DNA of 31,995 nucleotides from the IMG/VR virus record IMGVR_UViG_3300044640_001290, positions 1-31,995 of that record; one strand, given 5' to 3'. This DNA is from a virus. The position numbers were made by a program, and so were the translations under genes. The stretch's first letter is position 1; the number at the start of each line of letters is the position of its first letter. Of this stretch, positions 1 through 31,995 are shown piece by piece. The notes beneath the pieces are model-generated. The model ran no database searches, was not told where the DNA came from, and saw only the letters and a program-made list of their open reading frames with translations.

Positions 1-1173
1 AGTGAATGTGTTTGTTGCTATATTCCATTTCCATATAGTTCCAGGGTTAAGACCCATAGAAGAACCACCATTACTACATGTACCATATAATTCTCCTGCT
101 ATTTCAACAAGTCCTGAACTAGGAGTATTACCATACGTGGTACTATCATCAAAATTAAATAAAATCTTAACTTGCTCTGTAACAGGATCCATTGAGAACA
201 ATTGTCCATCATATTTAGGATGCGATTGCAATGTTCCATAAATCAAACCATCTGTAGCTTGCATTAATGTATTTAAATAAACTCCTCTTCCAAGAAGATT
301 ATTAAAATCAAAACATACAGGATCTGGTGTAAGGAGTATACTAGTTGGTGTAATAGGAGCTGTTGTTGCAAATAAACAAGATGAACTATCTTCTATATAA
401 AATACAGAAATACCAGTCCAATCTCCTGATGTAGGAGCTATTGTAACTGTTGTTCCTGATATACTTGTTATTGTTGCAGCTGCAGTGCTTCCTTCTGGAG
501 ATATATATCCCTTAATTACATCTCCTACAGACAGTGTTGGAAAAGGATTACATTTTCTATCTGTACTAATAAATCCAGATGTACTATCTACACCATTACT
601 AAATGTTCCTTCAGGATTAGCAGGACTTGGTGGTATAGGACCTGTTCCTCCTGTTATTTGAAGAAATGCTGGACATCCTTTAAAAGTAATGTATTGATAA
701 TGTATAACTCCTGTATATGTAGGAAAAGGAGAAACATCACTTGTAAATGTTACAATGTCACCTTCAGCAAAAATAGAACAGTCTTTTATTCTAATAGGAT
801 AGACTGTAGCACCTTCAACATAATCAAAAGAAATAGTTTCTGATTCAGCATATACATTGAAACATCCCACTCCTTGATCAGTTGTAATACACAAAGCACT
901 TGTTGCTTGTTCTCCTCTCTGCACTTCATTATCAAAATTAGGAAGTCCCTTTTCAACAAGAACATATAAAGGATCTGTACCAGAGTTTGGTCTATCAGTA
1001 ATGTTATAATAACAATCTGCAATAGTACCATTATCAATAGCAGCAATAAATTCTTCCCAAGTAATGTCTGTAAAAGTAATACACCCTTCAGATGAAGTGT
1101 TAGTAATTTTACAACAAAGACCTTTGTATTTTCTCTCAAGACTATTAAGTCTTTCTTGAATCGATTTTGGCAT
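1..1173 (-). CDS. GloVer-repeat fibre / receptor-binding protein (3' end outside window)
   Basis: The frame is open over all 391 codons from the ATG at 1173 to the left edge, so the C-terminus is missing. The N-terminus (residues 5-21, ERLNSLERKYKGLCC) is a short coiled-coil-like segment ending in CC and resembles the start of the collagen-like fibre at 5467-6789. The middle is Cys-, Thr- and Gly-rich beta-type sequence. Residues 308-330 (DGLIYGTL...GQLFSMDP) and 357-382 (IAGELYGTCSNGG...GTIWKWN) match the pattern of GloVer tandem repeats, known from Bacteroidota surface proteins and expected to form a beta-propeller-like fold. It starts 2 bp after the preceding gene, so it is the last visible member of the late operon. 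A role as a virion fibre or adhesin is inferred from position and repeats. Confidence 0.7.
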   Translation of the reverse strand, partial: MPKSIQERLNSLERKYKGLCCKITNTSSEGCITFTDITWEEFIAAIDNGTIADCYYNITDRPNSGTDPLYVLVEKGLPNFDNEVQRGEQATSALCITTDQGVGCFNVYAESETISFDYVEGATVYPIRIKDCSIFAEGDIVTFTSDVSPFPTYTGVIHYQYITFKGCPAFLQITGGTGPIPPSPANPEGTFSNGVDSTSGFISTDRKCNPFPTLSVGDVIKGYISPEGSTAAATITSISGTTVTIAPTSGDWTGISVFYIEDSSSCLFATTAPITPTSILLTPDPVCFDFNNLLGRGVYLNTLMQATDGLIYGTLQSHPKYDGQLFSMDPVTEQVKILFNFDDSTTYGNTPSSGLVEIAGELYGTCSNGGSSMGLNPGTIWKWNIATNTFT

Positions 1174-1175
1174 GA

Positions 1176-1649
1176 TTATTCAGTTTTAATTATATATTCT
1201 TTTCCTTGTTTAATAGCATTATGTATTGCTCTTTTATTACCTCTGGTTAAGATAAAATTATAGAACAGTTTGTTTTCTATTGGCACTCTGTTTTTAGACC
1301 AGTGAAGCTTGTATACAACCCCATCAGTTTCTTCATTAAGACAGTAGACAATCTTTTTTGTCGCCTTAGCTTCAGGATTTCTATCCCAAAGTTTCTTAGT
1401 TTCTTTCCAATTAGGAGGCAACATAGGAACACCATCTTTATTAAATCTTAGTTTCTTTTTTACCCCTTGTATAAATAAGGTTCCCATTCTTGCAGGAAGA
1501 GTTACCTCTTCTCCTTCAACTACCTTATTCATAAGAAATTCCATATACCCATTGGCTATGGAAATAAACTCTTTTGTCTCTGCAGGTTTTTCAACTTCTT
1601 GGAAATACCTTTTGAAAGAACTCCTAATGTTTAAATCTGTTTTTTGCAT
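1176..1649 (-). CDS. HU/IHF-like small protein of the structural operon
   Basis: 157 aa, basic. Residues 38-66 (EFLMNKVVEGEEVTLPARMG, then TLFIQGVKKK) follow the HU/IHF pattern of a helix, a short beta strand after 'G..V.L' and a 'G.lf..g.kkk' turn. The C-terminal half (WKETKKLWDRNPEAK, LHWSKNRVPI) is not a standard HU arm. crAss-like phages are known to carry IHF-like subunits among virion genes, which fits the position between a connector-like gene and a fibre gene. The ATG at 1649 overlaps the TAA of the upstream gene by one base (TAATG), which indicates translational coupling. The fold is inferred from a short motif; the protein could instead be an unrelated tail-completion protein. Confidence 0.5.
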   Translation of the reverse strand: MQKTDLNIRSSFKRYFQEVEKPAETKEFISIANGYMEFLMNKVVEGEEVTLPARMGTLFIQGVKKKLRFNKDGVPMLPPNWKETKKLWDRNPEAKATKKIVYCLNEETDGVVYKLHWSKNRVPIENKLFYNFILTRGNKRAIHNAIKQGKEYIIKTE

Positions 1650-2350
1650 TATCTACCTTCAGGTCTTTGTATGTCTCTAGAGTCATTAGATGTATCTTCT
1701 TTTCTTTGTCCAAAGATACCTATAATCTCTTGTACACATATATCAATTAGTGGTTCAATTAAATCTCCATCAATAGCAAATTCATGGTCATAAGCAGCTA
1801 CACAGTCTGTACAGTTTTGACAGTCATCACATAGTGAAGGAAAGTGCATTGCTACTAAAGGATCCTCAGCAAGTAACTTAATCTTTACTACTCCTGGAGA
1901 TTTCTTTATAGGAAAATATAAATAACCATTCTCAAATAGATACTTAGGTTTAACTCCTGTGTATTTATTACCTTTTAAATAAAGTACACCTTGTCTTGAA
2001 GTTTCTTCTATTCTCATTCCACTTTCTACAGACATAACAAAGTCAATGTAATGTCTATTAGAATCTGTCATTACTCTAGGTATCTGATGTTTAGTTCTGT
2101 ATATATCACAACCTAAATCTCCTAAACAAGAACACTCATGATTAGGTACTTTGATTAGTTCTACACAAGGTAATACTGAATAGTTCCAATCACTTATTCT
2201 TTGTTTCTTTTTAAGTTGTTGTGCAAGGAGTTGCATTCTAACTGACAAGACTTTGTTATAGACATGTCTGTCAGATAACCTAGACTCATCACTAGATACT
2301 CCTTTAGAGTAAAGAGATTGTATTCTTTCTATAACTTCTCTTACAAACAT
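1649..2350 (-). CDS. Connector/ring-type virion protein with Cys clusters
   Basis: 233 aa. The N-terminal 50 residues are helical. A central CSCLGDLGCDIYRTK segment is followed by IPRVM, and a later FPSLCDDCQNCTDCVAAYDH stretch is rich in CxxC pairs that could bind a metal. Length, the helix-beta-helix arrangement and a C-terminal helix (LIEPLIDICVQEIIGIFG) recall the head-tail ring/adaptor proteins of crAss-like podoviruses. The gene lies 1 bp after the preceding stop and overlaps the next ATG, so it is co-translated with its neighbours. It may pair with the second ring-type gene at 10649-11350. The last 20 residues are polar and probably disordered. Assignment to a ring rests on general resemblance. 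Confidence 0.5.
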   Translation of the reverse strand: MFVREVIERIQSLYSKGVSSDESRLSDRHVYNKVLSVRMQLLAQQLKKKQRISDWNYSVLPCVELIKVPNHECSCLGDLGCDIYRTKHQIPRVMTDSNRHYIDFVMSVESGMRIEETSRQGVLYLKGNKYTGVKPKYLFENGYLYFPIKKSPGVVKIKLLAEDPLVAMHFPSLCDDCQNCTDCVAAYDHEFAIDGDLIEPLIDICVQEIIGIFGQRKEDTSNDSRDIQRPEGR

Positions 2351-2351
2351 C

Positions 2352-2741
2352 TTAGTAGATTTTGAAAATTACATTATCTTTTGTAGCAACATTTAAAATA
2401 TAAAATTCTATATCCATATATTTTTCTATTGCTTTTTCTTCTACTACTTTCTTTTCTTTTGATTCATCTGGATTTAGTCTTCCTTTAGGGTTTACATTAT
2501 AAATGACTACTTTAGGATACTCTCCTTCTTTAAAAAAAGCAGTAGCTTGTTTAACAGTCCAACCTGTAAGTTTTCTAAGATGAGTTACAGTAGCAGTCTG
2601 TGTACCTGGAGTAACTAAAACTAAATCTAGTTGTTTTCCAATACCTTGTTTTTGAGCTAATTTCTTAGCATCACTAGAAAAGAAAATACTAAAGGCAGAA
2701 CCTAATGCTTTCTTAAATCTTTTTAGTTCAATGAGTTTCAT
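2352..2741 (-). CDS. Small protein resembling the ribosomal L7/L12 C-terminal domain
   Basis: 129 aa. Residues 38-80 (LDLVLVTPGTQTATVTHLRK, then LTGWTVKQATAFFKEGEYPK) follow the beta-alpha-alpha pattern of the L7/L12 C-terminal domain, in which 'k..vik.vr..tgl.L.eAk.lv' is typical. Around this are a basic N-terminus (MKLIELKRFKKALG) and an acidic/lysine segment (ESKEKKVVEEKAIEKY). No catalytic motif is visible. It lies 6 bp after the nuclease gene and 1 bp before the connector-like gene, in the late operon. If the resemblance is real, the fold is an adaptor used for protein contacts; the role in the phage is unknown. The similarity is weak and may be chance. Confidence 0.4.
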   Translation of the reverse strand: MKLIELKRFKKALGSAFSIFFSSDAKKLAQKQGIGKQLDLVLVTPGTQTATVTHLRKLTGWTVKQATAFFKEGEYPKVVIYNVNPKGRLNPDESKEKKVVEEKAIEKYMDIEFYILNVATKDNVIFKIY

Positions 2742-2747
2742 AGTATA

Positions 2748-3437
2748 TTATTTTAATAAATTTCTTACGTCTTCAGTATCTATAAGTGTATAATTTCCAT
2801 CTAATCCAAGCCATATAATAACTCTTCTTCCTACTTGTACTCCTACTTGTTCTAAGAGTATTTGGTAATAAGAAAGCTGAATTACATAATGATTTAAAGG
2901 ACAATCCAATAGGTGACTAAATACACCTGTCATTGTCTTACCTTTAAAATTCTTATACAAGTCTTTATTTGTCTTGTAGTCAGCTATTATATAGGTTTGT
3001 GTTTTTGTATCAAATAGGATGATGTCTGCTGTACCTGCATAGAGTTCTTTAAAGTGGTACATCCTAAGTTCTGCAGCTACTGGAATGATGTGTTCTGGAA
3101 CTTCTTGCCAGAACTTTACAATAGCTTCTTCTTGAGGACAAGAAGGTTTGAGGCTTCTGTCAAATTGATAAAGTTCACCAAAAGAGTGTACTCTGTGACC
3201 TCTCTCAATAGACTCTTTGTTTATGTCTAACCAATCCTGAAGTATCATAGTTTGAGGCACTCCTGTTCTCTGAGATACCTTTGCACTTACTTCATGTGCA
3301 TTAAACTTTTCATAATACTGAGAAATCAATCCTGATACTGATATCTTTATTGGTTCCTCTTCTACAAAGTACTTATGTTCTTTCTCTTCAAAACTTAAAG
3401 TACTGAATGGCTGTTTAATTCTATTCAATAATTCCAT
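2748..3437 (-). CDS. PD-(D/E)XK (RecB/Cas4-type) nuclease
   Basis: 229 aa. The RecB-family nuclease motifs occur in order: RGHRVHSFGE (GHxxH, about 80-88), a conserved Glu in AAELRM (E123), GTADIILF with D138, IADYKTNK with D153 and K155, and QLSYYQ with Q187 and Y190/191. The catalytic set D138, D153, K155 and Q187 is complete, so the enzyme is probably an active Mg-dependent DNase. Single-domain enzymes of this class in phages process recombination or replication ends or degrade DNA. It sits between holin and structural genes in the leftward late operon, which suggests a role in packaging or end processing, but the substrate cannot be read from the sequence. Confidence 0.85.
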   Translation of the reverse strand: MELLNRIKQPFSTLSFEEKEHKYFVEEEPIKISVSGLISQYYEKFNAHEVSAKVSQRTGVPQTMILQDWLDINKESIERGHRVHSFGELYQFDRSLKPSCPQEEAIVKFWQEVPEHIIPVAAELRMYHFKELYAGTADIILFDTKTQTYIIADYKTNKDLYKNFKGKTMTGVFSHLLDCPLNHYVIQLSYYQILLEQVGVQVGRRVIIWLGLDGNYTLIDTEDVRNLLK

Positions 3438-3461
3438 ACTACAAATATATGGAATTTTTTA

Positions 3462-4052
3462 TTACACGTCTTTTTGAAGTCTAGAAATTAGTCTTTTAAC
3501 TCCTGTTACCGTGTTTGTAAATTTCTTTACTATATCATACCCCATTCTTTTAAAGTTTTCAAATACAATAGAGTAAAACTCTATAGCACAACAAAAACCT
3601 ACAAAGATTAATGTGATAGTCATGTCTTCATCACTAATAGTATCTATCTTAAAAGTCTTAATAAAAAATACTTTCTCTATACCATAAATACTTAAGATAG
3701 CACTAGCATAAGTAAAAGCTTTTATAGCAGATAACTTTAGTTTGTCAGAAGATATTAATGATGTTTCTTTTAGTTTTGGATTTTCTTTTTCTGCCTGTTT
3801 CTTTTCTCTCCAAGAAGCTAAAATTCCTGTAATGAAGTCAAGTATAAAAAATAAAAACAGAAGCAATATAGCCTTCTGTACTGAAGAAAAAATAGATAAT
3901 GTTACAACAGTTCCTCCTGCTACAGCAGTTACAGGACTTGAGGTCATTGTTTTTAAACTAATTCCTAGTTTAATAAAGTACTTAGAATAAAGAGATAGCC
4001 ATTCCATGGTGCAATATTTTAATAAAAGGTGTATATATAAAAGCTGATTCAT
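3462..4052 (-). CDS. Phage holin (Holin_4 family-like)
   Basis: 196 aa with three or four hydrophobic segments (about 40-57, 60-79, 110-130, 145-163). The signature LDFITGILASWREKK (71-85) matches the 'LDyiTGilaa...k' core of the Phage_holin_4 family. A charged loop after it is typical. The product would make holes in the inner membrane so that the endolysin (21123-21701) reaches the wall. Two starts are possible: ATG at 4052 (AGGA six bases upstream, 20 bp after the previous gene) or ATG at 4007 (MEWLSLYSKYF), which would remove a 15-residue hydrophobic leader. Two in-frame starts could encode holin and antiholin forms, but this is inference. Confidence 0.8.
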   Translation of the reverse strand: MNQLLYIHLLLKYCTMEWLSLYSKYFIKLGISLKTMTSSPVTAVAGGTVVTLSIFSSVQKAILLLFLFFILDFITGILASWREKKQAEKENPKLKETSLISSDKLKLSAIKAFTYASAILSIYGIEKVFFIKTFKIDTISDEDMTITLIFVGFCCAIEFYSIVFENFKRMGYDIVKKFTNTVTGVKRLISRLQKDV

Positions 4053-4072
4053 AATCCTAAGATTTAAATAAA

Positions 4073-4210
4073 TTACTTCCCTTGACCTCTGTAAGCTTTC
4101 TTATAACTTTTAGAGTTCTTCATAGAAGATGTCTTACTTTTTGCGTGTACTCCAGGTCTACTTACTTTAGGTCTTGGAGTAAATGTTGTTGAGTTTGCTT
4201 TAACTGCCAT
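4073..4210 (-). CDS. Tiny basic conserved phage protein (45 aa)
   Basis: 45 aa, short enough to be missed. It reads MAVKANSTTF, TPRPKVSRPG, VHAKSKTSSM, KNSKSYKKAY, RGQGK. It is extremely Lys/Arg/Ser-rich with no acidic residue. Its ATG overlaps the TAA of the upstream fibre gene by one base (TAATG), and its own TAA lies 20 bp before the holin start. As far as I recall, very similar 'RPGVHAK...YKK.YRGQG' peptides recur in Bacteroidota and marine phages. The composition suggests nucleic-acid binding or an unfolded virion peptide. Function unknown; coding reality is supported by the coupling and the family resemblance. Confidence 0.8.
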   Translation of the reverse strand: MAVKANSTTFTPRPKVSRPGVHAKSKTSSMKNSKSYKKAYRGQGK

Positions 4211-5451
4211 TAGTATATCTTGTTTAAAATTAACTGATGTGAGTGTATGCTATTAGCTACATTATTAGTTAACCAAGTAGCTGTAACACTCAATGTATTA
4301 GTAATAGTCGTATCAAAATTTATAGACTCATTGTAGTCAAAAGCTTGTCCTTCAAAAGCATTACTAGAGTTTTTATTATAAATGAATTTGCCATTAGTTT
4401 GTAAATGAGCTACTCCTGCTATACCAAGATTTCTAACAGTAAAATCTGCTGTTAATTCCCAGTTTTTATCTGTAGTAGTAGGTAAGATTATAGTATCTGT
4501 TGTACCTATTATAACTCCATCAGATTTTAACTGTATAACTAATTGAGCATTATTTGCATTGCTAATTTTACCTGAAACTTTTAAATGAAAACTGTCTCCT
4601 ACCTGAAAAGAATTAGGAGGTACAGTTAAAGTACCTACTCCTGTACCAATTAGACTTCCTTCTGTAAGTCCTGTAATATAAGCAGACTCTGCAGTTTGAC
4701 AATATAAACCATAGTTTTGAGTACTAGAAACAAAAGGAATATCAGAAAGATAAGCAACTACTCCTGAAGCATCTTGAAAAGTAGCAGTCCTATTTCCTGT
4801 AAGACTAGCAGTAGAGATATTATAAGTATAAATACCTTTGAAGAATCTAATTACTCCATAACCTATATTAGCTATGTCTACTCCTGTTTTATCTCTAAAC
4901 CAAAATTTAAAGTTATTTGCAAAGATTCTTGCAAATCCAGGAGTAATTGAAAGAGGTTGAAAATTATCATATAATCCTATTGACTCTACATTAACTTCTT
5001 TATCTTCTGCAGTATCTCCTGCAGTTAAAACAGATTCTAAATCTTGATCTAAAGGTAAATCATTTAGAGTTGCATAAGGACTACTACCATCTTCTCCTTC
5101 ATTAAGAAATGCAGAAGTTGAATAAGGTTTATTTCTTAATACAGCTCTACCTGAAGTTGCATTCCAATCAGTTGGTTCTTCTTGTAGTAAATGACCTGCA
5201 CCAAGAGGTTTCCAATAAAGAACATTACTTACTGGTAATCCATCATTATTAGCAATACACTCAAATACATTTCCTTGATACCAAACTAAGTCTCCTATCT
5301 TATATTGATTGTATGTACTTAGACTATGATTACTAGACCATTCTGTAGCAGTTAATGGTACTTCTAGAGCAGACTTATTAAGTAGACATCTTACATTATA
5401 GTAAAGCCATTGAATGTCTTTTTTTATTCTATCTATTTCTAGTAGTGCCAT
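4210..5451 (-). CDS. Tail fibre protein with CBM-like module
   Basis: 413 aa. Residues 1-30 form a helix (IDRIKKDIQWLYYNVRCLL) that may be a virion anchor. Residues about 45-85 (YQ..DLVWYQGNVFECIA...LYWKPLG pattern) look like the small aromatic carbohydrate-binding modules of the CBM5/12 type common in phage fibres. The rest is beta-rich, with Thr/Asn/Gly repeats such as GTGVGTLTVPPNSFQVGDSF, and ends in HSHQLILNKIY. It is one of three consecutive fibre genes (4210-8371) and probably contributes to binding of host surface glycans. The exact fold and whether it is a head or tail fibre are unknown. Confidence 0.65.
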   Translation of the reverse strand: MALLEIDRIKKDIQWLYYNVRCLLNKSALEVPLTATEWSSNHSLSTYNQYKIGDLVWYQGNVFECIANNDGLPVSNVLYWKPLGAGHLLQEEPTDWNATSGRAVLRNKPYSTSAFLNEGEDGSSPYATLNDLPLDQDLESVLTAGDTAEDKEVNVESIGLYDNFQPLSITPGFARIFANNFKFWFRDKTGVDIANIGYGVIRFFKGIYTYNISTASLTGNRTATFQDASGVVAYLSDIPFVSSTQNYGLYCQTAESAYITGLTEGSLIGTGVGTLTVPPNSFQVGDSFHLKVSGKISNANNAQLVIQLKSDGVIIGTTDTIILPTTTDKNWELTADFTVRNLGIAGVAHLQTNGKFIYNKNSSNAFEGQAFDYNESINFDTTITNTLSVTATWLTNNVANSIHSHQLILNKIY

Positions 5452-5466
5452 AAGATTATTTATTTA

Positions 5467-6789
5467 CTAATTATAAACTCTTAATTCAACATAGACTTCT
5501 CCACCAAATCCAAGTGCTTGAAGACCAGCAAGATTACGACCTCTTAAATACATAGTATTAGCAGCTGTTCTTTCAGGATAAAACATATAAAATGCTGGTC
5601 CAGCTAGATAATTAGATGCAGAAATATATGTATTTGTATTAGTCATTATAGAGTCACCTAATAATATTTTTAAATCAGTACCATCAGTAGTTAAAGATAC
5701 AGTAGTATTTAATGTATTTTTTATTACTTGAACTGTTGATGTAAGTCCAGTAGTAACTCTTGCTACAAAAGATCCGTATTCTAATTTAGAACTTACATAT
5801 TCACATAACCAACTACCAGTTTGATCTACATTTGTAAAAACATATTCTTGACTTGGAAGTATGACAACTTCTGTTAAAGAACTTCCATCAGCTCCATTAT
5901 AATAAATTTGTCCACCTAAAACATTACCAGTAACAGCAAAGTTATATGCTCCTGCATTTGAAACAGATATTCTTGTACCAATAGGACTACTTACATCTAA
6001 AGTAACTCTTCTTAAACTTGGACCAAAATTATTTGTTACATAGTTTACTGTATAAGGAAGTACTGTGTAAGGAAAACTAATAGATGAAATTGTAAATCCA
6101 AAACTACCAGAATCAGCAGCAGGACCAGGAACTCCTTGTAAACCTTGTATACCCTGAATTCCTTGGATACCTTGTAAACCTTGTATTCCTTGTATTCCAG
6201 GAGCACCTGTAGATCCTGTTGCACCTGTGGATCCTTTAGCAGCTAATACTGACCATTTTAATGGTGTTATAGCAGGATTAGTTATTAAAGTACTATTAGA
6301 AATACAGATATAAGAAGTCCCATTAAAAGAGACTGCATCATCAATAAGATAAGATATACTAGAAACCCAAGTACCTCTCCAAGTTAAACCTTTTGCTCCA
6401 GTAGCCCCTGTAAGACCTTGTACCCCTTGAGGTCCCATAGGACCAACAGCTCCTTGATTTGCAAGTAATCCCCAACAAGAAGTATTATCATAAGGTGTTT
6501 CACATTCTGATCCGTCAGTAGTTTCACAAGTAACAAAGTAAGAAGAACCATCAAAACTTACAGCATCATTTTCACTGTAAACTACACAAGGAACAAAAGT
6601 ACCTTGCCAATTTAAACCAGTGGGTCCTACAGGACCTGGCACACCTTGTGGGCCTTGAGGACCTTGGACACCATCTATACCATCTTCTCCTGGATTTCCT
6701 TGAGGACCTGTAAAAACACTATTATCACAACAAAGAGCTCTGTTAAGTATTTTTTCTAATTTTGATATTCTTTCTTCTATTCCTGCCAT
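5467..6789 (-). CDS. Collagen-like fibre protein with two CBM-like modules
   Basis: 440 aa. The N-terminal coiled coil RISKLEKILNRALCC (8-21) resembles that of the fibre gene at 1-1173. Three Gly-X-Y collagen tracts follow at about 28-58, 112-134 and 186-222. The last is dominated by GIQGIQ and GLQ triplets, and its DNA is a run of near-identical 9-bp units. Between the tracts lie two related modules (59-110 and 135-185) with the pattern W.GT...Y...DAVSF.G.SY..C.....W..LA, of the CBM5/12-like type. The C-terminal 215 residues are beta-rich and probably form the trimeric tip. The gene ends TAG TAA, a tandem stop. Collagen repeats in phage fibres form trimeric shafts; attachment to virion and host is inferred. 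Confidence 0.75.
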   Translation of the reverse strand: MAGIEERISKLEKILNRALCCDNSVFTGPQGNPGEDGIDGVQGPQGPQGVPGPVGPTGLNWQGTFVPCVVYSENDAVSFDGSSYFVTCETTDGSECETPYDNTSCWGLLANQGAVGPMGPQGVQGLTGATGAKGLTWRGTWVSSISYLIDDAVSFNGTSYICISNSTLITNPAITPLKWSVLAAKGSTGATGSTGAPGIQGIQGLQGIQGIQGIQGLQGVPGPAADSGSFGFTISSISFPYTVLPYTVNYVTNNFGPSLRRVTLDVSSPIGTRISVSNAGAYNFAVTGNVLGGQIYYNGADGSSLTEVVILPSQEYVFTNVDQTGSWLCEYVSSKLEYGSFVARVTTGLTSTVQVIKNTLNTTVSLTTDGTDLKILLGDSIMTNTNTYISASNYLAGPAFYMFYPERTAANTMYLRGRNLAGLQALGFGGEVYVELRVYN

Positions 6790-6820
6790 GGTTATATGTA
6801 TTTACAATGTCAATGTTATT

Positions 6821-8371
6821 TTACCAAGTTGCAATAGCAACTCTTCTCCAAGTATTTGCTGCAACACACACATAAATATAGGATGCATCAACTATTATTG
6901 TTCCTACTGTTCCTGGAGAACTAGATGTAAGAGGAGCAGTTCCCATACCATCCATAAGTCTTAAGTCACCAAAGATTCCAGTAACTGTAGTTGCAGTTGT
7001 ACCTATTACAGTAGTATTAGAACCAAGTCCTCTTGCATCACAACCAATTACAATTTGATTAGTTTGATTATCAGCAGTTCCTCCTTTTGATCTTGCTCCA
7101 ATAAAAATACTTTGATTTGCTTGTGTTATTTGATCAGTATTATTATTTTGAGTAGAACCTGCATTTTGACCTAAAAATAAATTTTCACTTCCTTCTTTAA
7201 AACTTGCTCCTGCCACGTATCCTAAAGAAGTATTGTAATTTGCAACTGCAAGAGCATCTCCTAGATTGGGAGTAGCACCATATCCTACAGAAGTATTGTA
7301 ATTTCCAATTACATTACTATTTGCACAATTATAACCTATAGCAACATTATGTTTTCCAGTAGTATTTCCTCCACCAGCACTAGCTCCTACAAAAGTATTA
7401 GCCTCGCCAGTAGTGTTAAATTTAGCAGCAGCAGAACCGACTACTGTATTCCATTTTGCAGTAGCAGTAGAACCTCCAGCAATATAACCAATAAAAGTAT
7501 TTTCAGAACCTGTTGTAAGAGTTCCACCAGTAAGACAGCCTAAGATTGTATTGTTTTGAGCTGTTGTTGCATTTAACCCAGCACTTTTTCCAATAAAGGT
7601 ATTTCTAGTATCTCCCTGAGTAGGTCTAATTTCAAGTGGATTACTACTACTTGCAGAATCAGATATTACAACTAAAGGAGTATTATGAGCAGTTGGAGGC
7701 ACAATAGGAATAGTAGATTTAATTGTAGTAGCTCCTGTTACATTAGTAACACCAACTATTGTAGTTGGTCCTGTGATACCCGTAGCTCCTACTATGTTAG
7801 TAGGACTTGCTACAGTAACTAAAGATCCTGTATCTGTAATATTACTATCTATTAATTCTCCAGGAGTACTTGAATACTTAGGAACTACATTTGTAGTTCC
7901 ATGCCCTGTTACAGGTTCAATTAAAGTAGGTTGTATTCCTAATGCAGCATAAGTTTGATTTTCCCACTGAGAAGTAGATAGATTATATGCTAATAAATCA
8001 TTATCTGCAAGTGTACCAATAGTTACATCTGTAAGATCATTTAATTCATCATATACAGGAGGAGGTAAAACAGGAAAGAAATTGTATACTTTATTTGAGT
8101 AATCAATTCCAAATACAATTAAACCATTAGGATATGTAAAGTCTGATGCAACTAATCCAGTGTTTTCTTCACCTAATTGTACTTCTCTCCAAATCCATTT
8201 TGTCTTTTCATCTATACAAAATACTTCCATACTATCATGGTAAGTATAAGCTAAATTACTAGAAGTACCTAGGTTTCCTAAAGTTGCTTCATCTGGTGAA
8301 AATAGTTTAGCATCAAGAGGTACTTGAGCTGGTACTATTAAACCTGTAGGTATATTATTTACTGGATTCAT
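6821..8371 (-). CDS. Fibre protein with YadA-head-like repeats
   Basis: 516 aa. The N-terminal domain (1-150, PTGLIVPAQVPLDAKLFSPD...) is probably the virion-binding part. Residues 257-445 contain about ten degenerate repeats of the form N-T-F/V-I/V-G-x-x-A-G (for example RNTFIGKSAG, ENTFIGYIAG, ANTFVGASAG, HNVAIGYNCA), the left-handed parallel beta-roll pattern of YadA/Hia head domains. Residues 476-516 (SSSPGTVGTIIVDASYIYVC, then NTWRRVAIATW) form a C-terminal module frequent in Bacteroidota phage fibres. Its ATG overlaps the stop of the upstream gene (TAATG). A role as trimeric receptor-binding fibre is strongly suggested by the repeats, but the receptor is unknown. Confidence 0.75.
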   Translation of the reverse strand: MNPVNNIPTGLIVPAQVPLDAKLFSPDEATLGNLGTSSNLAYTYHDSMEVFCIDEKTKWIWREVQLGEENTGLVASDFTYPNGLIVFGIDYSNKVYNFFPVLPPPVYDELNDLTDVTIGTLADNDLLAYNLSTSQWENQTYAALGIQPTLIEPVTGHGTTNVVPKYSSTPGELIDSNITDTGSLVTVASPTNIVGATGITGPTTIVGVTNVTGATTIKSTIPIVPPTAHNTPLVVISDSASSSNPLEIRPTQGDTRNTFIGKSAGLNATTAQNNTILGCLTGGTLTTGSENTFIGYIAGGSTATAKWNTVVGSAAAKFNTTGEANTFVGASAGGGNTTGKHNVAIGYNCANSNVIGNYNTSVGYGATPNLGDALAVANYNTSLGYVAGASFKEGSENLFLGQNAGSTQNNNTDQITQANQSIFIGARSKGGTADNQTNQIVIGCDARGLGSNTTVIGTTATTVTGIFGDLRLMDGMGTAPLTSSSPGTVGTIIVDASYIYVCVAANTWRRVAIATW

Positions 8372-9378
8372 TATACTAGTTTTTTAAATTTAAAATAAAT
8401 ATTACTAAAACTGTAAGCTATTTTAGATACAAATAATGCTAAACTCATAGTGTTATCATAATACACATCAAATTGATCAGTAATATCATTATTCAAACTA
8501 TCTGTAACAGTGAAGTTCTGAACTTGAGTTGGAGCAATAGCAAAGCAAATTCTACCTATCTCAGTGTAATTTACAATGTGTCCTTGTTCAAAAGTAGAAA
8601 AAGGTAAGTTTGGTTTAGTTGCAATAAAAGCAGGATTAAGTAAAGGAATGATATCATTAATATCATCTAGAATATTATCTAATTGCCAGTAGTAAACTAT
8701 ACTTCCTGCTTCAAGTTGATCAATAATATCTGTAACACTCACACCTAATTTTTTAATACATTTTGAAATTTTACTAAACTTATATTTGGTAGCAATGTAA
8801 GATGCTTCTTCAGTATCTTCAGCCATAGCATAATCTTTATAATAAAAAGATGCATAGTAATAACTTAGTATTTTTAACATAGGTTCTTTAACAGAAGCAG
8901 AACCAAATACTTTTTCATTAATAATAGTGCAGATTACTTCATCAGTAAAATCACATACACTACTTTGAGTTATTAGATTAACATAAGTCTGATAAGTAGG
9001 ATAACTTATAGAGTTTATAGCAAAAGATTTCATATAAGCTCCAAGGTAATCTTGACATTCATTACACTCTGCACACTCATCACATTTAGCACAGCCACAC
9101 AATAATTTCTCTGCATCTGCAATAAAAGAAGTAAGTAAGTTTTGAAAAGTTTCTACTGTAAATGAGTCTGTACTAAGTGCAGTAGATAAATCTATAGTGT
9201 AGTTACCATCTGTAGCAAAATTAATAGTAACTGTACTTCCAGGTTGTATAGTACCTGTAGAAATTACATTATCAGCATCACACAAATTCTTAACTATTTG
9301 GTATTCCATTACAATACTCTCTTCATTCTTAAGAGTATGTACATCCTTGTATTCAGTATATGTATATGATAATGCCAT
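8371..9378 (-). CDS. Virion structural protein with Cys-rich centre
   Basis: 335 aa from ATG 9378 (MALSYTYTEYK). The frame extends 8 codons further up to a TTG, but ATG is the more probable start. A tight cysteine cluster (CGCAKCDECAECNECQDY, about residues 89-106) divides an N-terminal beta domain from a mainly helical C-terminal part. The start lies downstream of a strong terminator hairpin (9418-9449), so expression may need its own promoter or readthrough. It is coupled by TAATG to the first fibre gene. Position suggests a tail or fibre-attachment protein; no family was recognised with certainty. Confidence 0.55.
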   Translation of the reverse strand: MALSYTYTEYKDVHTLKNEESIVMEYQIVKNLCDADNVISTGTIQPGSTVTINFATDGNYTIDLSTALSTDSFTVETFQNLLTSFIADAEKLLCGCAKCDECAECNECQDYLGAYMKSFAINSISYPTYQTYVNLITQSSVCDFTDEVICTIINEKVFGSASVKEPMLKILSYYYASFYYKDYAMAEDTEEASYIATKYKFSKISKCIKKLGVSVTDIIDQLEAGSIVYYWQLDNILDDINDIIPLLNPAFIATKPNLPFSTFEQGHIVNYTEIGRICFAIAPTQVQNFTVTDSLNNDITDQFDVYYDNTMSLALFVSKIAYSFSNIYFKFKKLV

Positions 9379-9417
9379 GAGAAGAAAGTTTATAAGGTTC
9401 AAATATACAAAAAAATA

Positions 9418-9449
9418 AAAACATCTCTATTGGTAAATAGAGATGTTTT
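9418..9449 (-). terminator. Strong bidirectional terminator in the late operon
   Basis: ACATCTCTATT (9421-9431) and AATAGAGATGT (9436-9446) form a perfect 11-bp stem with a 4-base loop, and flanking A and T runs extend it by three more pairs. On the leftward strand it is followed by TTTTTATTTTTTT, and on the other strand by TTTTATTT. It lies after the virion gene at 9471-10631 and before the next leftward gene, so it would limit expression of the downstream fibre genes. Confidence 0.85.
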
Positions 9450-9470
9450 ATTTAATAGCTTATTTTAATA

Positions 9471-10631
9471 CTATGCTCTTAGAGGTTGTTCTAAAGGAGT
9501 ATTAGTAATCCAAGCTCGTAAGAAATCTACCAATTCATCTTGAGTGTCTGTACAGTCTCCATCTTTACATGGGAATGCAAATACAGTGCTCAAAGGATTG
9601 CTATACTCTTGCCATCCTGATTCAGAACTTTGGTTATATTCCAAGATAACTTGGTTATAAGAAGTGTTCTTATCAGCTAAGAAAGTGATATTGCCATAAG
9701 CAGTACCAGTTACTTGAGACAATTTGTATGGTCCTGAACCAGCCCAACCTGAAGCATGATACTCTTTTTGTTGGATATTAATACCTGTACCTTGTGCAAA
9801 AGTAGGGTATTGGTTAATAGTGGTTGCACCTGAACATCCAAAACCTTCAATTAAAGAAACAATCAAAGTAGTTTCTAATAATTTGTAGTAGTGTAAGTTT
9901 ACTTGGCAGAAAGAACCAATAGACAAAGGTTGACTGATCAATTTAAAATCAGCAAATACTTGGTCAGCAGCTACAGCAGTAGAGTTGAACACAATTAATT
10001 GTGCAACATCTTCTGGAGTTACTTCATCACCAGTAGCATAGTCATTATCAGTATCATGGTCATCTGAAGTAATTTCTTGTCTTGCAACAAATACTGCTTG
10101 AACTAATCCAGAAATATCTGCATTAACTACATCTACCATTAATTGGCTTAATACGTTAGCATCTAAGCTACCACATCCTTCAGCACAATCATCACAGCAA
10201 GGAGTTTTAACCATGTAAGCTTTGCTAAATTGGTTATAACCTTGGATTCTGTTGATTTTTGCATTACGGAATTCTACACGGATACCATACTCAGTATCAC
10301 ATTCTGCTCTAAAGTTACCTACAGTAACTTCCATAGGTTCACCTGAAGTACAATCTACTTCTGTAAATCCTACTACACCTTTTCTTTGAATTACTTGACC
10401 TGCAGAAAATCTGAAGTCAGTACTTCCATTGTCTTTTTGATAAGCCTGTGCAAAGAAAATTTCATTTGGCATAGGATTAGTAAAAGCGTCTATAGATTCA
10501 TTGGTAGCTGCATCAAATGCACCAATTTGTCCATTATTCAAATCTTCAATAGCATTTCCATTTCCAAAGAAATTACCATCACAGTTACTCTCTACGAGTA
10601 CTGAAAAAACATCATTGTTACGATTACTCAT
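9471..10631 (-). CDS. Probable abundant virion protein
   Basis: 386 aa, Asn/Asp/Gly/Ser-rich with few Lys, typical of an exported-shell or tail structural protein. It contains TPCCDDCAEGCGSLD (about 143-157) and a C-terminal segment FPCKDGDCTDTQDELVDFLR. No catalytic motif is visible. Codons contain more C and G than those of its fibre neighbours, as in the capsid gene, and it is followed at once by a strong terminator (9418-9449). Both suggest high expression. It lies between the ring-type connector (10649-11350) and the fibre block. I infer a major tail, auxiliary capsid or head-fibre component; the family was not identified. Its stop is TAG. Confidence 0.6.
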   Translation of the reverse strand: MSNRNNDVFSVLVESNCDGNFFGNGNAIEDLNNGQIGAFDAATNESIDAFTNPMPNEIFFAQAYQKDNGSTDFRFSAGQVIQRKGVVGFTEVDCTSGEPMEVTVGNFRAECDTEYGIRVEFRNAKINRIQGYNQFSKAYMVKTPCCDDCAEGCGSLDANVLSQLMVDVVNADISGLVQAVFVARQEITSDDHDTDNDYATGDEVTPEDVAQLIVFNSTAVAADQVFADFKLISQPLSIGSFCQVNLHYYKLLETTLIVSLIEGFGCSGATTINQYPTFAQGTGINIQQKEYHASGWAGSGPYKLSQVTGTAYGNITFLADKNTSYNQVILEYNQSSESGWQEYSNPLSTVFAFPCKDGDCTDTQDELVDFLRAWITNTPLEQPLRA

Positions 10632-10648
10632 GACTTTTAGTTATTTAA

Positions 10649-11350
10649 TTAAACAATCTGATTAAAACCTAACTTACTAGCTTTAACTTGTAAGTCTGAA
10701 GTTTGCACTTCACTTGCTGCAAGCATCACTGCTATATCAACAATTTCCCTATGTACATGTGCAGGAAGATCACATTGAACAGTACCTGTTAAAGTTATCC
10801 CAGAAGGGTGAACATAACTTCCTGTTCCAAAATCTTGTGCATTATGAAAATAGGGCCATTTTCTAATATATGTCAGTTTAGCTTCATCTATTGTAAATGT
10901 ACCATCTGTAAAGGATTGAATACCTTGAGAGTTATAAACTCCGTTGACTTCTCTCCATTCAAAGCTGGCATTATAAAATGTACTTTCTTCAAACAAGTCT
11001 CTGTGCTCTCTAATGTAGAGCACAGCTTCTTGTGATTTGCAATTATTTTTTGATAGTCTTACTCTACATCTTACAAAATATAAGTAGTCTGCAGGTAAGG
11101 TAATTAAACTATTACTAACAGGTAACCAAGTTCCTTCTGTAACAATAGATTTAATATCATCAATTATTCTCTGACTAGACTCAAAACCAAGACCATTCTC
11201 TACTTTAGGTTGTGACACTCTTTTAACAAAAAGTTCAGCAGCCTCATTGAGGAACCAATCAATCTCAGGAACTAAAAAGTTCTTGTTCTTTTGGCTATCT
11301 ACTTTATTGAACTTCTTCTTAAAGTCATAGTGCATTTCCCTAGTGGTCAT
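10649..11350 (-). CDS. Head-tail connector / ring protein (tail tubular type)
   Basis: 233 aa. Helical N-terminus (NFLVPEIDWFLNEAAELFVK, 25-44), central beta region (SLITLPADYLYFVRCRVRL), and a C-terminal helix (AHVHREIVDIAVMLAASEVQ) ending KASKLG. This helix-beta-helix plan and length match the P22 gp4 / T7 gp11-like adaptors and the ring proteins of crAss-like phages, which form dodecameric rings below the portal. It lies 5 bp after the head protein gene at 11356 and starts in the run capsid protein, head protein, connector. Assignment to the connector class is fairly secure; which ring it forms is not. Confidence 0.65.
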   Translation of the reverse strand: MTTREMHYDFKKKFNKVDSQKNKNFLVPEIDWFLNEAAELFVKRVSQPKVENGLGFESSQRIIDDIKSIVTEGTWLPVSNSLITLPADYLYFVRCRVRLSKNNCKSQEAVLYIREHRDLFEESTFYNASFEWREVNGVYNSQGIQSFTDGTFTIDEAKLTYIRKWPYFHNAQDFGTGSYVHPSGITLTGTVQCDLPAHVHREIVDIAVMLAASEVQTSDLQVKASKLGFNQIV

Positions 11351-11355
11351 AGCTC

Positions 11356-12159
11356 TTAGTTATTAATCTTAGACAATATCAACATTTTTATATCCTGATT
11401 TTCTTCTTTAGAAAGGTACTCAGCAACCTCAATTTCATCAATACCTAAAGGAGAATCCATGTGGAAAATTCTTTGTCCTTCTTTTCTTAAAACAGATTTC
11501 TGTAAGGCTTCTAAAACAAGAGCATGTGATGCAGTTGTTTTCTTATCCATATTCAGGTGTCTTAAGAACTCTCCTGGGTCTTTTGTAATAATCTTATCTA
11601 ACTCCACAGCAACAAAATCCTGTGATTGGTTCTTCATATTCTTACCACCTAATACTAAGATAAGTTGTATCTTTCTGTCTAGGCTTAATTTAGAAGCTTC
11701 AATAATAGCAGTATTCTTTTGCTCTACTTTACTTGCTAATACTTGAGCTTGTTCTGCCTCATCAAAAATAACATGAGTAGCTTCAGGCCAAGCACCTTGA
11801 TCATACTCTGCCATTGAATTGGCAACATACTTACTGGCTTTCATAACTCTTACTTTAATAAAGTCTAGAGCATTTGCCATGTCAAAGAACATTGTGTTAT
11901 TCTCTAATTTGATAACTGCCATTCCTGAATCCCAAAATGGGTGAGGGTTATCTGAATTGTAGTTATCTGATAAATCATAACTAACATTTCTTTTGGCTAA
12001 TTCTTTAATGTCTTCAGCACTTAATCCTGTAGCATACTTCATTGTATTACCATCTACTAAGGCTTGAATTTTTTTAGGTCTTGTGAAAGACTCTTGACCT
12101 GTTTTATTGTGCCATCTTTTTGACTCAATAGGTCTGACTTCAACTTTTACTGATGCCAT
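11356..12159 (-). CDS. Conserved head-module protein of unknown function
   Basis: 267 aa, lysine- and glutamate-rich, mainly helical after residue 95. It reads MASVKVEVRPIESKRWHNKT..., a central DFIKVRVMKASKYVANSMAE and a C-terminal KEENQDIKMLILSKINN. N-terminal residues describe a beta-type 'ALVDG' segment and a PHPFWDSGMAVIKLENNTMF strand. It sits directly downstream of the capsid gene (separated by a 22-aa minigene and a hairpin) and upstream of the connector. Such positions usually hold auxiliary head, head-completion or cargo proteins. I do not recognise a named family. Confidence 0.5.
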   Translation of the reverse strand: MASVKVEVRPIESKRWHNKTGQESFTRPKKIQALVDGNTMKYATGLSAEDIKELAKRNVSYDLSDNYNSDNPHPFWDSGMAVIKLENNTMFFDMANALDFIKVRVMKASKYVANSMAEYDQGAWPEATHVIFDEAEQAQVLASKVEQKNTAIIEASKLSLDRKIQLILVLGGKNMKNQSQDFVAVELDKIITKDPGEFLRHLNMDKKTTASHALVLEALQKSVLRKEGQRIFHMDSPLGIDEIEVAEYLSKEENQDIKMLILSKINN

Positions 12160-12221
12160 AATTTTTTTCTCTTTAAATTAATGAACTTGTTTAAGGAAAA
12201 CCTTTTTCCCTTTACCACCAA

Positions 12222-12243
12222 AAGCTCCCTGTTACAGGAGCTT
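12222..12243 (-). terminator. Hairpin after the capsid gene
   Basis: AAGCTCC (12222-12228) pairs with GGAGCTT (12237-12243) around an 8-base loop. On the leftward strand the stem is followed by a short T stretch (TTTTGG) only, so it may be a partial terminator or an RNA-processing/stability element that raises capsid mRNA relative to downstream genes. Confidence 0.5.
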
Positions 12244-12262
12244 GTTGATAGATAATACAATA

Positions 12263-12331
12263 TTATTTTCTTGGTTTCGGCTTCATTCCACCTGTCTTAG
12301 GTTTACATGAAGTTGAAGTACTAATCTTCAT
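12263..12331 (-). CDS. 22-aa Lys/Ser-rich minigene behind the capsid gene
   Basis: The ATG at 12331 lies 1 bp after the capsid stop codon. The frame gives MKISTSTSCKPKTGG then MKPKPRK and TAA. The peptide has seven basic and no acidic residues and resembles in composition the two other tiny basic proteins at 4073-4210 and 19668-19814. It is followed by a hairpin, which makes a capsid-minigene transcription unit plausible. It is too short for family recognition; the placement right after a highly expressed stop codon is the only support for translation. Confidence 0.45.
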   Translation of the reverse strand: MKISTSTSCKPKTGGMKPKPRK

Positions 12332-12332
12332 C

Positions 12333-13790
12333 TTAGTTACGAGACAAGATTAACTCACCACATTTAGTGATGTCATGGATATGGATACCACATGATTTTT
12401 CAACATGCATTTCATAGTAAGAACCAGAGTGTGCAGAAGAACCACCATTTTTAGGACCATAAGGACCATACATACCTTCAACATAAGTAAAGGCAAAACC
12501 ATCTTTCTTGTTCATAATCTTGATGTTAGAGTTTTTAGACTCTCCAGAGAAATCTAAGAAAGTAATACGCTGAGACTCAATAGGGAATCCAGTTACTTCA
12601 TCAATTTCAAAGTTAATCTCTCTATCATCATACAATGGGTTATGGATAAGCTCTAAGCTAGCACCATTTGCCATGTTATATTTCACGAATTGGTAACCTG
12701 CCTCAAGTGCATTAGTGTGTACTGAGTTAGTCACTTTGTTAGTGTATACCTCAATATTTTTAATGAAACCTGATTTGTTTTGCCAATCTTGTATTGCTCT
12801 GTGGAATTGCAACATACCATACTCACCTGTAAAACCTTTAACTTGACGGCCTTGACCTGGTTTAACACGAGAATAGAAAATATCTTGCAAGTACTCTTCA
12901 ATTAACTTAGCAGTTAAGTGAGAATAACGGTGTTGGTGAGAATCTTCCAATTGCTCTTGGATTCCAGGACCCATTCTTACTGGTCTACCATTAGCACCTA
13001 ATACAGTATCTGCAGATCTTGAATACCAATATCCACGTTCTACTTCTCTGTACCATTGTTGCCAATATTCAACTTCAGCATAACGCATCCATGAATTATG
13101 ATAAGCACCTTTAGAATCAGGAATAGCTACAGCCAATACTTCAGTTGAAGCATAGTCAGTAATACGATATTCTTTACGATATTTAGACATTCTATTACGG
13201 AAAGCAATAGGTAAGCTAAATACAGTAGAACCTGATTGTTCAGCAGCTTCTTCATATTGAGAGAACAATTTACCCCATTGTTGTCCTGGTTTCAAATATT
13301 TAACAGGCATAAATGCTTGTGGATCATCTGAATTCATTCTAACAGTATAAACAGTTCCATCACCATGTTTTACACCTTGGTTTTGGATACGAACTTGATA
13401 CTTTTTGTTAGAGGTACCTGGCATGATAACATCCCCTGGTAAATACCAATTTTCATCAAGTTTAATTTTGAATGTTTTTTTGAATTTACCTGGAGTCAAG
13501 TTTCCTTCAGATTCAACATTCTCTACAACAACTAGAGGTCTAGTGTTTGCACCTTTTAATTCCCACTCCCATTCTGTATTACCAATAGTTTCTTCTGTCT
13601 TAGAGTTACCCATCAACAATGAAGACATTGGATTGTCAGAATAATAATTCTGAGCTGAGAAAAGTTTGTCCATTTCTCCTAAGATACGGTGTGGTTTTGC
13701 AATCAAAGCAGCACCTAAGTGAGACTGCTCAGTCATGTTTGCATTCCATTCCATCTCTTTCACGAGAAGTCTACTTCCTAATGTAGCCAT
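12333..13790 (-). CDS. Major capsid protein
   Basis: 485 aa, in the expected place after scaffold and portal, and the usual length for crAss-like capsid proteins. It is rich in Tyr, Trp and Gly, with segments such as EVEYWQQWYREVERGYWYSR and a C-terminal HVEKSCGIHIHDITKCGELI. Codons are richer in C than neighbours (for example many ACC, GGT, AAC), which suggests selection for high expression. HK97-like fold is assumed from the phage class; the family was assigned by position, length and general resemblance. The next gene is a basic minigene 1 bp downstream and a hairpin, so its transcript may be separately stabilised. Confidence 0.8.
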   Translation of the reverse strand: MATLGSRLLVKEMEWNANMTEQSHLGAALIAKPHRILGEMDKLFSAQNYYSDNPMSSLLMGNSKTEETIGNTEWEWELKGANTRPLVVVENVESEGNLTPGKFKKTFKIKLDENWYLPGDVIMPGTSNKKYQVRIQNQGVKHGDGTVYTVRMNSDDPQAFMPVKYLKPGQQWGKLFSQYEEAAEQSGSTVFSLPIAFRNRMSKYRKEYRITDYASTEVLAVAIPDSKGAYHNSWMRYAEVEYWQQWYREVERGYWYSRSADTVLGANGRPVRMGPGIQEQLEDSHQHRYSHLTAKLIEEYLQDIFYSRVKPGQGRQVKGFTGEYGMLQFHRAIQDWQNKSGFIKNIEVYTNKVTNSVHTNALEAGYQFVKYNMANGASLELIHNPLYDDREINFEIDEVTGFPIESQRITFLDFSGESKNSNIKIMNKKDGFAFTYVEGMYGPYGPKNGGSSAHSGSYYEMHVEKSCGIHIHDITKCGELILSRN

Positions 13791-13829
13791 TTTGCATTTA
13801 ATTTAGAGTTAATAATATATAGTTTTAAT

Positions 13830-14984
13830 TTAGTCTAGGTAGTCCCAAACTGCCTTTTTACTTGATTTAGTTTCCCCACCTGAGTTAGACAACCTTTGTG
13901 TCTTATCTACTCTTTGGAGTTCATCTTTAATTCCTCTTGCTGCTTGAGATTGTTTCTTTCTCTCAATAGAACTGAAATCAAAATCTGACTTTAAAAGTTT
14001 AGCAAGTAAAACAATTTTGTCTTTATCTGCCATCACTTTAAATAAATCTGCCTGCATCTCACTTACTACTCTGCCATCTTGTAATTCTACAGTTGGCTCT
14101 GAAATATAAGTAGGAAGAACTGTTTTATCTTGTTTAGATAGAGGTAATCCTCCTGTCTCATCTAAACTATTGATATGACTAGTAATATTAGTTTTATACT
14201 CTCTAGCCTGTTTCTTTCTATATTCTACAGCTTGTTTTTGTCTTTCAACTTGACCTGCTGTTTCTTCTTCTTGTGCTGCTACAATTCTATCAAAAGATTT
14301 TTTAGCAATTCCTTCAAGTTTATCTTTCTCTTTTAAGAATTCAATTTGAGCATCAATGTATTCTTGGTCATGACCTTGGCTTCTTAATTCCATGGTTACT
14401 GCAAGAACTTGCACATCTTCATTATCAATATCACTATTCTTATTGATTCCTGAAGTAGCAGTCTGAATCATTTTACCTAACAATTCTCCTACATCTCCAC
14501 CTTTAGAGGCAAACTTAATAAGTTGCTTTAGTTCATCAGGTAAATCTTTAATAGTAGCTTCAACTTCTTTTTCTAAAGATTGTTCCCAAGAATCTTCTAA
14601 TAGATGCTCAGCATCTTCTTCAGTAAGTTCTTGACCTTCTTCTAATTCAAAATCTACTAATCCTTTTTCTTTTAAAAATTCTAAAGTAGTTTTTGAAGAA
14701 ATATTAGATGTACCTGTAGAAGCAGGTGCTCCTGCATTATCATCTTCCTCTTCATCTTTTTTACTTACAGGACTTGTAAAGTCTTTGAATTGGTCTTCTA
14801 GAATCTTTTCTTCTTCTAGAGTTTTTTCTTCTTCTTCTTTCTTTTTTGCAGTGTCTTCTACATCATTCTTTTCAACTGATGTGATTACATCTTCTACTAA
14901 ATTAGTTTCTCCGAAGAAATCATGTTGTTGAGATGCATCTTCCCAACCTCCAAACTGATCAATGGTTTTCTCTGTTCCACTCAT
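13830..14984 (-). CDS. Scaffolding protein (acidic, coiled-coil)
   Basis: 384 aa, strongly acidic with long predicted helices. Residues about 46-62 are a KKKEEEEKTLEEEK run and 76-82 a DEEEDDN run, followed by an Ala/Ser/Thr linker and helical segments up to a basic C-terminus (SSKKAVWDYLD). The gene lies between portal (15065) and capsid (12333), the classical scaffold position. The product would direct capsid shell assembly and then leave or be degraded; no protease gene is visible in the window. The C-terminal helix-turn with Lys/Arg is the usual capsid-binding part of scaffolds. The assignment is inferred from composition and position. Confidence 0.75.
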   Translation of the reverse strand: MSGTEKTIDQFGGWEDASQQHDFFGETNLVEDVITSVEKNDVEDTAKKKEEEEKTLEEEKILEDQFKDFTSPVSKKDEEEDDNAGAPASTGTSNISSKTTLEFLKEKGLVDFELEEGQELTEEDAEHLLEDSWEQSLEKEVEATIKDLPDELKQLIKFASKGGDVGELLGKMIQTATSGINKNSDIDNEDVQVLAVTMELRSQGHDQEYIDAQIEFLKEKDKLEGIAKKSFDRIVAAQEEETAGQVERQKQAVEYRKKQAREYKTNITSHINSLDETGGLPLSKQDKTVLPTYISEPTVELQDGRVVSEMQADLFKVMADKDKIVLLAKLLKSDFDFSSIERKKQSQAARGIKDELQRVDKTQRLSNSGGETKSSKKAVWDYLD

Positions 14985-15018
14985 AATTGTGACAAATTTA
15001 AGTTTAATTATTTAATAA

Positions 15019-15059
15019 ATTACATTTCTAAAATGAAGTCTTCTCATTTAAAATGTAAT
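15019..15059 (-). terminator. Long hairpin between portal and scaffold genes
   Basis: ATTACATTT (15019-15027) pairs with AAATGTAAT (15051-15059), and inside it AAATGA (15031-15036) pairs with TCATTT (15044-15049) around a 7-base loop. On the leftward strand it is followed by TTTATTAAAT rather than a pure T-run. It could act as partial terminator, RNase site or stabiliser separating TerL-portal from scaffold-capsid transcripts. Confidence 0.5.
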
Positions 15060-15064
15060 AGCCT

Positions 15065-17482
15065 TTAATTAGAACTAGCTCCTTTTTGTGCTATTTCTTT
15101 TGCTTTAAGTTTATTCTTTTCTCTAGCATCTGATATTTGAAAATCTAACTGTCTATTTTCTTTTGCTAAAGTAGCTCTTTTAATTTCAGCATCTACTCCA
15201 TGTTTAGCAACTTCTAAAATATCAGGTACACCATCATTATCTTGATCTTTATTCATATCAAATCCCATAGACATAATAGTTTGTTTTTGGATTTGAGTTT
15301 TTCTATTTTCTGTCTCTTTAAGAACAATCATATCTGCTTCATGTTGCCATTGCTCTTTTTCATGCTCTTGTTGTTTAGCAGCAAGTTCAGCTTTAGCTTT
15401 TTCTTGTGCTTGTGCTGCAGCTTGCTCTCTATTAGCTCTAAGTTCTTCGGATACTAATAAAGCTTCTTCAGCTTCTTGTATACTATCTTGTTTGATAACT
15501 TTAAGTACATCAGACAACTCAATTTTTTGATTCTGCATTGCAGCATGAGCAAGTTGTTGAATAGTCTGTTTAATTTCTTCTGACATAGAAGAATCTTCCA
15601 TAAACAAACCTAAAGTGCTTTCATCAAGAAGATTTACATCCATTTGTAACATCTCTTGAGACATATCATCTAAAATATATGATATCTGTTTTTTATCTGA
15701 ATCAGCATAAGCAACTTTAGCTAAATCTACTAATCCTTGCAATACATTCTTTTTAATGCAATTATGCAAATCAAAGTAAGGTTCTAGCATGTGTGAAGTC
15801 TGTACTAAGTTTTGTTGGTTATTAGTTACTCTTTCAGATACAGAGGTTTGTCCTAATACAGGATCTGTAATACCTACTGCTTTACCACATTTTTGTTCTA
15901 AATAATCTGCAAGTTGAATGTATTTTTGAATATCAGAAGCTAATGAAAGATCTAAAGTTTTAGCAATAGTATTTACATCACTTTGATTCATTCCTTCTTC
16001 ATCAGGGTTGTACCACATAAAAGGAGTACTTTCAAAGAAGTATTGCCATTTTTTAAGGTCTATTCCAGAATCTGTAGGAATAGCATTAATGTTCATTAAA
16101 ATCTTTTTACCTTTATCTGAGGCAAGAAGTAACTCTAGTCTGTACATTACTATATTATAGTAATACTGATAAACTTTCATTCTATCCATTACAGAGGTAG
16201 GTTGTGAGTTTACATTGTCATAAATAGCCCCATAATAAGGTAAATGACATTTGTAAATATTATCTGGATCTTTGAACTGTCCTGGGACAGGTCTCATCTC
16301 CTTGTAGATATGCATTCCAATCTTATATCCTTCATATACTTCAGGAATCCATTCCCAAGTAATCTGAATGTCTCCCATAGCTTTATTAAGCTTGTAGGAC
16401 TCATCTACCATAAACTTAGTTTGAAGAACTCCATCTTCATCTAAGTAGTCTAACCATCCTATCTTTCTAAGACCTTTGAATACACAATGCAAAACTCTGA
16501 TTGCATTTTTGTCTTCATAAGTAAGATACTCATCAAAATTAAAAAGATTATCGTGTACTCTCTGAGTGATGTGATGATTATAGTTTCTCCAAAGAGTATC
16601 TATTTCTTTATCATCTAAATCAAAGGTCTGTACAATTTGTGAAGGGTGCATTCTATATTCAGCAGCAGCCCATTCTCCTTGCTCAATGTAGTCAAGATCA
16701 GAAGCTTTATCACAAGAAAATCTAACAGGATTTACAACTTTCATTGCAGGTTCTCCATTAATAATTCCTAACCAATAGACTTCATAAGCAGAGATTAATC
16801 CATGTTTCCAACCATTATTAAATTTCTTTTTAGCGTCAAGTTTTTTAATAAGGTAATTTAGTAGTTGTTGTCCTTGAACTTCAGCAGGGTCTCTATGATC
16901 TCTTTTCATATAAGCTCTAACTTTATCAGGAGTCATTTGCTCTATTTCAGATTCCATTTGAGACTGCATTTGCTGCATCTCTTGTTCAGTAAGTTGTCTT
17001 CCTTTCATCTGAGCTTGATACTCAACTTCTTTTTGCTGTCTAATAGGAGCCATTATAGATTGAACTACAAAGTCTCTAATTCTATTAGTTTCTTCTTCTA
17101 CTTTTCTATTTGATGCTTCTTTATTAGTGGCAATGATTCTATAACCAAAAGGTCTTTTCATTTCCATTCCAATAAGAGCTTTAATTCTATAAGAACAAAT
17201 ATCTCTATTAACCATTTGAGCAGGAAGTTCTCCCATCTCTGAACCATAAGGTGTAGCTACATAAGCAAAGTCAGATAAGTCAACAATGTTATTGAAGAGG
17301 TCATAATTAACTCTCATTCTTTTATACTCATTCACCCCTCCATATCCAATAGATAGGAAATTGGCTTTAGTATCATACATGTCAATCTTTTCTCTATACC
17401 AAAGAAAGTTATTATCTTCCTTTTCTTTTCTACTAAGTCTCTCAGTAGAATAGGACTTTGGTTGTGTAACTGGTTGATTCAT
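15065..17482 (-). CDS. Portal protein
   Basis: 805 aa, the size typical of crAss-like portals. N-terminal 230 residues include a basic/Gln-rich helical insertion (QMQSQMESEIEQM). The middle has the portal-like segment LLNYLIKKLDAKKKFNNGWK and IGWLDYLDEDGVLQ. The C-terminal third is a coiled coil with high Glu/Gln/Ala, consistent with a portal barrel. Residues 746-754 (DQDNDGVPD) form a calcium-binding-like DxDxDG loop. It lies between TerL and scaffold. The protein forms the dodecameric DNA gate of the head. Identification is strong by order and length. Confidence 0.85.
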   Translation of the reverse strand: MNQPVTQPKSYSTERLSRKEKEDNNFLWYREKIDMYDTKANFLSIGYGGVNEYKRMRVNYDLFNNIVDLSDFAYVATPYGSEMGELPAQMVNRDICSYRIKALIGMEMKRPFGYRIIATNKEASNRKVEEETNRIRDFVVQSIMAPIRQQKEVEYQAQMKGRQLTEQEMQQMQSQMESEIEQMTPDKVRAYMKRDHRDPAEVQGQQLLNYLIKKLDAKKKFNNGWKHGLISAYEVYWLGIINGEPAMKVVNPVRFSCDKASDLDYIEQGEWAAAEYRMHPSQIVQTFDLDDKEIDTLWRNYNHHITQRVHDNLFNFDEYLTYEDKNAIRVLHCVFKGLRKIGWLDYLDEDGVLQTKFMVDESYKLNKAMGDIQITWEWIPEVYEGYKIGMHIYKEMRPVPGQFKDPDNIYKCHLPYYGAIYDNVNSQPTSVMDRMKVYQYYYNIVMYRLELLLASDKGKKILMNINAIPTDSGIDLKKWQYFFESTPFMWYNPDEEGMNQSDVNTIAKTLDLSLASDIQKYIQLADYLEQKCGKAVGITDPVLGQTSVSERVTNNQQNLVQTSHMLEPYFDLHNCIKKNVLQGLVDLAKVAYADSDKKQISYILDDMSQEMLQMDVNLLDESTLGLFMEDSSMSEEIKQTIQQLAHAAMQNQKIELSDVLKVIKQDSIQEAEEALLVSEELRANREQAAAQAQEKAKAELAAKQQEHEKEQWQHEADMIVLKETENRKTQIQKQTIMSMGFDMNKDQDNDGVPDILEVAKHGVDAEIKRATLAKENRQLDFQISDAREKNKLKAKEIAQKGASSN

Positions 17483-17516
17483 TTTGTCTAAAGATAAGTA
17501 TTTACAAAAGTAATAA

Positions 17517-19664
17517 TTAATTCAATGACTGTTGTAGGTTTTTAGAATTATTTTTCTTATACATATCCCCCATCATACTTAATAGCTGTTTAGCTTTGTC
17601 ATTACCTTTAGACTTAGGTTGATATTCTTTTCCATGCAAATCTTCTTGGTCTTGAAACATAACTTGCATAAGTGCCATGACCCTATCAAAGTTACCTTTT
17701 CTATTGTAACTTATAAGTTCCTCAAGTATACCTATGGAGTATATTTGATCTAAAGCCCTAATAGGCATACCCTCATCATCATAATCAAGGGTCTCTAATA
17801 ACCAAGACTTGATATACTTTTCACCTGCATCTTTAAGTTGCTCTATCATGTGACATCCATAAAGTCTGTTCACTTTAGAATTCTTCACATTTTTCTTAAT
17901 AACCTCATCAGGTTGATAAGCTAGGTAGTGTAATTGTTTTCTTCTTCTGAAATAATCCTTTACATGGGTTACTTCATTTTCATGCATAATAGTAGTATTG
18001 TAAAGTTCAGCAAATAATCTACAAATGTAGTTTACATCATCTGCTTCTCCAGGTCTACCTACATATTCTGCTACAATTATTCTTTTAGTTCTTTCTCCTG
18101 TAATTACTGATTTGTATACAATTACAGCAGCTAAGGAACTTCCTTGTGCTTGTCTATAAGGGTCATACCCTATCTTATAAGCACCTCGCATTGGAACCTC
18201 AGCAGGGTACTCATAAATGACAGGGCATCCTTCTAGAGAAGTGTTATCGGGTTTTTGTCTATAGATTACATTAGCTGTACCATCAAGTATAGGTTCTGCT
18301 TTAACTTTCTTAGACTCATAGTCATAGAATAGTTTAACAGGTGTACCCATAATCATGTGTAAATTTTTAGCTTTAACTATTTCAAGTTGTCTCTTAAGTT
18401 CAAGTACAGGAAAGTTATTAGTAGATACCATACCAAAGGCTTCAAAGGGCCCAAGAGGTTTCTCTTGCATTCTCTTTTGGATATCTGCAGAAGTGGCTCC
18501 ATTATCTAATAATACTTTTCTCTGAGCAAGTTCTAGGGTCTTAGCACCTTCTCTATCTGAGTTACCATGTGCATCATAGTAACCTTCCATATTCCAAGTA
18601 ATAGGATGGAAGAATCCACACTTCATATCTTCTGAATCTTCATCCCAAATGTTTTGGAAAGGAAGCATACCAAACCTAAGTGGGTTAGAATGCATCTCAG
18701 AATAATCTGCAGTACCTCCTTCCATATCTCCTGATGTACCAAATATAGTAATCATACCTGTTTTAATAGCCCCTGCCATTACACAGTCCTGAGTTGCTAC
18801 ATAAGCATCTTTCAATAATCCAGGTGTACCAAATGCTCCTGACTCTTCAAAGATTACATCTCTAGCATCCTTACCCCTTGCAGCATCTGCATTATCTTTA
18901 AAGGTAAGTGCCATGATTTCAGACATAAATCCTGTCTCAACCTTAACTCCATTTCTATATTCAATAGTAGAAGCTTTAACGTGATCCATCTTATCTACAG
19001 TATCTTTAGGGTATACCCAAGCTGTATTGGCATTGATAAAGTTGAGGTAGTTAGATGACATTGTAAAGATACCTTTAGGGTAAAGGAACTTCTTTTCATA
19101 GGCACCAAAGATTGTCAAAGTTCTAGGATAACACAAATAATTCTTAACTGCAATAGCTGCATTCTTATAGGAATATCCTTTACGTCTAGATTTACCTACA
19201 ATAAGATTGTACCCTCCTGCTAAGTATTCTTCTTGGATTTTTACTTCTAACTTTAATCCTGTGTACAGTTCAGAAAGGTTTGAAGATTGCTCAATAGGCA
19301 ATCCTAAACCATCAACTATACCATTAAAAGCTATTTCTCTAACCCAAAAGTAATTGTAATCTCCATCCCAAAAGTCAGGGAAGTCTGTAATCTTGGCTGA
19401 TTTTTTGGCATTCATATCCTCAGCCTTAAGGATAGGACAGAAGTTTAAATAGAAATAATGGTCCCCAGTAACTTTAACTCCACCTACTGAGTAACCATTA
19501 ATGATTCTATTTCTTTGTTCTTGCCAATAGGAAAACCAATCAGGAGAACCCCAAGGATCTAGACAGTATGTACCATACTTCTGAAACTTCCTGGCTTCTT
19601 CTCTAAACACTTCTGTGTTTATCCAAATCCCATCAGGATTTCTGATTGCTCCTAATTGACTCAT
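17517..19664 (-). CDS. terL: Terminase large subunit
   Basis: 715 aa. The ATPase half has a Walker A-like loop LIVGKSRRKGYSYKNA (154-169), the Walker B strand ARDVIFEESGAFG (267-279, acidic pair E273/E274) and the coupling motif TIFGTSGD (306-313). The RNase H-like nuclease half has D501 in IGYDPYRQA, E562 in MHENEVTHVKDYF and D660 in GNFDRVMALM. The N-terminal extension (YGTYCLDPWGSPDWFSYW, then ITGDHYFYLN-like VTGDHYFYLNFCPI) is shared with Bacteroidota phage terminases. All active sites are present, so it is expected to drive headful-type packaging. No small terminase gene is obvious nearby. Confidence 0.93.
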   Translation of the reverse strand: MSQLGAIRNPDGIWINTEVFREEARKFQKYGTYCLDPWGSPDWFSYWQEQRNRIINGYSVGGVKVTGDHYFYLNFCPILKAEDMNAKKSAKITDFPDFWDGDYNYFWVREIAFNGIVDGLGLPIEQSSNLSELYTGLKLEVKIQEEYLAGGYNLIVGKSRRKGYSYKNAAIAVKNYLCYPRTLTIFGAYEKKFLYPKGIFTMSSNYLNFINANTAWVYPKDTVDKMDHVKASTIEYRNGVKVETGFMSEIMALTFKDNADAARGKDARDVIFEESGAFGTPGLLKDAYVATQDCVMAGAIKTGMITIFGTSGDMEGGTADYSEMHSNPLRFGMLPFQNIWDEDSEDMKCGFFHPITWNMEGYYDAHGNSDREGAKTLELAQRKVLLDNGATSADIQKRMQEKPLGPFEAFGMVSTNNFPVLELKRQLEIVKAKNLHMIMGTPVKLFYDYESKKVKAEPILDGTANVIYRQKPDNTSLEGCPVIYEYPAEVPMRGAYKIGYDPYRQAQGSSLAAVIVYKSVITGERTKRIIVAEYVGRPGEADDVNYICRLFAELYNTTIMHENEVTHVKDYFRRRKQLHYLAYQPDEVIKKNVKNSKVNRLYGCHMIEQLKDAGEKYIKSWLLETLDYDDEGMPIRALDQIYSIGILEELISYNRKGNFDRVMALMQVMFQDQEDLHGKEYQPKSKGNDKAKQLLSMMGDMYKKNNSKNLQQSLN

Positions 19665-19667
19665 ATA

Positions 19668-19814
19668 TTATTTACCTTTAGCTTTAATTTTCTTTTCTTG
19701 TTTTAACATAGCAGCTGTAGGTTTCTTCCCAGACCCTGCATTCTCTCTAATGTTATCCCAAAGACCTTTCTGTGAAGTAGAACCGTCTTTTCTTTTAAGC
19801 ATTTTTTTAGCCAT
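19668..19814 (-). CDS. Tiny lysine-rich conserved phage protein (48 aa)
   Basis: 48 aa: MAKKMLKRKDGSTSQ, KGLWDNIRENAGSGKK, PTAAMLKQEKKIKAKGK. The 'KGLWDNIR...GSG.KPT..M..QEKKIK' pattern is, as far as I recall, a recurrent small protein near terminase genes of large phages. The ATG overlaps the stop of the upstream gene (TAATG) and the stop lies 3 bp before TerL, so it is translationally coupled on both sides. High positive charge suggests DNA or RNA binding. Function unknown; a role in packaging is a guess from the neighbourhood. Confidence 0.8.
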   Translation of the reverse strand: MAKKMLKRKDGSTSQKGLWDNIRENAGSGKKPTAAMLKQEKKIKAKGK

Positions 19815-20245
19815 TATGTAGTAATATTTTTAATTCTATACAATGTGTGAGCAATAAGTTCTTGCATTGTATCAATCTGATTCTGTAAAAAAGATTCTTT
19901 AATAGCTTCTCTTTCTACTGAAATAGTATTGTACAAGTTTTTAAAGTAAGCTAAAGGATTAGCAATAGCCATAGACTCATCTACTTCAGTAAGTTTAAAA
20001 GTATCATCAATACCCATAGAAGTTTCTACATAAGTATCTACTAAGTCTAGCACCCCTTCATAGAAAATACTCATTGCATTGTGAGTAGCCAAGGTTTTAT
20101 CCTTTTGTAATAAGTGAGTTAAGTGCACATCAGTTCTTGCTTTAAGTAACAATGCTGCAATAGTTTCACGTTTTCCTTTAACAGATTTAGAAGTAGTTTC
20201 TTCCATCATGTCATCATCACCTAAGATGTTAGCTAAATTTGCCAT
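19814..20245 (-). CDS. DUF5856-like helical protein
   Basis: 143 aa. The central part LLKARTDVHLTHLLQKDKTL then ATHNAMSIFYEGVLDLVDTY fits the pattern 'aR...H..H......a.H.a...fY.g..dLvD..vE' of the DUF5856 family, which is known from phages and has ferritin/Dps-like helix and histidine spacing. Residues 1-20 are acidic (GDDDMMEE) and probably disordered. The rest is helical. It is coupled to the small basic protein and TerL. Metal binding is possible but not shown; the role in the phage is unknown. Confidence 0.6.
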   Translation of the reverse strand: MANLANILGDDDMMEETTSKSVKGKRETIAALLLKARTDVHLTHLLQKDKTLATHNAMSIFYEGVLDLVDTYVETSMGIDDTFKLTEVDESMAIANPLAYFKNLYNTISVEREAIKESFLQNQIDTMQELIAHTLYRIKNITT

Positions 20246-20289
20246 AACTTGTAATTTTAAGATTAATATTAAAGTGTAAAGGTATTCAT

Positions 20290-20865
20290 TTATTTTAAAC
20301 TATTTGGGTCAGCAAATGGACTAACTACTTTCTGACCTTTCTTCTTAACTTCTTCAAATACTTCATTATCAACTTTTTCCCTAAGTGTATTTAAATTTTC
20401 AAGTACTCTTGAGGTATCATTCAAAGCTGAAGTAATGTCTTTAGGCTTATAGATTGGAGCTCCTGTTCTTAGATTAACATCTGACATACTAAATCCAATA
20501 AAGAACTGTTGCATCTTTTCAGCTGCAGATTTAGCTGCCATATAGTAGTTATAAGTTACTGAAGCTTCTGCTTGAAACTCTTTTAACTTATTTATACCTT
20601 GAAGAAGTAACTTATCATTAGGATCCCAATCAGCTCTTGTAATAATATCTTTAATGATTTTGTAGGGTCTCTCATTTTCAGGGTAACCTGAATAAGGGTT
20701 ACTCTTTTGTATGGATGCCATAAACTCAATGTAAGAGAAGTCCTCTATAGCATATCTTTTATCTGCAGAGTCATCTCTGTCCCAAATTTCTTTAAAAATT
20801 GGGACAAGAAGAGTTTCTGTTGTAGGAGAGACTACTTTGCTCTCCACTGTAAATAGTAAACTCAT
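20290..20865 (-). CDS. Conserved late-operon protein, unknown function
   Basis: 191 aa, mainly helical. It contains WDRDDSADKRYAIEDFSYIE near the N-terminus, a pattern YKIIKDIITRADWDPNDKLL and a helical middle VTYNYYMAAKSAAEKMQQFF. The C-terminus is basic (KKKGQKVVSPFADPNSLK). It lies upstream of TerL within the leftward block, with a 44-bp gap before the next gene. Small virion or terminase-associated proteins are usual here. No family was recognised and no catalytic residues are apparent. Confidence 0.5.
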   Translation of the reverse strand: MSLLFTVESKVVSPTTETLLVPIFKEIWDRDDSADKRYAIEDFSYIEFMASIQKSNPYSGYPENERPYKIIKDIITRADWDPNDKLLLQGINKLKEFQAEASVTYNYYMAAKSAAEKMQQFFIGFSMSDVNLRTGAPIYKPKDITSALNDTSRVLENLNTLREKVDNEVFEEVKKKGQKVVSPFADPNSLK

Positions 20866-20877
20866 AGGTTTATTTTT

Positions 20878-21120
20878 TTATAAAATTTTTAATCTATCTA
20901 TTAAATCTTCATAAGCTAAAGCACAAGAAAAGTTTTCTTTTCCTATGTGTATAATGCAGTATTCATATCCATCTTTTTCTTCTCTAGGACTTACTGCATC
21001 AATATGGTAAAAGAACATCTTCTTTAACTCACACTGAGTAATGTGAAAATCTAAATCTAAATCTTCTAACTGATCTGTTAGATCATTGTGAAAATAAATA
21101 GGAAGTTCTATACCTTTCAT
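20878..21120 (-). CDS. Small protein, unknown
   Basis: 80 aa, MKGIELPIYFHNDLTDQLEDL...; mixed acidic and hydrophobic, with one Cys in KDGYEYCIIHIGKE and one near the C-terminal ENFSCALAYEDLIDRLKIL. Lies 2 bp after the endolysin gene and 12 bp before the gene at 20865. The compact alpha/beta pattern and packed placement support real coding. I see no motif that reveals a function. Confidence 0.5.
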   Translation of the reverse strand: MKGIELPIYFHNDLTDQLEDLDLDFHITQCELKKMFFYHIDAVSPREEKDGYEYCIIHIGKENFSCALAYEDLIDRLKIL

Positions 21121-21122
21121 AA

Positions 21123-21701
21123 CTATACTTTAAAGATTGCTGTTGATCTATTTAACCACCCTTTTAAGAATTTACCTAACTTAATATTTGCTTTTACAAG
21201 TTGGTTGTAAGTTGTGTTTCTTGCTTTATAAAGACATTCTTCAGTTACAAACTGCATTTTCTCCCTAGTAGCAGGACCAATGATTCCATCAGCAGGGACT
21301 TTAGCACATCCTTGCATTATCTTAATTGCTCTAAGATTGCCCATGTTATAAGCAATATCAAAATACATAAGCCTAGATTCAAGAGGTAATATAAAAGCAT
21401 TAATAGCTCTGTAGTATTTCGTGTAAGCCAAAGCTGCAGCTTCTTCATAACTTGTGTCTTTAAAATCATCAAAACTTTTAAATAATTCTTTGTTGTGATT
21501 GTAAGCAATTCCCCATAGTGTATACCCTCCTGAATCTCCTGCTACATTATGTAAGTTTCCTCCTGCTTTAGGGTTAGGAACTCCTTCCCATACTAAAGTT
21601 CTATTAAAGATGTATTCCTTAAAATATTCAAACTCTTTCTCTACTGTCGGATTAGCTTTTGCTAACCTTAAGTAATCTTCTATACTTAGTTTATTTGCCA
21701 T
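21123..21701 (-). CDS. Endolysin: GH108-type lysozyme with peptidoglycan-binding domain
   Basis: 192 aa. The catalytic domain motif VWEG (E39) followed by NPKAGGNLHNVAGDSGGYTL and WGIAYN (about 41-68) matches the glycoside hydrolase family 108 pattern 'EG.y.n...D.GG.T..GI'. The C-terminal domain carries VPADGIIGPATREKMQ (about 135-150), a typical PG_binding_3 repeat. The enzyme would cleave the glycan of the host wall once the holin (3462-4052) opens the inner membrane. There is no signal peptide, which fits holin-dependent release. It overlaps the next gene by 11 bp and ends in TAG. Separation from the holin by 17 kb in the same operon is unusual but seen in related phages. Confidence 0.88.
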   Translation of the reverse strand: MANKLSIEDYLRLAKANPTVEKEFEYFKEYIFNRTLVWEGVPNPKAGGNLHNVAGDSGGYTLWGIAYNHNKELFKSFDDFKDTSYEEAAALAYTKYYRAINAFILPLESRLMYFDIAYNMGNLRAIKIMQGCAKVPADGIIGPATREKMQFVTEECLYKARNTTYNQLVKANIKLGKFLKGWLNRSTAIFKV

Positions 21702-21891
21702 TTCTTTTAAATGTTATGTTAGGTTTAACGATAATGTCTTTGTGTGTATACTGCCAAAGTTCTCCAGTTTGATTAATAATAACTGTATAAAGAGTATCTG
21801 TTTCATGACCATAGTCAGTAACAAGCCACACAATTCCATCTCCTTTAGGAGTAGTTACATCAACCCTATTTATTGGCTCAAAGATTATCAT
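21691..21891 (-). CDS. Small beta-rich protein, unknown
   Basis: 66 aa, MIIFEPINRVDVTTPKGDGI..., with a strand pattern WLVTDYGHETDTLYTVII and GELWQYTHKDIIV that resembles a small SH3-like barrel. The start overlaps the previous stop by 4 bp (ATGA) and its end overlaps the endolysin start by 11 bp, so it is translationally coupled on both sides. Function unknown; the barrel fold is a guess from strand spacing. Confidence 0.55.
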   Translation of the reverse strand: MIIFEPINRVDVTTPKGDGIVWLVTDYGHETDTLYTVIINQTGELWQYTHKDIIVKPNITFKRNGK

Positions 21892-22181
21892 TTACTTCTT
21901 GTTCCTTTGATTGTTAGTACATCTGTTGTACCATCTTCATATTTAACGTCAATCCTTTTATTTATAGATTGTACTCCTGCTACTTGATTAGGCATAGCTG
22001 CATTACTATAAGTAACATTTAACTCTTTCTTTTTTTCATCGTATTTACTTGCAGTGCAACCACAATAAGCCTTTACTTCTTTAATCTTAGGTATATTAGG
22101 AAGAGCATTAAAAGTAAGTTTTACAGGACTGCCTGCTTTAATAAGTCCTAAGTTTATTACAGGATTTTTCCAGTGTGACAT
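21888..22181 (-). CDS. DUF1573-like single-domain protein
   Basis: 97 aa. The pattern INLGLIKAGSPVKLTFNALPN followed, after a short gap, by IKEVKAYCGCTASKYD (35-48) and a strand-rich tail is that of DUF1573 (immunoglobulin-like, sCGCT motif), common in Bacteroidota secreted proteins and crAss-like phages. No signal peptide or lipobox is visible, so the protein probably acts in the virion. It lies 1 bp after the preceding gene. Stop codon TGA, overlapping the next ATG. Confident about the domain type, not about function. Confidence 0.65.
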   Translation of the reverse strand: MSHWKNPVINLGLIKAGSPVKLTFNALPNIPKIKEVKAYCGCTASKYDEKKKELNVTYSNAAMPNQVAGVQSINKRIDVKYEDGTTDVLTIKGTRSK

Positions 22182-22182
22182 A

Positions 22183-22542
22183 TTAGATAATTTTATGGGT
22201 TATTCTTAGTTCAAACTCTCTTGGTTTAGATGAATTCCAATATCTAAACTCAATGTTATATTCTCTTTTGTAGATAAGCCAGTCAGTCTCATCCATCATA
22301 ATAGGATAGCACTTACCTCCGCAAGTCTTATCAGCCATCTGTAATGCTGGAGTAGTACATCCACATTCAAGACACTCTCCATTAGAGTAACATTCTTTAT
22401 TCATTACAAATAACCTATAGTTAATCTGCTCAAATATATGTAAAGGTAGTAACCAATTAAAGTACTTACTGTAGAAAAGTTTCTCTCTAAGATTTCCTTG
22501 TATGTATGCTTTAATGTTACTTAAGTTGATTTTTGCTTTCAT
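22183..22542 (-). CDS. Cys-cluster protein conserved in Bacteroidota phages
   Basis: 119 aa. Six cysteines (51, 57, 60, 62, 74, 78) occur in NGECLECGCTTPALQMADKT and CGGKCYPIMMD, a likely zinc-binding knuckle. The rest has a helical N-terminus and a strand-rich C-terminus. Its start overlaps the end of the HU-like gene by 26 bp, longer than usual, so a downstream start (M47) is possible. The cluster recalls small proteins seen in crAss-like late operons. Function not known; a structural zinc site is the most that can be said. Confidence 0.55.
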   Translation of the reverse strand: MKAKINLSNIKAYIQGNLREKLFYSKYFNWLLPLHIFEQINYRLFVMNKECYSNGECLECGCTTPALQMADKTCGGKCYPIMMDETDWLIYKREYNIEFRYWNSSKPREFELRITHKII

Positions 22543-22849
22543 CTTCTTTTCTTTTTAAAAATTTCTCAAATTGATCTTTCTTCTTGAAGTAATTTACAGG
22601 AGTAATCCTATGTTCTTTAAACATCTTTTCATAAACCTTCAAATAATACTCTGCCCTCTTAGGGTATACAACAAAAGTACCAAAAAACTTTAACCTAGTA
22701 GTTGGAAACTCTCCTGATTCAATTCCTTTCCTTGCTTCTATAAAAGGAGCAGAACATATCTGATTTACTTGTTCTAAAGTAAGATGAGGGTAAGTCTGTT
22801 TGACATACTCATAATACTCATGTATAAGATCAGGATGCAACAGTTTCAT
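22517..22849 (-). CDS. HU/IHF-like protein of the late operon
   Basis: 110 aa. PFIEARKGIESGEFPTTRLK followed by FFGTFVVYPKRAEYYL (35-70) fits the HU core 'vf..i...l..G..v.i..fGtF.v..r', and the N-terminal helices (DLIHEYYEYVKQTYPHL, LEQVNQICSAP) match HU helices 1-2. Basic C-terminal tail (KFLKRKEDESKNQLK). The ATG at 22849 overlaps the previous stop (TAATG). crAss-like phages carry two IHF-type genes; this and the gene at 1176-1649 may be that pair, here 21 kb apart. DNA bending in packaging is inferred. Confidence 0.55.
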   Translation of the reverse strand: MKLLHPDLIHEYYEYVKQTYPHLTLEQVNQICSAPFIEARKGIESGEFPTTRLKFFGTFVVYPKRAEYYLKVYEKMFKEHRITPVNYFKKKDQFEKFLKRKEDESKNQLK

Positions 22850-23202
22850 TATTCCTGTACTATTTTAAATTGGTAGTTCTGTTGTTTCTCTTCGGGGAGT
22901 AGTATAGGAGCTATTTCAATTACTCCCAACACTTCTCTAATTGCACCTTTACCTCTAAGGGAAGAAAGATGATTAGATAAGCCACCATCTGACATGGATA
23001 GCATTGTCTTTACTTCCTTTCTGAAAGTAGTACCAAACCTGTCTTTCTCAGCAAGTTCTCCCTTAAATGACATAAATGTACCAAGAACTTCTCTTTCTTT
23101 TGGAGTCAATTCTATGGGTAAAAAAGGGTTAATAATGCTTAAATGGTAGATGTAATATTGGGCATCTTTTAACCCAACAATTCCTTTTTGAATTATTTTC
23201 AT
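22849..23202 (-). CDS. Winged-helix-like (HTH) protein
   Basis: 117 aa. LTPKEREVLGTFMS (32-45) and TMLSMSDGGLSNHLSSLRGK (67-85) followed by GAI and a beta hairpin look like a winged helix in which the second helix with 'S...SNHLSSLR.KG.I' is the recognition helix. Basic/acidic balance and length suit a DNA-binding regulator of the late operon or a replication-type accessory. It sits near the start of the operon, 3.5 kb upstream of TerL. Target and role unknown. HTH prediction is by eye only. Confidence 0.5.
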   Translation of the reverse strand: MKIIQKGIVGLKDAQYYIYHLSIINPFLPIELTPKEREVLGTFMSFKGELAEKDRFGTTFRKEVKTMLSMSDGGLSNHLSSLRGKGAIREVLGVIEIAPILLPEEKQQNYQFKIVQE

Positions 23203-23234
23203 AAATATTTAGTTAATGTTCACTTTTTCTGAAC

Positions 23235-23888
23235 TTATTCATAAATTGAACTTGGGCATTCAGGTATATCATTTATTTTACCTCCTAAAATCTGTATAAC
23301 AAAATAACCTACAATGTAATTACATAGATACCAACCATCAGGTACTGTAGAACAGTCTGTTCCTGGTATACTGTAAGCTTCATTACCTACAACAAAAGCA
23401 ACAGTTTGCATTCCTATTACACTAGGTGTATAAGGAGGTTGCCCAGAATTTAGTGCTTCACAAGCTTCTTCTAAACTACCTGTAAAATTAATAGGACTAC
23501 CATATCCTATCTCAGAATATAGCTTACAACTCTCTATAGGAGTGGGTCTAGTACAAGATGAAGGAGGTAATTCACCTTCAAAAGTCACTTCATCCCCTAC
23601 AAAATCTACACGAGAGCCATCAGGATTCAGAAATCTTACATTATAATCCCCTTCATAAGGATATCTTTCTAAAGCTTCAGCAGCATAGGCAGCCATTTCA
23701 GAAGTTTCCAATAAAGGATCCAATAAAAAAGCATCATACCCATTAATTCTAAGATAATCTAGCTTTTTTCTAGTCACAAACATCTCTCTTAGTCTACTTC
23801 CAGAGATATAAGAAAATTCTGCAGTATCTGTTCCATAAATTTCAGGATAAATACTTACACTTTGATTATAACCTTTATTACTATCCAT
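23235..23888 (-). CDS. Unknown protein with repeated Cys motif, possible virion component
   Basis: 217 aa, Tyr/Pro/Gly-rich. The C-terminal half (from SCTRPTPIESCKLYSEIGYG, with the pattern INFTGSLEEACEALNSG and later TDCSTVPDGWYLCNYIVG) has spaced cysteines and the form of small modules often found on Bacteroidota phage fibres. N-terminal part MDSNKGYNQSVSIYPEIYGT is not typical. Second gene of the leftward operon. I infer a surface or host-binding protein but could not identify it. Confidence 0.45.
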   Translation of the reverse strand: MDSNKGYNQSVSIYPEIYGTDTAEFSYISGSRLREMFVTRKKLDYLRINGYDAFLLDPLLETSEMAAYAAEALERYPYEGDYNVRFLNPDGSRVDFVGDEVTFEGELPPSSCTRPTPIESCKLYSEIGYGSPINFTGSLEEACEALNSGQPPYTPSVIGMQTVAFVVGNEAYSIPGTDCSTVPDGWYLCNYIVGYFVIQILGGKINDIPECPSSIYE

Positions 23889-23895
23889 AACAATA

Positions 23896-24219
23896 CTATT
23901 TAATAAGATTTTTTTCTAATCTGTTACACTCATTTTCTTGATTATCATCTACCACATCCATCATATTTTGCTCACCTAACATAAGATACTTATACACATA
24001 AGCATGAAGTGCATGTATAGCCTTAGCCTCAGTCTTTTCTGTAACTCTAAAAGGAATTAAGTAATACTTTCCATCATATCTCTTTCTAACTAAACTGCTA
24101 AATGCAATCTCTTTACCTGCTTCTTCTCTTCTAACTACAGGGTACATAGGCAATGAAGCCTTTAAGTCAGGGGCACTTTTAAGTCTAAGTACTTCAATAA
24201 GATGTTGGGTTAATTCCAT
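23896..24219 (-). CDS. First gene of the leftward operon, unknown
   Basis: 107 aa, MELTQHLIEVLRLKSAPDLK..., with basic segment VVRREEAGKEIAFSSLVRKR and a helical middle KTEAKAIHALHAYVYKYLML. Acidic C-terminus (DVVDDNQENECNRLEKN). It begins just below the divergent control region, so it may be an early-expressed small regulator or a first virion gene. No domain recognised. Confidence 0.45.
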   Translation of the reverse strand: MELTQHLIEVLRLKSAPDLKASLPMYPVVRREEAGKEIAFSSLVRKRYDGKYYLIPFRVTEKTEAKAIHALHAYVYKYLMLGEQNMMDVVDDNQENECNRLEKNLIK

Positions 24220-24491
24220 AGATATTTAAGATTAATATTTAGCAAAGTTAAGAATAATATTTAAACATGGTGTGTAATTTTTATAAAATTTTATGGTTAT
24301 ACCCTGAATTTTTTATAAAATTTTCAGGTTGTAAATTATGAAAGTGTGAATGTGTCCTGAGACAAGACCCCCACTAAGGTAGAGGATTACAAGTCCCCCC
24401 TAGGGGAAAACTAAACTTGTAATTCTTCGCGGGTAAAATACTATATCAAAACCCACACTTATTCAGAGTATTAACTTTAATTCATAACGTC
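24220..24491. promoter_or_regulatory. Divergent control region between the leftward and rightward gene blocks
   Basis: Between the leftward operon and the rightward cassette. It holds a TAACTTTG box on the leftward strand (24243-24250), matching the Bacteroidota -7 consensus TAnnTTTG, about 23 bp ahead of the first leftward ATG. Two AT-rich dyads contain TTTTATAAAA: one inside 24278-24293, one in the 26-bp dyad CCTGAA..TTCAGG (24303-24328). A GC-rich palindrome (24397-24406, CCCCTAGGGG) sits between 9-bp arms ATTACAAGT (24386-24394) and ACTTGTAAT (24415-24423). The first 29-bp element follows at 24447-24475. Origin or operator is possible. Confidence 0.6.
24447..24475 (+). promoter_or_regulatory. 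29-bp promoter-like element, copy 1
   Basis: CAAAACCC, then A, CACT, seven variable bases, AGTATTAA and C. It lies 16 bp ahead of the ATG of the small paralogue at 24492. Six copies of this element occur in the window. The invariant ends (CAAAACCC and A-G-T-A-T-T-A-A) and constant distance to starts suggest a phage-specific promoter. Confidence 0.7.
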
Positions 24492-24764
24492 ATGACTTTA
24501 TCTGAAATCAAAACTCAACTTGGTTACGAATCTTTATCTTTGAACACTGTAGCTACTGCTACTGGTGAGAAAACATCATGGATGAAACACTGGGACAACA
24601 CTAATCGTGTAGCAGTACTCATCCATAAAGATACGTTAGCCAAGCTGAAGGCCAACATGGCTTGCTCATCATTGGGCATCAAGACTGCCACTAAACAAGG
24701 CAGCAAAGGCGAATACAATGCACATACCATTGTGATGTATAATCCTGCTGAGGAGACACTATAG
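24492..24764 (+). CDS. 90-aa paralogue 1 (KHWDN family)
   Basis: 90 aa. Contains WMKHWDNTNRVAVLIHKDTL (30-49), LGIKTATKQGSKGEYN and the end AEETL. Two paralogues follow at 25140-25415 and 25936-26211. No transmembrane segment, signal or known catalytic motif; the strand-rich pattern RVAVLIH, GEYNAHTIVMYN suggests a small alpha+beta domain. Coding bases are richer in C and G than in paralogue 3, though the protein is similar. It has its own 29-bp element 16 bp upstream and a hairpin that includes its TAG stop. Likely an early accessory or host-interaction protein; the function is not known. Confidence 0.7.
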   Translation: MTLSEIKTQLGYESLSLNTVATATGEKTSWMKHWDNTNRVAVLIHKDTLAKLKANMACSSLGIKTATKQGSKGEYNAHTIVMYNPAEETL

Positions 24765-24774
24765 TCTCCTTAGC
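24747..24774 (+). terminator. Hairpin overlapping the TAG stop of paralogue 1
   Basis: GCTGAGGAGAC (24747-24757) pairs with GTCTCCTTAGC (24764-24774, one G·T pair), with loop ACTATA. The stop codon TAG is at 24762-24764, at the edge of the loop, and the 5' arm codes the conserved EET. There is no T-run after it, so it may stabilise or process rather than terminate. Confidence 0.55.
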
Positions 24775-24792
24775 ATGCCTACAACTATATAG

Positions 24793-24873
24793 ATGCGTAA
24801 TCAATGCGTAAGGCGTAACTCCTTAAAGATTGAGGAAATACAGGAAGAGAGCAATCTCTTCCTTTATTTCTAA
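24793..24873 (+). CDS. Possible 26-aa minigene with GCGTAA repeats
   Basis: ATG at 24793 opens a 26-codon frame (MRNQCVRRNSLK..., ending LFLYF) closed by TAA just behind a hairpin. Its start region consists of three GCGTAA copies (24795-24800, 24806-24811, 24813-24818). It lacks the 29-bp element upstream. The frame may be chance; a leader peptide is possible. Low support. Confidence 0.25.
   Translation: MRNQCVRRNSLKIEEIQEESNLFLYF
24835..24870 (+). terminator. Hairpin terminator after the first cassette
   Basis: GAAATA-C-AGGAAGAGA (24835-24850) pairs with TCTCTTCCT-T-TATTTC (24855-24870) around loop GCAA: 15 pairs with one mismatch, a very stable stem. It follows paralogue 1 and precedes the second 29-bp element. 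A long T-run is absent. Confidence 0.6.
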
Positions 24874-24887
24874 CCATAAGCCTTGAA

Positions 24888-24916
24888 CAAAACCCACACT
24901 CAGTGAGAGTATTAAC
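24888..24916 (+). promoter_or_regulatory. 29-bp promoter-like element, copy 2
   Basis: CAAAACCC-A-CACT, variable CAGTGAG, AGTATTAA-C. It lies 17 bp ahead of the ATG of a 25-aa minigene at 24934. The element is nearly the same as copy 1, except in the seven variable bases, which argues for functional conservation of its two ends. Confidence 0.7.
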
Positions 24917-24933
24917 CTTTAATCTTACTTGAT

Positions 24934-25011
24934 ATGCAAGACATGATTAACGATAGCTATACTGATATCTTCATAGATATCTTAGCTACAGCAGATGAAG
25001 AAGAGCAATAG
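24934..25011 (+). CDS. 25-aa acidic minigene
   Basis: The ATG is at 24934, 17 bp after copy 2 of the 29-bp element. The peptide is MQDMINDSYTD, IFIDILATADEEEQ, then TAG. Strongly acidic at the end. The stop codon lies in the loop of a 10-bp terminator. The element, the terminator and the spacing give it the same cassette shape as its neighbours, so translation is plausible although the product is tiny. No function can be named. Confidence 0.5.
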   Translation: MQDMINDSYTDIFIDILATADEEEQ

Positions 25012-25032
25012 CTCTTCTTCTTTTTTTTTATT
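24997..25032 (+). terminator. Rho-independent terminator of the 25-aa minigene
   Basis: GAAGAAGAGC (24997-25006) pairs perfectly with GCTCTTCTTC (25011-25020) around AATA, followed at once by a run of nine T (25021-25029) then ATTT. This is a textbook intrinsic terminator, and the TAG stop (25009-25011) sits across the loop and stem edge. Confidence 0.9.
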
Positions 25033-25093
25033 TGTTATAGATAGTTGAGTTGGTTTAGTTATTGAGTTGTTTTTAGTTAAGTGTAGCTTGTCT

Positions 25094-25122
25094 CAAAACC
25101 CTCACTTATGTAGAGTATTAAT
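25094..25122 (+). promoter_or_regulatory. 29-bp promoter-like element, copy 3
   Basis: CAAAACCC-T-CACT, variable TATGTAG, AGTATTAA-T. It lies 17 bp ahead of the ATG of paralogue 2 at 25140, after a non-coding stretch of 65 bp that follows the previous terminator. Confidence 0.7.
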
Positions 25123-25139
25123 CATAAAACCTTTTAGAT

Positions 25140-25415
25140 ATGGCAACAATTGCAGAAGTTAAAGCAGGATTAGGAATCTCTACACTTAGTTTGAACACAG
25201 TTAAAACAGCTGCTGGAGAGAGCACAAGTTGGTTAAAGCACTGGGATAACTCAGAGCGAGTAGCTGTGTTGATACACAGAGATACTCTAGATGCCATTAA
25301 GGCAAATAGAGGAGTTGCTTCATTGGGGATAAATACCCAAGTTAAACAGGGAGCAAAGGGAGAATACGTGGCGAAGACCATTGTGCTCTACAAAGAAGCA
25401 GAAGAGACCTTATAG
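25140..25415 (+). CDS. 91-aa paralogue 2 (KHWDN family)
   Basis: 91 aa, reading MATIAEVKAGLGISTLSLNT, then GESTSWLKHWDNSERVAVLI, HRDTLDAIKANRG and GINTQVKQGAKGEYVAKTIV. It differs from paralogues 1 and 3 mainly at surface-like positions, and its codons are different at many conserved residues, so the copies seem old and under purifying selection. Ends EETL with TAG inside a hairpin. Expression from copy 3 of the 29-bp element. The function is not known; possible host-takeover or defence-related protein. Confidence 0.7.
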   Translation: MATIAEVKAGLGISTLSLNTVKTAAGESTSWLKHWDNSERVAVLIHRDTLDAIKANRGVASLGINTQVKQGAKGEYVAKTIVLYKEAEETL

Positions 25416-25440
25416 GTCTCTTTTGCTTTATTTGTTTTTT
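25397..25440 (+). terminator. Terminator overlapping the TAG stop of paralogue 2
   Basis: AGCAGAAGAGACC (25397-25409) pairs with GGTCTCTTTTGCT (25415-25427, one G·T pair), loop TTATA. The TAG stop at 25413-25415 straddles the loop edge. T-rich sequence (TTATTTGTTTTTTT) follows. The 5' arm codes the conserved AEET residues. Confidence 0.8.
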
Positions 25441-25451
25441 TACCCTCAACT

Positions 25452-25480
25452 CAAAACCCACACTTATTTACAGTATTAAT
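25452..25480 (+). promoter_or_regulatory. 29-bp promoter-like element, copy 4
   Basis: CAAAACCC-A-CACT, variable TATTTAC, AGTATTAA-T. It lies 15 bp before the ATG at 25496, showing that the element also serves an unrelated gene and is not just part of a duplicated paralogue. Confidence 0.7.
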
Positions 25481-25495
25481 TTAATCTTTATTGCT

Positions 25496-25768
25496 ATGAG
25501 ATATGTCAGAGTAAATGCATTGTTGAGAGAGCCAAACTTAACAATTGAAAGATTAGCTGAATTAATGCTTCTCGATTCTATTAATCCTAATGAAAAGTTA
25601 GGAATAGTAGATAATAATGAAATTATTTATTCCTCTTTGAGTAATAATGATTTGTTATCTATTAGAGAAGTTATTAATAAGGAGCTAAATAGTAGACTTC
25701 TTGAGATAGAAGAACATTACCTATCTTTTAGAGATAAGGTAAAGGGTAAAGAAGAGAGGGAGCTTTAG
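25496..25768 (+). CDS. 90-aa helical protein, unknown
   Basis: 90 aa, MRYVRVNALLREPNLTIERL..., mostly helical with DDSI-like SNNDLLSIREVINKELNSRL and EIEEHYLSFRDKVKGKEERE. It is not a member of the KHWDN family but has the same cassette form: copy 4 of the 29-bp element 15 bp upstream and a terminator hairpin across its TAG stop. A small early regulator or anti-host protein would fit; there is no clear homologue by eye. Confidence 0.6.
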   Translation: MRYVRVNALLREPNLTIERLAELMLLDSINPNEKLGIVDNNEIIYSSLSNNDLLSIREVINKELNSRLLEIEEHYLSFRDKVKGKEEREL

Positions 25769-25783
25769 CTCCTTTTCTTTTTA
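25752..25783 (+). terminator. Terminator overlapping the TAG stop of the 25496 gene
   Basis: AAGAGAGGGAGC (25752-25763) pairs with GCTCCTTTTCTT (25768-25779, with G·T pairs), loop TTTA. TAG is at 25766-25768 and a short T-run follows. The 5' arm codes the last residues EREL. Confidence 0.7.
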
Positions 25784-25794
25784 TAAAGTGTACC

Positions 25795-25866
25795 GAAGCT
25801 GGTGCATAGGGATAAAAGATAAGACATTGATAGCTTCTACAAGTGTCTTATCTTCCCTTTTTTTAT
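25795..25866 (+). terminator. Long terminator stem with pseudoknot-like loop
   Basis: AAGATAAGACA (25816-25826) pairs with TGTCTTATCTT (25844-25854), extended by GGG/CCC, followed by a T-run (25858-25864). The loop holds AGCTTC (25832-25837), complementary to GAAGCT (25795-25800) upstream of the stem. A pseudoknot would be possible. It may be a terminator, or a small structured RNA. Confidence 0.6.
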
Positions 25867-25891
25867 TCATTTATTATAGGGGTCCTTGTCG

Positions 25892-25920
25892 CAAAACCCT
25901 CACTAATTTGGAGTATTAAT
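25892..25920 (+). promoter_or_regulatory. 29-bp promoter-like element, copy 5
   Basis: CAAAACCC-T-CACT, variable AATTTGG, AGTATTAA-T, 15 bp before the ATG of paralogue 3 at 25936. Upstream TTGTCG differs from the other copies, which shows that conservation stops at the CAAAACCC edge. Confidence 0.7.
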
Positions 25921-25935
25921 TTTAAACTTTAAAAG

Positions 25936-26211
25936 ATGGCTACATTAGCAGAGATTAAAAATGTTTTAGGTTACGATGCTCTTAATTTAAATACAGTTAC
26001 CACAGTTAGTGGAGAAAAGACTGATTGGATGAAGCATTGGGATAATAATAGCAGAGTTGCTGTTCTTATTCATAAGGATACATTAGCTAAAGTTAAAGCT
26101 AATGGTGCAATTGCCACATTGGGAATAAATACCCAAATAAAGCAAGGTGCTAAAGGTGAATATGTTGCTAAAACTATAGTAGCATACACAGAAGCAGAGG
26201 AAACTTTATAG
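25936..26211 (+). CDS. 91-aa paralogue 3 (KHWDN family)
   Basis: 91 aa, MATLAEIKNVLGYDALNLNT, GEKTDWMKHWDNNSRVAVLI, HKDTLAKVKANGA, GINTQIKQGAKGEYVAKTIV and end AEETL. Its DNA uses mostly T/A third positions (GTT, GCT, AAA), unlike paralogue 1 (more C). The protein is closest to paralogue 2. It has element copy 5 upstream and a hairpin across its TAG. Three tandem copies with separate promoters suggest dosage or diversified targets. Function unknown. Confidence 0.7.
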   Translation: MATLAEIKNVLGYDALNLNTVTTVSGEKTDWMKHWDNNSRVAVLIHKDTLAKVKANGAIATLGINTQIKQGAKGEYVAKTIVAYTEAEETL

Positions 26212-26220
26212 TTTCTTCTG
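26195..26220 (+). terminator. Hairpin overlapping the TAG stop of paralogue 3
   Basis: CAGAGGAAACT (26195-26205) pairs with AGTTTCTTCTG (26210-26220), loop TTAT. TAG at 26209-26211 lies at the loop edge. Followed by TTTCTTTC, so it is a plausible terminator. Confidence 0.65.
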
Positions 26221-26233
26221 TTTCTTTCACAAA

Positions 26234-26278
26234 TAGATATGTGTTGGAAAACCCTCTCCTTCACATATCTACTTTTTT
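26234..26278 (+). promoter_or_regulatory. Hairpin with start codon in its stem and a promoter-like loop
   Basis: TAGATATGTG (26234-26243) pairs with CACATATCTA (26262-26271), followed by CTTTTTTC. The loop includes GGAAAACCCTC, a degenerate match to the first half of the 29-bp element. The ATG at 26239 of the next frame is in the left arm. It may be a terminator, or a translational control hairpin. Confidence 0.45.
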
Positions 26279-26538
26279 CAATTACAATAATTTGCTGTTA
26301 TATACTATTAATAGCATTTTCTTATAATAAGTTAAAAAGCCTACACACAATCTGGTCATCCTTAATTACAGAGTGTAAACCTTTAGATATTAAATTAAGC
26401 TATGTTATCTATTGGACTTATTATTTTAATCAATACATAGATGGGCTATTATATGCCAAGCATGTGGTAATGCAATGTATCCCAAAAAACTCAATAACTT
26501 TCCAAGATGTTGAGGACACCAGTTTCTTTAAGTTGTAA
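26239..26538 (+). CDS. Small membrane protein, unknown
   Basis: 99 aa with one clear transmembrane segment (about 8-30, TYLLFSITIICCYILLIAFS) followed by a polar, Tyr/Trp-containing domain (IWSSLITECKPLDIKLSYVI, YWTYYFNQYIDGL) and a short acidic end. The only ATG is at 26239, within a hairpin arm (26234-26271), so either initiation is controlled or the true start is a non-ATG codon further down. It lies in the accessory region, with no 29-bp element of full quality. It might be an inner-membrane superinfection or host-interaction factor; that is a guess. Confidence 0.5.
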   Translation: MCWKTLSFTYLLFSITIICCYILLIAFSYNKLKSLHTIWSSLITECKPLDIKLSYVIYWTYYFNQYIDGLLYAKHVVMQCIPKNSITFQDVEDTSFFKL

Positions 26539-26647
26539 ATATGCAGTGCTTAGTAATAAGTAATTAGTCCATACCATGTGGAGTGCAAAAATATCAGGTA
26601 ACTATAAAGTTTTAGGTGTAAAACACAATCATTTAATCCAACACAAG

Positions 26648-26872
26648 ATGAAAAATCTATTTATTATCGCATTCCTTTTCCTTTCTTTATCTATGTCAGC
26701 TCAAAAAGTTTACAACTTAGATAAAAAGAAAGAAGTAGCAACAGCTACTAAAACTGCAGACATTGCTATTTATCACGGTGAAGAACTACCTGTGTATAAA
26801 TCAGCAAGAGGCAAATTCTTTATTTATGTTACCTCTAAATCAGGTAATAAGTACAAAAAATACTTAAAATAA
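26648..26872 (+). CDS. Small secreted or periplasmic protein
   Basis: 74 aa from ATG 26648. MKNLFIIAFLFLSLSMSAQK is a typical Bacteroidota Sec signal peptide (basic start, hydrophobic core, SAQ cleavage site). The mature part is about 55 residues, Lys-rich (KVYNLDKKKEVATATKTADI) with strands ending KSGNKYKKYLK. The frame is open upstream to ATG 26576, but the signal peptide fixes the internal start, which follows TTTAATCCAACAC, a stretch also seen ahead of 28212. A phage protein with host-type signal could act in the periplasm, for instance in receptor masking or lysis control. Confidence 0.6.
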   Translation: MKNLFIIAFLFLSLSMSAQKVYNLDKKKEVATATKTADIAIYHGEELPVYKSARGKFFIYVTSKSGNKYKKYLK

Positions 26873-26876
26873 CATT

Positions 26877-27188
26877 ATGAGCAAAGAAATTGTTTATTGG
26901 ACTATGAAAAGTGGTATACGAATTAATGTAGACCACATGGATTTAAATCATTTGAGAAATACTCTCAAGATGATAATTAGAACTAATAGCAGTTCACCTC
27001 TTTCTAGACAACAGTTTAGAATGAATGGTGAACTTGCTAATGATGATGCTGAATTAGCTATGCTATATAACATTTCTCCTGAACTAACATGTACATGTGA
27101 TGAATATGGAGAATGTCAGCAATGCTATCAAGACAGAAAGAATGAAAGTGACCTTAATGCATTTGAATCTCAAGTTTTTGAGTTATGA
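26877..27188 (+). CDS. 103-aa protein with Cys pairs, unknown
   Basis: 103 aa, MSKEIVYWTMKSGIRINVDH..., with the C-terminal segment SPELTCTCDEYGECQQCYQD holding four cysteines in CxC and CxxC spacing, a possible zinc site. It is 4 bp after the secreted-protein gene and ends TGA, overlapping the next ATG (ATGA), so it is in a small rightward operon 26648-27604. Acidic overall; possibly a DNA/RNA or protein contact factor. No homology recognised by eye. Confidence 0.55.
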   Translation: MSKEIVYWTMKSGIRINVDHMDLNHLRNTLKMIIRTNSSSPLSRQQFRMNGELANDDAELAMLYNISPELTCTCDEYGECQQCYQDRKNESDLNAFESQVFEL

Positions 27189-27370
27189 AGCAAGAAACCT
27201 TTCTAATTGTGGGGACATCAATTGTCCTCACAATGGCTTTCTTTTTAGGAGGCAAGCACAAATCTTGTGCTCAAAGATTATTTACTAACCATGATACTGA
27301 ATACAAAGAGTATAGATTCATCTCAACAGAGATGGCAACTCAAACAGATTCATTATCAACAAACTATTAA
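27185..27370 (+). CDS. Small membrane-anchored protein A
   Basis: 61 aa, MKQETFLIVGTSIVLTMAFF with a transmembrane helix at about 6-22, followed by KHKSCAQRLFTNHDTEYKEY and a polar tail ending DSLSTNY. It overlaps the previous stop by 4 bp (ATGA). Its N-terminal plan closely resembles the next gene (MKQE..IV...V...AFF.G.K), so the pair probably arose by duplication. Single-pass membrane proteins of this size in phages can be holin/spanin-like or superinfection factors; no lipobox is present. Confidence 0.5.
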   Translation: MKQETFLIVGTSIVLTMAFFLGGKHKSCAQRLFTNHDTEYKEYRFISTEMATQTDSLSTNY

Positions 27371-27373
27371 AAG

Positions 27374-27604
27374 ATGAAACAAGAATTAACTTGCATCGTA
27401 GCTATTATAACAGTGTTTGTAATAGGAGCTTTCTTTGGCACTAAGCTAGAAGAAAGAAAAACAAGAGTAAACAAATATCCTTCTCCTGAATACCAATTTG
27501 TAGTAACTGATGATTCAATAGCAGTTCAAGACTTTGGTAGAAAAGTAGGTACAGTTAAAATTGAAGGTCAATTAAAACAACTAATTGACAAAGACAATGA
27601 GTAA
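27374..27604 (+). CDS. Small membrane-anchored protein B
   Basis: 76 aa, MKQELTCIVAIITVFVIGAF, then FGTKLEERKTRVNKYPSPEY, transmembrane helix about 5-22, followed by a periplasmic-type domain of about 50 residues (FVVTDDSIAVQDFGRKVGTV, KIEGQLKQLIDK). Homologous in layout to the preceding gene (3 bp gap). It ends just before a hairpin (27611-27629). Function unknown. Confidence 0.5.
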   Translation: MKQELTCIVAIITVFVIGAFFGTKLEERKTRVNKYPSPEYQFVVTDDSIAVQDFGRKVGTVKIEGQLKQLIDKDNE

Positions 27605-27610
27605 TTTATG

Positions 27611-27629
27611 GGCTCTATCCAATAGAGCC
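27611..27629 (+). terminator. Terminator-like hairpin of the small operon
   Basis: GGCTCTAT (27611-27618) pairs with ATAGAGCC (27622-27629) around CCA. It follows the last membrane gene by 6 bp. Downstream are T-rich bases (TTTTATTT at 27640-27647) but not directly adjacent, so termination strength is uncertain. Confidence 0.6.
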
Positions 27630-27899
27630 TATAAATAGCTTTTATTTAAATCCTATTACGGTAATAGGTCAGCTATAAAAAGATGCTGTTTATTAACTAC
27701 TACTTATGTAGTCCTGTAGTCAAGTAATATCAGATATCTTGACCTTGAAACAAACTGAAGTGATTATTGTAGTAGTCACGCTATCATATAATTGTTTGTG
27801 GGTAAACATTACAGTAACCTTCCCTTTCTACATTCACATACACAGTAGGTTAAGCTGTGTTATTTTAATCAATTATTTAATCCACTTATTTAATTTGTT
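27630..27899 (+). promoter_or_regulatory. Non-coding control region with operator-like palindromes
   Basis: No gene is seen in this 270-bp stretch. It holds a perfect 8-bp inverted repeat CCTATTAC-G-GTAATAGG (27652-27668) and an imperfect 25-bp dyad (27719-27743) with arms GTCAAG and CTTGAC and inner ATATC-A-GATAT. The 3' part is AT-rich with a TTTAATCCAC-like stretch before the ATG at 27900. These would suit repressor binding or RNA structure. Confidence 0.4.
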
Positions 27900-28100
27900 A
27901 TGAACAAACAATTATTATTACAAATGCTTGAATTAGCATCTGATAATCACCCTTCTAAAGCTCTTTCTGAACTATGTTTACAAATAGCTGTTGATCCTGA
28001 CCTTGAAGACAATGTTTATGTACCTGATTTTACTAATGAATTTTATTCAGTTCAAAGTATTAGATGGATTAAACAATGCTTTCATTTTAAGCTTACCTAA
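27900..28100 (+). CDS. 66-aa protein, unknown
   Basis: 66 aa, MNKQLLLQMLELASDNHPSK..., with a helical first half and a Tyr/Phe-rich, acidic middle DPDLEDNVYVPDFTNEFYSV. It ends FKLT, just before an inverted-repeat element at 28106-28183. AT-rich start region (TTATTTAATTTGTT) typical of Bacteroidota start sites. No family was recognised. Confidence 0.45.
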   Translation: MNKQLLLQMLELASDNHPSKALSELCLQIAVDPDLEDNVYVPDFTNEFYSVQSIRWIKQCFHFKLT

Positions 28101-28105
28101 TCTAC

Positions 28106-28183
28106 AAGATGTAATAACCACAGATAAAACTATGTATTTAGTGGAATGTGATAGACTATGAGTTCTATTTGTTATTACATCTT
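28106..28183 (+). ncRNA. Candidate structured RNA or terminator between two genes
   Basis: A perfect 13-bp inverted repeat, AAGATGTAATAAC (28106-28118) and GTTATTACATCTT (28171-28183), encloses 52 bases with two possible small stem-loops (ACTA..TAGT and ATAGA..TCTAT), followed by ATTTTTAT. This would form a three-way-junction-like fold. It is between the genes at 27900 and 28212. It may be a terminator with long loop or a small regulatory RNA. Confidence 0.4.
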
Positions 28184-28211
28184 ATTTTTATAACCAATTA
28201 TTTAATCCAAC

Positions 28212-28721
28212 ATGAAATCAGAAAAAGACATCACAATTAATGCTAAATATAATATAGCATCAGAATGGTTAATATCTAGAGGATATAGCTTAACTTATAG
28301 CAATCATCCTTCATCAGATATTAGAGAGTTTCACTTTATTAAAAATAAAGTTAGAATCAAAGTATTTATCAATGAAGAAGTATATTATTGTACTGCAGTG
28401 TGTCAACTAAATAGTGACCCTGTTTGTACTTTAAACACTGGAAGATATATGATACACAATGAAGATATCTTTGATGCAATTAATGTATTAGTTAAAAGCA
28501 AAGAAAAGATAGACTCAACTAAAAGAATGAGAGAACCTGTTATTCAAACAGGCTGGGAATTCTGGTTTGTATCTTCAGTAGTAGTAGTAATAGTAATGCT
28601 ATTTTTAGGCACAATAGAAGACAGCAAAACCTTTCTTCCTTATTGGCCTTATTTTCTTGTACTTGCTTTTATCAACCTATTAACTTGTCTTTATTATGGA
28701 ACAAGACCAATTAAAGACTAA
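28212..28721 (+). CDS. Membrane protein with cytoplasmic N-terminal domain
   Basis: 169 aa. Residues 1-108 form a soluble domain (MKSEKDITINAKYNIASEWL, VRIKVFINEEVYYCTAVCQL) and two transmembrane helices follow at about 114-134 (WEFWFVSSVVVVIVMLFLG) and 143-162 (PYWPYFLVLAFINLLTCLYY). It follows TTTAATCCAAC directly before its ATG and ends before a strong terminator (28736-28764). Phage membrane proteins of this layout may act in superinfection exclusion or host-envelope modification; not provable here. Confidence 0.5.
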   Translation: MKSEKDITINAKYNIASEWLISRGYSLTYSNHPSSDIREFHFIKNKVRIKVFINEEVYYCTAVCQLNSDPVCTLNTGRYMIHNEDIFDAINVLVKSKEKIDSTKRMREPVIQTGWEFWFVSSVVVVIVMLFLGTIEDSKTFLPYWPYFLVLAFINLLTCLYYGTRPIKD

Positions 28722-28735
28722 ATAGTATTATAATA

Positions 28736-28764
28736 AATAACCCCTCATATTCAGAGGGGTTATT
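28736..28764 (+). terminator. Terminator after the membrane-protein gene
   Basis: AATAACCCCTC (28736-28746) pairs perfectly with GAGGGGTTATT (28754-28764), loop ATATTCA; outer AATAGTA and TACTATT can extend it. Few T follow, but the stem is very stable, and it marks the end of the gene at 28721. Confidence 0.75.
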
Positions 28765-28974
28765 ACTATTTACATTTACTTTGTATACGACAAAAGAAAA
28801 AAGTACCAAAAAAGAAAACACTATAATACACCTCTTTATCAGCTGAAGCGATACAGAGCTTTATTCTGGACTTATGCGTAAGTGCAGAGAAAACTCTGAG
28901 AAGCAAAGTTATAAGAAATAATTGACATAGTCAATAGTTTTTAAGGTTTTTTTTATTTCTTTTAATCCTCCTCT
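28765..28974 (+). ncRNA. Gene-free stretch with clustered stem-loops
   Basis: Holds no convincing gene. Three consecutive stem-loops occur: CTCTTTATC/GATACAGAG (28832-28858, one mismatch), ACTTA-TGCG-TAAGT (28870-28883) and CAGAG-AAAA-CTCTG (28885-28898). Then ATTGAC-ATA-GTCAAT (28921-28935) with T-rich 3' flank, a possible terminator. A small structured RNA upstream of element copy 6 is possible but not established. Confidence 0.35.
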
Positions 28975-29003
28975 CAAAACCCTCACTAATTTATAGCACT
29001 AAT
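28975..29003 (+). promoter_or_regulatory. 29-bp promoter-like element, copy 6
   Basis: CAAAACCC-T-CACT, variable AATTTAT, AGCACTAA-T, the most divergent copy (two changes in the right half). It stands 58 bp before the ATG at 29062, or 13 bp before a TTG at 29017. It is 4 kb from the other five copies, which shows the element is not limited to the duplicated region, and it may drive the genes and tmRNA that follow. Confidence 0.6.
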
Positions 29004-29061
29004 CATAGTTGTTTAGTTGCTGCAGACATTTTGTAAGTTTAATTTATCCAACTTAAAGTAT

Positions 29062-29229
29062 ATGGCATCAAAAAGAACACACTTTAAAGTAGGTACACTA
29101 GTTGCATCTACTAATAGCTTGAAAAACATACAAGCTAAAAGACTGATTATGGCAGTGAAATATAGTACAGGATTCCCACCTAATATTATAAACACCACTG
29201 TCATAGATGTCAAAAAAAGAGATTATTAA
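29062..29229 (+). CDS. 55-aa basic protein, unknown
   Basis: 55 aa from ATG 29062: MASKRTHFKVGTLVASTNSL, then KNIQAKRLIMAVKYSTGFPP and NIINTTVIDVKKRDY. Basic, with many Lys/Arg, no acidic cluster. The frame can be opened further up to TTG 29017, but ATG is favoured. Downstream gene at 29244 follows by 14 bp, so the two may be cotranscribed from element copy 6. Function unknown. Confidence 0.5.
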   Translation: MASKRTHFKVGTLVASTNSLKNIQAKRLIMAVKYSTGFPPNIINTTVIDVKKRDY

Positions 29230-29243
29230 CCAACACATTTAGC

Positions 29244-29504
29244 ATGAACAAGCTTATTAAGACCTTTAGAACTAAAATATCTGCATTGTTGTCTCCAGAA
29301 CCTGAAGTACAACAAGAATATGTAGATAAAGTAGTATATCTTTTACGAAGAGATTTTACTACTAAAGAACAGAATGAGATAATAGTTGCGATTGAACTTA
29401 AACTGACCAAATTAAGAGAAAAAGACATGCAACAAATGGAAAATAATTATCTTATTCTTCAAAGAGATTACAATATCTTAAAAGATAGAGTAGTTATAAG
29501 TTAA
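29244..29504 (+). CDS. 86-aa helical protein, unknown
   Basis: 86 aa, MNKLIKTFRTKISALLSPEP..., followed by long helices (EVQQEYVDKVVYLLRRDFTT, VAIELKLTKLREKDMQQMEN), likely coiled coil. It is followed by a terminator-like hairpin at 29537-29574 and by the tmRNA gene. Coiled-coil small proteins are common in phage early regions; no specific assignment can be made. Confidence 0.5.
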   Translation: MNKLIKTFRTKISALLSPEPEVQQEYVDKVVYLLRRDFTTKEQNEIIVAIELKLTKLREKDMQQMENNYLILQRDYNILKDRVVIS

Positions 29505-29536
29505 ATTTGAGTTGGATTGAATTTAAGCAATGAGAT

Positions 29537-29574
29537 ATAAAGAGGGTAAATCTTCTATGGAAGTACCTCTTTAT
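29537..29574 (+). terminator. Hairpin ahead of the tmRNA gene
   Basis: ATAAAGA (29537-29543) and GGTA (29545-29548) pair with TACC and TCTTTAT (29564-29574), and CTTC (29552-29555) can pair with GAAG within the loop. T-rich TTCTTATTT follows. It separates the 29244 gene from the tmRNA by 13 bp. Confidence 0.6.
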
Positions 29575-29587
29575 TTCTTATTTAAAA

Positions 29588-29959
29588 GGGGGTGATTTGG
29601 CTTTGACAGGTTATCAGTAATTAATACAATCAGCCAGAGAGATAACTGTAAACTAAGGTGAACCAATTAAATGGAAACACAAAAGAGAATACCCAAGTAC
29701 AAGCTAATATGAGTAAAGTTTACTCACTTATTTCTTCTGTAGAAGAAGTGGCTGTGGCAGCTTAAGCCAAAGATTAAGCAGGTTAATACTCAGTTTGCCA
29801 GGATAGAAAACTGGATGGTGGAATCTACTGGTTACAGTTGACCCTTTTCCCAAGTTTAGTAGATTATTAGGAAGTAAATAATATTAAAATCTGCAAAAAG
29901 CTGTATAAATTGTATTAATGAATGTAATTTGGACACGGGTTCGAATCCCGTCACCTCCA
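29588..29959 (+). ncRNA. ssrA: Phage-encoded tmRNA (10Sa RNA)
   Basis: The 5' end GGGGGTG (29588-29594) pairs with CACCTCC (29952-29958) to form the 7-bp acceptor stem with a G·T at pair 3, with discriminator A at 29959. The T-arm is ACGGG-TTCGAAT-CCCGT (29935-29951). The D-like part reads GATTTGGCTTTGACAGG. Helix 2 is seen as ATTAATACAA (29620-29629) with TTGTATTAAT (29910-29919). A resume frame from GCT 29703 gives the tag ANMSKVYSLISSVEEVAVAA followed by TAA (29763-29765), and AATCTACT/AGTAGATT can pair downstream of the tag. CCA is not encoded. Total length 372 nt fits tmRNA. It would free stalled ribosomes and tag proteins. Confidence 0.93.
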
Positions 29960-30224
29960 CTATAAACAAGAACTTAATCAGGTTGGTAATCCTATTGTAT
30001 TCGAAATTATGATTTTATCATAATAGTAATCTAGTAAGCCCAGAAGTATTCTGTTCAGGTTTAGGCTAAGATAAAGAAACATGTCATCGCCCTCGGCTAA
30101 CCACATGCAACCACCTTCTTAGCTTTTCTATAACAAAAAGGCAAACACTAAAAATCAAAACAAATCTCTATGTATGGAACAGGTTATTGCCTTCCTATGA
30201 AGTATGTAGAACAAAAACAAAAGT
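29960..30224 (+). other. Gene-free spacer after the tmRNA
   Basis: 265 bp with no convincing gene. It holds a perfect hairpin ATTATGAT-TTT-ATCATAAT (30006-30024) that may end or protect the tmRNA precursor, then a moderately GC-rich stretch (CATCGCCCTCGGCTAACC at about 30085-30102) that differs from its surroundings, and an A-rich leader (AACAAAAACAAAAGT) before the ATG at 30225. No clear promoter box seen. Confidence 0.4.
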
Positions 30225-30857
30225 ATGAATACACAAAGTTCAAACACAGACCAAAGAGTAAGAAAAGAAGTTTCTAAATCAGCTTTAGCTATTTCTAGAG
30301 TGTATGCTGCTAATTACCAAAAAGAAGGTACTTTGACAGCAGAAATTAAACAGACTGTGACTACAAAGTCATATTATCCATCAAAGTCTGTAAGTAACAA
30401 CATGCAGGATAATCCATTCAGTACATCTGATTTTGGTTTTTCTGAAAATGAGTATACTTCTCAAGAAACTAGAGTTGTATGGGTTGATGTACCTATGGGT
30501 TCTACAGTAGAAAGCGTTGGAGCTAAATTAAGCTCTTTAGCTAATGCTACAATCTACAAAGTGTTAGCTAATAAGCCAATCTTGTCTGATAATCAACTTT
30601 ATGCTATTAGTGCAGGGTTGACTACAAAAGATGCTATTGCTGACAAACAAGTAGTTAGATATCCTTCAGGTCATCCTCAAGAGAACCAACTGATTCTTGA
30701 CCCTAATGGTAAAGTTCAGTACAAAGCAACATTCTTTAAATCTTCTATGAAAGAAGATGAAGATTTGCGAACAGAAGTTGTATCTGATTTCTATTCTACA
30801 CCTGCTATGAATAGCGAGTTAGCGGGAATTATTTCTGTACAACAAGAGACTTTATAG
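30225..30857 (+). CDS. 210-aa unknown protein with 'QETL' end
   Basis: 210 aa. Residues 1-80 are low-complexity polar (MNTQSSNTDQRVRKEVSKSA, many Ser/Thr/Asn). Then comes a folded part TRVVWVDVPMGSTVESVGAK, LSSLANATIYKVLANKPIL, with charged C-terminal segment. It ends QQETL and TAG; the last four residues recall the EETL of the three 90-aa paralogues, and the TAG again sits at a short hairpin (AGACT-TTAT-AGTCT). It lies just before the helicase, with a strong terminator in between. A role in replication (such as ssDNA or host-factor binding) is only a guess from position. Confidence 0.5.
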   Translation: MNTQSSNTDQRVRKEVSKSALAISRVYAANYQKEGTLTAEIKQTVTTKSYYPSKSVSNNMQDNPFSTSDFGFSENEYTSQETRVVWVDVPMGSTVESVGAKLSSLANATIYKVLANKPILSDNQLYAISAGLTTKDAIADKQVVRYPSGHPQENQLILDPNGKVQYKATFFKSSMKEDEDLRTEVVSDFYSTPAMNSELAGIISVQQETL

Positions 30858-30866
30858 TCTAAATAA

Positions 30867-30912
30867 AAAGAAAGTGAGTGATTTATTCCTCACTTTCTTT
30901 CTTTTTTATTTT
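30867..30912 (+). terminator. Strong terminator before the helicase gene
   Basis: AAAGAAAGTGAG (30867-30878) pairs perfectly with CTCACTTTCTTT (30889-30900) around a 10-base loop, followed by CTTTTTTATTTTT. A clear intrinsic terminator that isolates the 30225 gene from the helicase, which begins 21 bp later and so probably uses its own promoter or a read-through transcript. Confidence 0.9.
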
Positions 30913-30932
30913 TAACAGTTATTAAATTTATT

Positions 30933-31995
30933 ATGGCAAGTTTAACGCAACACCAACAAGAGAAATTTGATGAAATAGTTCAATTTCTAAATCAAGACAA
31001 AAAGCATATTCTACTTAAAGGTAGTGCAGGAGTAGGAAAAACTTTTTTAGTAAGTGAACTCATTAAATACTTAGAGATAAGAAAAAATGACAGAAAGTTT
31101 GAAAAGGTGTTGTGTTCTGCACCCACTCATAAAGCTTTATCAGTACTTATTAATAAGGTAGATTCTGATATTACTTTTAATACCTTACACTCTGCCTTAC
31201 ACTATAGAGCAGTAACTAATAGAATCACAGGCGAAAGAGAATTTATGTCTATGCCTAGTGAGAATTTTCCTCCATTAAAAAGAGTAAAATTTTGGGTAAT
31301 TGATGAAGCTTCTATGGTAGACACTGTAATGTTAGAAAACATTATGGAACATGCTGAATTACAGGATACTACTGTAATTTATGTAGGAGATGAAAAGCAA
31401 ATCAATCCTGTAGGAGAAGATAGCAGTCCTGTATTTCACAAAGGTTTTCCTGAAGTAGAGCTTACACAGATTATCAGACAAGGAGAAGGTAATCCAATCA
31501 TTGCTTTAAGTAGAAGCTTAAACCTAATAGATTTTAAACAGAGTAATTTAATATCTAATCCTGAAGGAGAAGATATAGGTTATTTATTTACTGATAATCT
31601 AGCTAGAGTTATTGAAGAACTATCTAAAGTAAATGGCACTGATGAGTTTAAATATCTTGCTTGGACTAATAAAGAAGTAGATAAGATTAATTCTCTAGTA
31701 AGACAAAGAATTTATGGAGAACATCCTGCTAAAGTAGAATTAGGAGAAAGCATTATTATAAACAAATCTTACAAAGATTATAGTACTAATGAAGAAGTAA
31801 TAGTTACAGAGCTTCAAAGAACTCGTATTACTAAAAGTCTTTTATTAAAATCTACTTTTAAAGAAAAAGTTATAGAAGAAGTTACTTTTTCTGTGTACAT
31901 AGTAAATAAAGATATTTACATTCTTGAAGATAGTTCTGTAAGCTTATTTAAAAAGTATGCAGCTATTATGAATAAAAGTTGTAAAGAAAAAACTT
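30933..31995 (+). CDS. SF1 DNA helicase, Dda/RecD-like (3' end outside window)
   Basis: 354 complete codons are present and the frame runs off the right edge. Motif I is LLKGSAGVGKTFL (Walker A GSAGVGKT at 30-37), motif Ia-like CSAPTHKALS (61-70), motif II FWVIDEASMVD (DEAS at 124-127), motif III YVGDEKQINPVG (150-161), and a motif IV-like LTQIIRQGEGNPI (178-190). This order and the short N-terminus match the Dda/RecD2 branch of SF1B helicases, which unwind 5'-3' and act in phage replication start and fork restart. It starts the rightward replication module. ATG at 30933 follows ATTAAATTT. Confidence 0.9.
   Translation, partial: MASLTQHQQEKFDEIVQFLNQDKKHILLKGSAGVGKTFLVSELIKYLEIRKNDRKFEKVLCSAPTHKALSVLINKVDSDITFNTLHSALHYRAVTNRITGEREFMSMPSENFPPLKRVKFWVIDEASMVDTVMLENIMEHAELQDTTVIYVGDEKQINPVGEDSSPVFHKGFPEVELTQIIRQGEGNPIIALSRSLNLIDFKQSNLISNPEGEDIGYLFTDNLARVIEELSKVNGTDEFKYLAWTNKEVDKINSLVRQRIYGEHPAKVELGESIIINKSYKDYSTNEEVIVTELQRTRITKSLLLKSTFKEKVIEEVTFSVYIVNKDIYILEDSSVSLFKKYAAIMNKSCKEKT

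Follow-up and report, generated by a model that had tools for sequence, protein, structure and literature searches.

Why phages carry tmRNA genes is an open question, and the locus considered here raises it in a specific form: does a virus-borne RNA with an unusually long tag frame act as a tmRNA, and what does the additional part of its tag do? The DNA analyzed (the window: 31,995 nucleotides, positions 1–31,995 of IMG/VR record IMGVR_UViG_3300044640_001290) is a 32-kb virus fragment, in which a first-pass annotation had placed a phage-encoded tmRNA at positions 29588–29959.

Identification of the tmRNA gene

Analysis with ARAGORN revealed a single tmRNA in the window (29588–29960; tag GNTKENTQVQANMSKVYSLISSVEEVAVAA), and a covariance-model search gave a full-length match to Rfam family RF00023 at 29588–29962 (101.4 bits, well past the cut-off of 47; E 9.5e-39), the sole Rfam match above cut-off across the entire window. 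Two of the checks that had been proposed for the predicted gene, a covariance model and a tmRNA finder, agree with it. The features of the locus are:

29588..29962, + strand: one-piece tmRNA gene (ssrA); ARAGORN, RF00023 at 101.4 bits
29588..29594, + strand: acceptor stem, 5′ strand GGGGGTG, G3 at 29590; from the sequence
29635..29662, + strand: PK1 region CAGAGAGATAACTGTAAACTAAGGTGAA, signature of the phage tmRNA family; pattern search and arm covariation
29673..29765, + strand: tag frame, 30 codons plus TAA, GNTKENTQVQANMSKVYSLISSVEEVAVAA; ARAGORN, host resume context, relatives
29694..29732, + strand: conserved inner module QVQANMSKVYSLI; 82/83 distinct tag DNAs, protein-level constraint
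29751..29762, + strand: C-terminal AVAA, putative ClpX-type degron; 75/80 family tags end in AA
29935..29951, + strand: T-arm ACGGG-TTCGAAT-CCCGT; sequence, Rfam alignment
29952..29958, + strand: acceptor stem, 3′ strand CACCTCC, U70 at 29956; from the sequence
30225..30857, + strand: downstream neighbor of family phrog_16309, function not assigned; tmRNA just upstream in relatives

The acceptor stem and T-arm, which had been noticed earlier, are well formed: the stem (GGGGGUG/CACCUCC) is paired at all positions and includes G3·U70, the alanine-charging feature that had been asked for, and the T-arm is canonical. The predicted fold of the RNA is more stable than those of shuffled sequences (z −2.2). 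The covariance score, the tRNA-like domain with G3·U70 and T-arm, and the tag frame with resume codon and stop leave practically no doubt that the RNA at 29588–29962 is a tmRNA. The DNA following the discriminator (A29959) reads CTA; CCA is not encoded and would therefore need post-transcriptional addition, and, judging from the sequence, the mature tmRNA would end at A29959. An inverted repeat (AAAGAGG..CCTCTTT; 29539–29572, + strand), either terminator-like or a processing hairpin, lies just 5′ of the gene.

Tag reading frame and comparison with host tmRNAs

The tag had been described as 20 residues long, opening with Ala from a GCT codon. This start is ruled out by the ARAGORN call, which places the resume codon at GGA (29673), and by the resume context (TTAAA[CT] followed by GGN) that is common to the window tmRNA and the host Bacteroidota tmRNAs (e.g. 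TTTAAAC before GGC in a host). The tags of the phage relatives likewise align starting at the resume codon GGA. Since the resume codon is GGA and not GCT, the tag comprises 30 residues; the claim of unusual length holds, the figure of 20 does not. An ATG inside the tag and the AVAA end, both pointed out in the first-pass annotation, are present in the tag called by ARAGORN. A degenerate DNA pattern for the inner motif had a single match in the window, which lies within the tmRNA, and none in 100 shuffled sequences.

The comparison with host ssrA genes that had been asked for covered 25 Bacteroidota genomes, in which 24 tmRNAs scored above cut-off. The host tags are 9 residues long in 22 of the 24 (e.g. 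GENNYALAA, GNEEYALAA and GEYSYAMAA; the other two ARAGORN calls were implausible), as against 30 in the window and three to five times the host length in the phage family, and the inner motif was absent from the host tags examined. The emphasis originally placed on AVAA as opposed to ALAA carries less weight, because in the phage family Ala-Ala is as a rule preceded by a hydrophobic residue, an ending that resembles ordinary ClpX degrons. The real surprise is the conserved inner module in the long tag of a large phage-only family.

The phage and its locus

The terminase, portal and major head protein encoded in the window match PHROGs 6681, 6547 and 11589, respectively (E below 1e-200), all three being of crAss type. 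The closest isolates are the Fpv1-type phages of Flavobacterium psychrophilum (terminase 68–69% identical), followed by gut Crassvirales (approximately 31–36% identity). On these protein comparisons the window can be assigned to a Crassvirales-like phage, kin to the F. psychrophilum phages. It is a virus of aquatic Bacteroidota bacteria.

The tmRNA gene is flanked by a small ORF (29244–29504) and the phrog_16309 gene (30225–30857). Among relatives with enough upstream sequence, a tmRNA was found at the equivalent place in six of seven. Three small paralogous proteins of the window (24492–24764, 25140–25415 and 25936–26211, + strand) end in ETL, as does the unrelated phrog_16309 protein (+ strand; EETL or QETL among the four), and Pfam gave no match for the one ETL paralogue tested. 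This C-terminus was considered as a possible counterpart signal and was rejected, the ending not being repeated in the relatives sampled.

A family of tmRNAs in phages

Relatives of the window tmRNA were sought by blastn, ARAGORN and Rfam searches. The Fpv1-type phages carry a tmRNA of this family (tag GNTNNSVVSLEDNAQVEANMNMAFSLIREDVAVAA), as does Cellulophaga phage phi14:2 (Crassvirales, Steigviridae; tag GNDTDNTQLKANMTVVHNILNGSDALIGSSVQKLAMVA); in the GenBank records of Flavobacterium phages Fpv1, FpV4 and FPSV-S29, and in that of phi14:2, the tmRNA is left unannotated. The phi14:2 gene scores 46 on RF00023, just below the cut-off of 47, and is detected by ARAGORN; small hypothetical proteins are annotated over it in the phi14:2 record. 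The calleviruses (Pervagoviridae), a group unrelated to the Crassvirales-like phage of the window, also carry a family tmRNA (tag GNNTNAVNAQIEANMEAVNAILNLEVAVGV), annotated in Calle_1 and not in phi38:1 or phi40:1. In long-tag relatives ARAGORN frequently truncated the tag or failed to call the gene, so long-tag tmRNAs are probably under-annotated.

An exact pattern of the PK1 region was found in at least 119 IMG/VR viral contigs and in none of 84,980 bacterial and archaeal species genomes, and the arms of the PK1 helix covary across the family. Judged by this signature, the family is large and confined to phages. The window tmRNA has both marks of a long-tag phage tmRNA, the PK1 signature and the inner module within a long tag. 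Gene lengths in the family range from 301 to 474 nt. Among the matches listed, 112 family genes had a complete acceptor stem, representing 13 distinct stems. G1-C, G2-C, G3·U70 and G7-C are invariant in all 13, and pairs 4–6 covary; the search demanded a 5′ GGG, so that the G half of pairs 1–3 was partly imposed, the U70 partner not.

Other tmRNAs were observed in further phages. Oafivirinae, Crassvirales of the gut and airways (Bohxovirus, Burzaovirus), contain a circularly permuted tmRNA of two-piece type (RF04321, 63–71 bits; L007:2469-2658, L345:1319-1554 and L346:1319-1554) with short tags (e.g. GNFNVVDYTCVA, GNVNNIVDYTNVA), which is annotated in two records and not in Bohxovirus PV686213. 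Two human fecal phage fragments (L008:2194-2535 and L009:2192-2535) carry standard tmRNAs (133–143 bits), and the ARAGORN tag of the latter is short (ANDNKLAYAA).

A conserved module inside the tag

Among the matches listed, 83 distinct tag DNAs, chosen by the RNA signature, encode 80 distinct peptides of 24–49 residues, 27 of them 35 residues long. The peptides end in AA (75/80), VA (4) or GV (1); in 73 of the 80, V, L, I or M stands third from the end. A core with the consensus Q[VI]xANMxxV[FHY][SN][LI][LI] is present in 82 of the 83 tag DNAs, Q, A, N and M being found in 82/82 and V in 81/82 of these; such motif counts are given without a significance test, since related sequences are not independent. 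The spacers flanking the core vary in both length and sequence and look modular, and the module begins anywhere from tag residue 3 to 15, at a variable distance before the tag end. A single tag lineage (L053/L121; GNIDNDAQEVVDINYTFSTPMMVVHKGERKSVSPSQDLSWGTRQVAIAA, 49 aa) lacks the ANM module, and its tag still ends in IAA.

Within the core, codon positions 1 and 2 are frozen and third positions vary: Asn is encoded by AAC (50) or AAT (32), and Val by GTA (45), GTT (31) or GTG (5). The core had a pN/pS ratio of 0.39 (an overstatement, because synonymous sites are near saturation), as compared with 0 in ANM and 0.99 in the three codons that follow the core. This contrast between codon positions shows that the core is under selection at the protein level, since Q, A, N and M stay fixed despite the variation at third positions.

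Because the first set had been picked by an RNA signature, the same viral collection was scanned independently with a degenerate DNA pattern that represents the peptide core alone. At least 119 matches were obtained, and all 26 new loci listed are tags of this family: the 5′ half of a tmRNA lies upstream in 24, a contig edge cuts off two, and none is a protein gene. The PK1 helix of the new loci shows compensatory changes (CAG/CTG versus TAG/CTA, CCG/CGG, GAG/CTC and GGG/CCC).

The core DNA pattern was found in none of 397 Flavobacteriaceae genomes. A profile of the tags gave no convincing match in 16 Bacteroidota genomes (best E 0.02, a 57-codon frame) and no match in the PDB. The idea that host or phage proteins also bear the motif was therefore dropped, none having been found in the genomes, the core-scan loci or the PDB. 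AlphaFold2 predicted one helix (mean pLDDT 89 over residues 11–20), a weak test for an isolated short peptide.

Candidate partners of the module

Searches of 34 phage records for SmpB, and of 31 for Lon and SspB, found none of the three; ClpP was not detected above cut-off in 31 records, one of which gave a weak partial match below threshold. These absences are weakened by the fact that some of the phage records are fragments. A partner encoded by the phages themselves was rejected: at blastp level, the 12 tmRNA-bearing phages sampled have no protein family common to all of them, and none of the families present in eight or more includes Callevirus. With no shared phage protein family or partner found, the module is more probably recognized by a protein of the host. 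All 10 hosts searched for Lon encode it; a search of three hosts for SspB found none.

Proposed role of the tag

The phage tmRNA would be alanylated by host AlaRS via G3·U70, its CCA being added by the host, and would bind host SmpB and enter stalled ribosomes during infection. There it would append Ala plus a 30-residue tag (24–49 residues in the family) of bipartite design: (i) a variable N-terminal spacer, (ii) a predicted amphipathic-helix module, QxxANMxxVxxLL, and (iii) a C-terminal degron of a hydrophobic residue and Ala-Ala. A hydrophobic-Ala-Ala C-terminus fits the ClpX-type degrons of ssrA tags. The module is most likely, by analogy, a further recognition site, read by host Lon or by some host protease adaptor, and such a site would cause the tagged proteins to be handled differently from those bearing the 9-residue host tag. 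Because its position within the tag varies, the module looks more like a self-contained docking site than like an arrest peptide, which would act at a fixed distance from the peptidyl transferase center. The analogy with Lon is one of length and hydrophobicity only, because Mycoplasma tags, which end in NYAFA, reach Lon without the motif. Our confidence in this chain as a whole, from a functional tmRNA to a module read by host Lon or an adaptor, is middling; it suggests that these phages rewrite the fate of proteins from stalled ribosomes.

Of the roles put forward in the first-pass annotation, replacement or redirection of host tagging is plausible. A decoy consisting of the tRNA-like domain only is unsupported, given that the RNA has a complete mRNA-like part and that its tag is constrained at the protein level.

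The phage gene might instead reinforce ordinary rescue, supplying extra capacity when host tmRNA is limiting, with ClpXP acting through Ala-Ala and the inner part of the tag being incidental. The tag ends (AA in 75/80, mostly preceded by a hydrophobic residue) would fit such a role, and other phages have annotated tmRNAs with short ALAA-type tags. However, the module is nearly invariant as protein across two unrelated phage groups while the flanking tag residues are free, which argues that the inner stretch is not incidental, and we regard simple reinforcement as unlikely.

To a similar degree it is doubtful that the module is a virus-specific address label or sponge, binding a host protein so as to inhibit or recruit it, with proteolysis secondary; trans-translation would then be an anti-host or anti-defense tool of unrelated Flavobacteriia phages. 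In keeping with this, the polar (Q, N) and hydrophobic positions are strictly kept while the distance to both ends varies, and the module is absent from the host proteins and host tags searched and common to unrelated phages infecting Flavobacteriia. The Ala-Ala end is kept too, which argues that turnover matters.

It is very improbable that the conserved stretch is an internal translation start (the ATG of AAY-ATG opening a micropeptide) or an RNA-structure element. In its favor, the Met codon never varies and GCT is used most often directly before AAY-ATG. Against it, the conserved amino acids include Q and A, which precede the ATG, and CAA/CAG, GCN, AAC/AAT and GTN vary synonymously, third positions being the freest; this pattern fits a translated peptide, and neither an initiation context nor a base-paired element.

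The family makes the question of why phages carry tmRNAs directly testable, because changes in a single peptide can be assayed and cultured isolates (phi14:2, phi38:1, Calle_1) carry the gene. A tag rebuilt around a conserved module under clear protein-level selection may reveal a new protease adaptor or target in Bacteroidota, and may yield new degradation tags.

Comparison with known systems

Phage tmRNAs had been characterized in the first-pass annotation as rare and known for some mycobacterial phages. In a 2014 survey, mycobacteriophages and Bacillus phage G were indeed the only phages listed with ssrA (PMC4131195), but by 2021 tmRNA had been reported in 402 of 18,146 phage genomes (PMC9004378), and huge phages carry tmRNA and SmpB (PMC7162821). 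Mycobacteriophages such as Bxz1, Bacillus phage G, streptomycete phages and Melnitz likewise encode an ssrA that needs ribosome-rescue machinery (PMC4131195, PMC9004378). The annotated streptomycete phage tags are short (e.g. ANSKFAFALAA), whereas those of the window family have 24–49 residues and an inner module. In the available portions of a 2025 database paper, the commonest tag length is 10 aa, extremely short tags are reported and a long-tag phage group is not mentioned (PMC11915505). We found no prior description of the long-tag family in the open-access literature; the tmRNA Website, which includes RefSeq viruses, may hold some of the sequences.

Among the systems nearest to the window tmRNA are the callevirus tmRNAs (Calle_1, phi38:1, phi40:1), phage Calle being credited with one tmRNA, whose tag is not described in the accessible text (PMC8776804). 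They belong to the same family and have a 30-aa tag that contains the module and ends in VAVGV, whereas the window tag ends in AVAA. Host Bacteroidota ssrA is alike in its one-piece form, GGN resume codon and context, G3·U70 and mostly unencoded CCA; it differs in its 9-aa tag, longer PK1 and lack of an inner module, and the phage PK1 signature is not found in the genomes.

The nearest working analogues are the extended ssrA tags of Mycoplasma and Mesoplasma, which are recognized by Lon (works cited in PMC11986505, PMC9382460). They too are long, with internal hydrophobic residues and a proposed change of protease preference; no resemblance in sequence was noted, and the tags end in NYAFA in hosts without ClpXP. 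The window tag ends in AVAA instead, which excludes membership of the Mycoplasma type and not a similar way of working. Set beside these systems, the novelty lies in a family of long-tag tmRNAs that is confined to phages and shares a conserved inner module.
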